64,000 bases of DNA from Kitasatospora cineracea (lineage in GTDB: Bacteria; Actinomycetota; Actinomycetes; Streptomycetales; Streptomycetaceae): assembly GCF_003751605.1 (NCBI RefSeq), contig NZ_RJVJ01000001.1, positions 1,612,001 through 1,676,000 of the forward strand. Direction: 5' to 3'. A model generated the notes under the pieces. It was given only the letters and a program-made list of their open reading frames with translations, did not search any database and was not told where the DNA came from. A program made the translations under genes and the position numbers. Shown here piece by piece: positions 1 through 64,000 of the stretch (positions are counted from its first letter, which is position 1; the number at the start of each line of letters is the position of its first letter).

Positions 1-455
1 CGCTCGCCGACCGCTGGCGCAAGGACCCGGGCCGCGCCGACGCCCTCGGCCACCCCGACTTCGACAGCCTCGCCATGGACAGCTCGGTGATGGACACCAC
101 CGCCAGCACCGACACCTACCGGATCGGCAAGTCGCTGAAGAAGAAGGGCTTCACCGTCGACGCCACCGACGCCCTCCCGGCGCTCGCCGACGCCCTCCCC
201 GCCCTCACCGCGGACGTCAACGCCCGGCTGGCCGCCTGGGTCGCCGCCGACGCCCCGATCGGCATCGACACCCCCGGCCCCGAGCTCACCGCCCGCCGCC
301 GCTGGCACGCCGAGCTCCCCGAGGGCCCCGCCGCCATCGCCTGCGGCGGTACCCACCTGCACCGCCTCGGCCGGCTCACCGCCCTGCGCACCGAGCTGAC
401 CCTCTCCGCGGACGGCACCGAACTCGTCGCCGTCACCACCCCCGCCCGCGCCTGA
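1..455 (+). CDS. Alanyl-tRNA editing protein (AlaX-like), C-terminal part
   Basis: The reading frame is open from position 3 and the 5' part lies outside the window; about 150 residues are visible. Near the C-terminus (around 361 on the DNA) is ACGGTHLHRLGRL, the Cys-x-x-x-His signature of the second-additional-domain fold shared by AlaX proteins and the editing domains of alanyl- and threonyl-tRNA synthetases; the Cys and His would bind zinc. The family deacylates mischarged Ser- or Gly-tRNA(Ala) in the cytoplasm. The family HxxxH motif should be upstream of the window. An ATG at 75 is in frame but lies inside the domain, so it is not the start. A general metal-dependent hydrolase label would also fit. 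The family call is fairly secure, the substrate is not. Confidence 0.75.
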   Translation, partial: LADRWRKDPGRADALGHPDFDSLAMDSSVMDTTASTDTYRIGKSLKKKGFTVDATDALPALADALPALTADVNARLAAWVAADAPIGIDTPGPELTARRRWHAELPEGPAAIACGGTHLHRLGRLTALRTELTLSADGTELVAVTTPARA

Positions 456-519
456 GCGCGCGCACGCGGCGAGGGCCGGCCCCGGTGGACGGGACCGGCC
501 CTCGCCGCGTGCGCCCCGG

Positions 520-1095
520 TCAGACCTCGGTGCGGTGGAAGTTCAGGTACGAGCGGGACGGCGTCGGGCCGCGCTGGCCCTGGTAGCGCGAGCCGTAGCG
601 CTCCGAGCCGTACGGGTGCTCGGCCGGGGAGGACAGCCGGAACAGGCACAGCTGCCCGATCTTCATCCCCGGGTACAGCTTGATCGGCAGCGTCGCCACG
701 TTCGACAGCTCAAGCGTCACGTGACCGCTGAAGCCCGGGTCGATGAAGCCCGCCGTCGAGTGCGTCAGCAGGCCGAGCCGGCCCAGGCTGGACTTGCCCT
801 CCAGCCGGGAGGCGACGTCGTCCGGCAGCGTGATCACCTCGTAGGTGGAGGCCAGCACGAACTCGCCCGGGTGCAGGATGAACGCGTCGTCGTTCTCCGG
901 CTCGACCAGCCGGGTCAGGTCGGGCTGCTCCTCGGAGGGGTCGATGTGCGGGTAGCGGTGGTTCTCGAAGACCCGGAAGAAGCGGTCCAGTCGGACGTCG
1001 ATACTCGACGGCTGGACCATCGACGGCTCGAACGGGTCGATCACGACCCGCCCCTTGTCGATCTCGGCACGGATGTCGTTGTCGGAGAGCAGCAC
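520..1095 (-). CDS. dcd: dCTP deaminase
   Basis: Converts dCTP to dUTP and ammonia, feeding dTTP synthesis. The product is 191 residues, the usual actinobacterial Dcd length. It starts [12 protein letters not shown] from a GTG at 1095 and carries the family blocks [34 protein letters not shown] (active-site Arg, Ser and Glu region) and [12 protein letters not shown]. The ORF can be extended upstream to 1365, but that extension is low-complexity and shadows the next gene, so the GTG beginning with the conserved MLLSD is preferred. The high match over the whole length makes this one of the safest calls in the window. Confidence 0.96.
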
Positions 1096-1166
1096 GCCCC
1101 CGAGGGTACGTGCCGCGGGGCGGGCGCCCAAAAGCGCCCGCCCCGTGGACCGCTCCGGCCCGCCCG

Positions 1167-1388
1167 CTACGCCAGCGACTCCGCCGCCACCAGCCGCAGC
1201 CCGCGGGCCAGCTCGTCCGCCGACAGCTCCGAGACGTCCGCCGGCACCGAGCTCCGCAACCGCCCGCACCGGGGGCACCGCAACAGCCGCCCCGGGCCCA
1301 GCCGGCCCTCCTGCAAGTGCTGCATCGGAAACGCCGCCGTACTGAACACGTGCCCCTCGGCACAACGAACCACGGTGCGCTGCTCCAT
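1167..1388 (-). CDS. Small zinc-ribbon-like hypothetical protein
   Basis: A 73-residue protein with a Cys at VRCAEGHVF and a CPRCG knuckle near its middle, which together suggest one structural zinc site. It begins MEQRTVVRC; an in-frame ATG five codons upstream (1403) is an alternative start. The C-terminal half ([19 protein letters not shown]) is predicted helical. It lies 71 bp upstream of dcd on the same strand, so the two could share a transcript. No function is assigned. Codon use matches the neighbours, supporting a real gene. Confidence 0.65.
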
Positions 1389-1544
1389 CGGTCCCCTTCC
1401 CACACTTCCGCCGACAGCGTCACATTAGGGGATCTACCGGACACCCTCCGCCCAGGCTCGCCGCCGCGGAAACCCTGCGCTCACCGCCCGGCGCCATGGG
1501 GTACAGTGGTCCTTGATCGGGCCGTCACCGACGGTCCGTCAGCT

Positions 1545-1615
1545 GCGGGCGTAGTTTAATGGTAGAACATGAGCTTCCCAAGCTTAGAGCGCGAGTTCGA
1601 TTCTCGTCGCCCGCT
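1545..1615 (+). tRNA. tRNA-Gly(CCC)
   Basis: Cloverleaf of 71 nt. The acceptor GCGGGCG pairs with CGCCCGC, the D arm is GTTT-AATGGTAG-AAC, the anticodon loop TTCCCAA places CCC at 1577-1579, and the T arm is CGAG-TTCGATT-CTCG. CCA is not encoded. A strong hairpin follows at once. Confidence 0.96.
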
Positions 1616-1620
1616 CCGCA

Positions 1621-1653
1621 GAGAGCCCCCAGGCCACCGGCCCGGGGGCTCTC
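1621..1653 (+). terminator. Hairpin terminator after tRNA-Gly
   Basis: A perfect 10-bp stem GAGAGCCCCC/GGGGGCTCTC with a GC-rich loop begins six bases after the tRNA. There is no long T tract, as is usual in Streptomyces terminators. Confidence 0.75.
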
Positions 1654-1806
1654 GTCGTTTCCGGGTGCGGGCGGCAGGTGCGGGCGGTGGGTGCGGGCGG
1701 TGGGGCTCGTGGGCCTCGGGGGTGGTGCGGGGGGCTGCTTATGCTGGAGGGTCAAGATTGTTCGGGGAGCGGCGAGTTAACGGCTGAGCGATTCCTGGAG
1801 GTCGCG

Positions 1807-3096
1807 GTGGGTGTCTGTGTGATCGGGGCGGGGCTGTCGGGGCTGGCGGCGGCGTACGCGCTGCGCGAGCGCGGGCTGGACTTCGTCTGCCTGGAGAAGT
1901 CGCCCGGGGTGGGCGGGATCTGGCGGCGGCCGTCGGCGGGGGAGCCGGGGCCGGCGTACCGGGCGCTGCACCTGAACAGCGCGAAGCAGCTGACCGGCTT
2001 CGAGTCCTTCCCGATGGGGGAGGAGATGCCGCTGTACCCGAGCCACCGGGACATGGCGGTGTACCTGCGGGAGTTCGCCGAGCGGGCGGGGCTGCTGCCG
2101 TACGTCGAGTTCCGCACCGAGGTGGTGTCGATACGTCAGGACCCGCACGGCGTATGGACGGTGGTGAGCCGGGACGCGCGGGGGGTGGAGAGCAGCCGGA
2201 CCTTCGACCAGGTGGTGGTGGCGTCGGGGCACCACGACGTGCCGCTGCTGCCGAACCCGCTGCCGGCGGGGGCGGAGACGTTCACCGGCCGGGTGCTGCA
2301 CTCGATGGACTACGTGGACGGCGCCGAGTTCGCCGGGCAGCGGGTGGTCGTGGTGGGCCTGGGGGCGTCGGCGGTGGACATCGCGGCGGACGTGTCGCGG
2401 CACGCGGAGCGCACCGTGCTCTCGGTGCGCAACGGCCAGCACGTGGTGCCCAAGCAGCTGTTCGGCATGTCGGTGGACATGATCGCGGTGGCGCCCTGGT
2501 TCAGCTCCAAGTCGCTGCCGGAGCAGCAGGAGTTCATCGAGGAGGCGCTGCGGGTGGCCCGCGGCCCGCTGACCGAGTACGGCCTGCCGGAGCCGCCGAA
2601 CCGGATCTTCCAGTCGCCGGTGACGGTCTCGGACGAGATCCTGCAGCGGATCCGGCACGGCGCGGTCCGGCCGCGTCCGGGCATCGCGGAGCTGTCCGGG
2701 TCCACGGTCCGCTTCACGGACGGGAGCGCCGAGGAGGCGGACGCGCTGGTGTTCTGCACCGGCTTCGGCTGGACGATGCCGTTCCTGCCGGCGGACCACC
2801 CGGCGGGCGGGCGGGGCCCGGTGCGGCTGTACCGGCGGGTGGTGGACCCGGAGCGGCCGGGGCTGTACTTCCTGGGCCTGGTCCGCCCGGTGGGCTCGAT
2901 CACCCGGCTGGTGGAGGCGCAGGCGCGCTGGGTGGTGCGGCTGGTGACCGGCGAGTCGATGCTGCCGGGCGCCGACGTGATGGGCAAGGAGATCGACGGC
3001 TACCTGGAGGGCATCGGCCGCCGGTACGGGCTGTCGGCGGGGGCCTCGGTCCAGGTCGACGTGAACGGCTACCTGCGCCAGCTGGCGGAGGCGTAG
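1807..3096 (+). CDS. Flavin-containing monooxygenase (FMO family)
   Basis: A 429-residue FAD/NADPH monooxygenase. The N-terminal Rossmann motif [19 protein letters not shown] is followed by GGIW, an FMO-type signature [11 protein letters not shown] near residue 170, and a second nucleotide-binding motif [17 protein letters not shown] near residue 185. The GTG at 1807 is chosen because GGAGG lies five bases upstream and the FAD motif follows directly; longer in-frame starts add unlikely sequence. It converges on the prenyltransferase gene at 3209-4492. In S. coelicolor the FMO SCO7468 acts with the prenyltransferase SCO7467, turning prenylated tryptophan into an indole-3-acetaldoxime; this protein may do the same, which is inferred from gene pairing. 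Other N- or C-oxidations cannot be excluded. Confidence 0.85.
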
Positions 3097-3208
3097 CACC
3101 TGGGCCGCAGCGGAGGGTTCCTCGGGATGCCCGTGATACAGGGGGTCACGGGGTTTCCTCCGGCAGCTGCGGCCGTCGGCGGACGGCGGGGAGCGGCGGT
3201 GCGGCGGG

Positions 3209-4492
3209 TCAGCGCACCGGCCGCGGTCCGCTCGGCCGTCCGCCGGGCGGGCGGACCTGGTACGCCTCGGAGGAGAGGTAGGCGGTCAGCCGGGCGGCGC
3301 GCCCCTCCTGGTGGACCATGGCCAGGTAGGCGATCAGGCCGACGCCGTCCTCGAGCCGTCGCGGGGTGAGGGCGCCCAACGAGTCGCGGAGCACGGCGGG
3401 GTCGATCCCGTACCGGGTCAGCAGGGTATCGGCGCGGCCCAGCACCTCGCGGTCGTCGCGGGCGTAGTCGCGGACCGGGACGTGCAGGGTGAAGCCGCTG
3501 GGGTGGTCCGCCGCCGGGTCGGTGAAGGCGTGGCAGGTGAGCACGGGGCGGCGGTCGAAGACGCCGTCGCGGCCGTCCGGCAGCCCGGAGGCGGTGTGCA
3601 GGAAGGCTTCGGTCTCGGCGGGCGAGGGGCCGCCGGCCATCCGGTTGAGCGTGCTGACGGTGGAGGCCCGCAGCTCGTGGTGGGCGGTGTACAGCTTCAG
3701 CCGGGGGGTGTCCCAGTCGCCGAGGTCGAGGGCGAGGAAGACCAGCCGGTCGGCGGGCGGGAGGCTGTCGTACGCCCGGTGGTGGCCGAGCCGGCGCAGG
3801 GCCTCGCGCACGGTGGCCCCGGCCCGGTCGGGGCCGGACGCGGAGGGGTTGAGGTAGGCCTTCATCCGGGGGACGCCGCCGGGGGACAGCTCCAGGGCGA
3901 TCCAGAGCGCGAAGCTCCCCTGCGGGTCGTCGGGGAGGAAGAGGTCCTGGATCAGGTCGAGTTGGTCGGTGGCGATGTCCCAGCGGCGGGCCAGTTCGTG
4001 CACCGCGCGCAGGGCGAGCCGGCCGCTCTCGCCCAGGGTGCCGAAGCCGCTGGCCGGTTCGAGCAGGATCCGCAGCGAGGGGGTGGTGCCGGCGGACAGC
4101 GAGAGCGAGAACTCGACGGGGGTGTGGTCGTCGGAGAGGAAGGTCCGGACGGCGGGCGGCAGGTCGAGCGGGCGGTGCACCACCGGGCCGAGCGCGTCGG
4201 TCAGGGCGCGGGCGTAGGCGGCGGAGTCGCTCGCGTCCAGACCCACCAGTGCGCACAGGTCGAGGAGTTGACGGGCCGTGTGGCCGCCGACGGTGCGTCC
4301 GGACGGTCTGGGCGGCAACAGAGCTGTCCCCCGGCCGAGTGGCCGGGGGACGTCGGTGCGGAGAGGGCGGCCGCCGGGAGCGGTGGGCCCGGGGAGGAAC
4401 GGGCTGCGGGTCTCGGCGGCGTCTTGGGATATGTGGTCCACGACACCCTCCTGTTCTCCGGTCATCGGCGCCATGGCATATGGCGCGGGCAT
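3209..4492 (-). CDS. Aromatic (indole) prenyltransferase, DMATS/ABBA type
   Basis: About 427 residues. Repeated PT-barrel strands typical of tryptophan dimethylallyltransferases are visible: VEFSLSLSAG, PSLRILLEP, PRMKAYLNP, PRLKLYTAHHELRA and ARLTAYLSSEAY. The paired Arg/Lys and Tyr residues in these strands normally bind the diphosphate of DMAPP. The expected reaction is transfer of a dimethylallyl group onto tryptophan or another indole, without an Asp-rich motif. The N-terminal 60 residues are low-complexity and no clear ribosome binding site precedes any of the ATGs at 4492, 4474 or 4465, so the start is uncertain. The gene lies 66 bp downstream of the conservon P450 on the same strand with no strong hairpin between them, so read-through is possible. 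Regiospecificity cannot be told from sequence. Confidence 0.85.
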   Translation of the reverse strand: MPAPYAMAPMTGEQEGVVDHISQDAAETRSPFLPGPTAPGGRPLRTDVPRPLGRGTALLPPRPSGRTVGGHTARQLLDLCALVGLDASDSAAYARALTDALGPVVHRPLDLPPAVRTFLSDDHTPVEFSLSLSAGTTPSLRILLEPASGFGTLGESGRLALRAVHELARRWDIATDQLDLIQDLFLPDDPQGSFALWIALELSPGGVPRMKAYLNPSASGPDRAGATVREALRRLGHHRAYDSLPPADRLVFLALDLGDWDTPRLKLYTAHHELRASTVSTLNRMAGGPSPAETEAFLHTASGLPDGRDGVFDRRPVLTCHAFTDPAADHPSGFTLHVPVRDYARDDREVLGRADTLLTRYGIDPAVLRDSLGALTPRRLEDGVGLIAYLAMVHQEGRAARLTAYLSSEAYQVRPPGGRPSGPRPVR

Positions 4493-4558
4493 TCGCGCTG
4501 ATTACCCGGGTTTTTCAGGGTTCATGCCGTAATGACGGGGAGACAAGTGTTGTGAAGG

Positions 4559-5881
4559 TCACTTGGACAACCAGTTGAGGAACTGGCTCCAACGTCCACC
4601 CTTTCCGGCGGGTTGTGCGGGCTGGACCGGCTTGGCGGCCTCGGCGGGCTGCGGGCGCTGGGCCGACTCGCTCGGGGTGAACCGGACGGGCAGCGAGACC
4701 AGCGCGCGGTTGAACGGGCCGGGGCGCCAGCTCAACATCTGCTCCGGGACGGCGAGTTCGATGTCCGGCAGCTTGTTGAACAGGTTCTCCAGCGCGGTCA
4801 TGGCGATCTGCCGGGCCGGGTCCTTGGACGGGCAGGCGTGCGGTCCGGCGCTCCAGGCCAGGTGGGCCCGGCTGCTGGCGCGGCGCTCGGCGGCCAGGAT
4901 CGGGCTGCTGTTGGCGGCCGCGTAGCTGACCAGCAGCAGGTCGCCGGCCTGGACCTTCTCGCCGGCGAACTCCCCGTCGGAGGCGGGGTAGTGCGGGCCG
5001 AGGTTGGAGATCGGCGGGTTCTCCCACAGGGTGTCGTCGATCGCCTCGTCGATCAGACCGCCCTGGTGCGCGTAGGCGTCGTGGGTGAGCAGCCGGTGCA
5101 GGGTGTTGCCGAGCAGGTTGCCGAGCGGTTCGACGCCGGCGCCCAGCAGCAGCGAGAGCTGGTGGACCATCTCCTCGTCGGTGAGCTTGGCGTGGTGCTG
5201 CAGCAGCCAGGAGGCGACGTCCTCGCCGGGACGGCTGCGCTTGAGCGCGACCAGCTCGCCGACCGCGCCGAACAGCACCTGGGCGGACTGCTCGGCGTTC
5301 ACGCCGTCGAACATGCCGGAGATGCCGAACATCACCCGGTCGCCGATGTCGGCGGGGCAGCCGAACAGCTCGTTGAAGACGAACAGCGGCAGCTGCTTGG
5401 CGTAGGTGCTCAGCAGGTCCGCGGAGCCGCGGTAGCCGAACTGGGCGAGCAGGAAGTCGGAGACCTGCCGGGTGCTGCGGGCCAGCCGGCGCTGGTCGAC
5501 CCGGGCCATGCTGTCGGTGATGGCCTGACGCAGCCGCAGGTGCTCGGCGCCGTCCGAGAACAGCGCGTTCGAGCGGTGCACCAGCAGCGGCAGCACCGGG
5601 CTGTCCATCGGGATCCGGCCCTCGTTGAACTCCCGCCAGCGGCGGGAGTCACGACGGTAGGAGGTGGGGTCCTGCAGCAGCTGCAGGGCGGCCGAGTACT
5701 CGGTGACCAGGGTGGCGTTCACCCCGGGGGAGAGCTCGACCGGGGCGGTCGGGCCGTAGTGCCGGAGGTAGTCGTAGTACGACTGCGGGTCGGCGGCGAA
5801 CTCCGGTCCGTACAGCGGCACTCGGCCGCCGTGGGCCGGGCACCCGGGCGGGGGTACCGGGGCGGAAGACTGAGCGTCCAT
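4559..5881 (-). CDS. cvnE: Conservon cytochrome P450, CYP157-like
   Basis: A 440-residue P450-fold protein, last gene of a conservon (cvnA-B-C-D-E). The heme loop SAGPHACPSKDPARQIA near residue 350 keeps the cysteine ligand. The K-helix ExxR motif is absent: the site reads DDTLWENPP near residue 285. The I-helix acid/Thr pair is altered too (GAGVEPLGN near residue 250, Pro in place of Thr). Loss of ExxR is documented for the CYP157 family of S. coelicolor, whose members lie in conservons. A C-terminal Ala/Pro-rich tail (residues 405-430) is unusual. AGGAG about 11 bases before the ATG at 5881 supports the start. It may act in or with the membrane-associated conservon complex; oxygenase activity is uncertain. 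Confidence 0.9.
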   Translation of the reverse strand: MDAQSSAPVPPPGCPAHGGRVPLYGPEFAADPQSYYDYLRHYGPTAPVELSPGVNATLVTEYSAALQLLQDPTSYRRDSRRWREFNEGRIPMDSPVLPLLVHRSNALFSDGAEHLRLRQAITDSMARVDQRRLARSTRQVSDFLLAQFGYRGSADLLSTYAKQLPLFVFNELFGCPADIGDRVMFGISGMFDGVNAEQSAQVLFGAVGELVALKRSRPGEDVASWLLQHHAKLTDEEMVHQLSLLLGAGVEPLGNLLGNTLHRLLTHDAYAHQGGLIDEAIDDTLWENPPISNLGPHYPASDGEFAGEKVQAGDLLLVSYAAANSSPILAAERRASSRAHLAWSAGPHACPSKDPARQIAMTALENLFNKLPDIELAVPEQMLSWRPGPFNRALVSLPVRFTPSESAQRPQPAEAAKPVQPAQPAGKGGRWSQFLNWLSK

Positions 5882-5896
5882 GGCTGCGTGTTGCTC

Positions 5897-6508
5897 CTAG
5901 CTGGCGCGGTCCAGCAAATAGCGGACGAGAGTGGTGAGTGCGGCGGCCGACGATTTCTCGTTGCGCGCGTCGCAGGTGACGACCGGGGTTTCGTCGAGCA
6001 GGTCGAGGGCCTCCCGCAGCGCCCGCTCGGCGCGCTCCGGGTTTCCGTCGAAGTGGTTGACGGCGATGGCGTAGTCCAGCCCGTACTGCTCGATCAGGTC
6101 GATGACGGGGAAGGAGTCGGCGAGCCGTTCGGGGTCGACCAGGATCAGCGCGCCGAGGGCGCCGCGGGCCATGTCCTCCCACATCTGGACGAAGCGGGTC
6201 TGCCCGGGGGTACCGAACAGGTAGAGCACCACGCGTTCGCTGATGGTGAGGCGGCCGAAGTCCAGGGCGACCGTGGTGGTGGTCTTGCCCCGGACGCCCT
6301 TGAGGTCGTCGACGGCCTCGGCGGCCTGGGTCATGGTCTCTTCGGTGGACAGCGGTTCGATCTCGGAGATCGAGCCGATGAAGGTGGTCTTGCCGACGGC
6401 GAAGTGCCCGACGACCAGGATCTTCACGGCGGTCTGGGTGGCACCTCCGGCGACGTAGTCGTCGGTGGTCAGCCCGCCCCGGTCATCCGAACTTGCGGTG
6501 AAGCCCAT
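5897..6508 (-). CDS. cvnD: Conservon small GTPase
   Basis: A 203-residue Ras-like ATP/GTP-binding protein. The P-loop is GHFAVGKTT near residue 34, and switch II is FGTPGQTRF in place of the classic DxxG. Conserved threonines (GKTTTTVALDFG) and an NHFD guanine-specificity loop follow. Conservon D proteins are GTPases that associate with the A, B and C proteins at the membrane, resembling eukaryotic G-protein modules. The start overlaps the end of cvnC by 26 bp, indicating translational coupling. The assignment rests on both motif and gene order. Confidence 0.93.
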   Translation of the reverse strand: MGFTASSDDRGGLTTDDYVAGGATQTAVKILVVGHFAVGKTTFIGSISEIEPLSTEETMTQAAEAVDDLKGVRGKTTTTVALDFGRLTISERVVLYLFGTPGQTRFVQMWEDMARGALGALILVDPERLADSFPVIDLIEQYGLDYAIAVNHFDGNPERAERALREALDLLDETPVVTCDARNEKSSAAALTTLVRYLLDRAS

Positions 6509-6863
6509 TGAGCACCTCCTCCAGAAGGTCCTTGTCGGCGTTCCGGGCCCTCGGGACCGGCGGACGGGTCATCAGGTGGCCGCTCTCGGTGAGCGCGGCC
6601 AGGACGATGCGGACCACGCCCAGCGGGAGCCGGGTGTGACCCGCCACCTCGGCGACCGAGAGGTAGCCGGCCGAGCAGATGTCCAGCAGGCGCTGCTCCT
6701 CCGGGGTGAGCCGGGTGGGGCGGCGCCCTTCCTCCGGGGTGGCGGTGACCAGGGTGATCAGGGACAGCTGCTGCTCGTCGGGCAGCTCCCGCCCCTTGGT
6801 GATGATGTAGGCGCGGACTAAGTCCACGGGCTCGAACTCGAAGTCCTCGCCGCTGCCCCTCAC
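6483..6863 (-). CDS. cvnC: Conservon DUF742 protein
   Basis: A 126-residue DUF742 protein with the family core PVDLVRAYIITKGR, a winged-helix-like segment CSAGYLSVAEVAGHTRLPLGVVRIVL and the terminal LLEEVLNGLHRKFG. DUF742 proteins are the third component of conservons; their biochemical role is unclear, but the central segment resembles a DNA- or protein-binding winged helix. It overlaps cvnB by 4 bp (ATGA) and cvnD by 26 bp, so it is certainly part of the same operon. Confidence 0.93.
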   Translation of the reverse strand: MRGSGEDFEFEPVDLVRAYIITKGRELPDEQQLSLITLVTATPEEGRRPTRLTPEEQRLLDICSAGYLSVAEVAGHTRLPLGVVRIVLAALTESGHLMTRPPVPRARNADKDLLEEVLNGLHRKFG

Positions 6864-7261
6864 CGGCGGACCCCCAGGTCCTCGCGGGGCGGCGCGGCGA
6901 GGAACTTGCCGAGCTGGCCCACGAGTTGCTGCATCCGGAAGGTGATGTCCTGCATGTCGACGTCCGGCAGCGCGGAGACGCCCAGGTAGGCGCCGTCACC
7001 GGCGGAGATCAGGAACACCCAGCCGCCGTCGAACTCGACCAGGGTCTGCTGCCAGCGCTGCGTCGGGTTGTCGCAGAAGAAGCCGAGCGAGCGGCTGAGC
7101 GACTGCACGCCGCTCATCGCGGCGGCCACCCGGTCGGCGTTGTCCTTGTCGATGTCCCTGGTGCGGGCCATCAGCAGGCCGTCGGCGGAGATCAGGACCG
7201 CGTGCAGGGCCCCGGGGATCTCCAGCGCGCTGTCGAGCATCCAAGACAGATCGTCGTTCAC
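6860..7261 (-). CDS. cvnB: Conservon roadblock/LC7 protein
   Basis: A 133-residue roadblock/LC7-fold protein containing IPGALHAVLISADGLLMART and GWVFLISAGDGAYLGVSA. Roadblock proteins often bind and regulate small GTPases, here presumably CvnD. It starts with MNDDLSWML at 7261 and overlaps cvnA by 4 bp. The short C-terminal tail (EDLGVRR) runs into the start of cvnC. Confidence 0.93.
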   Translation of the reverse strand: MNDDLSWMLDSALEIPGALHAVLISADGLLMARTRDIDKDNADRVAAAMSGVQSLSRSLGFFCDNPTQRWQQTLVEFDGGWVFLISAGDGAYLGVSALPDVDMQDITFRMQQLVGQLGKFLAAPPREDLGVRR

Positions 7262-8520
7262 GAGAACTCATGCCCTTCACTGCTTGCACCGCGGGTGCTG
7301 GTCGTCTGGTTCGCGTCGTCCCGCTGGGTGGCGCGACCGGACCTGGTGCCGCGCTGGAAAGCCCCCAGCATCGCCGCGGTCTGCGCCCCGGAGCGGGACG
7401 CGGGGGCGGCGGGCGCTGCGGGCGCGCCGTAGGGGGCGGATTCGGCCGTCGGGACGATCGCCATCGGCCGCTTGCGGCGGCGGATGGGCAGGCCGTCGTC
7501 GGTGGAGCCGAACGACTCGATCGCCGCGGGAGGGACTGCGGCGGCGGGCAGCGGGACCGGCTGCGCCGCCGGTCGGGCGACGGGTACGGGCGCCTGGCCC
7601 TGGACGGGTGCCTGGGGCTGGGCGGGGCCGGGGGCGGGCTGCTGGGGGCGCCGTTCCGGCATGTTGGTGAGCAGCTCGTGCGGCAGCAGCAGCACCGAGC
7701 GGACACCGCCGTACGGGGAGGAGGAGTCCACCGAGACCTCGAAGCCGAAGCGCTCGGAGAGCACGCCGATCACCGCGAGGCCGAACTGCGGCGGGTTGCC
7801 GAGTCCGCCGACGCCGGCGACCCGGTCGGTGGTCAGCAGCCGTTCCGCGCGGGCCCGTTCCTCGTCGTTCATGCCGACGCCGGCGTCGTCCACCACGACC
7901 ACCACGCCCTTGGGCACGGTGCGGATGTTGACCTCCACCACGGTGTCGGGGCTGGAGTACGAGGTCGCGTTGTCGAACAGCTCGGCCAGCGCCAGGGCGA
8001 CCGGCTCCACCGCGCGGCTGGAGATGCCGAAGTCCACCTGGGAGAGGATCTCCACCCGGCGGTAGTGGCGGATGCGGCCCTGCGCGGAGCGCACCACGTC
8101 GTACACCGAGGCGACGTCGCGGTGGCGGCCGAGCCAGCCGCCGCACAGGACGGCGATGGACTGGGCGCGGCGGCCGAACTGGGAGTTGGTGTGGTCGACC
8201 TCCAGGAGGTCCTGCAGGATCACCGACTCGCCGTACTTGACCTGCAGCCGGGAGAGGATCAACTGCTGTTCCGCCGCGAGGCCCTGGAGCGTCCGCATGG
8301 CGGACTTCAATACCGTTTTGGTTGCTTCGTCCGCTTGTTCCTGAGCGGAGGCGACCGACTGCGTATAGTGGTGTTCCAGGTCGGTGTAGTGCTCCCGGAG
8401 CCCGTCGATCTCCTGTCGGAGTGCCGCGGCTGCCTTGCGCTGGCGGACCACGATGAGGATCGCGGCGGCCAGGACGAGGAAGAGAACCCAGAGCAATGGG
8501 TTCGCTGTGTATTTCGTCAT
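7258..8520 (-). CDS. cvnA: Conservon sensor histidine-kinase-like ATPase
   Basis: 420 residues. One N-terminal membrane helix (about residues 9-25, LWVLFLVLAAAILIVV) is followed by a coiled-coil segment to about residue 80. A helical region leads to a GHKL ATPase domain with N box ELFDNATSYSSP near residue 187, G1 box DDAGVGM near 215 and NPPQFGLAVIGVL near 245. No canonical HExxP phosphoacceptor box is seen, as is usual for CvnA proteins. The last 120 residues are Pro/Ala-rich. It is the first gene of the conservon; a 15-bp palindrome lies 79 bp upstream. It probably senses an unknown signal at the membrane and passes it to CvnB/C/D. Confidence 0.92.
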   Translation of the reverse strand: MTKYTANPLLWVLFLVLAAAILIVVRQRKAAAALRQEIDGLREHYTDLEHHYTQSVASAQEQADEATKTVLKSAMRTLQGLAAEQQLILSRLQVKYGESVILQDLLEVDHTNSQFGRRAQSIAVLCGGWLGRHRDVASVYDVVRSAQGRIRHYRRVEILSQVDFGISSRAVEPVALALAELFDNATSYSSPDTVVEVNIRTVPKGVVVVVDDAGVGMNDEERARAERLLTTDRVAGVGGLGNPPQFGLAVIGVLSERFGFEVSVDSSSPYGGVRSVLLLPHELLTNMPERRPQQPAPGPAQPQAPVQGQAPVPVARPAAQPVPLPAAAVPPAAIESFGSTDDGLPIRRRKRPMAIVPTAESAPYGAPAAPAAPASRSGAQTAAMLGAFQRGTRSGRATQRDDANQTTSTRGASSEGHEFS

Positions 8521-8993
8521 AAGACTCTCTTCAGGCGACTGGCGGCCGACTGCTGAATCCCCGTCATCGCAGGGTGAACCCGCCGCTCCCCCAAGCGGGA
8601 TGATCGTATCATCGGGCGAACAGGTGAACGATCGTCCACATCGGCGTGAAGATGCGTCTGCACCGGGGTGGACAAGGGGAGTTGGAACCGCAGGTCAGCG
8701 CCCTGATCGATCGTCAGTACCCGGTCCGACCCGGCCCCCGCGGCCGGCTCACCGCCTCCCACCGGGCCATTTATCACAGGGCGGGCCCCAGGCGGGGGAG
8801 CAACGCGCGAGTTCCGGGGTTTTTCCGACGCGGCGTCAAGAAGTGCGCCATCATGCGGTCCGGCCGGTACCGGCCGGAGAGCGCCACGCCGCGCAACCTG
8901 CCGTTAAGGTGCGGACACACGATCCACCCCTCCCGCCGCGGATCCGGGGGCCGCCCCCCGGACCGCCCCCGGGCGGCCGAGCACGAGGTCTCC
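8521..8993. promoter_or_regulatory. Divergent intergenic region between cvnA and hydrolase gene
   Basis: This 473-bp non-coding stretch must hold the conservon promoter and that of the gene at 8994. A perfect palindrome GATGAT-CGT-ATCATC occupies 8599-8613, a possible operator. The ORFs that cross it have poor codon bias and no ribosome binding site. Nothing else is recognised. Confidence 0.5.
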
Positions 8994-9539
8994 ATGGAAT
9001 CCGTCACGTACGTGCACCTCGCGGGAATCGGCAACTCCGGTCCCGGGCACTGGCAGTACCGCTGGCACGCCGCCGACCCGCGCGCCGTCTGGGTCGAGCA
9101 CGACTCCTGGGACGACCCGGAGCGCGACGCCTGGGTCGCCGACCTGGACGCCGCCCTGCGGCGCACCCCGGGACCCAAGCTGGTCGTCGCCCACAGCCTC
9201 GGCTGCAGCACCCTGGTGGAGTGGGCCGCCGACCACGCCGACCCGGACGTCGTCGGCGCGCTGCTGGTCGCCGCCCCCGACCCGCACGGCCCCGCCTTCC
9301 CCGCCGGGGCCACCGGCTACCACCGTCCGCGCCCCGCGCCGCTGCCCTTCCGCACCCTCGTGGTGGCCAGCGCCGACGACCCCTACGCCACCCTCGACCA
9401 CGCCCGGGCCACCGCCGCCGCGCTCGGCGCCGAACTCGTCGAGGCCGGCCGGCTCGGCCACATCAACGCCGCCTCCGGCCTCGGCGACTGGCCCGACGGC
9501 CGCCGGCTGCTCGGCCGACTGCTCCCGTCCTCCGGCTGA
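8994..9539 (+). CDS. RBBP9/YdeN-type alpha/beta hydrolase
   Basis: A 181-residue serine hydrolase of the RBBP9/YdeN (DUF1247-like) family. Visible are the N-terminal HLAGIGNSGPGHWQ oxyanion region, the nucleophile elbow VVAHSLGCSTL near residue 67, an acid in ASADDPYA near residue 122, and a His in GRLGHINAASGLGDW near residue 153. Together these form a complete Ser-Asp-His triad. GAGG lies six bases before the ATG at 8994, while the longer frame upstream is not gene-like. The natural substrate is unknown for most members. It stands alone, flanked by the divergent conservon and a convergent membrane-protein gene. Confidence 0.85.
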   Translation: MESVTYVHLAGIGNSGPGHWQYRWHAADPRAVWVEHDSWDDPERDAWVADLDAALRRTPGPKLVVAHSLGCSTLVEWAADHADPDVVGALLVAAPDPHGPAFPAGATGYHRPRPAPLPFRTLVVASADDPYATLDHARATAAALGAELVEAGRLGHINAASGLGDWPDGRRLLGRLLPSSG

Positions 9540-9572
9540 CCGCTCGTCAACGGCGGTCCGCGGGAGCCGGGT

Positions 9573-10190
9573 TCAGCCGCCGGCGCGCCCGGGCCCGTCG
9601 TCCGGGCCGGCGAGCAGGAACGGCAGCAGGCCGCGTTCCAGCAGGGTGCTGCGCCAGGCGGTGCGGGCGGCCGCGACCTGCTGCTCGTGCTGCGGGTCGC
9701 CGGCCGGGTCGGTGCGCCGCCAGGCGGCGGTGAGCAGCAGACCGAGCAGCCCGGCCAGCGCGCCGGCCACCGCGACGGCGACGGTGGTCCAGGCGGCGGC
9801 GCGCAGTTCCCCGGCCGGTCCGGCGTGCGGGCGGGACAGGTCGAGGACGGCGCCGAGCAGGAAGAACACGGCGGCGGCGCTGCCGCTGACGATCGGCACG
9901 ACCAGGGCCAGCGCGCCCAGCCAGCCGGTGAGCCGCTCGCGCCGGTCGGCGGTCCGGGCGGGCGGTGCGGGGACGGTGTCCCGGAGCCGCCGGTAGGCCA
10001 GGTACTCGGGTTCGGCGGCGGCCAGGATCCGGGCGGAGTGCTGCCGGGCCAGGGTGCGCAGCCGGGTGGTCCGCCGGGGGTCGTCGGCCAGCGCGGCGCG
10101 CACCGCCGGGTCGGCCAGGGCCCGGCCCAGGGCGTACTCGAAGTCGGCCCGGTCCTGCTGGGTGGGGCCGCTGCCGGTGTGCGGGTCCAT
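9573..10190 (-). CDS. Two-helix membrane protein of unknown function
   Basis: A 205-residue protein. The first 75 residues are charged and helical (FEYALGRALADPAVRAALADDP), reminiscent of a soluble N-terminal domain. Two membrane segments follow: ALALVVPIVSGSAAAVFFLLGAV near residue 92 and a long hydrophobic stretch near 130-155. The tail returns to the cytoplasm (QHEQQVAAARTAWRSTLLERGLLPFLL). It is not recognised as a named family. It is 84 bp downstream of the LCP gene on the same strand and could be co-transcribed with it. Confidence 0.7.
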   Translation of the reverse strand: MDPHTGSGPTQQDRADFEYALGRALADPAVRAALADDPRRTTRLRTLARQHSARILAAAEPEYLAYRRLRDTVPAPPARTADRRERLTGWLGALALVVPIVSGSAAAVFFLLGAVLDLSRPHAGPAGELRAAAWTTVAVAVAGALAGLLGLLLTAAWRRTDPAGDPQHEQQVAAARTAWRSTLLERGLLPFLLAGPDDGPGRAGG

Positions 10191-10274
10191 CGCCGCTGTC
10201 CCCCGTGAGTGGTGGAGTGCCCGGCGGTCGGCGCGGGCGGGGTCGGTGCGGGTGCGCGGGTGCGGTCGCGGGCT

Positions 10275-11789
10275 TCAGCCGTAGGTGAGGTCGGCGCAGG
10301 CGTCCTCGTCGGCGGAGCGGGCCTGGCTGACGCTGGTGGGCAGCGGGCCGGTGGGCACCGGCGGGGCGGCGGTGGTGCCGCCGCCGGCGGCGTAGTCGGC
10401 GCCCAGGGTGAGGGAGACGCCAGCCTGGCCGCCGGCCTGCAGGACGGCGCCGGGGAAGAGCGCGGCGACCTTCTCGGCCTTGGCCTTCTCGCCGGCCCCG
10501 TACTCGACCAGGGTGCTGCGGTGGGTGCGGGAGGAGGCGTTGGCCCGGCCGGTGACGGTGAACCCGGACTCCTCCAGGGCCTGGGCGGCCCGGGTGGTCA
10601 GCCCGGCGGTCTCGGTGCCGTTGTAGACGGCGACCCGGACGCCGGCGCCGTCGACCTCGGCGGGCGCGGTGGTGGTGGGCGCGGCGGGGCTCGGGTCGGC
10701 GGCGGCGGGGCTCGGGGCGGTGTCCTGCCCGTCCAGGGTGCGGTCGGCCTTCAGCGCGGCCCACAGCTGGTCGGCGTCGGGGTGCACCAGGGCGACCCGT
10801 TCGCCCTGGTAGCGCCAGGGCACGGTGAGGAACTTGATGTCGTGCAGGTCGAGGTTCTTGAGCGACATGGCGAAGTCGACCAGCTTGCCGGCCGAGCCGA
10901 GGCCCTCGTCCACGGTGAGCGCCTTGGTGGCGGCGTCGGCCAGCGGCAGCAGCGTGGTGGGGTCCATGCCCTTCGCCTTGACCTGCTTGATCAGCGAGGA
11001 GAGGAAGGCCTGCTGGCGCTTGGTGCGGCCGATGTCGGAGCCGTCGCCGAGGCCGTGCCGGATCCGGACGTAGTCGAGCGCGGCCTGGCCGGAGATGGTC
11101 TGGTGGCCCTGCTTGAACAGTTCCTTGCCGCGGTGCCCGAGGTTGGGGTCGAGGTCGCCCTCGTAGACGGCCTTGGGCAGGCAGACGTCGACGCCGCCGA
11201 CCGCGGTGGTCATGTCGGCGAAGCCCTGGAAGTTGACCACCATGGTGTGGTCGATGCGCAGCCCGGTGAGCTTCTCCACGGTGTTCTGGGTGCAGGCCGG
11301 GTTGCCCTGGTCGGTGTCGCCGACCGAGAAGGCGCTGTTGAACATGGCGCTGGGCTGGTCCTTGGTCCAGGTCTTGTTCGGCAGCATGCAGGGCGGGACC
11401 TCGACCAGCGAGTCGCGCGGGATGGACACCCCGACGGCGTGCTTGTGGTCGGCGTAGACGTGCAGCAGGATCGCGGTGTCCGAGCGGGCGCCGCCGTCCT
11501 GGCCGCCGCCGAGGTCCTTGTTGCCGCCCGCGCGGGAGTCGGAGCCGATCAGCAGCAGGTTGACGGGGGTGCGGCCCTCGGCGTCGGCACTGGCGGCGGC
11601 CGGGCGCTCCTTGCTGAGGCCGTCGCTGCCGAAGGTGCTCAGGTTGCCGTTGAGCCGGTAGTACAGCAGCCCGCCGGCCAGCACGGTCAGCGAGACGGTG
11701 CCCGCGGTGGTCCACAGCGCGATCCGCCGCACCCGGTGGCCGCGGCCGCGCGTGCTGCCGTGGCTGGTCCTCGCCCTGCGCGCGGACAT
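10275..11789 (-). CDS. LCP (LytR-CpsA-Psr) cell-wall glycopolymer ligase
   Basis: 504 residues. A short cytoplasmic basic N-terminus and one membrane helix (near residues 26-48) precede an extracytoplasmic LCP domain. Key motifs are LLIGSDSRAG, ARSDTAILLHV, SIPRDSLVEVP and DYVRIRHGLGDGSDIGRTKRQQ, whose Arg and Asp residues bind the polyprenyl pyrophosphate and magnesium. A C-terminal LytR_C domain (VRVAVYNGTETAGLTTRAAQAL) begins near residue 385. LCP enzymes attach teichoic acids or other polymers to peptidoglycan on the outer face of the membrane. Two inverted repeats lie upstream at 11821-11885, between it and the divergent sugar transporter. Confidence 0.92.
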   Translation of the reverse strand: MSARRARTSHGSTRGRGHRVRRIALWTTAGTVSLTVLAGGLLYYRLNGNLSTFGSDGLSKERPAAASADAEGRTPVNLLLIGSDSRAGGNKDLGGGQDGGARSDTAILLHVYADHKHAVGVSIPRDSLVEVPPCMLPNKTWTKDQPSAMFNSAFSVGDTDQGNPACTQNTVEKLTGLRIDHTMVVNFQGFADMTTAVGGVDVCLPKAVYEGDLDPNLGHRGKELFKQGHQTISGQAALDYVRIRHGLGDGSDIGRTKRQQAFLSSLIKQVKAKGMDPTTLLPLADAATKALTVDEGLGSAGKLVDFAMSLKNLDLHDIKFLTVPWRYQGERVALVHPDADQLWAALKADRTLDGQDTAPSPAAADPSPAAPTTTAPAEVDGAGVRVAVYNGTETAGLTTRAAQALEESGFTVTGRANASSRTHRSTLVEYGAGEKAKAEKVAALFPGAVLQAGGQAGVSLTLGADYAAGGGTTAAPPVPTGPLPTSVSQARSADEDACADLTYG

Positions 11790-11820
11790 GACGCCCCCTC
11801 ACCCGTTGCCGTCGACCGAA

Positions 11821-11840
11821 CTTCTACAAGGCTGTAGAAG
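11821..11840. promoter_or_regulatory. Inverted repeat, possible operator
   Basis: CTTCTACA-AGGC-TGTAGAAG, a perfect 8-bp palindrome 31 bp upstream of the LCP gene start and 172 bp upstream of xylF. It sits in the divergent promoter region and resembles a dimeric regulator site. The regulator is unknown. Confidence 0.45.
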
Positions 11841-11861
11841 TCGAGCGAAGCATACAAACCC

Positions 11862-11885
11862 GGACGGGTGAAGTCACACCCGTCC
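11862..11885. promoter_or_regulatory. Second inverted repeat in LCP/xylF region
   Basis: GGACGGGTG-AAGTCA-CACCCGTCC, a 9-bp perfect stem 22 bp beyond the first repeat. It could be an operator for either divergent gene, or a weak transcript hairpin. Confidence 0.4.
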
Positions 11886-12011
11886 TCGCCCGGTCCCCGG
11901 CGGACCGGCCGGACGGGGCGCCGCCACCCGCTCGGCCCAGCCCCGATCGTGGCGGCGGCCGAGCGTTCTCACACTCGGTGACGGGGGCGCCATCCACAGG
12001 AAGAGGGCATC

Positions 12012-13115
12012 ATGCACACCGGTCTCCGTCGGATCGCCGTCGCGGCCACCGCGGCCTCGCTCGCCGCGGGCCTGGCCGCCTGCGGCAGTGCCAAGCAGTC
12101 GTCCGGCTCCTCGGGCTCCTCCGGCAGCGCGAACCAGGCGGTGAAGATCGGCCTGCTGCTGCCGGAGTCCAAGACCACCAGGTACGAGCAGTTCGACCGC
12201 CCGCTGATCGAGGCGAAGATCAAGTCGCTGGCGCCGAACGCGCAGATCGACTACTACAACGCCAACCAGGACGCGACGCAGCAGCAGACCCAGGTGGACA
12301 CCGCGCTGACCAAGGGCGACCAGGTGCTGATCCTGGACGCGGTCGACTCCAAGGCGATCCAGTCCTCGGTGCAGAAGGCGCACGACGCGGGCGTCAAGGT
12401 GATCGCCTACGACCGGCTCGCCCAGGGCCCGGTGGACGCGTACGTCTCCTTCGACAACCACAAGGTCGGCGAACTGCAGGGCGAGGCGCTGGTCAAGGCC
12501 GTCGGCGACAAGGCGTCCAGCGGCCAGATCATCATGATCAACGGATCGCCGACCGACCCGAACGCGGCCGACTTCAAGGCCGGCGCGCACAGCGCGATCG
12601 ACGGCAAGCTGAAGATCGGCAAGGAGTACGACACCCCGCAGTGGGACCCGAACACCGCCAACCAGGAGGCCGCCGCCGCGATCACCGCGATCGGCGCCCC
12701 GAACGTGGTCGGCGTCTACTCCGCCAACGACGGCATGGCGGCCGGCATCGCCACCGCCCTCAAGGCGGCCAACCTGAGCGTCCCGCTGACCGGCCAGGAC
12801 GCCCAGCTCGACGCGGTGCAGCGGATCCTGGCGGGGACGCAGACGATGTCGATCTACAAGCCGTACAAGCCGGAGGCGGACGCGGCCGGCGAGATGGCGG
12901 TGCAGCTGGCCCAGGGCCAGAGCCTGGGCGCCTCGCTGAAGCCCACCACCTCGACCAACGGCAGCGGCACCAAGGTCGACTCGCTGCTGATCGCCCCGAC
13001 CGTGCTCACCAAGGACAACATCAAGTCCACCGTGATCGCCGACGGCCTGTACACCGCGCAGCAGATCTGCACCCCCGACTACGCCGCGGCCTGCCAGGCC
13101 GCCGGGATCCAGTGA
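12012..13115 (+). CDS. xylF: Sugar ABC transporter substrate-binding lipoprotein (xylose type)
   Basis: A 367-residue lipoprotein. The signal peptide ends in the lipobox LAAC (Cys near residue 21), followed by a Ser/Gly linker and a periplasmic-binding-protein fold of the XylF/RbsB class. The core includes VKIGLLLPESKTTRYEQFD, YNANQDATQQQTQVDTAL, VIAYDRLAQGPVDAYVSFDN and GVYSANDGMAAGIATAL. In S. coelicolor the equivalent xylFGH operon lies beside rok7B7, and the same arrangement is seen here. ATG at 12012 follows AGGAAGAGG. The protein captures the sugar outside the membrane for XylG/XylH. Xylose is inferred from synteny and family. Confidence 0.9.
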   Translation: MHTGLRRIAVAATAASLAAGLAACGSAKQSSGSSGSSGSANQAVKIGLLLPESKTTRYEQFDRPLIEAKIKSLAPNAQIDYYNANQDATQQQTQVDTALTKGDQVLILDAVDSKAIQSSVQKAHDAGVKVIAYDRLAQGPVDAYVSFDNHKVGELQGEALVKAVGDKASSGQIIMINGSPTDPNAADFKAGAHSAIDGKLKIGKEYDTPQWDPNTANQEAAAAITAIGAPNVVGVYSANDGMAAGIATALKAANLSVPLTGQDAQLDAVQRILAGTQTMSIYKPYKPEADAAGEMAVQLAQGQSLGASLKPTTSTNGSGTKVDSLLIAPTVLTKDNIKSTVIADGLYTAQQICTPDYAAACQAAGIQ

Positions 13116-13145
13116 CCGCCTTCCACCGGAGAGGAGGTGGTCGCG

Positions 13146-13928
13146 GTGGCGGGTGAGACCGTACTGGCACTGCGGGGCATCTCGAAGCGGTTCGGCGCCG
13201 TCCAGGCGCTCACCGGCATCGAGCTGGAGGTGCGGGCCGGCGAGGTGGTCGCGCTGGTCGGCGACAACGGCGCCGGCAAGTCGACCCTGGTGAAGACCAT
13301 CGCCGGGGTCAACCAGCCGGACGAGGGGGTCATCGAGTGGGAGGGCCGGCCGGTGTCCATCCACCGGCCGCAGGACGCCCAGCACCTGGGCATCGCCACC
13401 GTCTACCAGGACCTCGCGCTGTGCGACAACCTGGACGTGGTCGGCAACCTGTTCCTCGGCCGGGAGATCAAGCAGTTCGGGCTGGTCCTGGACGAGGTCG
13501 CCATGGAGAAGCGCTCCCGGCAGCTGCTGGACACCCTCTCCATCCGGATCCCCAGCGTGCGGATCCCGATCGCCTCGCTCTCCGGCGGCCAGCGCCAGGT
13601 GGTGGCGATCGCCCGGGCGCTGATCGGCTCGCCCAAGGTCGTGATCCTGGACGAACCGACCGCCGCGCTCGGCGTCGAGCAGACCGCGCAGGTCCTCGAC
13701 CTGGTCGAGCGGCTGCGCGACCAGCGCCTCGGGGTGATCCTGATCAGCCACAACATGGCCGACGTGATGGCGGTCGCGGACACCGTCGCGGTGCTGCGGC
13801 TGGGCCGCAACAACGGGGTCTTCGACAAGCACTCCACCAACCAGGAGCAGATCATCTCGGCCATCACCGGTGCCACGGACAACGCCGTGACCCGCCGGCA
13901 GGCCCGCGGTGAGGGAGGCGAGCGATGA
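13146..13928 (+). CDS. xylG: Sugar ABC transporter ATP-binding protein
   Basis: A single-nucleotide-binding-domain ATPase of 260 residues, half the size of enteric XylG, as usual in Streptomyces. Walker A is GDNGAGKST, the signature is LSGGQRQVVAIARAL, Walker B is KVVILDEPTAAL and the switch is LISHNM. It energises uptake through XylH. GAGGAGG at 13131-13137 places the GTG at 13146 at ideal distance; a GTG at 13137 is in frame but overlaps the ribosome binding site. The end overlaps xylH by four bases (ATGA). Confidence 0.92.
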   Translation: MAGETVLALRGISKRFGAVQALTGIELEVRAGEVVALVGDNGAGKSTLVKTIAGVNQPDEGVIEWEGRPVSIHRPQDAQHLGIATVYQDLALCDNLDVVGNLFLGREIKQFGLVLDEVAMEKRSRQLLDTLSIRIPSVRIPIASLSGGQRQVVAIARALIGSPKVVILDEPTAALGVEQTAQVLDLVERLRDQRLGVILISHNMADVMAVADTVAVLRLGRNNGVFDKHSTNQEQIISAITGATDNAVTRRQARGEGGER

Positions 13929-15244
13929 GCGGGAACACCCCGGAGCCCGAGCACCGGCCGCTGCCCGAGGACTCCATGCCGACCGGCGGCGTCAACGCGC
14001 CCGTGCCGGTCGCCGCGGAGGCCACCCCGGCCGTCGACCCGCGGCTGATCGTCCGGCAGGAGGGCCTCAAGGGCTACCTGATCGAGTTCAAGCGGCGGCT
14101 GACCAGCGGCGAGCTCGGCTCGGCCCCGGTGGTGGTCGCGCTGATCGTCATCTGGGCCGTGTTCGGCTCGCTGAACAGCAGCTTCCTGTCCGCGCAGAAC
14201 CTCTCCAACCTCTCCCAGCAGATCGTCGGCACCGGCATGATCGCGCTCGGCGTGGTGTTCGTGCTGCTGCTCGGCGAGATCGACCTGTCGGTCGGCTCGG
14301 TCAGCGGCCTGTGCGCGGCGATCTTCGCGGTCATGAACGTCACCCACGGCGTCAACCAGTGGGTGGCGCTGCTGTCCGCGCTGGTCGGCGGCGCGGTGGT
14401 CGGCCTGGTGCAGGGCCTGTTCTTCGCCAAGGTCGGCGTCCCGGCGTTCGTCGTCACCCTGGCCGGCAACCTCGGCTGGAACGGCCTGATGCTGCAGATC
14501 CTGGGCGCCAGCGGCACCGTCAACCTGTCCGGCAAGGACATCGTCTCCCGGCTGTACTCCACCATCTACGGGCAGCAGATCGCCGCCTACGGACTGGCGG
14601 CGGCCGGCGTGGTGCTCTTCCTCGGCTCCTCGCTGCTGGACACCCGGCGGCGCAAGGCGGCCGGGGTCCCGTACCGGACGCTCACCGACATCCTGGTGCG
14701 CAGCGCGGCGCTGGCCGTGGTCGGGTTCCTGGTGGCCTGGACGCTCAACCAGTACAAGGGGCTGCCGCTGGCGCTGCTGGTGTTCGTGGTCTTCGTGGTG
14801 GTGCTGGAGTTCGTGCTGCGCCGCACCCCGTACGGGCGGAAGGTGTTCGCGCTGGGCGGGAACATCGAGGGCGCCCGGCGGGCCGGCATCAACGTCTCGT
14901 TGGTGCGGATCACGGTGTTCATGATCTGTTCCACCATGGCGGCGATCGGCGGCCTGTTCCTGGCCGCGCAGATCCAGTCGGCCTCGCAGACCTCCGGCGG
15001 CGGCAACCTGCTGATGAACGCCATCGCGGCGGCCGTCATCGGCGGCACCAGCCTGTTCGGCGGGCGGGGGTCGACCTGGTCGGCGCTGCTCGGTGCGCTG
15101 GTGATCGGCTCGATCCAGTCCGGGATGAACATCCAGGGCCTGAGCAACGCGATCCAGTTCATGATCACCGGTGCGGTGCTGCTGGCCGCCGTGGTGATCG
15201 ACTCGCTGGCGCGGCGGACCCAGAAGTCGGCCGGGCGGGCGTAG
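13925..15244 (+). CDS. xylH: Sugar ABC transporter permease
   Basis: A 439-residue permease of the ribose/xylose branch with about ten membrane segments, for example ALIVIWAVFGSLNSSFLS, GMIALGVVFVLLLGEIDLSVGS and ALLGALVIGSIQSGMNIQG. The EIDLSVGS and GxxSLFGGRGS motifs are family hallmarks. About 55 N-terminal residues are cytoplasmic and polar. It is translationally coupled to xylG through ATGA. A bidirectional hairpin terminator follows at 15261-15294. Confidence 0.92.
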   Translation: MSGNTPEPEHRPLPEDSMPTGGVNAPVPVAAEATPAVDPRLIVRQEGLKGYLIEFKRRLTSGELGSAPVVVALIVIWAVFGSLNSSFLSAQNLSNLSQQIVGTGMIALGVVFVLLLGEIDLSVGSVSGLCAAIFAVMNVTHGVNQWVALLSALVGGAVVGLVQGLFFAKVGVPAFVVTLAGNLGWNGLMLQILGASGTVNLSGKDIVSRLYSTIYGQQIAAYGLAAAGVVLFLGSSLLDTRRRKAAGVPYRTLTDILVRSAALAVVGFLVAWTLNQYKGLPLALLVFVVFVVVLEFVLRRTPYGRKVFALGGNIEGARRAGINVSLVRITVFMICSTMAAIGGLFLAAQIQSASQTSGGGNLLMNAIAAAVIGGTSLFGGRGSTWSALLGALVIGSIQSGMNIQGLSNAIQFMITGAVLLAAVVIDSLARRTQKSAGRA

Positions 15245-15260
15245 CGCCTCCGAGCGGCGA

Positions 15261-15294
15261 GATCCCCCGTGGGCCCGGTGGCCGGCGGGGGATC
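15261..15294. terminator. Bidirectional hairpin terminator
   Basis: GATCCCCCG/CGGGGGATC, a perfect 9-bp stem with a 16-nt GC-rich loop, lies between the convergent xylH and the small gene that stops at 15293. Confidence 0.7.
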
Positions 15295-15520
15295 AGTGCG
15301 TGCGGAGCAGTCCCAGGTGGACCACGGTGACCTGGGCCAGGTCCAGGTCGGCGTCGCGGCGGTGGCGGCGGGCCTCGGCCGACTCGGCGCGCTCGATCGC
15401 CTCGCGGCGGGCGTCCTCCTCGGCGGCGGCGTCCACGATGAACAGGTGGCGGCCGGAGCGGATCTCGTTGGCGTGCGGAATCTCGACGCACCAGCGATGA
15501 CGGCTCTGGGTGGCGTTCAT
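15293..15520 (-). CDS. Small hypothetical protein between xylH and rok7B7
   Basis: A 75-residue basic/acidic helical protein, MNATQSRHRWCVEIPHANEI at the N-terminus, then an Ala/Arg/Glu-rich helix. The ATG at 15520 has a good GAGGAAGG ribosome binding site. It faces away from the ROK gene and converges on xylH. No domain is recognised. Its position inside a sugar-regulation locus makes a regulatory or accessory role possible, but that is a guess. Confidence 0.7.
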   Translation of the reverse strand: MNATQSRHRWCVEIPHANEIRSGRHLFIVDAAAEEDARREAIERAESAEARRHRRDADLDLAQVTVVHLGLLRTH

Positions 15521-15680
15521 CGGCCTTCCTCTCCCGGCGCGTCCTCGTACCGGCACATGAGGTACTACTGCTGCCCTAGACCATAGGTATAGGCCAATTC
15601 GTCCGTCAAGAGGACGAGCAGAATGTCAAATAATCCGTTCAACGGTGAAAATGGTCGGCGAGTCCGCTACCGTTCCGTGC

Positions 15681-16868
15681 ATGACAGCCCCCGCCGCCCC
15701 GGCCCCCTCGGCCCGCCGCCTGCGCACCCGGGCCGCCCTGCTCGCCGTCCTCGGCGAGCACGGCACGCTCAGCCGCACCGAGATCAGCCGGCTCACCGGG
15801 CTCTCCCGCTCCGCCGTCAGCAGCGCCGTCACCGACCTGCTCGACGAAGGGCTCGTCAGCGAGACCACCGCCACCGCGGCGACGACCGCCGGCCGCGGCC
15901 GCCGCGCCGCCGCCGTCACCCTGCGCCGCGCCCACGCCCTGGTGCTCGCCTTCGACTTCGGCCACACCCACGTCACCGCCGCCGTCGCCGACACCTCCGG
16001 CACCGTCCTCGGCGAAGCCGCCGCCCACCTCGACGTCGACAACCACCCGCGCGAAGTCCTCGAAGCCGCCGGGACGCTCGCCCGCCAGGCCCTCGACGCC
16101 GCCGGACACCGCCTCGACGAGATCACCGCCATCGCCGCCGGCATCCCCGGCGCCCTCGACACCCGCACCAACGTGGTCCGCGCCCCCTCCACCCTCTCCC
16201 AGTGGATCGGCATGGACCCCGCCGCCGAACTCGGCCGGGTCTTCGACCGGCCCGTCACGGTCGGCAACGACGCCGAGATGGGCGCCCGCGGGGAACGCGC
16301 CCACGGCACCGGCGGCACCGTCAACGACCTCGTCTACGTCAAGGCCTCCACCGGCATCGGCGCCGGACTCCTGCTCGACGGACGCATCTACCGCGGCGCC
16401 AGCGGCATCTCCGGCGAGATCGGCCACATCCAGCTCCCCGACACCGGCACCTGGTGCCGCTGCGGCAACCGCGGCTGCCTGGAGTCCGTCGCCTCCATCG
16501 TCGAGGTCCGCCGCCGCCTGGCCCACGTCCTCGCCCCAGGCGCCCGCCCCGGCGAACACGTCGACCTCCCGCCGCTCGACCGGCTCGCCGACATCCCGGC
16601 CGCCGCCCGCGTCATCGGCGAAGCCGGCCGCACCATCGGCCGCGTCCTCGCCGACCTGGTCAACTGCCTCAACCCCGCCGCCATCGTCATCGGCGGCGAA
16701 CTCGGCCAGGCCGGCGCCCCGCTCGTCCACGGCATCCGCGAGTCGGTGGACCGCTACGCCCAGCCCGCCGTCGCCGAAGCCGTCGAGATCCGGGCCAGCC
16801 GGCTCGGGCTGCGCTCGGAGCTGTACGGGGCGATCGACGCGGCGGTGGCGGCGGCGGTCGGGGGGTGA
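15681..16868 (+). CDS. rok7B7: ROK-family transcriptional regulator
   Basis: 395 residues. An N-terminal winged helix (GTLSRTEISRLTGLSRSAVSSAVTDLL, about residues 32-60) is followed by a sugar-kinase-like ROK fold. The latter has AFDFGHTHVTAAV, the ROK signature GEIGHIQLP, and the zinc motif CRCGNRGCLE near residue 262. In S. coelicolor Rok7B7 (SCO6008) lies beside xylFGH and affects xylose transport, carbon control and antibiotic production; synteny supports orthology. A GTG at 15645 is also in frame, but ATG at 15681 directly precedes the conserved region; neither has a strong ribosome binding site. Sequence before it (15553-15640) is unusually AT-rich, probably the promoter. Confidence 0.88.
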   Translation: MTAPAAPAPSARRLRTRAALLAVLGEHGTLSRTEISRLTGLSRSAVSSAVTDLLDEGLVSETTATAATTAGRGRRAAAVTLRRAHALVLAFDFGHTHVTAAVADTSGTVLGEAAAHLDVDNHPREVLEAAGTLARQALDAAGHRLDEITAIAAGIPGALDTRTNVVRAPSTLSQWIGMDPAAELGRVFDRPVTVGNDAEMGARGERAHGTGGTVNDLVYVKASTGIGAGLLLDGRIYRGASGISGEIGHIQLPDTGTWCRCGNRGCLESVASIVEVRRRLAHVLAPGARPGEHVDLPPLDRLADIPAAARVIGEAGRTIGRVLADLVNCLNPAAIVIGGELGQAGAPLVHGIRESVDRYAQPAVAEAVEIRASRLGLRSELYGAIDAAVAAAVGG

Positions 16869-17036
16869 AGGCCGCTGCGCGGGGCCGGCGGGGGAGAGGG
16901 GCTCCTGGGGCCGTCGAGGGCCGGGTGGCGGGGGAGAGGGGTTTTCCGGGGCCGTCGCGAACTGGGCAGGCCGGCTCGGGCTGCGCTGCGGGTGGTGCGA
17001 GGTGGTACGCGGCGGGGCGAAGGCCGCTGCGCGGGG
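16867..17036. repeat. Intergenic region bounded by 19-bp direct repeats, with internal tandem repeat
   Basis: GAAGGCCGCTGCGCGGGGC occurs at 16867-16885 and again at 17018-17036, bounding the rok7B7-sigma interval. Inside, GGCGGGGGAGAGGGG followed by a variable 8-10 bp and GGGGCCGTCG is repeated at 16887-16916 and 16927-16957. Both flanking genes end here. Confidence 0.6.
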
Positions 17037-18284
17037 CTACCGGGGCAGGGTGTGGGCGCGTTCGGTGAGGTAGCGGCGTTCGGGGAGGGTGGGGGCCAGG
17101 GCGGCGGCGCGGTGGAAGGCGGTGGCGGCGGCGGGGGTGTCGCCGGTGCGGGAGAGGAGCTCGGCGCGGACCGCGTGGTAGCGGTGGTGGCGGTCCAACT
17201 CGGCTGAGAGCACGTCGAGTTCGGCCAGCGCGGCGGCCGGGCCGCGGACCTCGGCCAGGGCCACGGCGCGGTTCAGCGCGGGCACCGGGCCCGGGGCGAC
17301 CCGGAGCAGCAGGTCGTACAGGGCCAGGATCTGCGGCCAGTCGGTGGCGGCCACGTCCGGGGCCTCGTCGTGCAGCGCCGCGATCGCCGCCTGCAGCTGG
17401 TACGGGCCCACCCGGCCGGCCGGCAGGGCCCGTTCGACCAGGGCGGTGCCCTCCGCGACCGCCGCCGCGTCCCACCGGGTGCGGTCCTGCTCGGCCAGCG
17501 GCACCAGCTCGCCGTTCGGGCCGGTCCGGGCCGGGCGCCGGGCGTCCGTCAGCAGCATCAGCGCCAGCAGGCCCATCACCTCGGCGTCCCGCGGCAGCAG
17601 CCGGTGCAGCAGCTTGGTCAGCCGGATCGCCTCGTCGGACAGCCGGGGGGCCGTCAGGTCGCCGCCCGCGGTGGACGTGTAGCCCTCGTTGAAGACCAGG
17701 TACAGCACCTGCAGCACCTCGCGCAGCCGGCCGTCCGCCTCGGCCGGGGCGGGCAGCGCGAACGGCAGGCCCGAGGAGCGGATGGCCTGCTTGGCCCGGC
17801 TGATCCGCTGCGCCATGGTGGCCTCGGGGACCAGGAACGCCGCCGCGATCTGCGCGGTGCTCAGGCCGCCCACCGCGCGCAGCGTCAGCGCGATCCGGCT
17901 CGGCGCGGTCAGCGCCGGGTGGCAGCACAGGAACAGCAGGGCCAGCGAGTCGTCCCGGTCGGCGTCCGGGTCGGCGTCCGCCGGACGGCCGAGCAGCTCG
18001 GACTGCGGGGTGGCCAGGAACAGCCGCTCCTCCCGCTCCCGGCGGGCCCGGTCGGCCCGGACCAGGTCCACCAGCCGACGCGAGGCGACCGTCACCAGCC
18101 AGCCGCGCGGATTGGCCGGCCGCCCCTCCCTCGGCCACTGCTCGGCCGCCGCGAGCAGCGCCTCCTGCACCGCGTCCTCGCAGGCGTCGAAGGCGCCGGT
18201 GTGACGGCGCAGCAACGCCGCCAGGACCTGTGGCGCGAGCGCGCGCAGCAGGTCCTGGTCGGCGGCCGGGGCGGTCGGGCTCAC
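17037..18284 (-). CDS. ECF sigma factor, ECF42 type (DUF6596)
   Basis: 415 residues. Sigma region 2 (FDACEDAVQEALLAAAEQWP, GWLVTVASRRLVDLVR) and region 4 (LTLRAVGGLSTAQIAAAFLV, ATMAQRISRAKQAIR) occupy the first 190 residues. A long C-terminal TPR-like extension (VLQVLYLVFNEGYTS, ALNRAVALAEVRGPAAAL) is typical of the ECF42 group, which lacks an anti-sigma factor and relies on the extension for control. GTG at 18284 overlaps the stop of the upstream DGPF gene (GTGA), so the pair is coupled. The ECF42-DGPF pairing is a family hallmark. Target promoters are not visible. Confidence 0.9.
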   Translation of the reverse strand: MSPTAPAADQDLLRALAPQVLAALLRRHTGAFDACEDAVQEALLAAAEQWPREGRPANPRGWLVTVASRRLVDLVRADRARREREERLFLATPQSELLGRPADADPDADRDDSLALLFLCCHPALTAPSRIALTLRAVGGLSTAQIAAAFLVPEATMAQRISRAKQAIRSSGLPFALPAPAEADGRLREVLQVLYLVFNEGYTSTAGGDLTAPRLSDEAIRLTKLLHRLLPRDAEVMGLLALMLLTDARRPARTGPNGELVPLAEQDRTRWDAAAVAEGTALVERALPAGRVGPYQLQAAIAALHDEAPDVAATDWPQILALYDLLLRVAPGPVPALNRAVALAEVRGPAAALAELDVLSAELDRHHRYHAVRAELLSRTGDTPAAATAFHRAAALAPTLPERRYLTERAHTLPR

Positions 18285-18634
18285 TTCGCCTCGTGCAGGA
18301 TCGGCCACAGTTCCACCGGTTCGCGGTCCGCCCACGGCATGTCGGCGGCGATCGCCAGGGCGCGCTGCTCGTCCTCGCAGTCGAGCAGGTAGAAGCTCGC
18401 CATGTACTCCTTGGTCTCCAGGTACGGGCCGTCGCTGACCGCGGGCAGGCCCTCCTGGCGGCGCACCAGGCGGCTGACCGCGGCGTCGCCGAGGCCGTAG
18501 GCGCCGATCAGTTCGCCGGTCTCCTGGTAGCGCTTGTTGAACGCGTCCTGCTGGGCGACCGCTTCGGTCCAGCCCTCGGTCGACAGGGCGGCCCACTTCT
18601 CCTGGTTGCCGTACGTCATCAGCAGGTACTTCAC
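18281..18634 (-). CDS. YCII-related DGPF-domain protein
   Basis: 117 residues starting MKYLLMTYG and carrying the DGPY motif with following acid/aromatic residues (AVSDGPYLETKEYMASFYLL). These ferredoxin-like-fold proteins accompany ECF42 sigma factors and are their usual targets or partners; their own biochemical role is not settled. GTG at 18634 is preferred because it begins the conserved MKYLLM block and GAGGAAG lies upstream; a GTG three codons earlier is possible. Confidence 0.88.
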   Translation of the reverse strand: MKYLLMTYGNQEKWAALSTEGWTEAVAQQDAFNKRYQETGELIGAYGLGDAAVSRLVRRQEGLPAVSDGPYLETKEYMASFYLLDCEDEQRALAIAADMPWADREPVELWPILHEAK

Positions 18635-18830
18635 GGGGACCACTTCCTCGGTTCGTTCGGGCCGTTCGTGCTTGCGTCCATTGGTCGGAGCGGGGAGGGG
18701 GGTTCTCTACATGCTGCCGAAGATTTTCCGAGGAATTTCTGACCGGAGGTGTTTCCGCAGGTCAGAGGGTGTTCGTCGGGCCGGGTCCGGCCGCGCGCAG
18801 CGCCCCCGCTGCTGCGCACCGGGTGGCGGG

Positions 18831-19631
18831 TCAGGCGGTGGGCGGAGTCCAGACGTACGGGGTGGTGGTGGTGACGGCGTGCATGCCCAGGCGGCTCAGG
18901 ATGGGGGCGCTGTCGGGGGAGGCGTCGACCTGGAGGTAGCGGATGCCGTGGTCGAGGGCCCAGCGGGCGCGGTGGGCGACCAGGGAGCGGTAGATGCCGC
19001 GGCCGCGCCAGGCGGTGAGGGTGGAGCCGCCCCAGAGGCCGCCGAACTCGCTGCCGGGGGTGCGGTTGAGCCAGGCGGCGGAGACCACCTCGGGGCGGGG
19101 GGCGTCGGTCTCGGCGACCAGGACCAGGAAGTCCGCGGGGCCGTTCGCGCGGGTGGTGAGGTCGTCGGCGAGCCAGGACCAGTCCTCGCCCCAGACCTCG
19201 GTCTCCATCGCGGCGATCCGCCGCATGTCGGCGGGGGAGGTGACCTGGCGGACGGTGACGCCCTCGGGGGCGGGGGTGGGGGCGGCGAGTTCGGCGGCGA
19301 GGCCGACCAGGACGGTCTCGGGCTCCTCGCCGACGAAGCCGGCGGCGGTCAGCCGGGCCGGGAGGTCGGCGGGGAGGTCGTGGCCGCGGGTCTTCCACTC
19401 GACGCTCTCGCCGCGGGCGGCGAAGAACTCCCGCTGGCGGGCGATGAGTTCGTCGAGCGCGTCGCCGCGCAGGCCGAGGTCGGGGCGGGGCGAGGTGACG
19501 AAGCCGCGGAAGCCGCCGTACTTGCGCAGCAACGGGCCGTCGCTGTCGTGGGTCTCGGCCTCGGCGCGGACGCCGAGGCCGCGCATGTGCTCGTCGTAGG
19601 CCGCGAGCAGGGCCGTGGTCAGTTCGGTCAT
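18831..19631 (-). CDS. GNAT-family N-acetyltransferase
   Basis: A 266-residue protein with a C-terminal GNAT fold. The acetyl-CoA loop appears as LTAWRGRGIYRSLVAHRARW near residue 208, with preceding strand VVSAAWLNRTPGSEFGGLWGG and the final strand YLQVDASPDSAPILSRLGM. The N-terminal 110 residues form a separate, less conserved domain. The acceptor is unknown. ATG at 19631 lies 86 bp from the divergent merR gene, so the two share a promoter region. Confidence 0.85.
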   Translation of the reverse strand: MTELTTALLAAYDEHMRGLGVRAEAETHDSDGPLLRKYGGFRGFVTSPRPDLGLRGDALDELIARQREFFAARGESVEWKTRGHDLPADLPARLTAAGFVGEEPETVLVGLAAELAAPTPAPEGVTVRQVTSPADMRRIAAMETEVWGEDWSWLADDLTTRANGPADFLVLVAETDAPRPEVVSAAWLNRTPGSEFGGLWGGSTLTAWRGRGIYRSLVAHRARWALDHGIRYLQVDASPDSAPILSRLGMHAVTTTTPYVWTPPTA

Positions 19632-19717
19632 CGGGTGAGCGTAACGATCACCGCGGGACGGCGGACAGCGGAAAAGGGGCTGGCGTTGACGTCGGGGTGA
19701 AGGTCTAGCGTCGTGGC

Positions 19718-20134
19718 ATGCGGATCGGCGAGCTGGCGCAGCGGGCGGGGACCACCACCAGGGCGCTCCGGTACTACGAGTCGCGGGGGCTGCTGCCCGC
19801 GCGGCGCGGGGGCAACGGGTACCGGGCGTACGACGAGGAGGACCTGCGGCTGCTGCGGCAGATCAGGATGCTCCAGGACTTCGGGTTCGAGCTGGAGGAG
19901 ACCCGGCCGTTCGTGGAGTGCCTGCAGGCGGGCCACCCGGAGGGTGACTCGTGCCCGGCCTCGCTGGAGGTGTACCGGGCGAAGCTGGCCGAACTGGACG
20001 CCATGGTGGCCCGGTTGAGCGAGGTCCGGGAGACGGTGGCCGGGCAGTTGGCCCGGGCCGAGGCGGCCCGGGACGCGCTGGCCGGGGCCGGCGGCGGCGA
20101 GCCGCGCTGCGAGCTGGTCCGCACCGAGGAGTGA
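19718..20134 (+). CDS. MerR-family transcriptional regulator
   Basis: 138 residues. The N-terminal MerR winged helix (MRIGELAQRAGTTTRALRYY, LRLLRQIRMLQDFGFELEE) is followed by a dimerisation helix. Two Cys residues and a His in FVECLQAGHPEGDSCP form a conserved effector-like segment, suggesting thiol or metal sensing, though this is inference. It is 25 bp upstream of a thioredoxin gene and likely co-transcribed. A -10-like TAGCGT ends seven bases before the ATG with no ribosome binding site, suggesting a leaderless transcript. Confidence 0.88.
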   Translation: MRIGELAQRAGTTTRALRYYESRGLLPARRGGNGYRAYDEEDLRLLRQIRMLQDFGFELEETRPFVECLQAGHPEGDSCPASLEVYRAKLAELDAMVARLSEVRETVAGQLARAEAARDALAGAGGGEPRCELVRTEE

Positions 20135-20159
20135 CGACGACCGACGACAGGAGGACGCG

Positions 20160-20483
20160 ATGGGTGGCGTGGACAGTGTGACGGACCGGGACTTCGCCGA
20201 GCGGGTGCTGGCGGTGCCGGGGCCGGTGCTGGTGGAGTTCACCGCCGACTGGTGCCCGCCGTGCCGGCAGCTGGCGCCGGTGCTGGCGGAGGTGGCGGCG
20301 GAGCAGGCGGGGCGGCTGGCGGTGGTCGCGCTGGACGTGGACGCGAACCCGGAGACCCGGAACGCGTACGGGGTGCTGTCGATGCCGACGCTGATGGTGT
20401 TCAAGGACGGCGAGCCGGTGCGGTCGCTGGTGGGGGCGCGGGCGAAGAGCCGCCTGCTGCGGGAGCTCGACGACCTGCTGTAG
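20160..20483 (+). CDS. Thioredoxin
   Basis: 107 residues with the redox centre ADWCPPCRQLAPV near residue 35 (CPPC instead of the usual CGPC), the cis-Pro segment SMPTLMVFKDG near residue 77 and the C-terminal helix. CPPC changes the redox potential relative to standard thioredoxin. ACAGGAGG lies just upstream of the ATG. It follows the merR gene by 25 bp, which suggests the regulator controls a thiol-stress response. Confidence 0.92.
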   Translation: MGGVDSVTDRDFAERVLAVPGPVLVEFTADWCPPCRQLAPVLAEVAAEQAGRLAVVALDVDANPETRNAYGVLSMPTLMVFKDGEPVRSLVGARAKSRLLRELDDLL

Positions 20484-20542
20484 GCGGGTGAGGTGTGCCA
20501 CAGGGCGGGGCCGGGGATGGCTGCGGAGGACTGTCGCGTTGT

Positions 20543-20571
20543 AAAGTGCAACTAAATAATAGTTGTACTTT
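20543..20571. promoter_or_regulatory. MarR-type inverted-repeat operator
   Basis: AAAGTGCAACTA-AATAA-TAGTTGTACTTT: 12-bp arms with one mismatch, in a strikingly AT-rich strip. It ends 14 bp before the membrane-protein start codon. A MarR gene follows in the same cluster, making autoregulation likely. Confidence 0.7.
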
Positions 20572-20585
20572 CCAACCATGGAGTT

Positions 20586-21704
20586 GTGATGTCCTCGGTG
20601 TCAGCGGTGTCCCGCCCCGCCCTGCGGCACGTCCTCACCCACCTGGTCACACCGCTGCTGATGTGCCTCGGCATGGGGATCGCGTACCTGTCCGCCTTCC
20701 ACGCCCCCGCCCCGCACCAGCTACCGGTCGCGGTGGTCGGGCAGGGGCCGCAGGCCCAGGTGCTGGCGCAGACCCTCAAGGACAAGGCCGGCGACGGCCT
20801 GGACGTCACCACCGCGGCCGACACCGGCGCGGCCCGGCAGCGGCTGCTCGACCGCGACCTGGTCGCCGCGTACGTGCCGGACGCCGACGCGCCGACCCTG
20901 CTGGTGGCCACCGCGAACTCGGAGACCTCGGCGAGCGCCGCCGAGAAGGTGTTCACCCAGGTCGCCGCCCACCAGGGCAAGCCGCTGGCCGTCCAGGAAC
21001 TGACCCCGCTGCCGGCCGGCGACCCGACCGGGCAGGGCCTGTTCTTCCTGCTGGTGGCGCTGAGCATCGGCTCCTACGGCTCGGTCGCGGTGCTCGGCGC
21101 GGCCGGCGCGGCCCTGGCGATGCGGGTGCGGGCCCTGCTCGGCCTCGGCGTCGCCCTGGTGGTCAGCCTGCTCGGCACGGCGCTGGCCGGACCGGTCTTC
21201 CACCTGGTCGACCACGGCCTGCTCGGCGTCTGGGCGATGAGCTGGCTGTACTCGGCGGGCATCCTCGCGATCGGCACCGCCCTGCACGCCTTCCTCGGCC
21301 GGTGGACCACGCTGACCATGATGGCGCTGTTCGTGATGCTCAACTTCACCAGCTCCGGCGGCATCTTCCAGCCCGAGCTGCAGAACGGCTTCTACCGCGC
21401 CCTGCACTCCTTCTGGAACGGCGCGGGCTTCCTGGAGGGCGTCCGCGACCACGTCCACTTCGGCGGCCGGGCCGGGCTCGGCGGCCACGTCGCCACCCTG
21501 TTCGGCTGGCTCGCGGCCGGCGCGGTGCTGCTCCTGGCTGCCGCCCGCACCGAGCGGAAGCGGGCCCTCGCCGCGGCCCCGGCACCGGCGCCGACCGTCG
21601 CGCCGGGCGCGGAACAGGCCGCCGAGCGGACCGCGGAGCAGTCCGTCGAGCAGCCCGCGGCGGAGGCCGCCGAGGAGGAGATGGAGGAGGCGGTCGGCGT
21701 CTGA
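20586..21704 (+). CDS. Multi-pass membrane protein, ABC-2/YhgE-Pip-like
   Basis: 372 residues. One N-terminal helix (LLMCLGMGIAYLSAFHA) precedes an extracytoplasmic domain of about 130 residues (LPVAVVGQGPQAQVLAQTL). Five C-terminal membrane segments then follow (GLFFLLVALSIGSYGSVAVL onward), the layout of ABC-2 exporter and YhgE/DUF3533 proteins. The last 50 residues are Glu/Ala-rich and cytoplasmic. GTG at 20586 and ATG at 20589 are alternative starts. No ATPase gene is adjacent. It probably exports a small hydrophobic compound or inhibitor under control of the MarR protein encoded 54 bp downstream. Confidence 0.7.
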   Translation: MMSSVSAVSRPALRHVLTHLVTPLLMCLGMGIAYLSAFHAPAPHQLPVAVVGQGPQAQVLAQTLKDKAGDGLDVTTAADTGAARQRLLDRDLVAAYVPDADAPTLLVATANSETSASAAEKVFTQVAAHQGKPLAVQELTPLPAGDPTGQGLFFLLVALSIGSYGSVAVLGAAGAALAMRVRALLGLGVALVVSLLGTALAGPVFHLVDHGLLGVWAMSWLYSAGILAIGTALHAFLGRWTTLTMMALFVMLNFTSSGGIFQPELQNGFYRALHSFWNGAGFLEGVRDHVHFGGRAGLGGHVATLFGWLAAGAVLLLAAARTERKRALAAAPAPAPTVAPGAEQAAERTAEQSVEQPAAEAAEEEMEEAVGV

Positions 21705-21757
21705 GCGCGGCTACCCCTACCGTGGTCGGCAACACCGCACGACGAAGGAGCCACGCC

Positions 21758-22180
21758 ATGCCCGACCGCGACGCCGCGCTGGAGACCATCCAGCGCGAGC
21801 TCACCGCGTTCGCCCGCCGGGCCCGCCACAAGGCAGCCCAGCTGCACCCCGAGCTCTCGCTGGTCACGTACAGCATGCTCGACCTGGTCAAGGAGCGGGG
21901 CTCGTGCCGGGCCGCCGACCTGGCGTCGCACTTCATGCTCGACAAGTCCACCGTCAGCCGGCAGGTCGGCGCGCTGGAGCGGCTCGGGCTGCTGGGCCGC
22001 CAGGCCGACCCGGACGACCAGCGCGGCCAGCTGCTGCACCTGACGGAAGCCGGCGAACAGCTGCTGGCGGAGGCGTACGAGCAGCGGCGGCGGGCCTTCA
22101 CCGACCGCTTCACCTCCTGGGACGACGAGGACCTGGACCGGTTCGCCGCCTACCTGATCCGCTACGGCGAGTCCGAGTAG
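21758..22180 (+). CDS. MarR-family transcriptional regulator
   Basis: 140 residues. The winged helix (SCRAADLASHFMLDKSTVSRQVGALERLGLL, then the wing RQADPDDQRGQLLHLT) lies between dimerisation helices. Only the ATG at 21758 has a ribosome binding site (GAAGGAG); the same frame runs on upstream without gene-like sequence. It likely represses the upstream membrane-protein gene through the repeat at 20543-20571. The effector is unknown. Confidence 0.9.
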   Translation: MPDRDAALETIQRELTAFARRARHKAAQLHPELSLVTYSMLDLVKERGSCRAADLASHFMLDKSTVSRQVGALERLGLLGRQADPDDQRGQLLHLTEAGEQLLAEAYEQRRRAFTDRFTSWDDEDLDRFAAYLIRYGESE

Positions 22181-22221
22181 CCGCCCGCGGAGCGCGCCGC
22201 CCGGGGCCGGGCCGGAGCGGC

Positions 22222-22252
22222 TTGACCCTCACGTCGCGTCAGGCCCCAGGCT
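22222..22252 (+). promoter_or_regulatory. TipA/MerR-type promoter with 19-bp spacer
   Basis: TTGACC and CAGGCT are separated by 19 bp. The spacer region carries CCTCACG-TCG-CGTCAGG, near-palindromic and close to the S. lividans tipA promoter as I remember it. The overlong spacer is the hallmark of MerR-activated promoters. Confidence 0.7.
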
Positions 22253-22284
22253 GGTCGCACAGCGGCGGGAAGGAGGAAGACGCG

Positions 22285-23067
22285 ATGGACGAGGGCTACA
22301 CGGTCGGACGGCTGGCAGCGATCGCCAGGGTCACGGTGCGCACCCTGCACCACTACGACCGGATCGGGCTGCTGTCGCCGAGCGACCGCACCCCGGCCGG
22401 CTACCGGCGCTACAGCGAGGCCGAGTTGGACCGGCTGCAGCAGATCCTGTTCTACCGCGAACTCGGCTTCCCGCTGGAGGAGATCGCGGCGATCCTGGAC
22501 GACCGGACGGTCGGCCCGAGCGAGCACCTGCGCCGGCAGCGCGAGCTGATCGGCGACCGGATCCGCAAGCTCGAGGAACTCGCCGCGGCGGTAGAGCGAG
22601 CGATGGAGGCGAGGACCTTGGGGATCCAGTTGACCCCGGAGGAGAAGTTCGAGGTGTTCGGCAAGGACTACCAGGAGGACTGGGAGGACGAGGCCCAGCA
22701 GCGCTGGGGCGAGACCGACGCCTGGAAGCAGTCCCAGCAGCGCACCGCCCGCTACACCAAGGCGGACTGGGAGCGGATCAAGGCCGAGGCCGACGGCATC
22801 AACGACGCCATGGTGGCGGCGCTCACCGCCGGCACCGCCCCGGACAGCGAGCAGGCGATGTCGGTCGCCGAGCAGCACCGGCGGCACATCGGCCTGAACT
22901 TCTACGACTGCGGCCCGCAGATGCACCGCTGCCTCGGCGACATGTACCTCGCCGACCCGCGGTTCACCGAGACGTACGAGAAGCTCGCCCCCGGCCTGGC
23001 CCAGTGGCTGCGGGACGCGATCCACGCCAACGCGGACCGGCTGGAGCGCGAGCAGCAGCAGGACTGA
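22285..23067 (+). CDS. tipA: TipAL-type MerR regulator
   Basis: 260 residues. The MerR DNA-binding domain (YTVGRLAAIARVTVRTLHHYDR, then RLQQILFYRELGFPLEE) is followed by a linker coil and a TipAS drug-binding domain from about residue 115 (LTPEEKFEVFGKDYQEDWEDEAQQRWG, HIGLNFYDCGPQMHRCLGDMY). TipAS binds thiopeptides covalently through a Cys, here presumably in YDCGP near residue 214. AGGAGG lies upstream of the ATG at 22285. An internal start producing the ligand-binding form alone, as in S. lividans, is plausible but not obvious. Confidence 0.9.
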   Translation: MDEGYTVGRLAAIARVTVRTLHHYDRIGLLSPSDRTPAGYRRYSEAELDRLQQILFYRELGFPLEEIAAILDDRTVGPSEHLRRQRELIGDRIRKLEELAAAVERAMEARTLGIQLTPEEKFEVFGKDYQEDWEDEAQQRWGETDAWKQSQQRTARYTKADWERIKAEADGINDAMVAALTAGTAPDSEQAMSVAEQHRRHIGLNFYDCGPQMHRCLGDMYLADPRFTETYEKLAPGLAQWLRDAIHANADRLEREQQQD

Positions 23068-23104
23068 CGGCGGGCCGGCGCCGGGCGGTCCGGCGCTCGG
23101 GCAG

Positions 23105-23132
23105 CCCGGTCCCCGAGCGGTTCGGGGCCGGG
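23105..23132. terminator. Hairpin between convergent tipA and glxA-like genes
   Basis: CCCGG-T-CCCCGA / TCGGGG-CCGGG with a 5-nt loop, one bulged base; an outer CCGGGCGG/CCGCCCGG pair (23081 and 23134) may extend it. It probably terminates both genes. Confidence 0.55.
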
Positions 23133-23143
23133 GCCGCCCGGCG

Positions 23144-24160
23144 TCAGGCGGCCCGGCCGAAGGTGCGCCGGTAGGCGGTCGGGGAGGTGCGCATGGTGCG
23201 GCCGAAGTGGTGGCGGAAGGTCGCCGCCGACTCGAAGCCCACCGCCGCGGCGATCTCCTCCACGCTGCCCTCCGGCGACTCCAGCAGCGGCAGGCTGGCC
23301 GCGATCCGCTGGATCGCCACCCACCGCATCGGGCTGACCCCGTTGCGGGCGGTGAAGTGCCGCAGGTACGAGCGGTCGGACATGCCGGCCGCCCGGGCCA
23401 GCAGCGGCACGGTCAGCGGCCGGGCGAGGTGGTCCAGCGCCCAGCGCATCGAGCGGGCCACCCCGTCCTCCGGCTCGTCCACCGGCCGCACCGCCGCCTC
23501 GATGAACTGCGCCTGCCCGCCGTCCCGGTGCGGCGGGACGACGAAGCGGCGGGCGACGGTGTTGGCGACCTTGGCGCCGTGGTCCTGGCGGACCAGGTGC
23601 AGGCACAGGTCGATGCCGGCGGCGCTGCCCGCGCTGGTCAGCACCTGGCCGTTGTCGACGTACAGCACGTCCGGGTCGACCCGGACGTGCGGGTAGCGGC
23701 GGCGCAGTTCCGGCGCGTACCGCCAGTGCGTGGTGGCGGGCAGGCCGTCCAGCAGTCCGGCGGCGGCCAGCGCGAAGGCGCCGGAGCAGATCGAGACCAC
23801 CCGGGCGCCGCGGGCGTGCGCGGTGCGCAGCGCGGCCACCACGGCGGGCGGGACGTCGCCGTGCGGGTCGGGCACCCCGACCACCACGACGGTGTCGGCG
23901 GCGGCGAGTTCCTCCAGGCCGTGGCGGGGCGTCAGGGAGAACCCGCCGACCGCCTCCAGCGGGTGGCCGGGGCGCTCGGCGCACACCCGGACGTCGTACC
24001 AGGGGGCGGCCAGCAGCCCGGCCAGCTCGGGCCGGGCGAGGGCGAACACCTCGACCACCACGCCGAGTTCGAACGGGGCCATGCCCGCGAAGGCGTACAC
24101 CGCGACGGTGTGCACCGGCGCCGGGCGCCTTCCGATGGTGATGGGCACGGGCTCGGCCAT
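23144..24160 (-). CDS. GlxA-family AraC-type regulator
   Basis: 338 residues. A DJ-1/PfpI-like N-terminal domain (VAVYAFAGMAPFELGVVVEVF, VVSICSGAFALAAAGLLDG with the Cys at the nucleophile elbow) precedes an AraC DNA-binding domain. The latter has LLARAAGMSDRSYLRHFTA and IAAAVGFESAATFRHHFGR. These regulators sense small metabolites without proteolytic activity. ATG at 24160 precedes the conserved start; the longer frame upstream is not gene-like. Targets are unknown. Confidence 0.9.
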   Translation of the reverse strand: MAEPVPITIGRRPAPVHTVAVYAFAGMAPFELGVVVEVFALARPELAGLLAAPWYDVRVCAERPGHPLEAVGGFSLTPRHGLEELAAADTVVVVGVPDPHGDVPPAVVAALRTAHARGARVVSICSGAFALAAAGLLDGLPATTHWRYAPELRRRYPHVRVDPDVLYVDNGQVLTSAGSAAGIDLCLHLVRQDHGAKVANTVARRFVVPPHRDGGQAQFIEAAVRPVDEPEDGVARSMRWALDHLARPLTVPLLARAAGMSDRSYLRHFTARNGVSPMRWVAIQRIAASLPLLESPEGSVEEIAAAVGFESAATFRHHFGRTMRTSPTAYRRTFGRAA

Positions 24161-24412
24161 GTGGTGCTCCCGGGGCGGCCGTCGGCGGTTTCGCGCCGAG
24201 TCTAGCCGTCCGGGGAGCCGGCCCGCCGGGAGCGGCGGCGGGGTGGGCGGGTGCGCACGGACGGTGGCGCAGGCTGATCGGACGGGGGCGGACGGCGGCG
24301 GAAAACCTTTGGAATCGGGAGACAACCTCCCGGGAGGATGAGGAGTCATCACATCGGGGTCCGGTGCGGCCGTTCCCCGTCCTCTTCCACCACCATGTCC
24401 GGAGAGCGTCAG
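24161..24412. other. Leader region with competing hairpins
   Basis: Upstream of the short ORF at 24413. CGGGAG-ACAAC-CTCCCG (24316-24332) and the perfect palindrome CCTCCCGGGAGG (24326-24337) share bases and so exclude one another. GATGA-GGAG-TCATC follows. This could be attenuator-like. In-frame ATGs occur at 24338 and 24395. Confidence 0.35.
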
Positions 24413-24493
24413 ATGTCCGTGTTCCGTCATGCCCGTTATGCGAAGAACCTCCCGACCTGCGCGGCCTGCTCCGGCTGGGGCCGACGCCACTGA
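24413..24493 (+). CDS. Candidate 26-residue CxxC peptide
   Basis: A short ORF encoding MSVFRHARYAKNLP followed by TCAACSGWGRRH. It has a GGAG ribosome binding site eight bases before ATG 24413, a TGA stop, and a strong terminator hairpin ten bases downstream. That is the layout of a self-contained gene in an otherwise empty 394-bp gap between divergent or convergent neighbours. The basic N-terminal half and CxxC knuckle suggest a metal- or nucleic-acid-binding peptide, or a leader peptide. In-frame ATGs at 24395 and 24338 allow a longer product. I do not recognise a family. Confidence is limited by size. Confidence 0.45.
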   Translation: MSVFRHARYAKNLPTCAACSGWGRRH

Positions 24494-24502
24494 GCACGAC
24501 GG

Positions 24503-24532
24503 AGCCCCCGCCGGACCGGCCGGACGGGGGCT
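24503..24532. terminator. Hairpin between short ORF and pepP
   Basis: AGCCCCCG/CGGGGGCT stem with a GC-rich loop, flanked on the plus side by TTCGG. Likely bidirectional, serving the short ORF and pepP (stop at 24555). Confidence 0.7.
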
Positions 24533-24554
24533 TCGGTACGTGCCGCGCGGACGG

Positions 24555-26048
24555 TCAGGCGGTCAGGCCGGCCATCCAGGACTCGACCTCGTCGGCCTGC
24601 CGGGGCAGGGCCGCGGAGAGGTTCTCGTGGCCGTCGGCGGTGACCAGGATGTCGTCCTCGATCCGGACGCCGAGGCCGCGGTACTCCTCGGGGACGGTCA
24701 GGTCGTCGGCCTGGAAGTACAGGCCGGGCTCGACGGTCAGCACCATGCCGGGCTCCAGCAGCGCGTCCACGTACTGCTCGCGGCGGGCGTGCGCGCAGTC
24801 GTGCACGTCGAGGCCGAGCATGTGGCCGGTGCCGTGCAGCGTCCAGCGGCGCTGCAGGCCGAGCTCCAGGACCTTCTCCAGGTCGTACACCGAGGCGTCG
24901 ATCAGGCCCCACTCCAGCAGGCGGGCGGCGAGCACCCGCTGCGCGGCGTCGTGGAAGTCGCGGAACCTCCCGCCCGGCCGCACCGCGGCGATGCCGGCCT
25001 CCTGGGCCTCGTACACCGCGTCGTAGACCTTGCGCTGCAGCGGGGAGAAGCGCCCGTTGATCGGCAGGGTGCGGGTGACGTCGGCGGTGTAGAGGGTGTG
25101 GGTCTCCACGCCCGCGTCCAGCAGCAGCAGTTCGCCGGGGCGGACGTCGCCGTCGTTGCGGACCCAGTGCAGGGTGGTGGCGTGCGGGCCGGCCGCGGCG
25201 ATCGAGCCGTAGCCGACGTCGTTGCCCTCGACCCGGGCGCGGCGCCAGAAGGTGCCCTCGATCCAGCGCTCGGAGGTGGCGACGGCCCGGTCCAGCTCGC
25301 GCACCACGTCGGTGAAGCCGTTCACGGTGGCGTCGCAGGCGGCGCGCAGCTCGCCGATCTCCCACTCGTCCTTGACCAGGCGCAGCCCGGACAGGAACAC
25401 CTTCAGCTCGTCGTCCCCCTCCTCGTCGAGCCGCTCGGCGAGGGCCTCCTCCAGCGCGGCGTCGTAGCCGCGCACGATCCGGGTCGGGACGTCGCCCGCG
25501 GCCAGCTCCTCGGCGGCCTTGCGGACGTCCCGCACCGGCAGGCCGTACAGCTGCTCGGACTCGGCCAGCGAGTGGCGGCGGCCGACCCACAGCTCGCCCT
25601 GGCCGCTCAGCCAGAACTCGCCGTTCTCCCGGTCGGAGCGCGGCAGCAGGTACAGCGCGAACTCGTGGCCGCCCTCGACCGGCTCGCCGACCAGGACGGC
25701 GTCCTCGGTCCGGTTGCCGGTCAGGTGGACGTACTCGCTGGCGGCGCGGAAGGAGTACTCGGTGTCGTTGGCCCGGGTGCGCAGGTTGCCCGCGGGGACG
25801 ACCAGGCGCTCGCCGGGGAAGGCGGCGGACAGCTTGGCGCGGCGCTCGGCCGCGTACGGGGCCTGGACGTCCGGCTGCAGGCCGTGCAGCTCGGTGTCGG
25901 CCCAGCCGGTGCGCATGGACGCGGCGAGCTCGTCGGAGATCTCGCCGTACAGGCCGTTCTTGCGGCTCTTGACCGGCTTCTCGGCCTCCTCGCCCTCGAC
26001 GGAACCCTCGGGGTTCTCGGACACCGCCGGGCTGCGGTCCTCGGTCAC
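24555..26048 (-). CDS. pepP: Xaa-Pro aminopeptidase
   Basis: A 497-residue M24B metallopeptidase with an aminopeptidase-P N-terminal domain (about residues 50-190, FRAASEYVHLTGN) and a pita-bread catalytic domain. The five metal ligands are visible: Asp in LLLLDAGVE, Asp in TADVTRTLP, His in GTGHMLGLDVHD, Glu in TVEPGLYF and Glu in GVRIEDDIL. It releases N-terminal residues preceding proline, in the cytoplasm. An acidic N-terminal 45 residues (EGSVEGEEAEKPVKS) is an actinobacterial extension. ATG at 26048 starts MTEDRSPAVSE. Confidence 0.95.
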   Translation of the reverse strand: MTEDRSPAVSENPEGSVEGEEAEKPVKSRKNGLYGEISDELAASMRTGWADTELHGLQPDVQAPYAAERRAKLSAAFPGERLVVPAGNLRTRANDTEYSFRAASEYVHLTGNRTEDAVLVGEPVEGGHEFALYLLPRSDRENGEFWLSGQGELWVGRRHSLAESEQLYGLPVRDVRKAAEELAAGDVPTRIVRGYDAALEEALAERLDEEGDDELKVFLSGLRLVKDEWEIGELRAACDATVNGFTDVVRELDRAVATSERWIEGTFWRRARVEGNDVGYGSIAAAGPHATTLHWVRNDGDVRPGELLLLDAGVETHTLYTADVTRTLPINGRFSPLQRKVYDAVYEAQEAGIAAVRPGGRFRDFHDAAQRVLAARLLEWGLIDASVYDLEKVLELGLQRRWTLHGTGHMLGLDVHDCAHARREQYVDALLEPGMVLTVEPGLYFQADDLTVPEEYRGLGVRIEDDILVTADGHENLSAALPRQADEVESWMAGLTA

Positions 26049-26183
26049 TGCGTCGCCTCCTTGCGCGTGCTACCGCCCGCCCGTCCCCGGGTCGCGGGGC
26101 GTGCGGGCGGATGTCGCCCCCATGGTACGTAGGGCCGTTCGAACGGAGGAAGGGCGTCCGGGGTCCGGCCGGGCCGGCCGGGG

Positions 26184-27593
26184 CTACTCGAAGCGGGCGG
26201 CCAGCAGCACCAGGTCGTCGGTGCCGGGCTCGCCGCCGCCGGCCTGCTCCAGCAGGTGGGCGCAGAGCCGGTCCGGGTCGAGCCGGACGTCCCGCGGGGC
26301 GTCGGCGGCGGCCCGGCGCAGCGCGCTCTGCCCGGCGTGCAGGGCGGGGGCGAAGCGGCGGGCCAGGCCCTCGGTGTACAGCACCAGCACGTCGCCGGGC
26401 TCCGCGGTGAGCTCCACCCCGGGGGCCTCCCAGCAGCTGAGCATGCCCAGCGGCGCGGACAGCGAGGTCTCCACGAAGTTGGCGCCGTAGCGGGTGAGCA
26501 GCACCGGCGGGCAGTTGGCGGCGCCGGCCAGCGCGATCCGGCGCCCGGCCGGGTCGACGCAGGCGTAGACGGCGGTGGCGGAGCGGGTCGGCTCGGTGGT
26601 CTTCAGCAGCAGTTCGAGGTCGCCGAGCACCGAGACCGGGTCCTCGCCCTCCAGCACCGCGTAGGCGCGCAGCGCGGCCCGCACCCGGCCCATCGCGGCG
26701 GCCGCGTCGGTGCCCGCGTGCGGGCCGGCGCCCGGGCCGCCGCCGAGCACGCTGCCCACGGTCAGGCCCACGGTGTCGTCGGGCAGCGCGATCGCGTCGT
26801 ACCAGTCGCTGCCGGCGGCCCGTTCCAGCGCGGCGGGCACGCAGCGGGCGGCCACCTTCAGGCCGGTGCGGGCGGGCAGGTGGCCGGGCAGCAGCGAGCG
26901 GCGCAGCGTCTCGGCGGCGCGCACCGCCCGGTCCGCCGCCAGCTGGCGGGCCAGCAGCGGGGCGGCGAACTCGCAGTAGCGGCGCACCAGGTGCTCGCGG
27001 CGCTCGTCGGGGCTGCCGGGCTCGTCGTAGAACCAGGCGGCCGCGCCGAGCACCTCCTCCGCGGGGCCGGTGGCCAGCGGCAGGGCGTAGCAGGCGCCGA
27101 GGCCGAGCTGCTCGGCGACCTCGCGGAAGCGGGGGCCGACCGCCGGGTCGGCGGCCAGGTCGGCGATCAGCAGCCGGCCCTCCGGGCCGGGGCGGCCGAG
27201 CAGCCCGGCGAACGGGCCGTGCTCGACCGGGACGGTCTCCAGCGTGCCGAGCGTCGCCCGGTCCAGGCCGAGCCCGACCGGGCGGGCCGGCTGGCCCTCG
27301 GAGCCGGGCGGCAGCGTCACCACCAGGCCGCGGCGGGCGCCGAGCAGGGCCGCGCCGGAGTCCAGCAGCGCGTCCAGGGTGCCGGCCAGGCCGTCGGCCC
27401 GGGCCAGCAGTTCGAGGTGCTCCTGGAGGCTGGTGAAATCGGACAGCCATCCGGCCAAACGGTCCTGCAGGTCGGCGGCGGGCACCTCGCCGAGCTCCGG
27501 GAGCAGCAGCGGGTCGGCCGCCGGGGCGGCCGGGGCGGGCGGCAGCGCCGTGGCGGCGGGCGCCGTGGACGTCAACGGGTGGACGTCGGTCAT
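26184..27593 (-). CDS. GAF-SpoIIE (PP2C-like) phosphatase family protein
   Basis: 469 residues. An N-terminal Ala/Pro linker is followed by a GAF domain (about residues 60-215, VGPRFREVAEQLGLGACYALPL) and a C-terminal SpoIIE domain (about 235-467). DWYD in GSDWYDAIALPDD and DD in GTDDLVLLAARF fit metal-binding residues of PP2C enzymes. However the usual GDVxGHG motif reads GSVLGGG, losing an Asp, so catalysis may be weak or absent. ATG at 27593 has GGGGAG upstream. Such proteins act in anti-sigma/anti-anti-sigma switching; an RsbW-like kinase is encoded 2.3 kb away at 29923. Confidence 0.85.
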   Translation of the reverse strand: MTDVHPLTSTAPAATALPPAPAAPAADPLLLPELGEVPAADLQDRLAGWLSDFTSLQEHLELLARADGLAGTLDALLDSGAALLGARRGLVVTLPPGSEGQPARPVGLGLDRATLGTLETVPVEHGPFAGLLGRPGPEGRLLIADLAADPAVGPRFREVAEQLGLGACYALPLATGPAEEVLGAAAWFYDEPGSPDERREHLVRRYCEFAAPLLARQLAADRAVRAAETLRRSLLPGHLPARTGLKVAARCVPAALERAAGSDWYDAIALPDDTVGLTVGSVLGGGPGAGPHAGTDAAAAMGRVRAALRAYAVLEGEDPVSVLGDLELLLKTTEPTRSATAVYACVDPAGRRIALAGAANCPPVLLTRYGANFVETSLSAPLGMLSCWEAPGVELTAEPGDVLVLYTEGLARRFAPALHAGQSALRRAAADAPRDVRLDPDRLCAHLLEQAGGGEPGTDDLVLLAARFE

Positions 27594-27978
27594 GTCGCAA
27601 CTCCCCACAATCCGGAACGTGTCACGCAAGACCACCGAGACCGACCGAAACGATGTCTTTACTCACTACTCGGCATGTTTCCCCCACTTGTACACAGGCC
27701 GATCGGGGCATGTCCAGGAGTGCGGCGGCCGAACGTGCCAGGGATCGTATGCGCAGGCCGCCGGGGTGCCACCCGGGGCGACCCGCACTCACTCGTACGG
27801 TGGAACCGGGGGGCGCCCGGCCGCGTCCATCCGGACGTATGGGGGATTCTCGTTCCAGCAGCGGGTAGCCGAGACGCACACGCACCGCCCGCCACCCCGA
27901 CCACGCCGATCCGAACGATCAGACGATCGCACCGACCGTGCCGTGCGCCCCGATGGACGCGGAAAGGAACGAGCCGCC
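27594..27978. promoter_or_regulatory. Divergent promoter region, SpoIIE gene / PrimPol gene
   Basis: 385 bp without a credible gene. The 27640-27720 part is relatively AT-rich (TCTTTACTCACTACTCGGCATG) and probably carries promoters. I see no clear operator. Confidence 0.4.
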
Positions 27979-28641
27979 ATGCGCCCACCCCGCCGAGAGC
28001 TGCTGCCGGAGCGCGTCGGCCGGTGGTGGCCCGGCCGCCGGAGCCGTTCGCTGGCGCTCGCCGCCGCCCTGAAGGCCGCCGAGGGGTGCGGCTGGCCGGT
28101 GCTGCCGGGAGCCCGGGTGCCGCGCGGTGCGGCGGGGCGCTGCTCGTGCGGCGACCGGGCCTGCGCGGTGCCCGGCGGGCACCCGGACGACCCGCCGCTG
28201 GAGGCGGCCACCACCGATCCGCGGATGGTGCGCTGGTGGTGGGAGCGGCGCGCACCGGGCGCCCCGGTGCTGGTGGCGACCGGGCGGGCGCTGGGCGCGG
28301 TGAGCCTGCCGCGGCCGGCCGGGCCGTGGCTGCTGCGGCACCTGGAGGAGACCGGCGTCCCGTACGGGCCGGTGCTCGGCACGCCGGGCCGGTTCGTGCT
28401 GCTGACCGCGCCGTACACGCTGCCGGAGCTGGGCGGGCTGCTGGCCGAACGGCCTTGGGTGCCCGGGGTGTTGCGCTACCACGGGCCGGGCGGCTACCTG
28501 GTGCTGCCGCCGTCCCGGACGGGGGCGGGCCCGGTGCACTGGGTGCGCCGGCCGGGGCCGGGGCGGCCGTGGCTGCCGGAGGTCGGGACGCTGCTGGGCG
28601 GGCTGATCACGGCCAGCGCGGTGGCGCTGCCGCAGGGCTGA
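27979..28641 (+). CDS. PrimPol-like (bifunctional DNA primase/polymerase N-terminal) domain protein
   Basis: 220 residues. It has the layout of actinobacterial prim-pol N-terminal domains: SLALAAALKAAEGCGWPVLPG, a Cys cluster CSCGDRACAVPGGHP near residue 55, WWWERRAPGAPVLVATG, and a GYLVLPPS strand near the end. The metal-binding acids of active PrimPols are hard to place (VSLPR occurs where VDVD-type motifs lie), so catalytic activity is doubtful. ATG at 27979 starts after AAAGGAACG. Its role in the host is unknown. Confidence 0.75.
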   Translation: MRPPRRELLPERVGRWWPGRRSRSLALAAALKAAEGCGWPVLPGARVPRGAAGRCSCGDRACAVPGGHPDDPPLEAATTDPRMVRWWWERRAPGAPVLVATGRALGAVSLPRPAGPWLLRHLEETGVPYGPVLGTPGRFVLLTAPYTLPELGGLLAERPWVPGVLRYHGPGGYLVLPPSRTGAGPVHWVRRPGPGRPWLPEVGTLLGGLITASAVALPQG

Positions 28642-28870
28642 GCCGGGGCGCCGGGCCTGCTTCTTTGATGATGTCCCGTCAGCTATGGTGCCTGGTGGGG
28701 AAGCCGCAGCCCGGAAACGAGAAAAGTCCGACCGCTGGCGACGGGGGATGCACCAGCGGTCGGACCTTTCAAACAGTAACAAAGATCCGGCTCCGCGCCA
28801 ATTTGTCCACGCGGAAAGGCCTTTGACCGGGCCGGAAATGTGACTCACATCACCTTCCGGCCAGTTCCGG
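28642..28870. ncRNA. Intergenic region ending in a strong hairpin; possible small RNA
   Basis: 229 bp between convergent genes. GTCCGACCGCTGG (28726-28738) and CCAGCGGTCGGAC (28753-28765) form a perfect 13-bp stem, with AAAA before and CTTT after, a rare T-run terminator for this genome. The 80 bases before it are unlike either flanking gene's codon pattern. It could be just a bidirectional terminator, or a small RNA read on the plus strand. Confidence 0.4.
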
Positions 28871-29848
28871 TCAGTTCAGGGTGATCTGACGGCTCACCAG
28901 GTTCGCCCGGGCCCGGCGCTCCTCCGCGGTCAGCGGCGCGGGCGCGGCCAGCACCGCGGCCAGCTTCCCGGCGAACTCCACGGCCGGCTTCTCCACGTCC
29001 GCGGCGGTCATCTCCAGCGGCAGGTCCCACACCGGGACGGTCAGGCCGTGCGCCCGGAACGAGCCGACCAGCTTGGTGCCCTCGCCCAGCGAGCTGTCAC
29101 CGGCCGCCGACAGCCGGGACAGCGCGTCCAGCAACTGCTCCTCGGGGACGTCCATCACCCAGCGCAGGTGGTTCTTGTCCGGGGTGCCGCACCAGTACGC
29201 GGAGTCCACCCCGGCCAGCTTCTCGGTCGGGATCGCCGAGGCGTTGGCCCGCTCCAGCGAGGCCGCCACCTCGCCGGTCGCCGACTCGGCGTCCTCCAGC
29301 CAGAACTCGAAGCCGGTGTGCACCTCGGGGACGAACGCGGCCGTGGTGTCCAGCAGTTCCTGCAGGCGGCGGCCGCCCGGGTTGGTCCGGCGGGCCGGCA
29401 CCGGGGTGCCCGGCTCGGTGGCCAGCGCCAGCTCCAGCGCGTCCGCCAGGTCACGGCTCAGGTCGCCGGAGGAGGACTGGGTCTGCAGGCCCAGCAGGAT
29501 CGAGCCGTCCGGACGGCGCAGCGCCGGCCAGGCCAGCGGCAGCACCGTCGCCAGCGTCACCGACGGGACCTCGCCGACCGCCTCGTCCGCCACCCCGGCG
29601 GCCAGCACCAGCGGCACCGTGGCGGCCGGGACCAGCTCGCGCAGCGCCACCCAGTCGGCCTCGCCCGGCAGGCCCTCGAACGGGCGGTGCACCAACTCCT
29701 GCACCGCGTGCGCCGCCTGGCGGCCGTGGCAGGCCTTGTACCGGCGGCCCGAGCCGCACGGGCAGGCCTCGCGCGCCCCGACGACCGGGACCTCGCCCTC
29801 GACGGCGGTGGACTGGCTGGGCTGCTTCTTCGCGGCCTTCTTGGCCAT
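28871..29848 (-). CDS. DUF5926 protein with N-terminal SEC-C zinc motif
   Basis: 325 residues. A basic N-terminal stretch (MAKKAAKKQPS) leads to a SEC-C knuckle CPCGSGRRYKACHG near residue 29, then the DUF5926 domain (WVALRELVPAATVPLVL through GVDSAYWCGTPDKNHLRWVMD). SEC-C motifs bind zinc and often mediate contact with the translocase or nucleic acid; the actual role of DUF5926 is unknown. The whole protein is widely conserved in Streptomyces as single-copy core content. Confidence 0.88.
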   Translation of the reverse strand: MAKKAAKKQPSQSTAVEGEVPVVGAREACPCGSGRRYKACHGRQAAHAVQELVHRPFEGLPGEADWVALRELVPAATVPLVLAAGVADEAVGEVPSVTLATVLPLAWPALRRPDGSILLGLQTQSSSGDLSRDLADALELALATEPGTPVPARRTNPGGRRLQELLDTTAAFVPEVHTGFEFWLEDAESATGEVAASLERANASAIPTEKLAGVDSAYWCGTPDKNHLRWVMDVPEEQLLDALSRLSAAGDSSLGEGTKLVGSFRAHGLTVPVWDLPLEMTAADVEKPAVEFAGKLAAVLAAPAPLTAEERRARANLVSRQITLN

Positions 29849-29922
29849 GGTGCGGCTCTCCCGGGGACGTCGGACGTTGCACCGGGCAGCCTACTTCGCC
29901 GGGAACCTCCCGTTCCGGCCGC

Positions 29923-30426
29923 TCAGGCGCTGCGCCGCCGCCCGCCGTCCGCGACCTGCCCGAACGCCGGGAGCTCCGCCCAGACCGTCACCTGACCGGG
30001 TGCGTGCCGCACGCCCCAGTCCCGCGCGAGCCGGCCCACGATGCTCAACCCGCGGCCGCCGTGCGCCGTCACCGACGGGCGGGCCGGGACCGGCCGGGTG
30101 CTCGCCCCGCCGTCCGTCACCTCGAGGGTCAGCAGGCCGTCGCCGCGCATCTGCCAACTCACCAGCACCGTACCGCTCTCCGCGTCCTCCCCGGCGGCGC
30201 CCGCGGCCGCTTCCAGCGGTCTCGCGTGCCGACAGGAATTGCTGAGCAGTTCGGAGAGGATCAACACCGCGTCGTCAATCACCGCTTCCGGTATCGACCG
30301 GTCACCGAGATCGCCGCGCAGCCTGCGCCGCGCGGCCGAAACACTGGCCGGCCCGTGCGGAACCGCCATGGCCGATGAGGTCGACCCGGCCTGAACTGGC
30401 ACAGCTCGCGCCACCATCAACGCCAC
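29923..30426 (-). CDS. RsbW-like serine kinase/ATP-binding regulator
   Basis: 167 residues of the HATPase_c_2 type: N box LILSELLSNSCRHA near residue 66, G1 LEVTDGGAS near 108 and G2 HGGRGLSIVGRLARDWGV near 127. Such small ATPases act as anti-sigma factors or phosphorylate anti-anti-sigma proteins; no partner gene is adjacent. GTG at 30426 has AAGGAGG seven bases upstream, favoured over ATG at 30417. It lacks the N-terminal extension that the same frame would give. Confidence 0.88.
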   Translation of the reverse strand: MALMVARAVPVQAGSTSSAMAVPHGPASVSAARRRLRGDLGDRSIPEAVIDDAVLILSELLSNSCRHARPLEAAAGAAGEDAESGTVLVSWQMRGDGLLTLEVTDGGASTRPVPARPSVTAHGGRGLSIVGRLARDWGVRHAPGQVTVWAELPAFGQVADGGRRRSA

Positions 30427-30755
30427 CCCCGGACCTCCTTCAGCTTCTGCCGAGGGATGGATGCCCGCAGGTAATGCCCCGGAAACGGGCGTTCGACGAT
30501 CCGATGGCGGTATTAACGACATCTGGCCGGCCGCGCGGGCAAAAGGTGAGGGAGGTCTCACGTTCCGCGGTGGTGATCGGCGGGAAACGGGCCCCGGAAA
30601 TACCCCGTTCGGTATTTCTGTCACGCGATTGGCGGGCGAGTGCCACCGGAGCGGAAGTCGAGGCCACCGGGTTTCCGGGCGGGCTGGGCGAGGGGGCGGG
30701 CTGGGCGGGCCGGGCGAGGGGCGGCGGGGCGGTCGGGGGCGGCGGGGGTTCCGGT
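30427..30755. promoter_or_regulatory. Promoter region of RsbW-like gene
   Basis: 329 bp. A perfect palindrome GAAATACC-CCGTTC-GGTATTTC lies at 30597-30618, about 170 bp before the start codon, a likely regulator site. The rest is GC-rich with no gene-like ORF. Confidence 0.45.
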
Positions 30756-31568
30756 TCAGCGGCCGAGCTGGGCCAGCACCTCGGCCGGGCGGTTGGTGAT
30801 CAGCGCCTCCACGCCCAGTTCCAGGCAGAGTTCGACGTCTTCCGGGCGGTCCACCGTCCACACGTGCACCCGGTGCCCGGCCCGGCGCAGCGCCGTCACC
30901 AGGCCCGGGTCGCGCCGCACCAGCTCGATGCCCGGGCCGGCGATCGTGGCGGCGCCCGGCAGCGACCTGGTCCGGCCCAGCACCGGCAGCCGGCGCTCCC
31001 ACAGGTACACCCGGGGCACCGCCGGGGCGGCCCGCCGGACCCGGTGCAGGGCCAGTTCGGAGAAGCTCATCACCCGCACCGAGGACTCGGCCGGGTCGGT
31101 CGGCAGCAGCCCGAACCGGCCCAGCACCCGCAGCAGTTCGGACTCCACCCGGCCCGCGTAGCGCACCGGGTGCTTGGTCTCGATCGCCAGCTCCACCCGC
31201 CGCCCGGCGTCCGCGGTCAGCTCCAGCAGCCGCTCCAGGGTGAGCACCGGACTGGGCTCCGGCCGCTCCGGGTGCTTCCACGAGCCGAAGTCCAGCGCGG
31301 ACAGCTGAGCCAGCGTCATCGCCGACACCACGCCCTGCCCGTCCGAGGTCCGGCGCACCGTCCGGTCGTGCACGCACACCAACTGCCCGTCGGCGGTGAC
31401 CCGGACGTCGCACTCCAGGCCGTCCGCGCCCTCCTCCAGCGCCCGCCGGTAGGCCGCCTCGGTGTGCTCCGGCAGTGCCGCCGAGGAGCCCCGGTGCGCG
31501 ATCACCTTGACGGCGGTGCGGTCGGTCGGAGCGCCGGGCGAACCGGCCGTGCTGTGCTGGGTGTCCAC
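30756..31568 (-). CDS. Glycerophosphodiester phosphodiesterase
   Basis: 270 residues of TIM-barrel GDPD. The catalytic start VIAHRGSSAALPEHTEAAY has the His-Arg-Gly and Glu; EGADGLECDVRVTADGQLVCVHD supplies further ligands (Glu, Asp, His), and VHVWTVDRPEDV and ALITNRPAEV close the barrel. It hydrolyses glycerophosphodiesters to glycerol-3-phosphate and an alcohol. No signal peptide is seen, so it is cytoplasmic. GTG at 31568 is chosen; GTG at 31577 is possible. Confidence 0.92.
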   Translation of the reverse strand: MDTQHSTAGSPGAPTDRTAVKVIAHRGSSAALPEHTEAAYRRALEEGADGLECDVRVTADGQLVCVHDRTVRRTSDGQGVVSAMTLAQLSALDFGSWKHPERPEPSPVLTLERLLELTADAGRRVELAIETKHPVRYAGRVESELLRVLGRFGLLPTDPAESSVRVMSFSELALHRVRRAAPAVPRVYLWERRLPVLGRTRSLPGAATIAGPGIELVRRDPGLVTALRRAGHRVHVWTVDRPEDVELCLELGVEALITNRPAEVLAQLGR

Positions 31569-31706
31569 GTGAACCACCGTACGCGGCACCGGATGTCGCC
31601 CGTCCTCCGGCACGGTGGCGGGCGGGTGAACAACCGGCCGGCGGGGCGGGCTTGGGCCTGTGCGGGGGTTTGCGCGTGGGCGCGTGGGCGGGGGCCTGGG
31701 CCGGGT

Positions 31707-31791
31707 GGGGCGGACGCGGGCGGGGCGGACGCGGGCGGGGCGGGCTTGGGTTTGTGTGGGGGGCGTGGGCGGGAGCGGGGCGGACGCGGGC
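31707..31791. repeat. G-rich 15-bp repeats
   Basis: GGGGCGGACGCGGGC occurs at 31707-31721, 31722-31736 and 31777-31791, in a G-dense strip (31630-31795) that could form quadruplexes. It lies just before the tetR stop codon. Confidence 0.6.
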
Positions 31792-31798
31792 GGCCGGG

Positions 31799-32461
31799 TC
31801 AGCGCGGGCCGGCGAGGGACTCCGCCTCGGAGGCGTACAGCAGGTCGGCGTCGAGCTCCATGCCGGTGAAGTGTCCGGCCAGTTCGAGCGAGAGCACGCC
31901 GTGCAGCCTGGTCCAGAACACCAGCGCCCGGCGCAGCGCGTGCGACGGGGCCGGGTGGTCGCCGGCCCACTCGTGGTGGTGCGCCAGGTGCGTGTAGAGG
32001 CGGGCGTCGGCCGGGCCCGGGTCGACCGCCGGGGTCTGGTGGAGGACGGCGGCGTCCAGCAGCGTGGTCATGATCGAGGTGGCGATGGCGGTGGTCTCCG
32101 ACGGGGCGTGGTAGCCCGGGACGGGGGTGCCGTACAGCAGGAAGTAGCGCTGCGGGTCGGCCAGCGCCCACTGCCGCAGGGCGGCCGCCAGGGCCGGCAG
32201 GTCGGCCCCCGCCTCGGCCGGGGCGCGCAGGGCCAGGGCGAGGCTGCGGTAGGCGTCGGTGACCAGGTCGGTGATCAGTTCGTCGCGGTTGGCGAAGTAG
32301 CGGTAGAGCGCCGGACCGCTCATGCCCATCCGCTTGGCGATCGCGTTCAGCGAGAGCGCGGAGGCGCCGGCCTCGGCGATCTGCTCGCGGGCGTGCCGCT
32401 TGACCTCCTCGCGGACCTGGGCGCGGTAGCGCTCCCGGGGGGTGCCGGTCTCGGTCTCCAT
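31799..32461 (-). CDS. TetR-family regulator
   Basis: 220 residues. The helix-turn-helix ASALSLNAIAKRMGMSGPALYRYFANRDEL lies near residues 33-62, and the C-terminal ligand domain begins with LITDLVTDAYRSLALAL. ATG at 32461 follows AGAGGA. It is divergent from a quinone oxidoreductase gene and probably represses it and itself through the two repeats at 32558-32632. Confidence 0.92.
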   Translation of the reverse strand: METETGTPRERYRAQVREEVKRHAREQIAEAGASALSLNAIAKRMGMSGPALYRYFANRDELITDLVTDAYRSLALALRAPAEAGADLPALAAALRQWALADPQRYFLLYGTPVPGYHAPSETTAIATSIMTTLLDAAVLHQTPAVDPGPADARLYTHLAHHHEWAGDHPAPSHALRRALVFWTRLHGVLSLELAGHFTGMELDADLLYASEAESLAGPR

Positions 32462-32557
32462 GGGGGTTCCTCTCGTCCTACCGCGCCGAGGTGCTGCCGC
32501 GGGCTGTCGCGGGCTGTCGCGGTGCTGCCGCGGGTCGCGTTGCACCCTCTTTCTTCC

Positions 32558-32632
32558 GTTAGACCCTATCGCGTTCGTTGTTGACTCTCACGGGGGCGTG
32601 GTGTTACAACGGTTCTTGTTAGAGGGTCTAAC
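32558..32632. promoter_or_regulatory. Two TetR-type operators
   Basis: A perfect 15-bp palindrome GTTAGA-GGG-TCTAAC at 32618-32632, and a related half-site GTTAGACCCTATC at 32558-32570 which matches its complement over the first ten bases. They flank the tetR/quinone oxidoreductase promoter gap. Confidence 0.7.
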
Positions 32633-32666
32633 TCAAGTGAGTGGCTCTATCGAATGGGAGACCGTC

Positions 32667-33698
32667 ATGCGAGAAGAACAGCTCGTCGAGATCGTCCTGC
32701 CCGGCATCGTCGAGCCGGAGGGCCTGCGGATCCGCCGCTCGCCGCTGCCGCAGCCCGGCCCCGGGCAGGTGCTGGTCGCGGTCGAGGCCACCGGCGTGTC
32801 CTTCGCCGAGCAGCAGATGCGCCGCGGCCGCTACTACGACCAGCCGCCGTTCCCGTTCGTCCCGGGCTACGACCTGGTCGGCACGGTGACGGCCACCGGG
32901 CCCGGCACCGACCCGGCGCTGGCGGGCCGCCGGGTCGCCGCGCTGGTGAAGACCGGCGGCTGGGCCAGCCACGTCCTGCTAGACCCCGCCGACACCGTCG
33001 ACGTCCCGGACGGCCTGGAGCCCGCGGCGGCCGAGACCGCGGTCGTCAACGGCATCACCGCCCGGCAGCTGCTGCACCGGCACGCCAAGGTCCGCCCCGG
33101 GCAGACCGTCCTGGTGCACGGCGCGGGCGGCGGCGTCGGCCAACTGCTCGCCCAACTCGCCCTGGCCGCCGGGGCGCAGGTGATCGGCACCGCCTCCGCC
33201 CGCCATCACGACGCGCTGCGCGCCCTCGGCGTCACCCCCGTCGACTACCGCACCGGCGACGTCCCGGCCCAGGTCCGCCGACTCGCCCCCGGCGGCGTCG
33301 ACGCCGTCTTCGACCACGTCGGCGGCCGCAGCGTCCTGGACTCCTGGCGCCTGCTCGCCCCCGGCGGCACCCTGGTCGCCTACGGCAGCGCCGCCACCCG
33401 CGACGACACCGGCTCCAAGCAGTGGCCGGTGCTCAAGGTGCTCGCCCGCACCTGGTGGTGGAACGCCCTGCCGAACGGCCGCCGCGCGCACTTCTACAAC
33501 ATCTGGGCCGGCCGGACCCTGCGCCCCGCCCGCTTCCGGGCCCGGCTGCGCGCCGACCTGACCGCCGTCCTGGACGCCCTGCGGCGCGGCGAGCTCACCG
33601 CGCCGATCGCCGCCCGCCTCCCGCTCACCGACGCCGCCGAGGCGCTGCGCCTGGCCGAGTCCGGCACCGTCACCGGCAAGGTGGTGCTGGTCCCCTGA
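32667..33698 (+). CDS. MDR-family NADPH:quinone oxidoreductase
   Basis: 343 residues. The GroES-like N-terminal domain (FPFVPGYDLVGTV) and Rossmann domain (VLVHGAGGGVGQLLAQLALAAGAQVIG near residue 150) are of the zinc-free quinone oxidoreductase branch, as no catalytic Cys/His zinc site appears. VFDHVGGRSVLDSWRLLAPGGTLVAYG follows. It likely reduces a quinone or enal. GGGAG lies eight bases before ATG 32667. Control by the divergent TetR is expected. Confidence 0.9.
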   Translation: MREEQLVEIVLPGIVEPEGLRIRRSPLPQPGPGQVLVAVEATGVSFAEQQMRRGRYYDQPPFPFVPGYDLVGTVTATGPGTDPALAGRRVAALVKTGGWASHVLLDPADTVDVPDGLEPAAAETAVVNGITARQLLHRHAKVRPGQTVLVHGAGGGVGQLLAQLALAAGAQVIGTASARHHDALRALGVTPVDYRTGDVPAQVRRLAPGGVDAVFDHVGGRSVLDSWRLLAPGGTLVAYGSAATRDDTGSKQWPVLKVLARTWWWNALPNGRRAHFYNIWAGRTLRPARFRARLRADLTAVLDALRRGELTAPIAARLPLTDAAEALRLAESGTVTGKVVLVP

Positions 33699-33711
33699 AC
33701 GCGAACGAGCA

Positions 33712-33785
33712 GGCGTGAACGGGAGCGGGCGGGAGCGGGCGGGCGTGAACGGGAACGGACGGGAACGAGCGGGCGTGAACGGGGG
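33712..33785. repeat. 30-bp tandem repeat
   Basis: A 30-bp unit starting GGCGTGAACGGGA occurs at 33712, 33742 and (partial) 33772, with scattered A/G changes. It lies in the short gap between convergent genes. Confidence 0.65.
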
Positions 33786-33803
33786 GCCGGCGCCGGACGC
33801 GGG

Positions 33804-35183
33804 TCAGTCCTGCTGCGGGCCTGCTGCCGCCTTCGGGCGCTCCAGCGCGGTCACCGCGAGGGTGGCCAGCGCCGCGACCAGGAAGGAGAACAGCGAGGCC
33901 GAGGACCACGCCGCCGGGGTGAAGTGCACCAGCTGCTGGAGGTCCTCCCAACGGCCGGTCCACCAGCCGCCGATCTTCGACGGGGCCAGGAACTGGTACA
34001 CCGCGAAGCCCGCCGCCCACGGCAGCAGCATCACCCAGCGCGCCGGGGCGTCCTGCGACAGGTTCCAGCCGCGCCGGCCCGCACCGAGGAAGTAATCCAC
34101 CGCGAGCACCGCGAACAGCGGCACGAACACCGAGCCGATCAGGCCGAGGAACCCGTAGTACGAGTCGGTGAACTCCTTGATCCGCAGCGCCAGCACCGTC
34201 ACCAGCACGCCGATCCCGCCGGTCAGCACCCGGCGGTCCACCCGCGGCCACAGGTTGTGGATCGACATCGCCGTCGAGTACACGTTCGCGAACGACTGGT
34301 CGGTCTCCCGCAGCACCAGCACCAGCAGGAACGCCCAGCCCGCGGCCACGCCGGTGAACGACTCGAAGATCCGGTTCGCGTCGCCGCCCGACTGCAGCAG
34401 CGCCACCACGCCCAGCACGTAGCACCACACCTGGGCCACCGTGTAGCCGGAGAACGTCCCCCAGAACGCCTTCGCCGAACTGCGCGCGTGCCTGGTGTAG
34501 TCGGCGGCCAGCGGCACGAAGGAGATCGACACCGCGATCACCGCGTCCGTGGCGCCCAGGAAGCCGTCCCAGTTGCCCGCGCCCGGGTCGGGGAAGCCCA
34601 CCCGGGCGAACTGCACCGTGAAGTAGACCATCGCCACGCCGACCGCCACCGCCACGTACTTGCGCAGCACCGCGATCGCGCCCAGCGGCCAGATCGTCAG
34701 CACCGTGGTCAGCACGCCCGCCAGCAGCACGAACAGCCACCGCCAGCCCGCGGTGCCCGACACGGTCTGCGCGCCCCAGGCGATCACCGTCAGCTCGTAC
34801 ACGCCCCAGCCGATGCACTGCACGATGTTCAGCACCGTCGGCACGTACGACAGCCGGGTGCCGAACAGGCCGCGCAGCACCGCCATCGCCGGCGCGCCGG
34901 TCCGGGCGCCCACCAGGGCGGCCACCGCCAGCATCGCGGTGCCGATCGCGGTGCCCGCGACGATCGCCGTCACCGCGGCGGTGAAGCCCAGTTCGTGGCC
35001 CCGCTCGCCGAGCACCGTCGCGGCGCTGGTGAAGCCGATCAGGCTGACCCCGAGGTTGGCCCACAGCGCGAACAGCGCCCGGAAGTCCAGGGTGCGCGGC
35101 GGCGCGGTGTCGAGGGTCAGCGGGGCCTCGGACCGCGCCTCGGCGGCACGGTCGGACATCTGGGCAGACGGAACAGCCGTCAT
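33804..35183 (-). CDS. cytX: NCS1-family permease, predicted hydroxymethylpyrimidine transporter
   Basis: 459 residues with about twelve membrane helices. NCS1 features include LGVSLIGFTSAATVLG, VLNIVQCIGWGVYELTVIAWG, ISFVPLAADYTRHAR and a C-terminal VDYFLGAGRRGWN. The TPP riboswitch directly upstream points to uptake of a thiamine precursor, as predicted for CytX (HMP) in comparative studies; the family itself also includes cytosine and allantoin transporters. ATG at 35183 begins eight bases after the aptamer. Confidence 0.9.
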   Translation of the reverse strand: MTAVPSAQMSDRAAEARSEAPLTLDTAPPRTLDFRALFALWANLGVSLIGFTSAATVLGERGHELGFTAAVTAIVAGTAIGTAMLAVAALVGARTGAPAMAVLRGLFGTRLSYVPTVLNIVQCIGWGVYELTVIAWGAQTVSGTAGWRWLFVLLAGVLTTVLTIWPLGAIAVLRKYVAVAVGVAMVYFTVQFARVGFPDPGAGNWDGFLGATDAVIAVSISFVPLAADYTRHARSSAKAFWGTFSGYTVAQVWCYVLGVVALLQSGGDANRIFESFTGVAAGWAFLLVLVLRETDQSFANVYSTAMSIHNLWPRVDRRVLTGGIGVLVTVLALRIKEFTDSYYGFLGLIGSVFVPLFAVLAVDYFLGAGRRGWNLSQDAPARWVMLLPWAAGFAVYQFLAPSKIGGWWTGRWEDLQQLVHFTPAAWSSASLFSFLVAALATLAVTALERPKAAAGPQQD

Positions 35184-35189
35184 GGCCGA

Positions 35190-35320
35190 TACTCCCTACG
35201 CCGGCATTACCCGGACAGGTTCCGGCGGTCAGCGCCCCCTCGGCCGTGGTGGCGTCACCGCCATGCCCACGGTCGAACCGGCGCACTCTCAGCCTGGCTG
35301 GTCCAAGCTCCCGCGACGTT
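35190..35320 (-). promoter_or_regulatory. TPP riboswitch (THI element)
   Basis: On the minus strand: GCGGGAGC, a short P3 hairpin CTTGG-ACCAG-CCAGG, CTGAGA (35287-35292), a long variable stem GTGCGCC...GGGGGCGC, GAACCTG, then GGGTAATGCCGGCGTAGGGAG. The conserved CTGAGA and GCGTAGGGA are intact. The AGGGAG at its end doubles as the ribosome binding site of cytX, so thiamine pyrophosphate probably blocks translation directly. Confidence 0.93.
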
Positions 35321-35580
35321 CTTCGGTTTACAGGAGCGACAGGCTAGCCTCCGGACGGAGGAACGCCAAGGCCGGGGGAGGGGCGTCCGCATCGCGGGAC
35401 CGCGCCGCGGGGACCATCGATGTGCATGTCAGGGCCGCCTAAGGCTTCTCATCATTTCTTCAGGGGCCCGCTTACGGTGTCCGAATCCGGTATAGGAAAA
35501 ACTGTGCACCGAGGTTGCGAGCCGTGCCCTCAGCGCCGCGGTTCGCCACCGAAGGTTCTGTTCAGCGATGGAGGTCGTCC
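35321..35580. promoter_or_regulatory. Divergent promoter region cytX / htrA-like gene
   Basis: 260 bp holding both promoters. A less GC-rich strip at 35440-35515 precedes the protease gene. GGAGG at 35570-35574 is its ribosome binding site. Confidence 0.4.
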
Positions 35581-37275
35581 GTGAGCACCGAGCACGCGAG
35601 TGGTACCACCCCGCCGGAGACGGCCGCCGCGCCCGCCGGCACCGAGGCGGTGGCCGCCGGCTCCGGTACGCCCGCCCCCGCCTACCTGGACGCCCCGCCG
35701 CCGGTGCTGCCCCCGGCCCCGGCCGCCGCCCCGGCTCCGGCTCCGGCGCCCGCACCGGTCGAGCAGACCATCCAGCTCGGCAAGGTGCCCGACCTGCCCC
35801 CGGCCGCCTCGGCCGCACCGCTCGCCCCGGCTGCCCCCGCCGTTCCGGTGGACGCGCCGCCGCCGTTCCAGAACCCGTACGGCTCGGTCGCCGAACCGGC
35901 CGGCCCGTTCGCCCGCCCGGACGAGGCGCAGACCGCGGTCAACCCGGCCGTCGCCCCCGCGCCGCTGCTCCAGCAGGCCCCGGGCGCGCCCGGCGGCCCG
36001 GCCGGCCCCCAGCAGCCGCAGCACCCGTTCGGGGCCGGCCACCCGGTCGGCGGCTGGGGCCACCCGTCCGGCGGCGACACCGCCGGCGGCGCGGGCGGGC
36101 CCGGCGCGCCGTGGGGCGCGCCGCAGCCCGGCGACGGCGGCTCCGGCAAGCGCAAGCGCGGCTCGCTGGTCGCCCTGGTCGCGGCCGTCGCCCTGGTGGC
36201 GGGCCTGGCCGGCGGTGCGATCGGCGCCTCCGTCACCAACAACGACAAGAACGGCGGCGGCAGCAGCGCCAGCCGCAACAGCACCACCGTGGCGGTCGGC
36301 AACACCCACCAGAACCTGGACCGGGCCCCCGAGTCCGTCGCCGGGATCGCCGCGAAGGCGCTGCCGTCCACCGTCACCATCAAGGCCGAGGGCTCCAGCG
36401 AGTCCGGCACCGGCACCGGTTTCGTCTTCGACACCGAGGGCCACATCCTGACCAACAACCACGTGGTCGCCCCCGCCGCCAACGGCGGCAAGCTCACCGT
36501 CAAGTTCTCCGACGGCTCCTCGTACAGCGCCTCGGTGGTCGGCCAGGCCAAGGGCTACGACGTCGCGGTCGTCCGGCTGGACAACCCGCCCACCGACAAG
36601 CTCGTCCCGCTGCCGCTGGCCGACTCCGACAAGGTCGCCATCGGCGACGCGACCATCGCCATCGGCGCCCCCTACGGCCTCGAAGGCACCGTCACCACCG
36701 GCATCGTCTCGGCCAAGGACCGCCCGGTCGCCTCCGGCGACGAGACCGGCGCGCAGGCGTCCTACATGAACGCCCTGCAGACCGACGCCTCGATCAACCC
36801 CGGCAACTCCGGCGGCCCGCTGCTCGACGCCTCCGGCTCGGTGATCGGCATCAACTCGGCGATCCAGTCCAACACCAGCGGCACCGGCCGGGCCGGCTCC
36901 ATCGGCCTCGGCTTCGCCATCCCGATCAACCAGGCCAAGTGGGTCGCCCAGACCCTGATCAAGGACGGCACCCCCGTCTACGCGATCCTCGGCGTCCTGC
37001 GCGACGAGAAGTACACCGGCGACGGCGCCCAGATCGCCACCACCGGCGCCCAGGGCACCCAGCCCGTCACCCCCGGCGGCCCCGCCGACCAGGCCGGCCT
37101 CAAGCCGGGCGACGTCATCACCAAGCTCGGCGGCATCGCCATCGACAGCGGCCCGACCCTGGTCAGCGAGATCTGGACGCACAAGCCCGGCGAGAAGGTC
37201 GAGGTCGAGTACAAGCGCGACGGCAAGACCGCCAAGACCACCGTCACCCTCGGCGAACGCAAGGGCGACAGCTGA
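35581..37275 (+). CDS. HtrA/DegP-type membrane-anchored serine protease
   Basis: 564 residues. About 190 N-terminal residues are Pro/Ala-rich and cytoplasmic; one membrane helix (SLVALVAAVALVAGLAGGAIG) lies near 193-213. The trypsin-like domain has His in TNNHVV near 290, Asp in YDVAVVRL near 327 and Ser in NPGNSGGPLL near 410. A PDZ domain covers roughly 440-555 (GGPADQAGLKPGDVITKLGG). It degrades or folds damaged exported proteins outside the membrane. GTG 35581 has GGAGG six bases before. Such genes are usually under envelope-stress control. Confidence 0.93.
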   Translation: MSTEHASGTTPPETAAAPAGTEAVAAGSGTPAPAYLDAPPPVLPPAPAAAPAPAPAPAPVEQTIQLGKVPDLPPAASAAPLAPAAPAVPVDAPPPFQNPYGSVAEPAGPFARPDEAQTAVNPAVAPAPLLQQAPGAPGGPAGPQQPQHPFGAGHPVGGWGHPSGGDTAGGAGGPGAPWGAPQPGDGGSGKRKRGSLVALVAAVALVAGLAGGAIGASVTNNDKNGGGSSASRNSTTVAVGNTHQNLDRAPESVAGIAAKALPSTVTIKAEGSSESGTGTGFVFDTEGHILTNNHVVAPAANGGKLTVKFSDGSSYSASVVGQAKGYDVAVVRLDNPPTDKLVPLPLADSDKVAIGDATIAIGAPYGLEGTVTTGIVSAKDRPVASGDETGAQASYMNALQTDASINPGNSGGPLLDASGSVIGINSAIQSNTSGTGRAGSIGLGFAIPINQAKWVAQTLIKDGTPVYAILGVLRDEKYTGDGAQIATTGAQGTQPVTPGGPADQAGLKPGDVITKLGGIAIDSGPTLVSEIWTHKPGEKVEVEYKRDGKTAKTTVTLGERKGDS

Positions 37276-37338
37276 CCCCTCCCCTCCGAAACGGTGTGCA
37301 CCCAAGCGGCCCCGACCCGTTAGGCTGGCCTCCGCCGA

Positions 37339-37424
37339 GGAGGGTTGCCCGAGCGGCCTAAGGGACCAGTCTTGAAAACTGTCGTGGCTTCGCGCCACCG
37401 TGGGTTCAAATCCCACACCCTCCG
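37339..37424 (+). tRNA. tRNA-Ser(TGA)
   Basis: 86-nt class II tRNA. Acceptor GGAGGGT/ACCCTCC, anticodon loop CTTGAAA giving TGA, variable stem GTGGC-TTCG-CGCCAC, T arm GTGGG-TTCAAAT-CCCAC. CCA is not encoded. Confidence 0.96.
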
Positions 37425-37432
37425 CCGCGAGA

Positions 37433-37469
37433 ACGGCCCCCGACCAGCAGCGATGCGGACGGGGGCCGT
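37433..37469 (+). terminator. Hairpin terminator after tRNA-Ser
   Basis: ACGGCCCCCG/CGGGGGCCGT, a perfect 10-bp stem with a 17-nt loop, followed by TGCCGTTGTGG. Begins eight bases past the tRNA. Confidence 0.7.
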
Positions 37470-37572
37470 TGCCGTTGTGGTGGTGCAGTGGGTGGGCGGG
37501 TGGGTGTCGGCGGCCACTGGCTGGTGCGCGGCCCATCGGTGCTTCTTGAAACCTTCGTGACCGTACGACAGC

Positions 37573-38472
37573 ATGGTGCGCGTGATCGGTGAGGTTCCGG
37601 GGGTCGAGGTCGGCCAGGAGTTCAGGACGCGTCGTGATGCGCACGGCGCCGGTGTGCACCGTCCGTTGCAGGCGGGGATCTGCGGGACCAAGCGCGGTGG
37701 TGCCGAGTCGATCGTGGTCTCCGGCGGTTACAAGGACGACCAGGACCACGGCGATGTCATCGTTTACACGGGGCACGGCGGGCAGGACGCGTCGAACAAC
37801 CAGGTCAGCGACCAGAGTTTGGACGATCCGGGGAACGCGGCGCTGGTCACCAGTTACCTCGAGGGACAGCTCGTCCGGGTACTGCGCGGAGCGCACCGAG
37901 GATCGCAGTTCGCGCCGCGCAGCGGGTACCGCTACGACGGGTTGTACCGGGTGGCGAGCTACGGCAGCACGATGGGCGTGGACGGGCACCGGATTTGGCA
38001 GTTCCGGCTGGAGGCCGACCGCGAGACCGGCGTTCCCGAGCCTCCGACCCAGGACGTGCAGCCGACGTTGGACGCCGTGTCGGACCCGCCGTTCGGAGCC
38101 GCGACGCCTGCGCGGGTGCGGACGGACGTGCAGCGGATCGTCCGGAACGGTGCGGTCGTTCGGCGGGTGAAGACCTGGCATGGGGGCGCCTGCCAGCTCT
38201 GCGGTCTGACGGTGGTTCTGCCTGGCGGCGTGTACAGCGAAGGCGCCCACATCCAGGCGTTGGGAAGTCCGTACGACGGGCCGGACACCACGGACAACGT
38301 CCTCTGTCTCTGTCCGACTTGCCACGTCATGTTCGACGGTGGCGCGATCGTCCTCACGGACGGCCTGGACATCGTCAAGCACGGTGAGGTGGTGGGAGTA
38401 CTGCGGACGCATCCGCAGCACCGCATTGACCTCGCACGAGTCCGCAACCACCGTGAACGCTGGGGCGGTTGA
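37573..38472 (+). CDS. SRA (YDG)-HNH endonuclease, likely modification-dependent
   Basis: 299 residues. The N-terminal SRA domain has SGGYKDDQDHGDVIVYTGHGG and YRYDGLYRVASYG, the YDG signature of 5-methylcytosine recognition. The C-terminal HNH nuclease has CQLCG near residue 212, EGAHI, DNVLCLCPTCH and the final Phe-Asp. Together the two CxxC pairs bind zinc and His-Asn-His does the chemistry. Similar SRA-HNH enzymes (for example Sco5333 of S. coelicolor) restrict methylated DNA. ATG at 37573 has no strong ribosome binding site. Codon bias is visibly weaker than in neighbours and the gene begins 149 bp after tRNA-Ser, both signs of acquisition. Confidence 0.92.
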   Translation: MVRVIGEVPGVEVGQEFRTRRDAHGAGVHRPLQAGICGTKRGGAESIVVSGGYKDDQDHGDVIVYTGHGGQDASNNQVSDQSLDDPGNAALVTSYLEGQLVRVLRGAHRGSQFAPRSGYRYDGLYRVASYGSTMGVDGHRIWQFRLEADRETGVPEPPTQDVQPTLDAVSDPPFGAATPARVRTDVQRIVRNGAVVRRVKTWHGGACQLCGLTVVLPGGVYSEGAHIQALGSPYDGPDTTDNVLCLCPTCHVMFDGGAIVLTDGLDIVKHGEVVGVLRTHPQHRIDLARVRNHRERWGG

Positions 38473-38492
38473 GCCAGGACGGCACGAGTGCG

Positions 38493-38518
38493 GGGCCGGC
38501 CCATCGGAGGGCCGGCCC
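38493..38518. terminator. Bidirectional terminator between the two nuclease genes
   Basis: GGGCCGGCCC-ATCGGA-GGGCCGGCCC, a perfect 10-bp stem whose arms are themselves palindromic. It fills the 53-bp gap between the convergent genes. Confidence 0.75.
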
Positions 38519-38525
38519 GTGGGCG

Positions 38526-39464
38526 TCAGAGCTCGATTGCGGGGTCGGTGCTGAAGTAGCCCTTGTCGTGGGGCCAGATGACCGTGCAGTCCTGGCTGGC
38601 AGCCAGATCGAGCAGGTCGGCCCGGGGACGGCTCGGGACCAGGATGGCCTTGACGGGGTTGTCGAGGTACCGCGAGTAGTCGGCGAGCTGGCCGATGGCC
38701 ATCCGGATGTTCTCGCGGGTGACGCTGCCCTTGGCTTCGACCAGCAGGTTCAGGCCCTCGACGTAGACGTCGGTGTAGAGGGGGCGGGTCTCGCCGGCGG
38801 GCAGGATCTGGTGCCGCCCCACCTGGTGGTTCTTGGTCCGCAGGTAGTCGGCCAGGGCGGTAACGAGCTTCGACTCCTTCCGCTCGGCCTCGTACGCCTC
38901 GCGGTTAGGCTCGACGAACATCTTCTCCGTCAGCTGCTGCTCCAGGGGGAGGCTCTGCACCGGGCCGGCCCCGTCAGCGGTTTCGAGCAGCCGGCCGAGC
39001 CGGGAGGTCGGGTCCTGGGGCTCGGCGTCGACCGGGAGGAGCCGGAAGACGATGACCTTCCGGATCGGCCCGTCGTTCGTTTCCGGAGCGTCCGCCTCGT
39101 AGTACGGGTCGTCAGCGGCGATCTCGAACTCGCCGAGGTAAGTCACCAGCCCCCGGGCGCCCTTGAAGACGCGCAGCGCGCGGCCCTCGGCCTTGTGGTT
39201 CAGGATGCTGGCGTTCCCGGAGATCATCCGCTGGTCGCCGTACTGGCCCTCGCCGCTGTAGTGGAAGTGTCCGTCGGGCATCCAGCCGTCGTAGTAGCCG
39301 TGCTTCTCTCCGGCGACGGGATCGGTGAAGACCATGACGTTCGGAGACTTCGCAGAAGGCCCGATGCCGCCCTGAGTGCGCCCACCGAAGCGCTGGTGGA
39401 GCTGCTTGCGTTCGATCGTGTCGCCGGGCTTGAGGTCCCACGCGTCGTGCTGCGATTCGGTCAT
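38526..39464 (-). CDS. ScoMcrA-like SRA / PD-(D/E)XK endonuclease
   Basis: 312 residues. The N-terminal half matches the SRA-like domain of ScoMcrA-type proteins: WDLKPGDTIERKQLHQRFGG, FTDPVAGEKHGYYDGW and FHYSGEGQYGDQRM. The C-terminal quarter holds a PD-(D/E)XK-like core, YTDVYVEGLNLLVEAKGS near residue 240, with Asp and Glu-x-Lys, then MAIGQLADYSRYL. It is expected to cut DNA bearing modified bases, as a type IV-like defence gene. ATG 39464 follows GAGGGGA. It is convergent with the SRA-HNH gene. An AT-rich region with a palindrome lies upstream. The modification recognised cannot be told. Confidence 0.85.
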   Translation of the reverse strand: MTESQHDAWDLKPGDTIERKQLHQRFGGRTQGGIGPSAKSPNVMVFTDPVAGEKHGYYDGWMPDGHFHYSGEGQYGDQRMISGNASILNHKAEGRALRVFKGARGLVTYLGEFEIAADDPYYEADAPETNDGPIRKVIVFRLLPVDAEPQDPTSRLGRLLETADGAGPVQSLPLEQQLTEKMFVEPNREAYEAERKESKLVTALADYLRTKNHQVGRHQILPAGETRPLYTDVYVEGLNLLVEAKGSVTRENIRMAIGQLADYSRYLDNPVKAILVPSRPRADLLDLAASQDCTVIWPHDKGYFSTDPAIEL

Positions 39465-39538
39465 GTGCTCGTCCCCTCGAGTCGGTGGGCCTGGCGGTCG
39501 CCCAGGGCCAGAGGTTAAGCATATGAGATGAATATTGG

Positions 39539-39567
39539 AATCGGATAGCGAATATCGGTATCCGATT
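39539..39567. promoter_or_regulatory. Inverted repeat upstream of the SRA-PD-(D/E)XK gene
   Basis: AATCGGATA and TATCCGATT, perfect 9-bp arms around an 11-bp spacer, in an AT-rich patch (39515-39570). It lies 75 bp before the nuclease start and 121 bp before the opposite gene; it may be an operator for either. Confidence 0.5.
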
Positions 39568-39687
39568 TGGATGCTGGCCTCCGGGCCTCCCGGAGCGGAC
39601 CGACAGCGCGACAGGGGCGGTGGGGTGGTTGTCCGGTCGGGGGTGGGGGAGGGGAGGGGCGTGGGGACGAGGCGAGTGGAGGTTGCC

Positions 39688-41052
39688 GTGGGCGGGTTGG
39701 TCGAGAGGTTGCGGGCGGGGCTGCCGGAGGGGGCGGTCGCGGTGGATCCGGACGTGACGGCCGCGTACGCGCGGGACATGGCCGGGTTCTGTGCGGTGGG
39801 TGAGCCGGCGGTGCTGGTGTTCCCGGAGACGGTGGAGCAGGTGCGGTTCGTGCTGCGGACGGCGACCGAGCTGCGGGTGCCGGTGGTGCCGCAGGGGGCC
39901 CGGACGGGGCTCTCGGGCGGGGCGAACGCGGTGGACGGCTGCATCCTGCTGTCGCTGACCAGGATGAACCGGATCCTGCGCCTCGATCCGGTGGACCGGA
40001 TCGCCGTGGTGCAGCCGGGGGTGGTCAACGCCGAGCTGTCCCGCGCCGCCGAGGCCCTCGGGCTCTCCTACCCGCCGGACCCGTCGAGTTGGGAGTCCTG
40101 CACCATCGGCGGCAACATCGGCACCGGAGCCGGCGGCCTGTGCTGCGTGAAGTACGGGGTGACCAGCGAGTACGTGCTCGGCCTGGAGGTGGTGCTGGCG
40201 GCCGGGCAGCTGCTGCGGACCGGGCGGAGCACCGCGAAGGGCGTCGCCGGGTACGACCTGACGCGGCTGCTGGTCGGTTCGGAGGGCACCCTGGGCGTGG
40301 TGGTCGAGGCGGTGCTGGCGCTGCGGCCCGCGCCGGGGCCGCAGTTGGTGCTGGCTGCGGAGTTCGACTCGGTGGACGCCGCCGGGCACGCGGTGTGCGA
40401 GGTGATGTCGGCAGGGCACGCGCCCTCGCTGATGGAGCTGATGGACGCCACCACCGTCCGGGCGGTGAACGCGATGGCGCGGATGGGCCTGCCGGAGTCG
40501 ACCCGGGCGCTGCTGCTGGTCGCCTTCGACGGCTCGGACCGGCGTGAGCGGCTGGCCGAGGTGGCGGCGCTGTGCACCGCCGCCGGGGCCACCGCGGTGG
40601 TGCCGGCCGAGGACCGGGCCGAGTCCGAACTGCTGCTGCAGGCACGGCGGTTGTCGCTGCCCGCGCTGGAGCGCCTGGGTACCACGATGATCGACGACGT
40701 GGCGGTGCCGCGGAGCTCGCTGGCCGCGATGCTGAACGGCGTCGCGGAGATCGCCGACCGATACCGGCTGACCATCGGCGTGGTCTCGCACGCGGGCGAC
40801 GGCAACACCCACCCGGTGGTGATCTTCGACGCGAAGGACGAGGAGCAGGCGGCCCGGGCCCGCAGCTCCTTCGACGAGATCATGGCACTCGGCCTGGAGC
40901 TGGGCGGGACGGTGACGGGCGAGCACGGCATCGGCCTGCTGAAGCGCGAGTGGTTGGCCCGGGAGCTGGGCCCGGTCGGGCTAGAACTGCAGCGCCGGAT
41001 CAAGACGGCGTTCGATCCGCTGGGCATCCTCAACCCGGGGAAGGTGCTCTGA
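39688..41052 (+). CDS. FAD-binding oxidase, glycolate/D-lactate oxidase (GlcD) type
   Basis: 454 residues. The PCMH-type FAD domain has VVPQGARTGLSGGANA and SCTIGGNIGTGAGGLCCVKYG near residue 135, and LLVGSEGTLGVVVEA. The C-terminal cap ends with the substrate-site pattern SHAGDGNTHPV and GEHGIGLLKREWL. It oxidises a 2-hydroxyacid to the ketoacid with FAD. GTG at 39688 with GGAGG five bases before is preferred; GTG at 39661 also has a G-rich site. It stands alone, without the GlcE/GlcF subunits, so glycolate is only one option. Confidence 0.9.
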   Translation: MGGLVERLRAGLPEGAVAVDPDVTAAYARDMAGFCAVGEPAVLVFPETVEQVRFVLRTATELRVPVVPQGARTGLSGGANAVDGCILLSLTRMNRILRLDPVDRIAVVQPGVVNAELSRAAEALGLSYPPDPSSWESCTIGGNIGTGAGGLCCVKYGVTSEYVLGLEVVLAAGQLLRTGRSTAKGVAGYDLTRLLVGSEGTLGVVVEAVLALRPAPGPQLVLAAEFDSVDAAGHAVCEVMSAGHAPSLMELMDATTVRAVNAMARMGLPESTRALLLVAFDGSDRRERLAEVAALCTAAGATAVVPAEDRAESELLLQARRLSLPALERLGTTMIDDVAVPRSSLAAMLNGVAEIADRYRLTIGVVSHAGDGNTHPVVIFDAKDEEQAARARSSFDEIMALGLELGGTVTGEHGIGLLKREWLARELGPVGLELQRRIKTAFDPLGILNPGKVL

Positions 41053-41637
41053 CCCGGAGGGGCGCGGGAGGCCCGGGGCGCGGGCGGTCCAGGGGGTTCG
41101 GAAGGTCCCGGGGGTTCGGGAGGTCCAGGGAGGGCGGTCGGCGCCGAGCCGGGCGGGATATTGACCGATCGTCACAAGATGATGGTCGGGAAATTGTCCT
41201 GCCGTTGAACCGACCATCATCATGTGGCATCCGGATGGTATGAGGAATTCCGGAAGTGGCTGAATATCGACTTTGTGTGGTCGCGCGACCCTGGCGGGGC
41301 GTGGACGGACTGTTCGCACGCCCAGGGGATCGCGCGACTCGCCGGAAACCGGCCCGCCCCGCCCCCGCTCGGACGGGGGGCGGGGCGCCGCCGTCCGGGC
41401 GAACGTCCAGCTCGCAGGCGGTGTGTCTGCCGACGAACCGATCGGCCGGGGATTATGCGCCGATGCCACCGCGTCACGCTAATGGGGGAAAAGACTCAGT
41501 GGTGCTGGTGCTTTGTCGATTTGTTGCGGAAGTCTGTTCCTCGGCGTCGCAGCCCCCGGAGCCTCGTCTGGCCGCGAACTCCGGAAACGCTTTTCCCATC
41601 TCGCACTACCTGGCAAGAACCAACGGAGGGAATCCCC
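41053..41637. other. 585-bp intergenic region with long hairpin
   Basis: GATGATGGTCGG (41178-41189) pairs with CCGACCATCATC (41210-41221), a 12-bp stem around a 20-nt loop, 126 bp after the oxidase stop. The rest has lower G+C between 41480 and 41637 and probably carries the promoter of the secreted-protein gene. The open frame from 41224 that runs into that gene shows no good ribosome binding site and is not annotated. Confidence 0.5.
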
Positions 41638-41970
41638 ATGGCGCGCTTCCGCACCATCCGCTTGGCCGCGCTGGTCGCGTCCGTCCCGCTCGCAGCCGGT
41701 CTGCTGCTGGCCGGGGCGGGTGCCGCGGCGGCCGACAACGGTGCGGCTGCCGGCCACGGCTCGAACAGCAGCGTGGTCTCGGACTTCGGCAGCGGAAACA
41801 TCTTCGGGTCGGTCGACGGCAACTACAACTCCACCCAGCAGACGGCGACCGGTGCCGGTGCGTCGAACCAGAACAACACCCTCGGGGTGAAGGGGAACAC
41901 CGGGGTCGTCTACGCCGACCAGTCCGACAAGAACTTCAACTTCGTCTTCGCGCCGGTCTACTCGTACTGA
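41638..41970 (+). CDS. Small secreted Asn/Ser/Gly-rich protein
   Basis: 110 residues. A Sec signal peptide (LAALVASVPLAAGLLLAGAGAAAA, cleaved near residue 32) leads to a mature chain of about 78 residues without Cys, rich in Asn, Ser, Gly, Thr and Gln (NGAAAGHGSNSSVVSDFGSG, DGNYNSTQQTATGAG, NQNNTLGVKGNTG) and ending in an aromatic tail NFNFVFAPVYSY. No chaplin or rodlin motif is present. The composition recalls surface-active or amyloid-like proteins of aerial filaments, but no family is recognised. GGAGGG lies seven bases before ATG 41638. Confidence 0.75.
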   Translation: MARFRTIRLAALVASVPLAAGLLLAGAGAAAADNGAAAGHGSNSSVVSDFGSGNIFGSVDGNYNSTQQTATGAGASNQNNTLGVKGNTGVVYADQSDKNFNFVFAPVYSY

Positions 41971-42106
41971 CCTCCCGGCGGGAGGTGCGGACGGACCGGC
42001 GGGGGCGCCGGACCGGACGGAGCACGGACCGCCGGAGCACCCGGGAGTGGAAAGGGTCACCGCCTCGGGGCGTACAGCGCACGACGATCGAAACCCCTCG
42101 GGGGCG

Positions 42107-42139
42107 CGGTGCCGCTACGGCGGCCGCCGCGCCCCCGAG
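42107..42139. terminator. Bidirectional hairpin terminator
   Basis: CTCGGGGGCGCGG/CCGCGCCCCCGAG, a perfect 13-bp stem between the convergent secreted-protein and EamA genes. Confidence 0.75.
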
Positions 42140-42183
42140 GCGCGTTCCGGGGAGGGTGGAGGGGGGAGGGGAGGGCGGCCGGG

Positions 42184-43194
42184 TCAGCGGCGCGCGGTGA
42201 GCGTCGCCCCGACGCTCGCGGCGACCACGCAACCGATGCCCAGCAGCTGCGGCAGCCCCAGCACCTGGCCGAGCACCAGCAGGCCGACCAGGGCGCTGAC
42301 CGCCGGGTCGAGGCTGACGATCACGCTGAACACCCGCTGCGACATCCGGCGCAGCGCGGTCATCTCCAGCGCGTACGGCAGCACCGGGAAGAGCAGGGCG
42401 ACCCCCGCGACGGCGAGCAGCAGCAGGGCGGGGGAGTCGGATCCGGACAGGCCGTGCACGGCCTCGGCGGCGCCGAACGGGGCGAGCACCACGGTGCCGA
42501 TGGTGAACGAGACCGCCAGGCCCTCGAAGCCCTTGAAGGCCGCGCCGACCTTGTCGGTGAACAGGATGTAGCCCGCGTAGCAGGCGGCCGCGCCGAACGC
42601 GCAGGCCAGGCCGACCGGGTCGAGACCGCCGGGGCCGGAGCCGCCCTCGCCGCCCAGCAGGGTGAGCAGCGCGACCCCGGCGGCGGCCAGTGCCGCCCAC
42701 AACACGTGGCCGGCCCGGCGGGCGAAGACCAGGGCGACGGCCAACGGGCCGAGGAACTCGATGGTGGCGGCGGTGCCCATCGGCAGCCGGTCGACGGCGC
42801 CCGCGAACAGCAGGGTCATCCCGGCGGAGGCGACGCCGAGCAGCCCCGCCATCGCCAGGTCGCGCGGGCTGCGGCCGCGCAGTCGGGGCCGGGTGACGGC
42901 GAGCAGCACGACGGCGGCGAACGAGATCCGCAGGAAGGTCGCGCCCGCCACCCCCAGCACCCCGAACAGCGGCTTGGACGCCGCCACCCCGAGCTGCACC
43001 GCGAGCATCGACACCAGGCACAGCACCGGGGCCGGAACGCGCCCCACCCGCTGCCGGACCCCGCGCACCCGCTGGGCGGCCGGTCGTCGCAGACCGCTCG
43101 CCCGGGCCTGACGGGAGCCGGTGTCGGCCTTCGAAACGGAGGCGACTGCCGGGAGTTCGGTTGTGCTTTCAACGGTGAGGGTCGCGCCTGGCAT
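42184..43194 (-). CDS. EamA/RhtA-type exporter
   Basis: 336 residues with ten membrane helices in two EamA halves: LAVQLGVAASKPLFGVLG, TAATIEFLGPLAVALVF (the GTAATIEFLGPL motif is typical of RhtA-type exporters), then SALVGLLVLGQVLGLPQLLGIG. It likely exports amino acids or related metabolites. The 45-residue N-terminus is polar and cytoplasmic. Start ATG 43194 lacks a clear ribosome binding site; a TTG at 43230 is also possible. Confidence 0.87.
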   Translation of the reverse strand: MPGATLTVESTTELPAVASVSKADTGSRQARASGLRRPAAQRVRGVRQRVGRVPAPVLCLVSMLAVQLGVAASKPLFGVLGVAGATFLRISFAAVVLLAVTRPRLRGRSPRDLAMAGLLGVASAGMTLLFAGAVDRLPMGTAATIEFLGPLAVALVFARRAGHVLWAALAAAGVALLTLLGGEGGSGPGGLDPVGLACAFGAAACYAGYILFTDKVGAAFKGFEGLAVSFTIGTVVLAPFGAAEAVHGLSGSDSPALLLLAVAGVALLFPVLPYALEMTALRRMSQRVFSVIVSLDPAVSALVGLLVLGQVLGLPQLLGIGCVVAASVGATLTARR

Positions 43195-43334
43195 GCGATC
43201 GAGTCTGTCGTAAGGAGTGCAAATGGTCAAAGCCGGTTACCAGAGGTTGACCCGGCGGGGCCACCCGGGTGACCTGGCGACGGCGACGGCGTGTCCTGCC
43301 GGGGGCCCTGGCGGCCCGTCAGTAGTCCTGGAAG

Positions 43335-44411
43335 ATGCGCTACCTCGGCCCGGCGGCCCTGACGGCCGCGTCACTCGTCCTGTTGCTCGCCACCGACCAG
43401 GCGGTCGTCGGAATGTCGACGGCCGGCCCGGCGGCCGCCCCCGCCCGGGTCCTGGCCCGAACCGCCCCCGGCCTCGCCCCGGGCCCTGCCCTCGATCCCG
43501 CCCTCGATTCCGCCTTCGACCCGGCCCCCACCGCCCAGCAGCTCACCGCCCAGCAGCTCCCCGCTCAGGCCGCGCCCGCCGTGGCCCACCAGGCCGCCGC
43601 GCTGACCGAGGGCCGGACGGCCGCCGGGGCGCCGCCCGTCCGCCTGCGCCCGAGGCTGCTGGCCGACCCGCTGCGTTCGCGCCGGGAGCCGCTGCCCGCC
43701 GAGGTGTTCACCGGCGCCGGGTTCGACGCCTGCTCCGCGCCGCCGGTGGAGACCATGCGCGCCTGGTGGGGCACCTCCCCGTACGGCGCGGTCGGGATCT
43801 ACACCAGCGGGCGGCAGCGGGCCTGCGGCCAGTCCCGGCTGACCGCGGACTGGGTGCGCGAGGTCCGGGAGATGGGCTGGCAGCTGATCCCGACCCACGT
43901 CGGACGGCAGGCCCCGTGCATGGCGGGCGGCAGCAAGACGCAGCGGATCGACCCGGCGCAGGCGGTGCAGCAGGGCCGGGAGGAGGCGGCCGAGGCGGTG
44001 CGCGCGGTGCAGGGCCTCGGGCTGCGCGTCGGTACCCCCGTGTACCTGGACGTCGAGGCGTACCCGCGCGGCGACTCGGCGTGCAGCCAGGCGGTGATGG
44101 ACTTCACCGTCGGCTGGACGCAGGCGCTGCACGGGGCGGGCTTCCGCTCCGGCTTCTACTCCTCCACCAACTCGGGCGTGGCCGACCTGGCCGCCGCCGC
44201 CCGGGCCGGCAGCGGGCCGCTGCCGGACGCGGTCTGGTACGCCAACTGGGACGACCGGGCCACCACCACCGACGGCGCGGGCCGGCTGGGCGACGACCTG
44301 TGGACCGACCACGCCCGGATCCACCAGCACCACGGCAACGCCCGGGAGAGCTACGGCGGCGCCGCGCTGGCCGTCGACCGCAACCAGGTGGACGGTCCGG
44401 TCGCCCGCTGA
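43335..44411 (+). CDS. Secreted DUF1906 (glycoside-hydrolase-like) protein
   Basis: 358 residues. A signal peptide (LTAASLVLLLATDQAVVGMSTA) and about 95 low-complexity Ala/Pro/Leu residues precede a DUF1906 TIM-barrel domain: GAGFDACSAPPVETMRAWW, YGAVGIYTSGRQRACGQ, TPVYLDVEAYP near residue 236, and GFYSSTNSGVADLA. The Asp/Glu in LDVEAYP sit at the putative active site. The family resembles GH25 lysozymes and Rv2525c, so peptidoglycan-related activity outside the cell is plausible but unproven. Confidence 0.88.
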   Translation: MRYLGPAALTAASLVLLLATDQAVVGMSTAGPAAAPARVLARTAPGLAPGPALDPALDSAFDPAPTAQQLTAQQLPAQAAPAVAHQAAALTEGRTAAGAPPVRLRPRLLADPLRSRREPLPAEVFTGAGFDACSAPPVETMRAWWGTSPYGAVGIYTSGRQRACGQSRLTADWVREVREMGWQLIPTHVGRQAPCMAGGSKTQRIDPAQAVQQGREEAAEAVRAVQGLGLRVGTPVYLDVEAYPRGDSACSQAVMDFTVGWTQALHGAGFRSGFYSSTNSGVADLAAAARAGSGPLPDAVWYANWDDRATTTDGAGRLGDDLWTDHARIHQHHGNARESYGGAALAVDRNQVDGPVAR

Positions 44412-44647
44412 GCGGGTAGGAAGCGGACAGTGGTACCGAACGGACGCGCGAACGAACGGACGCGCGAACGGGTGGACGCGCGGCCGGGCGGACGTGCCCC
44501 GTCGCGCCCCCACCGCGCCCCGCCGTCCCCTGCCACACCCCGGACCCGGCCGGACACGCCCCGCGACCTGCGGGGGAGGGGTCGGTCTCATCTCGGTTGC
44601 GACTACTGACAGCGGGGGTGCGCCGGGGAAACAATCGGAGAAATCGC

Positions 44648-44667
44648 TTGCTACCTGCGGGTAGCAA
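44648..44667. promoter_or_regulatory. Palindromic operator upstream of acyl-CoA ligase
   Basis: TTGCTACC-TGCG-GGTAGCAA, a perfect 8-bp palindrome ending 27 bp before the start codon. It likely overlaps the promoter and binds a TetR-type fatty-acid or lipid regulator not encoded here. Confidence 0.5.
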
Positions 44668-44694
44668 CGTGCCGGCCGGTCAAGGAGGACCCGC

Positions 44695-46368
44695 GTGTAC
44701 AGCACGATGCAGGACGTTCCGCTCACGGTTGCCCGGATTCTGCAGCACGGCTCCACCATCCACGGCCGGTCCACCGTCACCACCTGGACCGAGAACGGCC
44801 CGGTGGTGCGGACCTTCGCCGAGATCGGCGCCCGCGCCGGACAGCTCGCGCACGCCCTCCGCGACGAGCTCGGGGTGAGCGACGGCAGCGTCGTGGCGAC
44901 GCTGATGTGGAACAACACCGAGCACCAGGAGGCGTACCTGGCGATACCGTCCATGGGCGCGGTGCTGCACACCCTGAACCTGCGGCTGCCCGCCCACCAG
45001 CTGGTCTACATCGTCAAGCACGCCGCGGACCGGGTGGTCATCGTCAACGGGACGGTGCTCCCGCTGCTGGCCGCCGTGCTGCCGCAGCTGGCCGGCACCG
45101 TCGAGCACATCGTGGTGTCCGGGGCGTACGACCCGGCGCTGCTGGCCGGGTTCGGCGGGACGGTGCACGACTACGAGGAGCTGATCGCGGGCCGGCCGGC
45201 CGACTACCCGTGGCAGACCGACATCGACGAGAAGCAGGCCGCCGCGCTCTGCTACACCTCGGGCACCACCGGCGACCCCAAGGGCGTCGTGTACAGCCAC
45301 CGCTCGATCTACCTGCACTCGATGCAGATCATCGCCGCCTCCAGCTTCGGCCTGACCGCCCGCGACACCGTGCTTCCGGTCGTGCCGATGTTCCACGTCA
45401 ACGCCTGGGGCATCCCGCACGCGGCGTTCATGACCGGCGCGAGCCTGCTGATGCCGGACCGCTTCCTGCAGCCCAAGCCGCTCGCCGAGATGATCGACCG
45501 GGTCAAGCCGACCTTCGGCGCCGCCGTTCCGACCATCTGGACCGGCCTGCTGGACGAGCTGGACGCGGGCGACTACGACACCTCCACCCTGGAGACCGTC
45601 GTCATCGGCGGCTCGGCCTGCCCGCCCGCCCTGATGCGGGCCTTCCAGGAGCGGCACGGCATCCGGGTGATCCACGCCTGGGGCATGACCGAGACCTCCC
45701 CGCTGGGCACCGTCGCCCACCCGCCGGCCGGCGTCACCGGCGAGGACGAGTGGGCCTACCGGGTCACCCAGGGCGTCTTCCCGTCCTCCGTGCAGGCCCG
45801 GCTGATCGGCCCCGGCGGCGAGGTGATGCCGCACGACGGCGTCGCGGAGGGCGAGCTGGAGGTGCGCGGCCCGTGGATCGCCGCGGCGTACTTCGGCGGC
45901 ACGGGCAACGCGGCCGAGGCTCCCGAGGACAAGTTCAGCCCCGACGGCTGGCTGCGCACCGGCGACGTCGGCACCATCACCTCCGACGGCTACCTGACCC
46001 TCACCGACCGGGCCAAGGACGTGATCAAGTCCGGTGGCGAATGGATCAGTTCGGTCGCGCTGGAGAACCACCTGATGGCGCACCCCGAGGTCGCCGAGGC
46101 GGCGGTGGTGGCCGTCCCGGACGAGAAGTGGGGCGAGCGCCCGCTGGCCACCGTGGTGCTGCGGCCCGGCGCCACGGCCGGCCTCCCCGAGCTGCGGGCC
46201 TTCCTGGCCGAACGGGTCGCCTCCTGGCAGCTGCCGGAGCGCTGGTCGCTGATCGAGTCGGTGCCGAAGACCTCGGTCGGCAAGTTCGACAAGAAGGTGA
46301 TCCGCGCGGACTACGCGGCCGACCGCCTCGACGTGACGGTGATCGGCAAGACCGCCGACAAGGGCTGA
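44695..46368 (+). CDS. Long-chain fatty acid CoA ligase
   Basis: 557 residues of the AMP-forming acyl-CoA synthetase superfamily. The P-loop is YTSGTTGDPKGVVYSH near residue 187; other motifs are HAWGMTETSPLG, GWLRTGDVG near residue 425, and DRAKDVIKSGGEWIS with the core Lys; the C-terminal catalytic Lys is in KTSVGKFDKK. It activates fatty acids for beta-oxidation or lipid synthesis. GTG 44695 follows AAGGAGG. Chain length is not readable from sequence. Confidence 0.94.
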   Translation: MYSTMQDVPLTVARILQHGSTIHGRSTVTTWTENGPVVRTFAEIGARAGQLAHALRDELGVSDGSVVATLMWNNTEHQEAYLAIPSMGAVLHTLNLRLPAHQLVYIVKHAADRVVIVNGTVLPLLAAVLPQLAGTVEHIVVSGAYDPALLAGFGGTVHDYEELIAGRPADYPWQTDIDEKQAAALCYTSGTTGDPKGVVYSHRSIYLHSMQIIAASSFGLTARDTVLPVVPMFHVNAWGIPHAAFMTGASLLMPDRFLQPKPLAEMIDRVKPTFGAAVPTIWTGLLDELDAGDYDTSTLETVVIGGSACPPALMRAFQERHGIRVIHAWGMTETSPLGTVAHPPAGVTGEDEWAYRVTQGVFPSSVQARLIGPGGEVMPHDGVAEGELEVRGPWIAAAYFGGTGNAAEAPEDKFSPDGWLRTGDVGTITSDGYLTLTDRAKDVIKSGGEWISSVALENHLMAHPEVAEAAVVAVPDEKWGERPLATVVLRPGATAGLPELRAFLAERVASWQLPERWSLIESVPKTSVGKFDKKVIRADYAADRLDVTVIGKTADKG

Positions 46369-46419
46369 CGCGGACCGCCGGGCGGCCCTCCCCGGAAAGA
46401 TCCCGAAAACCGGTTCGGA

Positions 46420-46436
46420 ATACCCCATGGGGGTAT
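46420..46436. promoter_or_regulatory. CsoR-like copper operator
   Basis: ATACCCC-ATG-GGGGTAT, the G/C-tract palindrome recognised by copper-sensing CsoR repressors (consensus of the form TATACCC...GGGTATA). It lies 54 bp upstream of the His-rich membrane-protein gene. Confidence 0.7.
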
Positions 46437-46489
46437 AACGTTCCGCAGGTGGCCGGGGGAACCCACCGGGTCGGACGAGGAGGGCCGTC

Positions 46490-47077
46490 ATGGAGCACAG
46501 CGCGCACCAGGAGCACGAACACCCCGCACAGCACGCGTACCACGAGCAGCAGCACGCGCACCACGCGCACCACGAGCAGCAGCGCGGACACCACCCGGAC
46601 CACGCGCAGCACACCGGCCACGCGCAGCACCACCACGGCGGCGGCAGCAGCTGGCGCACCGCCGCGCAGGCGACGCTCCACTGCCTCACCGGCTGCGCGA
46701 TCGGCGAGGTGCTCGGCCAGGTGATCGGCGTCGGCTTCGGCCTGCACAACGGCGCGACCGTGGTGCTGTCGATCGCGCTCGCCTTCGTGTTCGGCTACGC
46801 GCTGACCATGCGCGGCGTGCTGAAGGCCGGCCTGCCCTTCCGGGACGCGCTGAAGGTCGCGCTGGCCGCCGACACCGTGTCGATCATCGTCATGGAGCTG
46901 ATCGACAACGGCGTCATGGTGGCCGTCCCGGGGGCGATGGACGCGGGCCTCGGCCAGCTGCTGTTCTGGCTGTCGCTGGCCGGTTCCCTGGTGCTGGCCT
47001 TCCTGGTCACCGTCCCGGTCAATCGCTGGCTGATCGGCCGCGGCCGGGGCCACGCGGTGGTCCACGCCTACCACTGA
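46490..47077 (+). CDS. DUF4396 membrane protein with His-rich N-terminus
   Basis: 195 residues. The first 55 contain over twenty histidines (HAHHAHHEQQRGHHPDHAQH), a clear metal-binding tail. The DUF4396 membrane domain follows with LHCLTGCAIGEVLGQVIG near residue 64, ATVVLSIALAFVFGYALTM and LAGSLVLAFLVTVPVNRWL; conserved Cys-x-x-x-Cys in the first helix may bind metal. ATG 46490 has an AGGAGG site. The CsoR-like box upstream suggests copper induction and a role in copper handling. The biochemical activity is unknown. Confidence 0.88.
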   Translation: MEHSAHQEHEHPAQHAYHEQQHAHHAHHEQQRGHHPDHAQHTGHAQHHHGGGSSWRTAAQATLHCLTGCAIGEVLGQVIGVGFGLHNGATVVLSIALAFVFGYALTMRGVLKAGLPFRDALKVALAADTVSIIVMELIDNGVMVAVPGAMDAGLGQLLFWLSLAGSLVLAFLVTVPVNRWLIGRGRGHAVVHAYH

Positions 47078-47168
47078 CCCCGGCCCGTACTGACCCCGGC
47101 CCGCACCGACCCCGGCCCGCACCAACTACGGTCCGCACCGACTCCGAACCCCGCACCGACTCCGGCCG
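47075..47168. repeat. 16-bp tandem repeats
   Basis: About six imperfect copies of CGACCCCGGCCCGCAC, beginning within the DUF4396 stop codon and filling the gap to the next gene's hairpin. Confidence 0.65.
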
Positions 47169-47171
47169 CGC

Positions 47172-47198
47172 CGCCGGGCGCCGACTCAGCGCCCGGCG
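47172..47198. terminator. Hairpin at the end of the PepSY-like gene
   Basis: CGCCGGGCGC/GCGCCCGGCG, a perfect 10-bp stem with a 7-nt loop; the stop codon of the minus-strand gene lies within it. Confidence 0.6.
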
Positions 47199-47929
47199 GC
47201 GACGGTGTTCCCGGTGACCGACCCGTCGGTGCCGTCCACCGTCACCAGGTGGCGGACGCCGTCCGGGCCGAGCACCTCCACCGACCAGGAGCTGCCGCCG
47301 CCCTCCCGGCCGACCACCGCGAGGGCGTCGACCTTGCCGTTCGGGACGGCCGCCGCGGCCTTGGCCACGGCCTGGTCGGCGGGGACGGCGGGCAGCGCGG
47401 CCGGGGCGAGGCCCTGGGCCGGGCCGTCGCCACCCTGGACGCCCTGGAAACCCCGGAAGCCCTGGAAGCCCTGGAAGCCCGGGAGACCGGCGACGCCCTC
47501 CGGCAACTGCTCGGCACCGGCACCGGGGAAGACCTGCACCGAGCCGTCCGCGCCGCGGACCACCACCTTGCCGGGCACGCCCGGCGCCTTCGGCACGCCG
47601 GGGGCGGCCAGCGGGCCCCTGCCGACGTAGGCCCGGTCGAACACCGGCACCCCGCGCTCGTGGTGGCGCTCCAGCGCGACACCGGTGCCGACGGCCGCCA
47701 CGCCCAGCACCATGACCACGGCGGCGCCGAGCACCCAGCGCACCCCGCGCCGCCCCGGCAGCCGCAGCGAACGCCGGGACGCCCCCGGGGCCGGGGCGGG
47801 CCCGGCCGCCGCGGACGACGGCTCCGGGGCGGGCAGCTTGGTCAGGTCGATCGATTCCGGCCCCGGCTCCGAGGGCTGCGGCTGCGGCTGCGGCTGGGAC
47901 TGCGGGGACTGCGAATGGGATTCGGACAT
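47186..47929 (-). CDS. Membrane-anchored PepSY-like protein
   Basis: 247 residues. A Pro/Gln-rich cytoplasmic N-terminus (about 60 residues) and one membrane helix (WVLGAAVVMVLGVAAVGTGVA) precede an extracytoplasmic domain. It contains a collagen-like GFQGFQGFRGFQGVQGG run and a C-terminal PepSY-like fold (ADQAVAKAAAAVPNGKVDAL, SWSVEVLGPDGVRHLVTVDG). PepSY proteins modulate peptidases or sensors. It diverges from an OmpR-type response regulator, so it may feed signals to that two-component system or be its target. ATG 47929 has GGAGG 11 bases upstream. Confidence 0.78.
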   Translation of the reverse strand: MSESHSQSPQSQPQPQPQPSEPGPESIDLTKLPAPEPSSAAAGPAPAPGASRRSLRLPGRRGVRWVLGAAVVMVLGVAAVGTGVALERHHERGVPVFDRAYVGRGPLAAPGVPKAPGVPGKVVVRGADGSVQVFPGAGAEQLPEGVAGLPGFQGFQGFRGFQGVQGGDGPAQGLAPAALPAVPADQAVAKAAAAVPNGKVDALAVVGREGGGSSWSVEVLGPDGVRHLVTVDGTDGSVTGNTVAAGR

Positions 47930-48063
47930 GCGGGTGGACCCCCTCCTGGGAACGCGGCCGGAACGGTTCCCGTCCGGCCGGGCGCCCAGCATGCCGCCGC
48001 CCTCCTGAAGCCAGGCTGAAGCCGCCCTCCCCGTTCCGCCGGACGCCTGCGACGCTGTCCCCC
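47930..48063. promoter_or_regulatory. Divergent promoter, PepSY-like gene / response regulator
   Basis: 134 bp shared by the two genes. No direct repeat of the OmpR type is clear. GAAGCCAGGCTGAAGCC (48008-48024) contains two GAAGCC copies 12 bp apart, a weak candidate site. Confidence 0.3.
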
Positions 48064-48741
48064 ATGCGCGTACTGGTGGTGGAGGACGAACGGCGGCTCG
48101 CCGCCACACTGCAACGCGGGCTGCGGGCCGAGGGCTTCGCCGTCGACCTCGCCCACGACGGCGAGGAGGGCCTGTGGCTGGCCACCGAGCACGACTACGA
48201 CGTGATCGTGCTCGACATCATGCTGCCCCGGCTGAACGGCTACCGGGTCTGCGCCCGGCTGCGCGCGGCCGGTGACGAGACCCCGATCCTGATGCTCACC
48301 GCCAAGGACGGCGAACTCGACGAGGCCGAGGCCCTGGACACCGGCGCCGACGACTTCCTCTCCAAGCCGTTCTCGTACGTGGTGCTGGTCGCCCGGCTGC
48401 GCGCCCTGGTCCGCCGCACCGGGCGCCGGCTGCCGCAGACCCTGGAGTTCGGCGACCTGGCGATCGACCCGGCCCGCCGCACCTGCACCCGGGCGGGCAC
48501 CGAAGTGCGGCTCACCACACGGGAGTTCGCGGTGCTGGAATGCCTGGCCCGGGCGTCCGGCGGGGTGGTGTCCAAGCGGGAGATCCTGGAGAGCGTCTGG
48601 GACTCCGCGTTCGACGGCGACCCCAACATCGTCGAGGTGCACATCAGCGCCCTGCGCCGGAAGATCGACGCCCCGTTCGGCCGCAGCGCGGTCGGCACGG
48701 TCCGCGGCGCCGGCTACCGACTGGCGGTGGACGGTGGCTGA
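48064..48741 (+). CDS. OmpR-family response regulator
   Basis: 225 residues. The receiver (MRVLVVEDERRLAATLQRGL, phospho-Asp in YDVIVLDIMLPRLNGY near residue 51, Lys in FLSKPFSYVVLVAR) is followed by an OmpR winged helix (TTREFAVLECLARASGG, FDGDPNIVEVHISALRRKI). GC-typical codon use. It overlaps the sensor kinase gene by 8 bp. Confidence 0.95.
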   Translation: MRVLVVEDERRLAATLQRGLRAEGFAVDLAHDGEEGLWLATEHDYDVIVLDIMLPRLNGYRVCARLRAAGDETPILMLTAKDGELDEAEALDTGADDFLSKPFSYVVLVARLRALVRRTGRRLPQTLEFGDLAIDPARRTCTRAGTEVRLTTREFAVLECLARASGGVVSKREILESVWDSAFDGDPNIVEVHISALRRKIDAPFGRSAVGTVRGAGYRLAVDGG

Positions 48742-50212
48742 CCGGGCGGTGGCTGGCCGGGCGGAGGCTGAACAGACGGTGACTGACCGGATGGCGGCCG
48801 ACCGGAAGCGGAGGCCCCTGCGCCGCCTGGTGCCGCGCTCGGTGCGGGCCCGGGCGACCTTCGCCGCCACCGCCGTGGTGGCCCTCGCCCTGGGCGGCAC
48901 CGCGCTGGCCCTGCTCAGCGTGCTGCACGCCAACCTGGCCCGCGACGTCCAGCAGACCGCCGTCCGGCAGGCCTCCAAGATCGCCGCGATGGCGGAGCAC
49001 CAGCACCTGCCGCCGATCATCGGCGGGCCCGGCGGGTCGGTCCAGGTGGTCGACAGCACGGGACGGCTGGTCGCCACCACGCCCGACCTGGCCGGCGAAC
49101 TCGGCCCGGACGCCCCGGTACCGCCCGAGGTCCCGCTGCCCGCCCCGCCCTACAAGCGCCGACTCCTGGACGGGGAAGGCACGTTGTACGCCGACGGACC
49201 GACCGACGACCCGCGGCAGCGGGTGGCCTCGGTGTCCGTCACCGGCCCGGACGGGCAGCTCACCGTCTACGCGGCGGCCTCCCTGGGCACGGTGGACGCG
49301 GCGGGCCGCACCGCCGCCGCCGCGCTCGCCGTCGGACTGCCGCTGCTGGTGGCCCTGGTGGCGCTGGTGACCTGGCGGGTCACCGGCCGGGCGCTGCGCC
49401 CGGTGGAGGCGATCCGCTCCGAGGTCGCCGAGATCACCGGCCACGACCTGCACCGCAGGGTCCCGGTGCCGCCCACCGGCGACGAGGTCTCCCGGCTCGC
49501 CGTCACCGTCAACTCCACCCTGGACCGGCTGGAGGACGCGGGGCAGCGCCAGCGCCGCTTCATCGCCGACGCCTCGCACGAACTGCGCAGCCCCATCGCC
49601 GTGCTGCGCACCCAACTGGAGGTCGCGCTGGCCCACCCGGACCCGGAGCTGTGGCCCGAACTGCTCGCCGACGCCCTCCAGGACACCGTCCGCCTGCAGG
49701 ACCTCGCCACGGACCTGCTGCTGCTCGCCCGGCTGGACGCCGCCGACCCGGTCGCCACCCAACTCCTCGACCTGGACGTCCTGTTCGCCGACGTCCTGGA
49801 CGCCCGGATCGCCGACCGGGTCCAGGTCTGGGCCGAACTCGCCGACGGGGCAAGGGTGCTGGGCAGCCGCACCTGGCTGACCAGGCTGCTCACCAACCTG
49901 GTCGACAACGCCCAGCGCTACGCCGCGAGCCGGGTGGAGGTTGAACTGTCCGTCGAGGCGGACGAGGTGGTGCTGGAGGTGCGCGACGACGGCCCGGGCA
50001 TCCCGGAGCCGGACCGGGAGCGGGTGTTCGAGCGCTTCACCCGGCTCGACGACGCCCGCAGCCGCGAACTCGGCGGCGCCGGGCTCGGGTTGGCCATCGC
50101 CCGGGACCTGGCCGAGCACCACGGCGGCACCCTGGTCGTCGCCGAACACCCGTACGGCGCACGCCTGGTGGCCCGCCTCCCGCTGGCCGGGCCACCCGCA
50201 GAGGCGAGTTGA
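48734..50212 (+). CDS. Sensor histidine kinase
   Basis: 492 residues. Two membrane segments (AVVALALGGTALALLSVLHA near 40 and ALAVGLPLLVALVALVTWRVTG near 200) bracket an extracytoplasmic sensor domain. HAMP, then phosphoacceptor DASHELRSPIAVLRTQLE near residue 281, N box LLTNLVDNAQRYA near 392, G1 VRDDGPGIPEP and G2 GLGLAIARDLAEHHGG complete the kinase. It partners the response regulator upstream. GTG 48734 overlaps the regulator; GTG at 48779 is another option. The signal may involve the divergent PepSY-like protein. Confidence 0.94.
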   Translation: MADRAVAGRAEAEQTVTDRMAADRKRRPLRRLVPRSVRARATFAATAVVALALGGTALALLSVLHANLARDVQQTAVRQASKIAAMAEHQHLPPIIGGPGGSVQVVDSTGRLVATTPDLAGELGPDAPVPPEVPLPAPPYKRRLLDGEGTLYADGPTDDPRQRVASVSVTGPDGQLTVYAAASLGTVDAAGRTAAAALAVGLPLLVALVALVTWRVTGRALRPVEAIRSEVAEITGHDLHRRVPVPPTGDEVSRLAVTVNSTLDRLEDAGQRQRRFIADASHELRSPIAVLRTQLEVALAHPDPELWPELLADALQDTVRLQDLATDLLLLARLDAADPVATQLLDLDVLFADVLDARIADRVQVWAELADGARVLGSRTWLTRLLTNLVDNAQRYAASRVEVELSVEADEVVLEVRDDGPGIPEPDRERVFERFTRLDDARSRELGGAGLGLAIARDLAEHHGGTLVVAEHPYGARLVARLPLAGPPAEAS

Positions 50213-50219
50213 CGGGTCG

Positions 50220-53200
50220 TCAGAACGAAGCGCCGCTGCCCGCCGTCACGACCTGACCCAACGCGCCGATCCGGGCCAGCAGTTCGACGATCCGGCCCTG
50301 CACGTCCTCGGTGGTGGAGCGCTCGGCGAGGAACAGCACGTTCTCGCCGGTGCGCAGCCCGGCCCGGGCCTGCGGGTCCAGGTCGGCCGAGGTGTAGACG
50401 ACCAGCGGGGTGCGGTGCAGACGGTCGTTGGCGCGCAGCCAGTCGAGCAGGCCGAGGTGCTGCCGCTCGATCCGCTGCAGGTCCAGCACCACCAGGTTCG
50501 GCTGGAGGCTGCTGGCCCGGGCCACCGCCTCGCTCTCGTCGGCGGCGTGCTCGACGTGCATGCCGCGCCGCTCCAGGCTGGCCACCAGCGCCGCCGCGAC
50601 CTCCGGGTCGGACTCCACCAGCAGCACCCGGGCCGCGTGGTTCTCGCCGTCCCGGGGCGCGAGCGCCCGCAGCAGCACCGCCGGGTCGGCGCCGTACGCG
50701 GCGTCCCGGGTGGCCTGGCCGAGGCCGGCGGCCAGCAGCACCGGCACCCGCCCGGCCAGCGCGGCGGTGCGCAGCGACTGCAGCGCGGTACGGGTGATCG
50801 GCCCGGTCAGCGGGTCGACGAACAGCGCGGCGGGGGCCTGCGGCACCTGCGCGTCCACCTCCTCGCGGGAGGCGACGACGACCGGGCGGAAGCCCCGGAC
50901 CTCCAGCGCGCCCCGGGTGGACGGGTCGGGTTCGGGCCACACCAGCAGCGGGCGCGGGCCGTCCGGCGGGAGGTCCTTGGCGGGGGCGAGTTCGGCGACC
51001 GGCCGGGGCGGGGTGCGCCCCTCGACCGGGCCGCCGGGCGCCCCGGCCGCGGCGGGCAGCGCCAGGGCCGCCCCCGGCCCGCCGCCCTCGCCCTGCGGGG
51101 CGGCCCCGTTCAGGCGCTGGCCGTTCAGCAGCACCGGGTCGACCGCGGACGGGGTGCTCCCGCCGGCGGGCAGCGCGTTCGGCGCGGGCGCGGGGCCCGG
51201 CACCGGGGCGTTGGGGAACGCGGCCGGGAAGGCGGCCTGGAAGCCGCCCATCGGCCGCGGCGGCAGCAGCTCGCCGAGCCCGCTGCCGACCGGCTCGGGG
51301 GCCGGGGCGGCGTCCGGGGCGGCGGGGGGCAGGGCCGGCGCGGCGGGCCGGGCGACCTCCAGCGCGCCGTTCGACGGCGCGGCCTGTGCGGCCCCGGCGT
51401 CGGGGGCGGGCGCGGCCGGCGGGGCCGGGTCCAGGGCGGGGACGGGCGGCAGGACCGCCGTCACCTCCTCCGCGCTCTGCGCGGTGTCGGCGGGCAGCGC
51501 GAGCCGCCGCCGGCGCCCGGTGGGCTGGGCGGTCGGGGTGACCGGCTCCGGCGTCGAGGCGGCCAGCGCGCTCTCCAGGCCCGGGTACACGGGCGTCCCG
51601 GGGTCGGGCACGCCGGGGATGTGCAGCGCCCCGGAACTGTCACCGGACACGGGCTGCGCGGCGGCCCGGCGGGCCCGTCGGCCGGAACGGGTGCCGCCCT
51701 CGGCGCCCTCGGCCGGTCCGAGGGCGATCGCGCCGCCGCCGGAGGTGTCGTCCGCGGACGGCCCGGCGCCGAGCGCGATCGGCCCGCGCGGGGCCGGCTG
51801 CTCCGGCGCGTCCTGGCCGCCGCGCTCCGCGGCCGCCCGGGCCCGGCGCCGGCCGGACCCCTGGGTGTCGTCGGCGCGCGCCTCGGCCTCCGGCTTCGCA
51901 CCGGGGGCCTCGTCGCCGTCCGGCCGGGGCTCGACCGGCGCGGGCTGGCCGGGCAGGTCCGGGATCATCGCGGTGTCGGAGTCCTTGGGGACGTGCTGCT
52001 GCTTGTCCGGCCCGCCGGACGCGTCGCCGTCGGGGTCGAGCGGCAGTTCCACCACGTAGGTGGCGCCGGCCCCGTCGGGCAGGTCGTGGCGCTGGAGCAC
52101 GCCGCCGTGCCGCTGGACGGCGGCCCGGGCGATCGGCAGGTGCACGGCGCTGGAGCCGCGGGCCGGGCCGCGCACCTCGACCCGGGCGACGTCGCCGCGC
52201 CGGGCGGCGGCCAGTACCACCATCGGGGGCTGATCGCCGGCCGGCGCGGGCCCGGCGAACGGGACCCCGGCGGGGGCGGACTCGCCCTCGGCCCGGGCGG
52301 GTTCGGGCACCGGCGTGACGCCGCTGACGTCGGCCACCAGGTGGGCGAGCGCCTGGGCGAGCCGCTCGCGGTCGGCGAGCACCTTCACGGCGGCGGCGTG
52401 CACCGAGTAGCGGACCCGGCCGGGCCCGACGAGTTCCCCGGCCCGTTCGACGGCGAGCTGCACGACCTCGTCCAGGCCGACGCGTTCGCGGTCGAGGGCG
52501 GCCTTGCCGCGGTCGGCGGCGGCCTCGAAGCGCTGGTGCTCCAGGACGCCGTCGATCAGCTTCCCGAACCGGCGGCACTCGTCGGCGAGCCGGCGCAGCG
52601 TCCAGTTGGCCTCGGGCCAGAGCTGCCCGGCGGGGTCGGCGGCGAGCGCGTCGATCCGGCCGTGCAGCGCGGTGAGGGCCCCGCCGAGCTCGGTCTCCAG
52701 GACGGCGGTGAGGTGCTCGTTGCGGGCGGCGAGGGCGAGTTCGCGGGTGCGGTCGGTGAAGGTCATCACCGCGCCGACCAGCTGCTCGCCGTCCCGGACC
52801 GGGGCGGTGGTCAGGTCGACGGTGACCGGCCGGCCGTCCTTGCGCCACAGCACGGTGTTGCGGATCCGGTGCTTGCGGCCGGAGTGCAGGGTGTCCATCA
52901 GCGCGGAGCTCTCGGCGGCGAGCGGGCTGCCGTCGGGCTGCGAGTGCTGGATCAGCGGGTGCAGTTCGCGGCCGCCGAGCTCGCTGGCCCGGAAGTCCAG
53001 GATGTGCGCGGCGGCCGGGTTGACCAGCACCACGCGGCCCTCCAGGTCGACGCCGAGGACGCCCTCGGCGGCGGCGCGCAGGATCATCTCGGTCTGCTTG
53101 TGCTGGCGGCGCAGCTCGGACTCCACCCCGAGCCGGGCCGACATGTCGCGGACCAGGAGCAGCAGCAGCCCCTGGTCGTTGGTGCTGAAGGACAGGAAGC

Positions 53201-53546
53201 CGTGCGCCTCCCCGCCGCCCTCGTCGGTGAAGTCGTTGCCGGACACCTCGACGGTGAAGGCGGTGCCGTCGGTGCGGCGGGCGGTCATCCGGACCGGTCG
53301 GTCAAGGCTCTCGGTCTCGCTCGCGGGGGGCCGCATGGAACCCGGGATCCGACTGGGGTCGAACTCCGGCAGCAGGTCCAGCACGCCCATCCCGACCAAC
53401 GAGGTGCCGGGTGCCTGCAGGCTTTCCACGGCGGCCTTGTTGACGTCGACCACGGTGCCGTTGCTGTTCACCAGCAGCAGCGGGTCGGGCAGTGCATCGA
53501 GTATCGCGGCGAGGCGAGCAGCGCCTCGGGTCGGCCTGCTGCTCAC
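50220..53546 (-). CDS. Large PAS-PAS-kinase-like-receiver protein with eroded kinase core
   Basis: 1108 residues. Two PAS domains (about 14-130 and 145-260: LPDPLLLVNSNGTVVDVNKA, AAEGVLGVDLEGRVVLVNPA) lead into a helical pair. The site normally holding the HE(L)RxP box reads LETELGGALTALHG, without a His at the usual place. The ATPase-like region (ADRERLAQALAHLVADVS, LPIARAAVQRHGGVLQRHDLP) lacks a clear N box and G1 box. A 360-residue Pro/Ala linker is followed by two receiver-like domains: a degenerate one (about 865-965) and one with Asp in VVLDLQ near 1022. GTG at 53546 has GAGGAG upstream. It may scaffold or sense rather than phosphorylate. Confidence 0.82.
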   Translation of the reverse strand: MSSRPTRGAARLAAILDALPDPLLLVNSNGTVVDVNKAAVESLQAPGTSLVGMGVLDLLPEFDPSRIPGSMRPPASETESLDRPVRMTARRTDGTAFTVEVSGNDFTDEGGGEAHGFLSFSTNDQGLLLLLVRDMSARLGVESELRRQHKQTEMILRAAAEGVLGVDLEGRVVLVNPAAAHILDFRASELGGRELHPLIQHSQPDGSPLAAESSALMDTLHSGRKHRIRNTVLWRKDGRPVTVDLTTAPVRDGEQLVGAVMTFTDRTRELALAARNEHLTAVLETELGGALTALHGRIDALAADPAGQLWPEANWTLRRLADECRRFGKLIDGVLEHQRFEAAADRGKAALDRERVGLDEVVQLAVERAGELVGPGRVRYSVHAAAVKVLADRERLAQALAHLVADVSGVTPVPEPARAEGESAPAGVPFAGPAPAGDQPPMVVLAAARRGDVARVEVRGPARGSSAVHLPIARAAVQRHGGVLQRHDLPDGAGATYVVELPLDPDGDASGGPDKQQHVPKDSDTAMIPDLPGQPAPVEPRPDGDEAPGAKPEAEARADDTQGSGRRRARAAAERGGQDAPEQPAPRGPIALGAGPSADDTSGGGAIALGPAEGAEGGTRSGRRARRAAAQPVSGDSSGALHIPGVPDPGTPVYPGLESALAASTPEPVTPTAQPTGRRRRLALPADTAQSAEEVTAVLPPVPALDPAPPAAPAPDAGAAQAAPSNGALEVARPAAPALPPAAPDAAPAPEPVGSGLGELLPPRPMGGFQAAFPAAFPNAPVPGPAPAPNALPAGGSTPSAVDPVLLNGQRLNGAAPQGEGGGPGAALALPAAAGAPGGPVEGRTPPRPVAELAPAKDLPPDGPRPLLVWPEPDPSTRGALEVRGFRPVVVASREEVDAQVPQAPAALFVDPLTGPITRTALQSLRTAALAGRVPVLLAAGLGQATRDAAYGADPAVLLRALAPRDGENHAARVLLVESDPEVAAALVASLERRGMHVEHAADESEAVARASSLQPNLVVLDLQRIERQHLGLLDWLRANDRLHRTPLVVYTSADLDPQARAGLRTGENVLFLAERSTTEDVQGRIVELLARIGALGQVVTAGSGASF

Positions 53547-53747
53547 GTCGACAGGTCTCCTCACGGCTTCGGGCCGCCGCTGCGACGGGCGGCTCTGGCT
53601 CTCCTCGGAGAGGGAAGTATCTCATTCTTCTTTGCGCCGTGGACGACCCGGCCAGTATCGTTGTGGTGGTTGGTGCCGGGGCCGTCGGCTGTGGCATCAT
53701 CGCAGTCGCACGGAACGCGCCGGAGTGCCGGTCGCGGTCCGGGTGTT

Positions 53748-53838
53748 GGAGGCGTCGCCTAGTCCGGTCTATGGCGCCGCACTGCTAATGCGGTTTGGGC
53801 TTTACCGTCCATCGAGGGTTCAAATCCCTCCGCCTCCG
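53748..53838 (+). tRNA. tRNA-Ser(GCT)
   Basis: 91-nt class II tRNA. Acceptor GGAGGCG/CGCCTCC, anticodon loop CTGCTAA giving GCT, long variable arm, T arm GAGGG-TTCAAAT-CCCTC. CCA is not encoded. Confidence 0.96.
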
Positions 53839-53845
53839 CTCACCG

Positions 53846-53878
53846 GGAGCCCCGTCGGTCACAGGCCGGCGGGGCTCC
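53846..53878 (+). terminator. Hairpin terminator after tRNA-Ser(GCT)
   Basis: GGAGCCCCG/CGGGGCTCC, a 9-bp stem beginning eight bases after the tRNA. Confidence 0.65.
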
Positions 53879-54023
53879 TGCGTTGTCGCCGGAAGTTCAT
53901 CCGGGGGCTACCCGGAGGGCCCCGGCCGGGGGCGACGGGGCCGGTGGCAATCGATTTCGTCCCAGGTCGCCGGTCATGTAATGTTGTCCCCGCACCGCCC
54001 AGGAGGCCAGTCCGCCGGGGCGA

Positions 54024-54099
54024 GCGCTCATAGCTCAACGGATAGAGCACTTGACTACGGATCAAGAGGTTGCAGGTTCGAATCCTGCTGAGCGCACCA
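54024..54099 (+). tRNA. tRNA-Arg(ACG), copy 1
   Basis: 76 nt including the encoded CCA. Acceptor GCGCTCA/TGAGCGC, anticodon loop CTACGGA giving ACG, T arm GCAGG-TTCGAAT-CCTGC. Identical to copy 2. Confidence 0.96.
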
Positions 54100-54133
54100 A
54101 TCTCCGCTCGCGGTTCCGCAAGGGGCCGTCCGA

Positions 54134-54209
54134 GCGCTCATAGCTCAACGGATAGAGCACTTGACTACGGATCAAGAGGTTGCAGGTTCGAATCCTGCTG
54201 AGCGCACCA
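54134..54209 (+). tRNA. tRNA-Arg(ACG), copy 2
   Basis: Identical in all 76 positions to copy 1, 110 bp downstream, with CCA encoded. The two likely share a transcript ending at the hairpin at 54213-54242. Confidence 0.96.
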
Positions 54210-54212
54210 GCC

Positions 54213-54242
54213 GAAGGCCCCGGGTTCCCGCCCGGGGCCTTC
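54213..54242. terminator. Hairpin after tRNA-Arg pair
   Basis: GAAGGCCCCGGG-TTCCCG-CCCGGGGCCTTC, a perfect 12-bp stem starting four bases after the second tRNA. Probably terminates the flavohemoglobin gene on the other strand as well. Confidence 0.8.
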
Positions 54243-54314
54243 GTCGTGCTCCCGCCGGGTGTCGCCGGTCCTGCCGCCCCCCGTTGTGGTGGCCGGGGGG
54301 CGGCAGGACCGGCG

Positions 54315-55514
54315 TCAGCCGAGTTCGGTCCGGTTGATCCAGGGCACGTCGCGTTCTTCGAGGAACCACTCCGCGGGGGTGAGCGGGCGGCTGCGGTTGA
54401 AGGTGGGCGTGACCGGGTCGTGCCGGAGGAGTGCGGACTCGGCGCCCTGCTCGAGGAGTTGGGCGCCGACGGCGGGGACGAGGTCGGGCGGGCCGGACAG
54501 GTGGATGTCGTGCCCGGAGCAGTCGCCGTACTCGCGCAGGCCCTCGCGGAGCAGCCGGACGGCCTCGTTGCGGGAGGCGCCGCGGTCGGGTGCGGAGAGC
54601 ACGGCGTGCAGCCAGGCGTGTTCCTGGACCATGGCGTGCACGGAGTCCAGGTCGTACAGGTCCCGGTCGCCGCGGGCGGCGATGAAGACCGTGGCGGGCC
54701 GTCCGCCGTCCTGGGCGAGCTGTTCCAGCAGGGCCCGGACCGGGGCCCAGCCGCTGCCGGCCGCGACCATCAGCAGCGGCCGGTCGGAGTCGGGCGCGAG
54801 CACGGCCTCGCCGAGCGGCGGGCCGAGCCGGAGCCGTTCGCCGAGCCGGACCTCGTCGACCAGGGCGGTGGAGACCGTCCCGTCGGGGACCCGGCGGACG
54901 TGCAGTTCCAGGGTGTTGTCGGAACGGGGTGCGCAGGCGACGGAGTAGGGCCGCCAGACCTGGGGCCGGCGGTCGGAGCAGACCGTCAGGTACTGGCCCG
55001 CGGTGAACGGGTACGGCCGGTCGGGCCGCAGGGTGAGCACCGCGAGGTCGGAGGTGGCGCGGCGGTGGCCGGTGATCTCGGCGTCCCACCAGCGCGGGGT
55101 GGAGGCGGGGACGGCCGCGGCGGCGTCGATCATGGCCTGGGAGATGACGGTGTAGGCCTCGGTCCAGGCCTTCTCGATCTCGGGGGTCCAGTAGTGGCCG
55201 GAGAAGTGTTTGAGCGCGGCGATCAGGCTGGCGCCGACGGCGGGGTAGTGCTCGGGCGCGGCCTGGAACTTGCGGTGGTCGCGCCCGAGTGCCGCCAGGT
55301 AGCCGGTGAGTTTCTCCGGTTCCTCCAGCCGCAGCACGAGTTGGGTGAGTGCGGCGAAGAGGCGGTCGCGCTGTTCGGCGAGCCTGGCCGGGAAAAGCTC
55401 TTCGACACCGGGGTTGTTGGTGAACAGGTGGGCGTAGAAGAACTTGGTCAGCTGATCGGCTCGGCGCTCGACGACGGCGAAGCTGGCGCGGATGACCGCG
55501 GGGTCGAAGGGCAC
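54315..55514 (-). CDS. hmp: Flavohemoglobin (nitric oxide dioxygenase)
   Basis: 399 residues. The N-terminal globin (about 1-135: FAVVERRADQLTKFFYAHLF, then LGRDHRKFQAAPEHYPAVG with the proximal His) is fused to a ferredoxin-reductase module: FAD site WRPYSVACAP and NAD site LLMVAAGSGWAPVRALLEQL. It converts NO and O2 to nitrate in the cytoplasm. Immediately upstream (10 bp) is a single-domain globin gene on the same strand, which looks like a duplicate of its globin half. ATG 55514 begins MPFDPAVIRASFAVVE. Confidence 0.93.
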   Translation of the reverse strand: MPFDPAVIRASFAVVERRADQLTKFFYAHLFTNNPGVEELFPARLAEQRDRLFAALTQLVLRLEEPEKLTGYLAALGRDHRKFQAAPEHYPAVGASLIAALKHFSGHYWTPEIEKAWTEAYTVISQAMIDAAAAVPASTPRWWDAEITGHRRATSDLAVLTLRPDRPYPFTAGQYLTVCSDRRPQVWRPYSVACAPRSDNTLELHVRRVPDGTVSTALVDEVRLGERLRLGPPLGEAVLAPDSDRPLLMVAAGSGWAPVRALLEQLAQDGGRPATVFIAARGDRDLYDLDSVHAMVQEHAWLHAVLSAPDRGASRNEAVRLLREGLREYGDCSGHDIHLSGPPDLVPAVGAQLLEQGAESALLRHDPVTPTFNRSRPLTPAEWFLEERDVPWINRTELG

Positions 55515-55524
55515 CGGGGGGCTC

Positions 55525-55941
55525 TCAGCCCGCGGCTTCTTCGGTCATTGCCGCGCTCATGACATCCGTGATGACACCGTAGAGCGCCGTCCAGGCGGCC
55601 TCGACCTCCGGGGTCCAGGCGTCGCCGGCGAAGTGCGAGAGGGAGGCGAGCAGGCTGCCGCCGACGGCGGGGAAGTGCTCGGGGAGGGCGCCGTAGCCGA
55701 TGTGCCGACGGCCCAGGCCCTGGAGCACGTTGACCACCGTGTCGGTGTCCTCGAGCCGGTTGACCAGGGTGCCTATCGCGGCCCAGAGGCGGTCCTGCTG
55801 GTCGTTCATGTGCTCGGCGAAGAGCTTGCGCACATCCGGGTTGTGCTCGAACAGGTGAGCGTAGAAGTAGGCGGTGACCTCGCTGCCGTGGGGCTCGACG
55901 ACGGCGAAGCTGCTCTTGATGAGAGTGGGATCGATTGTCAC
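55525..55941 (-). CDS. Single-domain globin
   Basis: 138 residues of the flavohemoglobin globin type. FAVVEPHGSEVTAYFYAHLF near residue 12 and LGRRHIGYGALPEHFPAVG with the proximal His near residue 80 match the N-terminal domain of the adjacent flavohemoglobin closely. It lacks any reductase part. GTG at 55941 starts VTIDPTLIKSS. The two genes are 10 bp apart, so they form one operon and probably serve NO or oxygen binding, the reductase being provided by the neighbour. Confidence 0.92.
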   Translation of the reverse strand: MTIDPTLIKSSFAVVEPHGSEVTAYFYAHLFEHNPDVRKLFAEHMNDQQDRLWAAIGTLVNRLEDTDTVVNVLQGLGRRHIGYGALPEHFPAVGGSLLASLSHFAGDAWTPEVEAAWTALYGVITDVMSAAMTEEAAG

Positions 55942-56257
55942 GCCCGCCGACTCTACTGATAAACCCGCCAATTCGAACAGGGCAGATTGACAGGAAGTCA
56001 ACAACTGGGCGGTAGCGCCCGATTGGTACCTGTTCGTGGGAGTTGACGATGAGTCGGGTGGGTATCCAGATGCTGCTGACCGAGTGGACGCCAATCGGGT
56101 GGTGTCGGGGGAAATGAGCGGGTGTTGCGGTATGACCGAAACCAGATCGTGATTACCTTTTGTCGGATCGTCATGACCGTTCGGGCGAAGGGCGATCGGA
56201 CCGCGATGGTGATCGGACCGCGATGCCGGCGGACGACGACACCGAGAGGAGAGTCGG
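55942..56257. promoter_or_regulatory. Divergent promoter region, globin operon / surface protein
   Basis: 316 bp, less GC-rich than average around 56110-56170. GATCGGACCGCGATG is repeated at 56194-56208 and 56211-56225, just before the surface-protein ribosome binding site; a possible direct-repeat operator. No gene-like ORF is seen. Confidence 0.45.
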
Positions 56258-59200
56258 ATGTGCCGACAGTTCCCGCACCGGGCCCCGGCCCCCGACGCCC
56301 GCCCGGCCGACCGTGACCGGCCGCACCCCCGCATCGGCCGGCGCACCGCCGCGCTGATCGCCACCGGGCTGCTCACCGGCCTCGGCATCCCGCCGGTGGC
56401 CGCCCAGCAGACCCCGGACAGCTGGTCCGCCGAGCGGCGCGCCGTCCTGCCCTCGGGCCTCACCGTCCAGTTCGACTACGCGGCCCTCCCCGGGGTGGGC
56501 GTCGACACCGCTCCCGGCAAGCTCGCCGGCCGCACCGGCGGCGGCGGCCCCTACACCGACGGCATCCGTCCCGGCGACCCGGCCGAGACCTTCCAGGCCG
56601 CCGAGCGCCGTCCCCGCGCAGACGGCTCCTGGCACACCCTCGGCACCCTCCAGCTCTCCTTCTCCCGCCCGGTCCGCAACCCCCGACTGCACGTCAGCGG
56701 CCTTGCCGGAACGGCCACTTCGAAGGACGGCAGCACCGGCACCAGCACCCGGCTGACCGTCACCGGCGGCAGCCCCGCTGCCCCCGCCCTGGTCGGCCGC
56801 ACCGGCTGGTCCGGCTGGACGGTCGGCGCCGGCGAGCTCGCCCCCGCCCCCGACGCCGGGCCGGACGGCACCGCCGACGGCACCGGCACCCTCGAACTCG
56901 CCGGCACCGTCACGACCGTGTCCCTGCGCGTCGAGCAGCGCTCCACCGCCCGGGACGGCTCCACCACCCCGCCCGCCCCGCTCCGCCAGGCCTACACCGT
57001 CACCCTCGACGAGGGCCTCGGCAGCGCCCCGCAGGAGTACGGGAACGTCTCCCACCTGGTCTCCGACCTGTTCCTCGGGCAGGACGCCGCGACCTCCGCG
57101 ACCCGGGCCCGCCCCGGCCTCGCCCAGTCCGTCGAGCAGCCGCTGCAGCCCGGCCCGCCCGCGAGCCCGCCCCCGCCGCCGCCCGACGCCGGGCCGGTCG
57201 CCCCCAGCGTGGAGATCGACGGCGGGGAGAGCCGCCGCAGCCCCTGGGCCAGCCCGCCCCCGCCGCTGCTGCAGCCCGGCCGCGCCGAGTACCAGGGCGC
57301 CGACCCGACGCTGAAGTTCCCCACCGAGACCGCCGTCGGCCGGTACTACCACCTGGACGTGCCGGTCAACGCGGGCGGCGGCCCCGCCGTCCTGGCCGGC
57401 TGGATCGACTTCGACCACAACGGCCGCTTCGACCCGCTCGAGCGGGTGCAGGCCGACGTCCCCGCCGGGGCGGACCACGCCGCCCTGGAGTGGCAGGTCC
57501 CGCCCGGAGCGGCCGGCGGCGACACCTGGGTCCGGCTGCGGCTGGCCCGCAGCGGCTCCCAACTCGTCGCCCCCGGCGGCTTCGCCGACTCCGGGCAGGT
57601 CGTCGACCAGAAGGTCGGCATCTCGATCGGCGCCGCCAAACCCCAGGTCGGCCTGCCCGTCCCCGGCAGCACCACCCGGGAGCCCCGCCCCGAGTTCCGC
57701 GGCGACGGCGCGGTCGCCGGGGCGAGCATCGCCGTCCAGGAGAACGGCACCACCCTGTGCACCGCCAAGGCCGGCAACGACGGCTCCTGGAGCTGCCGCC
57801 CCGACCGGCCGCTCGCCGAGGGCACCCACACCCTCGTCCCGGTGGAGACCACCCGCACCGGCATGGTGCTGCGCGGCGACGAGTTCCGGCTGACCGTCCG
57901 GACCACGCCGCCCACCGCCCCCGTCCTCACCCTGCCCGCCTACACCAACGACCCCGGCCTGCTGCTCACCGGCCTCGGCGAACCCGGCTCCACCGTCACC
58001 GTCACCGCGGACGCCCCCGGCCAGGGCCGCGGCGACCTGTGCTCCACCGCCGTCGCCGCCGACGGCACCTGGTCCTGCCTGCCGGTCGAGAACCTCGCCG
58101 ACGGCCGCTACCAGCTCACCCCGCGGGCCGACGACGGCGCCGGCAACCACGCCGACGGCAAGGCGGTCGCCCTCACCGTCGACACCGCCGCCCCCGACCG
58201 CCCGCAGTTCACCACCCCCGGCAGCGGCGAACTCCTGCACACCACCCGCCCCAAGCTCACCGGCCGCGCCGAACCCGGCACCACCGTCACCGTCACCGCC
58301 ACCACCGGCCACGGCGACGAACGCACCACCGCCTGCAGCGCCGTCACCGCCCCCGACGGCACCTGGTCCTGCACCCCCGCCCGCGACCTCGCCCCCGGCG
58401 ACCTCACCCTCCTCGCCACCGCCACCGACCCGGCGGGCAACGGCACCCCGGGCGACCCGGTGCCGGTCCGCGTCGCGGCGGCGACGACACCGGGCGCGAG
58501 CCCGAGCCCGAGCCCGAGCCCGAGTTCGAGCCCGAGCCCGAGCCCGAGTGTGAGCACGAGTGTGAGCACGAGCGCGAGTCCGAGTGTGAGTGCGGCGCCG
58601 AGTGCGAGTGCCGAGGCGACGGTCAGCCCGAGCGCGAGCGCGAGTGGGAGTGGGAGTGGGAGTGCGTCGGCCTCCGCGTCCCCGTCCGGTTCGGCGTCGG
58701 CGTCGGTGTCGGCGGTGGCTGTGCCTGACGTACCGTCAAGTGCAGTGCCATCCGTCCCGATCCCGGCGGTGCCCACTCCGGTGGTGCCGGTGCCGCCCGA
58801 CGTGCTGCCGATCGTGGTGCCGCCGACGGGTGGGCAGAACGACGTGCCCAGTGCGTCGCCGTCGCCGTCCGCGTCCGCAGCTCCGGTGCCGTCCGCGTCC
58901 GCAGCTCCGGTGCCGTCCGCGTTCGCGTCCGGATCGGTGTCTCCCTCCCCGTCCGTGTCGTCCTCGCCGTCCGGTGGGGCTTCCGAGCCCGAGCTGACGT
59001 TGCCGGTGCCGCCGGACGTGGTGCTGCCGATCGCGGTGCCGAGTGCGTCGCCTTCGCCGTCCGCATCCGCGTCGGAGTCTTCCGGTGGGGTGGCCGGGCC
59101 CGCGTTGACGTTGCCGGTGCCGTCGGACGTGGCGCCGCCGATTCCCCCTGCCCCGGTGGCCGCTCCGGCGGCCCCTGCGGTGCCGTCGGTCGTCGGTCCG

Positions 59201-59689
59201 ACGGGTGGTCAGCTCGCTGCGGCGCCCGCGCCGCCCGGGGCGCCGGACCGTCCGGCGGAGCCCGCGGCGGTCGCGCCGACCCGGGGCACGCCGGCCGCGA
59301 CCACGCCGCCGCCCGCCGCGACGTCTCCGGCCGGTCCGCCGTCGCCGGTGGTGCCGACGTCGACCCGGGCGGCCTCGGCCGCCGTGACGGTCCTGTCCGC
59401 TCCGCCGTCCGTTCCGCCGTCCCAGGCCCCGTCGGCGTCGGCCCTGTCCCCGGCATCCGACGACCCGTCAGCAGCCGCTCCCGACACGGAGCCGCAGGAC
59501 GACGAGGCGCAGGCGCAGCCGCAGTCGCGGACGCCGGCCGCGCCGCCGCCGGACGTGGTGGCGGCGGCGCACCGGGCGGCGGCCACCGGGTGGCGCGGGC
59601 TGGCCTGCGGGGCGCTGCTGATCGCGGCGGGCGTGGGGCTGCTGACCCGCCGGGTGTTCGGCCGGGGGAGTGGCACCCGGCGTCGCTGA
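56258..59689 (+). CDS. Large secreted/anchored protein with GEVED and Ig-like repeats
   Basis: 1143 residues. A signal peptide (AALIATGLLTGLGIPPVAA) precedes an extracellular region with a GEVED-like domain near residue 380-410 (GWIDFDHNGRFDPLERV) and three Ig-like repeats (about 464-540, 551-640, 645-735). The repeats share the pattern Pro-x-(9-11)-Glu-Pro-Gly-Ser/Thr-Thr-Val, Cys, DGTWSC. A 350-residue Ser/Pro/Ala-rich stalk follows (hexanucleotide GAGCCC runs from 58500; 24-bp repeats at 58867-58914). One membrane helix (GLACGALLIAAGVGLL) and a basic tail end the protein; no LPXTG. The stalk spans the wall, exposing the repeats. ATG 56258 has GAGAGGAGAG. Confidence 0.85.
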   Translation: MCRQFPHRAPAPDARPADRDRPHPRIGRRTAALIATGLLTGLGIPPVAAQQTPDSWSAERRAVLPSGLTVQFDYAALPGVGVDTAPGKLAGRTGGGGPYTDGIRPGDPAETFQAAERRPRADGSWHTLGTLQLSFSRPVRNPRLHVSGLAGTATSKDGSTGTSTRLTVTGGSPAAPALVGRTGWSGWTVGAGELAPAPDAGPDGTADGTGTLELAGTVTTVSLRVEQRSTARDGSTTPPAPLRQAYTVTLDEGLGSAPQEYGNVSHLVSDLFLGQDAATSATRARPGLAQSVEQPLQPGPPASPPPPPPDAGPVAPSVEIDGGESRRSPWASPPPPLLQPGRAEYQGADPTLKFPTETAVGRYYHLDVPVNAGGGPAVLAGWIDFDHNGRFDPLERVQADVPAGADHAALEWQVPPGAAGGDTWVRLRLARSGSQLVAPGGFADSGQVVDQKVGISIGAAKPQVGLPVPGSTTREPRPEFRGDGAVAGASIAVQENGTTLCTAKAGNDGSWSCRPDRPLAEGTHTLVPVETTRTGMVLRGDEFRLTVRTTPPTAPVLTLPAYTNDPGLLLTGLGEPGSTVTVTADAPGQGRGDLCSTAVAADGTWSCLPVENLADGRYQLTPRADDGAGNHADGKAVALTVDTAAPDRPQFTTPGSGELLHTTRPKLTGRAEPGTTVTVTATTGHGDERTTACSAVTAPDGTWSCTPARDLAPGDLTLLATATDPAGNGTPGDPVPVRVAAATTPGASPSPSPSPSSSPSPSPSVSTSVSTSASPSVSAAPSASAEATVSPSASASGSGSGSASASASPSGSASASVSAVAVPDVPSSAVPSVPIPAVPTPVVPVPPDVLPIVVPPTGGQNDVPSASPSPSASAAPVPSASAAPVPSAFASGSVSPSPSVSSSPSGGASEPELTLPVPPDVVLPIAVPSASPSPSASASESSGGVAGPALTLPVPSDVAPPIPPAPVAAPAAPAVPSVVGPTGGQLAAAPAPPGAPDRPAEPAAVAPTRGTPAATTPPPAATSPAGPPSPVVPTSTRAASAAVTVLSAPPSVPPSQAPSASALSPASDDPSAAAPDTEPQDDEAQAQPQSRTPAAPPPDVVAAAHRAAATGWRGLACGALLIAAGVGLLTRRVFGRGSGTRRR
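58867..58914. repeat. 24-bp tandem repeat in the Ser/Pro stalk
   Basis: GTCCGCGTCCGCAGCTCCGG plus TGCC occurs twice in perfect tandem with a partial third copy, encoding repeats of Ser-Ala-Ser-Ala-Ala-Pro-Val-Pro. A likely source of length variation. Confidence 0.7.
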
Positions 59690-59798
59690 CGGCCCGTCCG
59701 TTCCGGTCCCGAGCTCCGGTCGGTCCGCTCGTTCCCGCAGCTCAGCGCGGGCGGGCCGATCCGTCTCCGCTGAGCGGACATACCGACACACCTCTTGG

Positions 59799-59825
59799 CA
59801 AATGTCGCATTTGATGACTTATCAA
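59799..59825. promoter_or_regulatory. Two overlapping palindromes before the SPFH gene
   Basis: CAAATG-TCG-CATTTG (59799-59813) and TTGAT-GACTT-ATCAA (59811-59825) share three bases, in an AT-rich patch about 80 bp before the ATG at 59901. Possible regulator site or promoter region. Confidence 0.5.
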
Positions 59826-59900
59826 CTTAGCCTGAGTCTGGCACTGCCCGTCAGATCCGGGCCTCCCGGTGCGCGACACTCTGACCCTTAGGACACGTGC

Positions 59901-61292
59901 ATGGACGTCACCCGCGACTCGTCGCCGCGACCCAACTCCTGGCCCCCCGCCGCACCCGAGCCCCCGGTCGGTGCGACCCAACTGTCCAAGGCGGTCGCCA
60001 GAGCGGTGGCCAAGCCGCTGATCACCGCCGCCCCGCCAGCCGAGGACGGCCTCGACCGGGGGCCGGCCACCCAGCCGCTCCCGGTGGTGAACCCGGCCGT
60101 CGACCCGGCCCGCCTGGTGCCGGTCGGCGCGGACGACCCGTCCGTGCTCCCGCCCGCGCCCCGTCCCGCCGTCGAACCCGTCACCGCCGAGCCCGTCACC
60201 GTCGAGCCCGTCACCGTCGAGCCCGTCGGTGCCCCGTCCGGCAAACTGCGCCGGCTCAGCGCGGCCGGGGCCGAGCCGGCGGCGCACCCGACCGCGGCCG
60301 AGTCCGCGACCCACCGCCGTCCGCCGCGCGCGGACCAGTCGCTGCGCGAGCGGCGCGCGTTCGCCCTGCCGGGCTGGCTGCCGCTGCTGGTGCTGCTGGC
60401 CGGCGCGGCGGGGGTGCTGCTGGTGCTGGCCCGGGCCGGGGCGCTCCCGCAACTGCCCGGGGTGCCGGACCTGCGCGGTCCGGCCGCGCTGGACAGCGGG
60501 CGGGCCCAGGTCGGCGACGGCACCGTCGCCGCGGTCAGCGGGATCGGGCTGGTCATGCTGGCCGCGCTCGGCGGGATGCTCTCCAACCCGGGCGGCGAGA
60601 CCCGGGTGCTGACCCGCTGGGGCCGCTACCGGGGCACCGTCCGCCGCACCGGCCTGCTCTGGGTGAACCCGCTGCTGCGCCGCCGCCGGGTGGACGTCCG
60701 GCTGCGGCACTGGCGCAGCGAGCCGGTGCACGTCACCGACCGGGCCGGGACGCCGCTGGTGGTGCGGCTGCTGATCGTCTGGCGGGTCAAGGACACCGCC
60801 CGGGTGACGCTGGGCATCGCCGAACACGAAACGTATCTGCGCGAGCAGGTGCAGGCCGTCCTTACCCGAACCGCCTCCCTGCTGCCGTGCGACTCCAACT
60901 CCGCGCCGGGGCCCGCGCTGCGCGACGGCCAGTGGTTCGCCGACGAGCTGACCCGGGCGCTGGCCGCCGAGACCGCCCCGGCCGGGGTCGAGGTGTACTC
61001 GGTGCAGCCGCTGGCCCTGGACTACGCGCCGGAGGTCGCCGAGTCGATGCGCCGCCGCCGGCTCGCCGACCTGGACGCCGGGCTGCGGACCGTCCTGGTG
61101 GACGACGCGGTGGAGGCCGCCGCCCTCGCGGTGCGACGCCTGGAGCGCGCCACCGCCCACGAGTTGGACGACAGCGCGCGCAGCGCCCTGATGGAGCAGC
61201 TGCTGGTCGCGTTCGTCGCCCCGGCCGGGGTCACCGCCTCGGTGCCCGCCCCGGCCGCCCGCCCGCACCGCAAGGAAGGGAAACCCGCGTGA
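59901..61292 (+). CDS. SPFH/band-7 domain membrane protein
   Basis: 463 residues. A 145-residue Pro/Ala-rich cytoplasmic part (with four tandem EPVT-type units coded by 15-bp repeats at 60171-60230) precedes two membrane helices (LPLLVLLAGAAGVLLVLARAG and VAAVSGIGLVMLAALGGML). The SPFH domain follows: VDVRLRHWRSEPVHVTDRAG, VRLLIVWRVKDTARVTLGI, LREQVQAVLTRTASLLP, and a helical tail. SPFH proteins oligomerise in membrane microdomains. The stop overlaps the GTG of the NlpC/P60 gene (GTGA), so the two are coupled. Confidence 0.85.
   Translation: MDVTRDSSPRPNSWPPAAPEPPVGATQLSKAVARAVAKPLITAAPPAEDGLDRGPATQPLPVVNPAVDPARLVPVGADDPSVLPPAPRPAVEPVTAEPVTVEPVTVEPVGAPSGKLRRLSAAGAEPAAHPTAAESATHRRPPRADQSLRERRAFALPGWLPLLVLLAGAAGVLLVLARAGALPQLPGVPDLRGPAALDSGRAQVGDGTVAAVSGIGLVMLAALGGMLSNPGGETRVLTRWGRYRGTVRRTGLLWVNPLLRRRRVDVRLRHWRSEPVHVTDRAGTPLVVRLLIVWRVKDTARVTLGIAEHETYLREQVQAVLTRTASLLPCDSNSAPGPALRDGQWFADELTRALAAETAPAGVEVYSVQPLALDYAPEVAESMRRRRLADLDAGLRTVLVDDAVEAAALAVRRLERATAHELDDSARSALMEQLLVAFVAPAGVTASVPAPAARPHRKEGKPA
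60171..60230. repeat. 15-bp tandem repeat within SPFH gene
   Basis: Four units of the type GTCGAGCCCGTCACC, giving Val-Glu-Pro-Val-Thr repeats in the cytoplasmic N-terminal region. Confidence 0.75.
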
Positions 61293-62257
61293 CCACCGCG
61301 CTCGCCTCGATATCCACCGACCCCACCGACCTCCCGGGCTTCGCCGGGGCCCCGCTGCTGGGCTTCGCCGAATCCGACGGTGCGCCGACCTGCCACTGCG
61401 CCGCGTGCGCCCGGCCGGCCGTCCGCACCGGCGGGTCCGGCGCGGCCGAGCGGGTGGGCCGAATACACCGCGCCGTGCGGTCGACCCTGCTGGCCGGCAC
61501 CGTGCTGGCGGGCGTCGGAGCGGTCGGCCTCGGCCTCGACGCGGGTACCGCGCAGGCCATGCCCGCGCCGTCCGGCCCCGGCTGGGACGGCAAGGTCTAC
61601 TGGTTCAAGAACGCGGCCGGCGAGTGGCGCTACACCAAGTGGCGCAACGTCTACCTGGACCGCACCGGCGGCGCGAAGAGCGCGCAGCCGCAGTCCCCGC
61701 CGGCGAAGTCCGCCCCCGCGCAGTCCTCCGGCGGGATCCGGCAGGGCTGGGACGGCAAGGTCTACTGGTTCAGGAACGCGGCCGGCGAGTGGCGCTACAC
61801 CAGCCACCACGACATCTACGTCGCCCGGACCGGTGACGGCGGCTCCTCCGGGCAGTCCGCCGGTTCGTCGGGCCAGACCGGCCAGTCCGCCACGAGCGGG
61901 GTGGAGGCGGCGGTGTCCTACGCGCTGGCGCAGGTCGGCAAGCCGTACGTGTGGGGCGGCAACGGGCCGAACGGGTTCGACTGCTCGGGCCTGGTCCAAC
62001 AGGCGTTCCGCCGGGCCGGGGTCTCCACCCCGCGGGTCGCCGACGACCAGTACCGGGCCGCCACCCCGATCGGCTCCGGGCAGTTGCAGCGCGGCGACCT
62101 GGTGTTCTGGTCCAGCAACGGCCGGATATCCGGCATCCACCACGTGGCCATCTACCTCGGCGACGGGACGTACGTGGAGGCCCCGCGCCCCGGCAAGGAC
62201 GTCCGGGTCTCCCGCCTCAACAGCGGCTACTACCCGGATTTCTTCGGCCGCCCCTGA
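61289..62257 (+). CDS. NlpC/P60 peptidoglycan endopeptidase
   Basis: 322 residues. An N-terminal cytoplasmic stretch of about 60 residues with a CHCAAC cysteine cluster precedes a membrane or signal segment (TLLAGTVLAGVGAVGLGLDAGTA). Two near-identical repeats of WDGKVYWFKNAAGEWRYT (61585 and 61747) are likely wall-binding. The NlpC/P60 domain has catalytic Cys in NGFDCSGLV near residue 232, His in IHHVAIYLG near residue 284 and the third residue in YVEAPRPG. It cleaves D-Glu-mDAP-type bonds in peptidoglycan. GTG 61289 overlaps the SPFH stop, and AAGGAAGGG is upstream. Confidence 0.92.
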   Translation: MTTALASISTDPTDLPGFAGAPLLGFAESDGAPTCHCAACARPAVRTGGSGAAERVGRIHRAVRSTLLAGTVLAGVGAVGLGLDAGTAQAMPAPSGPGWDGKVYWFKNAAGEWRYTKWRNVYLDRTGGAKSAQPQSPPAKSAPAQSSGGIRQGWDGKVYWFRNAAGEWRYTSHHDIYVARTGDGGSSGQSAGSSGQTGQSATSGVEAAVSYALAQVGKPYVWGGNGPNGFDCSGLVQQAFRRAGVSTPRVADDQYRAATPIGSGQLQRGDLVFWSSNGRISGIHHVAIYLGDGTYVEAPRPGKDVRVSRLNSGYYPDFFGRP

Positions 62258-62258
62258 A

Positions 62259-62319
62259 CGGACGGGGAACCGGACGGCCGGGAAATCGGACGGCCGGGGA
62301 ACCGGACGGCGGGGAAACC
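62259..62319. repeat. 16-bp tandem repeat
   Basis: Four degenerate copies of CGGACGGCCGGGGAAC directly after the NlpC/P60 stop codon. Confidence 0.65.
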
Positions 62320-62325
62320 GGCGGT

Positions 62326-62352
62326 GCCCCTCCCGCGTGCTGCGGGAGGGGC
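62326..62352. terminator. Bidirectional terminator
   Basis: GCCCCTCCCGC-GTGCT-GCGGGAGGGGC, a perfect 11-bp stem between convergent NlpC/P60 and aldo/keto reductase genes. Confidence 0.8.
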
Positions 62353-62376
62353 GCCGTCGTGCGGCCCGACGGGACG

Positions 62377-63333
62377 TCAGGCGGACGCCTCGGAGAGCAG
62401 CTTGAGCTCCGCCCCGGTCAGCTCCAGCCCGGCGGCGGCCAGCAGCGGAGGCAGCTGCTCCACCGTGCGGGCGCTGGCCAGCGGGGCCGCCACCGTCGGC
62501 TGCGCGGCCAGCCAGGCCAGCGCCACCGCGGCGGGCTGCGCGCCGTGCGCCGCGGCCACCTCGTCCAGGGCGGCGAGCACCCGCAGGCCGCGCGGCTCCT
62601 CCAGGTAGCGGCCCGCGCCCTGGGCCCGGGCCGAGTCGACGGCCGTGCCCGGGCGGTACTTGCCGGTCAGGAAGCCCGAGGCGAGCGCGTAGTACGGGAC
62701 GGCGGACAGGCCGTGCTCGGCGGCCACGTCCGCCAGCGGGCCCTCGTAGGTGTCACGGGAGACCAGGTTGTAGTGCGGCTGCACCGCGACGTACTTGGCC
62801 AGGCCCTCGCGGGCGGCGAACTCCAGCGAGGCGGCCAGCCGCTCCGGGCCGATGTTGGACGCGGCGACCTCGCGCACCTTGCCCTCGCGGACCAGCGCGT
62901 CCAGCGTCGTGACGATCTCCTCGACCGGGGTCTCCGGGTCGTCCCGGTGGGTGTAGAACAGGTCGATCCGCTCCACGCCGAGCCGGCGCAGCGACTCCTC
63001 CGCGCCGCGCCGGATGGTCTCCGGGCGCAGGTTGTCCAGGCCCGGCAGCATGCCGACCTTGGTGGCGACCACGATCTGCCCGCGGTTGCCGCGGCTGCGC
63101 AGCCACTCGCCGATCACCGTCTCCGACTCGCCGCCGGAGTTGCCCGGCGCCCAGGCCGAGTAGACGTCCGCGGTGTCGAGGAAGTTGCCGCCCGCCGCCG
63201 CGTACGCGTCGAGCACGGCGAAGGACTGCGCGGTGTCGGCCGTCCAGCCGAACACGTTGCCGCCGAGGGCCAGCGGGGAGACGGCGAGGTCGGAGGGGCC
63301 GAGGGTCACCCGGGGGGCGTCACTGTTGGTCAT
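62377..63333 (-). CDS. Aldo/keto reductase
   Basis: 318 residues of NADP-dependent TIM-barrel AKR. Motifs: LALGGNVFGW, GGNFLDTADVYSAW (Asp and Tyr catalytic), IVVATKVGML (Lys), DLFYTHRDDPETP (His) and a C-terminal cofactor site LASARTVEQL. It reduces aldehydes or ketones; the substrate is unknown. It resembles the general stress AKR11/YajO branch. ATG 63333 is followed by MTNSDAPRVTLG. Confidence 0.92.
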   Translation of the reverse strand: MTNSDAPRVTLGPSDLAVSPLALGGNVFGWTADTAQSFAVLDAYAAAGGNFLDTADVYSAWAPGNSGGESETVIGEWLRSRGNRGQIVVATKVGMLPGLDNLRPETIRRGAEESLRRLGVERIDLFYTHRDDPETPVEEIVTTLDALVREGKVREVAASNIGPERLAASLEFAAREGLAKYVAVQPHYNLVSRDTYEGPLADVAAEHGLSAVPYYALASGFLTGKYRPGTAVDSARAQGAGRYLEEPRGLRVLAALDEVAAAHGAQPAAVALAWLAAQPTVAAPLASARTVEQLPPLLAAAGLELTGAELKLLSEASA

Positions 63334-63483
63334 GACGGGAGAGAACCCGTTCGGGTCCGGCTTGATTCCGGCGGACCGTGCGTTCACCCCCCGGTCGCCC
63401 GAGGTGAGGGGAGCGTGCAGACCTGCCCGGGGACGGGGGACCGGGGTGTCGTCGGGTTGCCCGGGCGGGCTAGAGTCCCGTCC

Positions 63484-63684
63484 ATGGCTGACAACGACTA
63501 CGACCCCGCCGGCTCCACCCAGATGTTCCGGGCGTTCGTCGACGAGGCCCCGGCCGCGCAGGCCCCGGGCACCGTCACCACCTACGGCAGCAGCTCCTCG
63601 TCGAGCCGCACCCCGATGGTCGTCATCGGGGCCATCGTGGTCCTGGCGGTCGTCGCCGGCGTGATCTGGCTGGCCGTCAAGTAG
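63484..63684 (+). CDS. Small single-helix membrane protein
   Basis: 66 residues. A polar N-terminus with a Ser-rich run (YGSSSSSSRTP) and one C-terminal membrane helix (MVVIGAIVVLAVVAGVIWLAV) give tail-anchored topology. Well-matched codon use supports a real gene. No family or function is recognised. Confidence 0.75.
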   Translation: MADNDYDPAGSTQMFRAFVDEAPAAQAPGTVTTYGSSSSSSRTPMVVIGAIVVLAVVAGVIWLAVK

Positions 63685-63788
63685 CACCCGGGACCGCCCG
63701 CACGGGGCCGACCGGACACCCCGGGCGGTCCCGCCGCCGGGCGTGCCTACACTGGCCGGGTCCGCCGCACCGCCGCGAGGAGGCACCC

Positions 63789-64000
63789 GTGACCGCGCCG
63801 TCCACCGAGACCGCCAGAAGCCTCGGCCTGGCCGCCGCCGTCAACGCCCGCGACCTCGGCGGCTACCGCACCGCGGACGGCCGCACCGTCCGCCCCGGCG
63901 CGCTGCTGCGCGCCGAGGCGCTCAGCCGGCTCGGCGAGGACGACCGGGTGCTGCTCGGCGCGCTCGGGCTGCGGCACGTCGTCGACCTGCGCAGCCTCGA
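63789..64000 (+). CDS. Tyrosine-protein phosphatase family, N-terminal part
   Basis: About 70 residues before the window ends. GTG 63789 has GAGGAGG five bases upstream. VNARDLGGYRTADGRTVRPG and LLRAEALSRL match the N-terminal block of IphP-type dual-specificity phosphatases, and HVVDLRSL is the strand before the active-site loop. The catalytic HCxxxxxR motif lies outside the window. Confidence 0.85.
   Translation, partial: MTAPSTETARSLGLAAAVNARDLGGYRTADGRTVRPGALLRAEALSRLGEDDRVLLGALGLRHVVDLRSL

Follow-up and report, generated by a model that had tools for sequence, protein, structure and literature searches.

Introduction

The closest described relatives of the locus analysed here are the clusters of IptA-like indole prenyltransferases (PTs) reported by Ozaki 2013, all of which carry a conservon, in some cases together with a P450; a tie of PT and conservon was already proposed there (PMC3617294). 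In type A clusters the PT (IptA) is accompanied by a tryptophanase, in type B clusters such as SCO7467/SCO7468 by an FMO; the same study assigns no dehydratase. Among conservon P450s, those lacking the EXXR motif are described as CYP157 (PMC3599690), and a study on actinobacterial G protein systems describes CvnE-bearing systems as having a CvnA without an extracytoplasmic sensory domain and predicts a contact between CvnE11 and CvnA11 (PMC13343842).

Here we compare these systems with a 64,000-nucleotide stretch of Kitasatospora cineracea DNA (the window). We consider it probable that it holds a type B indole-PT cluster attached to a conservon, in which the PT gene replaced a second P450 gene and is served by its own inherited SigB-type promoter, and that the conservon P450 (CvnE) is no ordinary hydroxylase.

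Results and Discussion

Gene content and synteny

The open reading frames (ORFs) of the FMO (1807–3096, plus strand), the DMATS-type PT (3209–4492, minus strand) and the P450 (4559–5881, minus strand) were verified, and beyond the P450 follow CvnD, CvnC, CvnB and CvnA, all on the minus strand. Read in the order cvnA-B-C-D, the latter encode kinase-like, roadblock, DUF742 and GTPase proteins according to Pfam (Table 1).

Table 1. Positions of genes and sequence elements in the window.
Feature	Position	Strand	Details
FMO, SCO7468-like by family and context	1807–3096	+	GTG start; PF00743 259.7 bits; PDB 8z12
FMO–PT tail-to-tail gap	3097–3208	.	foldable G+C-rich stretch, no T-tract terminator called
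DMATS/IptA-type indole prenyltransferase	3209–4441	-	410 aa from GTG 4441; ORF open to ATG 4492
PT N-terminal extension (in-frame upstream ORF), disordered; proposed relic of a second-P450 N-terminus	4301–4441	-	
Perfect 11-bp inverted repeat GTCCCCCGGCC-ACTC-GGCCGGGGGAC	4326–4351	-	within PT 5' end
SD AGGAGGGTGTC and start GTG, proposed inherited translational start	4439–4452	-	alignment, GTG or ATG
Promoter-like element E1, GCATGA-N14-GGGTAA	4502–4527	-	31 nt past P450 stop
CvnE-type P450, CYP157-like	4559–5881	-	Cys at GPHACPSK, K-helix DDTLW, I-helix AGVEP, C-terminal WSQFLNW
CvnD small GTPase	5897–6508	-	PF03029 104.3 bits, GTP_EFTU 35.3 bits
CvnC DUF742	6483–6863	-	PF05331 113 bits
CvnB roadblock/LC7	6860–7261	-	PF03259 (Robl_LC7) 76.6 bits
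CvnA sensor-kinase-like protein	7258–8520	-	HATPase_c; one hydrophobic N-terminal segment

The original prediction had called FMO and PT a pair resembling SCO7467/SCO7468. Both genes are indeed there, but they converge tail to tail, so the pair is no operon. The region between them (3090–3212) folds with z scores of −2.3 (plus) and −2.0 (minus), no terminator-like site was called in the gap, and a sigma-70 promoter scan of positions 1400–9600 found none.

The resemblance itself holds for the kind of cluster. The PT matches PF11991 with 47.6 bits (cut-off 25) and its best PDB relatives are DMATS-type enzymes (6zrz, 404 bits; PriB 5inj, 385; 6-dimethylallyltryptophan synthase 7w8u, 371), so that an IptA/SCO7467-type PT is present, although its score of 134.1 bits against NCBIfam TIGR03429 stays under the cut-off of 163.85. 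In a tree built without SCO7467 and SCO7468, it lies inside the Kitasatospora clade of type B (FMO-type) PTs with a support of 100/100; this tree skips L076, and L142 carries the label A in it because of a distant P450 nearby. The FMO aligns to PDB 8z12, likewise an FMO, with 628 bits across residues 1–428 and stands beside the PT, while a four-gene conservon with the optional P450 lies upstream. The window thus contains a Kitasatospora-type copy of the type B cluster of Ozaki 2013. By analogy with SCO7467/SCO7468, the PT would attach a dimethylallyl group to C5 or C6 of tryptophan, the FMO would convert the prenylated tryptophan to the aldoxime, and dehydration of the latter would give the acetonitrile.

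The commonest context of 80 named PT loci was cvnABCD-P450-PT, and across 394 genomes P450 and PT share a strand in all 63 adjacent pairs, while PT and FMO converge in 51 of 51 cases. The gene association is above chance (80 PT loci; 394 genomes), and the predicted tie of the PT to the conservon, already proposed by Ozaki 2013 (PMC3617294), is backed by this synteny. The P450 is also found with a tryptophanase (type A), with a distant PT (PT2), with an FMO minus PT, and alone. As for companions of PT2, a 212/213-aa homologue (L115) is weakly like Haem_oxygenas_2 (20.4 bits; cut-off 28.9), and another (L112) gave no Pfam match and no PDB match.

A promoter-like element between the P450 and PT genes

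For comparison of the P450–PT junctions we used 70 loci with a PT gene behind a P450 in the same orientation; other loci were left out, as were two copies (L047, L133), a near-copy of L037 (L138) and the short loci L001 and L082–L111. Among L082–L111, 29 show the P450 end, of which 15 repeat junctions among the 70 and the other 14 served as a held-out set. The pattern [AG][CT]AT-N16-GGGTA, defined after inspection of the alignments and termed E1, occurs in 70/70 junctions with a spacing of 16 throughout (14–19 allowed). It was found exactly in 12 of the 14 held-out junctions; in the other two, both halves are present but spaced by 15 and 20, as read by eye.

Promoters of SigB homologues in S. 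coelicolor, for instance SCO0566p with GCATAA-N14-GGGTAT, share with E1 the GNNT motif, the 14-nt spacer between the hexamers and GGGTA (PMC8346170), and E1 is predicted to be a promoter of this type. They differ in the last −10 base, which is C or T in the SigB-type consensus (GGGTAY), A in the window (GGGTAA) and G in most relatives, although SCO1276p ends in G as well (PMC8346170). Since this base is mostly G, the strict SigB-like pattern that we tried first matched only 12/70 junctions, where one match, in L059, falls on the palindrome described below instead of E1, and the looser pattern was used. E1 as a genome-wide regulon was rejected: the strict pattern, which misses the window's own E1, gave 16 matches in 13 genomes (7 at the P450–PT junction, 9 elsewhere), and its reversed control gave 22.

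The prevailing G at the end of the −10 half and the conserved bases around both halves could instead mark E1 as the operator of a regulator and no promoter. We regard this as unlikely in view of the single 16-nt spacing in 70/70 junctions, the SD-preceded start that follows 43–62 nt downstream of E1 wherever one was found, and the resemblance to promoters of the SigB type, SCO0566p among them (PMC8346170).

Transcription of the PT by read-through from cvnE, with the P450 hydroxylating the prenylated indole, had been the original prediction. The common strand in 63/63 adjacent pairs speaks for it, as does the P450–PT gap, where, as predicted, there is no strong hairpin: no terminator-like site was called, and folding of the gap (z −1.7 and −1.0) is unconvincing as a terminator. 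The conserved promoter-like element in this gap, however, makes read-through unneeded; between 4492 and 4559 a putative separate promoter is present as a sequence (E1, 4527–4502), and in one genome (G225, L126) the element is kept before the PT though the P450 is gone from there. As the P450 moreover has neither ExxR nor the I-helix threonine, we consider this model improbable.

The PT start and the upstream ORF

The PT probably starts at GTG 4441 rather than at ATG 4492, as the SD AGGAGGGTGTC and the start codon (GTG or ATG) are conserved in 8 aligned loci. The P450–PT gap then spans about 117 nt instead of the 66 bp originally given, while the common strand stands. In 55/70 loci the SD-preceded start begins a short upstream ORF, and the stop codon of this ORF shares 4 nt with the PT start (NTGA); in 12/70 including the window the ORF runs on in the PT frame and extends the protein at its N-terminus, and in 3/70 no SD start was found for it. 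In the AlphaFold2 model of the PT, residues 1–64 (counted from ATG 4492) are disordered with pLDDT below 50, and the domain is modelled with high confidence.

Start, SD and stop–start overlap of the upstream ORF are all conserved, as would be expected of a functional peptide that adds a function to the PT upon fusion. We nevertheless hold this to be very unlikely. Mean codon-position entropies of 41 type B upstream ORFs, palindrome codons included, are 0.66, 0.82 and 0.71 and thus without the third-position excess of the PTs from the same loci (0.45, 0.42, 0.75), so that selection at the peptide level was rejected as unsupported. Furthermore, the peptides of type A and type B are unlike each other, five related loci keep the palindrome but read it in another frame, and the PT-fused part is the one predicted to be disordered. 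The palindrome of most relatives, GATACCCGCC-N6-GGCGGGTATC, lies somewhat further upstream than the inverted repeat of the window (4351–4326); its arms are invariant by construction because the pattern demanded exact arms. A regulon-wide operator was discarded, with one palindrome site per genome in 10/12 genomes and none in 2.

The slot of a second P450

The PT gene lies in the slot where other conservons carry a second P450. E1 lies within 120 nt past the P450 in 12/25 junctions of CvnE paralogues followed by a second P450, 11 of these at +30/31, compared with 103/40000 control windows; it is absent from the other 13/25. A profile HMM of second-P450 N-termini, which leaves out 4/25 lacking the P[AST]PWG motif, was run against the 67 N-termini that could be scored (55 separate ORFs, 12 fused). 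Six exceed all 1340 shuffles, the best with 22.2 bits (E 3.9e-7), and these six fall in the two basal type A lineages of the P450 tree; type B upstream ORFs alone gave none beyond the shuffles. In this tree (L182 skipped) the PT-linked P450s form one side of a branch supported by 100/99.6. The direction of replacement rests on its midpoint root, and a few of the 24 'second-P450' rows were assigned without reading the gene behind.

Which genes are present and in what order, the promoter-like element and start conserved between P450 and PT, and the PT-in-frame upstream ORF are all read from the DNA itself. Apparently the PT gene replaced the second P450 once and inherited both its promoter and its start of translation. 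What was left of the 5' end would have become the short ORF, with translation coupled to that of the PT, and would have fused to the PT in the lineage of the window. Given an inherited promoter and start in this slot, a SigB-type promoter of its own most likely drives PT transcription, in addition to whatever read-through from cvnE occurs. A PT gene in the place of a lost P450, retaining the promoter and start signal of that gene, appears to be new. The name CYP154 was not adopted for the second P450: searched against the PDB, its L127 copy matched 5cje best (184 bits), with no CYP154-labelled chain among the best 60 and none at 1e-60.

Possible roles of the conservon P450

The P450 scores 18.5 bits in Pfam, under the cut-off of 22.8. 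In 118 aligned P450s, window and duplicates included, the haem Cys is kept throughout, the K-helix Arg position is W in all, and the I-helix Thr is replaced by Pro in 110 of them and by Ala in the other 8. The window P450, with W and Pro at these places, does not have the ExxR and I-helix Thr of an ordinary monooxygenase. With ExxR and the I-helix threonine lost, ordinary hydroxylation is doubtful, and so is the predicted tailoring of a prenylated indole as a monooxygenase reaction. A C-terminal tail pattern is present in 88/94 P450s (of the others, five have variant tails and L135 is truncated at the end of its contig), and as it is kept where the conservon is gone, we rejected it as conservon-specific.

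Two roles are conceivable for the P450, that of a sensor and that of the missing aldoxime dehydratase. As a haem sensor, CvnE would bind the indole of the pathway or another ligand, made by the enzyme encoded behind it, and would signal to both CvnA and the GTPase. The change in the catalytic motifs is uniform, and the window CvnA, with HATPase as its only Pfam match, has a single hydrophobic N-terminal segment and hence no extracytoplasmic domain between two segments; in the G protein study, CvnE proteins likewise accompany a CvnA without sensory domain, with the CvnE11–CvnA11 contact predicted (PMC13343842). Against a sensor speak six places where the P450 has no adjoining conservon (G056, G078 C35, G081, G153, G225, G217 C595) and the WSxF tail retained in P450s without conservon, and the P450 structure model is of such low confidence (mean pLDDT 54.5) that the fold lends no support. 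We see the sensor as a real possibility, somewhat short of even chances.

The dehydratase reading has the P450 act as an iron(II) haem enzyme that turns the FMO-derived aldoxime into the nitrile, for which no oxygen activation is needed. It agrees with the loss of the oxygen-activation motifs while Cys is kept, and with Ozaki 2013, where no dehydratase is assigned (PMC3617294). The P450 occurs in 55/55 genomes with a type B FMO, a set that leaves out a 56th match (G048, 44% identical), in 53 beside the FMO and in 4 of these without an adjacent PT. The known haem aldoxime dehydratase PF13816 scores above cut-off in 7/394 genomes, of which just one has the FMO, and in none of 14 control genomes. 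However, the P450 is also found in type A loci, which have a tryptophanase and no FMO, in PT2 loci and alone, in the type A loci read it occurs only where the conservon does, and G225 has PT, FMO and conservon with only a solo P450 elsewhere. On balance we judge a dehydratase to be rather unlikely.

The atypical P450 is most likely an input protein working with CvnA and no ordinary hydroxylase. More tentatively, the place behind it could be an exchangeable 'ligand-maker' slot, filled in one lineage by a second P450, in another by the PT together with a tryptophanase or an FMO, whose product would be read by the catalytically altered CvnE for the membrane GTPase system; the PT would have inherited a stress-type promoter and start there, with the 5' stub still coupling translation. 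With promoter-like element, start and slot history defined, regulation, P450 role and the final nitrile-forming step become directly testable in laboratory strains such as S. coelicolor and S. lividans, and these features suggest a purpose for conservon P450s, namely to read or handle the product of the enzyme behind them.

Comparison with known systems

With the type B cluster SCO7467/SCO7468 the locus shares PT, FMO and conservon, and its PT groups with FMO-type PTs; the excerpted description of that cluster makes no mention of an upstream ORF, a promoter-like element, a second-P450 relic or a PT fusion (PMC3617294). Type A clusters have the conservon, P450 and promoter-like element in common with the window, and their upstream ORF overlaps the PT start in 11/14, but they have a tryptophanase downstream where the window has its convergent FMO. 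CYP157 (PMC3599690) and the window P450 have W at the K-helix Arg position, the kept Cys and the conservon linkage in common; they are likened by these motifs, with EVLW/EQSLW in CYP157 and DDTLW in the window. CvnE conservons share cvnA-D, the P450 and a CvnA without sensory domain (PMC13343842), and the slot behind the P450, mostly held by a second P450 in the other CvnE conservons read, is held by the PT in the window.

Distribution of the cluster

The 8.76 Mb K. cineracea genome (G000) carries the window at C1:1612001-1676000, and the nearest named relatives of its indole prenyltransferase (PT), found in K. phosalacinea strains, are 81 and 83 % identical. ORF calls and family profile searches bore out the open reading frames and protein families of the original prediction, with the P450 scoring under the Pfam cut-off. 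Both genes of the proposed PT-FMO pair are likewise present, although they lie on opposite strands, tail to tail. As nine DUF742 (CvnC) genes were detected in G000, the genome contains several conservons.

Among 80 named loci, cvnA-B-C-D-P450-PT is the commonest order, found in Streptomyces, Kitasatospora and Actinacidiphila, while loci from Micromonospora, Lentzea and Allorhizocola show a PT convergent with a conservon and lack a P450 match. The PTs of the latter (L076-L081) show 37-40 % identity, and a tryptophanase was called in five of these six loci. Searching 394 Streptomycetaceae genomes yielded 79 P450 copies above 600 bits in 77 genomes, neighboured by PT and FMO (49), PT without FMO (14), a weakly similar PT (5), FMO without PT (4) or neither (7; G042 and G054 have a distant PT2, and a contig edge truncates G217 C848). 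All 63 adjacent P450-PT pairs in these genomes share a strand and all 51 PT-FMO pairs are convergent. CvnD (E <= 1e-75) adjoins 66 of the 79 P450s and lies within 8 kb of another six; of the seven left, one (G066) has its CvnD divided between two frames, and in the other six no conservon was seen within the stretch examined.

Several loci deviate from this organization. L117, L122, L123 and L124 combine conservon, P450 and FMO with no adjoining PT; their pathway perhaps leads to an indole aldoxime or nitrile without prenylation. At L120, L121, L125 and L134 the P450 stands alone, the examined stretch containing neither conservon nor PT nor FMO; gene families flanking L120 and L121 also occur at the window's cluster. 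Genome G225 holds both the related solitary P450 L125 and, elsewhere, a PT cluster (L126) with conservon and FMO that has lost its own P450 and retained the promoter-like element. At L112-L116, L118 and L119 the cluster P450 (70-74 %) and a distant DMATS (25-28 %; for L112, 4yzj is the best PDB match) are divergently oriented. The DMATS is followed by a 212/213-aa protein, one of which weakly resembles Haem_oxygenas_2, and a ~280-aa ORF that is only weakly nucleotidyltransferase-like; a conservon is near all except L116. In Actinomadura, a PT (53 %) with a tryptophan halogenase gene (PF04820) immediately behind it possibly makes a halogenated prenyltryptophan.

Coordinates of features in the window and in two other loci
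Feature	Locus	Position	Strand	Remarks
tRNA-Gly (CCC)	window	1545-1617		just upstream of FMO
Strong hairpin after tRNA-Gly	window	1560-1680 (folded)		z -3.9
FMO	window	1807-3096	+	
PT	window	3209-4441 (probable start)	-	
Inverted repeat GCGCCATATGCCATGGCGC	window	4486-4468		in gap; only window, L002, L063 (8 loci aligned)
Promoter-like element E1	window	4527-4502	-	GCATGA-N14-GGGTAA
P450 C-terminal WSxFLxW motif	window	4559-4600		kept in CvnE paralogues and conservon-less copies
P450 (CvnE)	window	4559-5881	-	
PT and tryptophan halogenase	L060	9968-12595		
AMP-binding enzyme, 638 aa	L026	11339-13255	as PT	behind conservon-P450-PT; no FMO match

A promoter-like element and an upstream ORF precede the prenyltransferase

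The pattern [AG][CT]AT-N16-GGGTA (E1), which was set post hoc, follows the P450 stop codon in all 70 P450-PT junctions analysed, at a distance of 23-62 nt and in 58 cases of 31 or 32 nt. It fits 12 of 14 held-out junctions, the misses L095 and L109 having both halves at spacings of 15 and 20 as judged by eye, against a background of 103 in 40000 random 145-nt stretches of the loci. E1 resembles S. coelicolor SigB-type promoters presented in PMC8346170, such as SCO0566p (GCATAA-N14-GGGTAT), but differs from those in its final base, mostly G; a stricter SigB-like pattern fitted 12 of the 70 junctions.

Downstream of E1, a Shine-Dalgarno sequence with GTG or ATG opens an ORF ahead of the PT. This is a separate short ORF (32-83 codons) in 55 of the 70 loci, its stop overlapping the PT start as NTGA, and shares the reading frame of the PT in 12 (window, L002, L003, L005, L007, L008, L010, L015, L020, L022, L040, L063); no such start was found in L050, L057 and L061. 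The held-out loci gave five overlaps and six in-frame cases, with two unscored (both E1 misses) and one lacking a readable PT motif. The leader of 50 of the 70 loci contains the palindrome GATACCCGCC-N6-GGCGGGTATC, of which 10 of 12 genomes have a single copy and two have none; the window, L002 and L063 carry a different perfect hairpin at a slightly more downstream position. In L005, L007, L010, L015 and L020, five related loci with the ORF in frame, a different frame runs through the palindrome, which is therefore conserved at the nucleic-acid level. No codon-position sign of peptide selection was found on the upstream ORF, and a structure model predicts that the window PT's N-terminal extension (residues 1-64) is disordered.

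Proposed origin in a second-P450 slot

Other conservons feature a CvnE paralogue (~55-59 % identical) followed by a second P450, assigned by Pfam in L127 and L128; an assignment of this second P450 to CYP154 was not borne out by PDB search. E1 lies within 120 nt downstream of the paralogue in 12 of 25 such junctions, 11 of them at +30/31, and is absent in 13. Where present, it is often followed after 43-47 nt by the second P450 start (e.g. L158, L165, L170, L127), a spacing like that of the upstream ORFs. An HMM was built from the 21 recognised second-P450 N-termini among these junctions and used to score 67 N-termini against 1340 shuffles. Six exceeded every shuffle (best 6.8 bits): L055 (22.2), L062 (14.7), L064 (11.8), L034 (8.8), L058 (8.5) and L065 (7.7). 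In a tree of 53 P450s, a branch with support 100/99.6 separates 29 PT-linked and derived solo copies from 24 of other conservons, and these six loci sit, together with L050, in the two basal PT-linked lineages. The simplest reading of these sequences would be that the PT replaced the second P450 once, keeping promoter and start, with a direction that we only infer, as the tree is midpoint-rooted.

Role of the conservon P450

The haem Cys is kept in all 118 aligned P450s (window and duplicates counted), and the K-helix Arg position is invariably W. The K-helix Glu is mostly replaced by D (107; E in 9, H in 1 and A in 1), and in place of the I-helix Thr there is P (110) or A (8). This is the CYP157 pattern as described in PMC3599690. 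CvnE-type P450s go with CvnA proteins lacking a sensory domain according to PMC13343842; in the window, CvnA shows a single hydrophobic stretch close to the N-terminus, plus an HATPase domain.

The P450 is present in all 55 genomes carrying the FMO of type B clusters, and the known haem aldoxime dehydratase passes its cut-off in seven of 394 genomes and one of these 55. A purely biosynthetic P450 role is nevertheless disfavoured, since the type A (tryptophanase) loci examined have the P450 only where the conservon is. Nine PT-tryptophanase loci without conservon (L069, L070, L074, L075, L137, L142-L145) also lack such a P450. Five of them adjoin an nSTAND1-WD40 family protein (by Pfam for L069, by similarity for the other four), L142 and L144 a SARP-type (SARP-AAA) regulator, and L143 and L145 a large ORF, as if the signalling partner of these pairs were exchangeable.

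Comparison with known clusters

Ozaki et al. 2013 (PMC3617294) defined the type A and type B (FMO) classes and reported a conservon in all IptA-like clusters retrieved (more than 10) and a P450 in some, suggesting a signalling role for the conservon. There, SCO7467 yields 5-dimethylallyltryptophan and SCO7468 forms the aldoxime, the dehydratase being left unidentified. As the association of PT cluster and conservon is stated in that work, our main observation is not new: the original prediction of a PT-FMO pair abutting a conservon describes a known cluster type, and its picture of the P450-PT gap is corrected by the promoter-like element and the probable PT start. A literature search, mostly at title and abstract level, found no mention of an upstream ORF, P450 relic or promoter between conservon P450 and PT. 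What is new and open to test is the promoter-like element, together with the proposed replacement in the slot and inheritance of the start.
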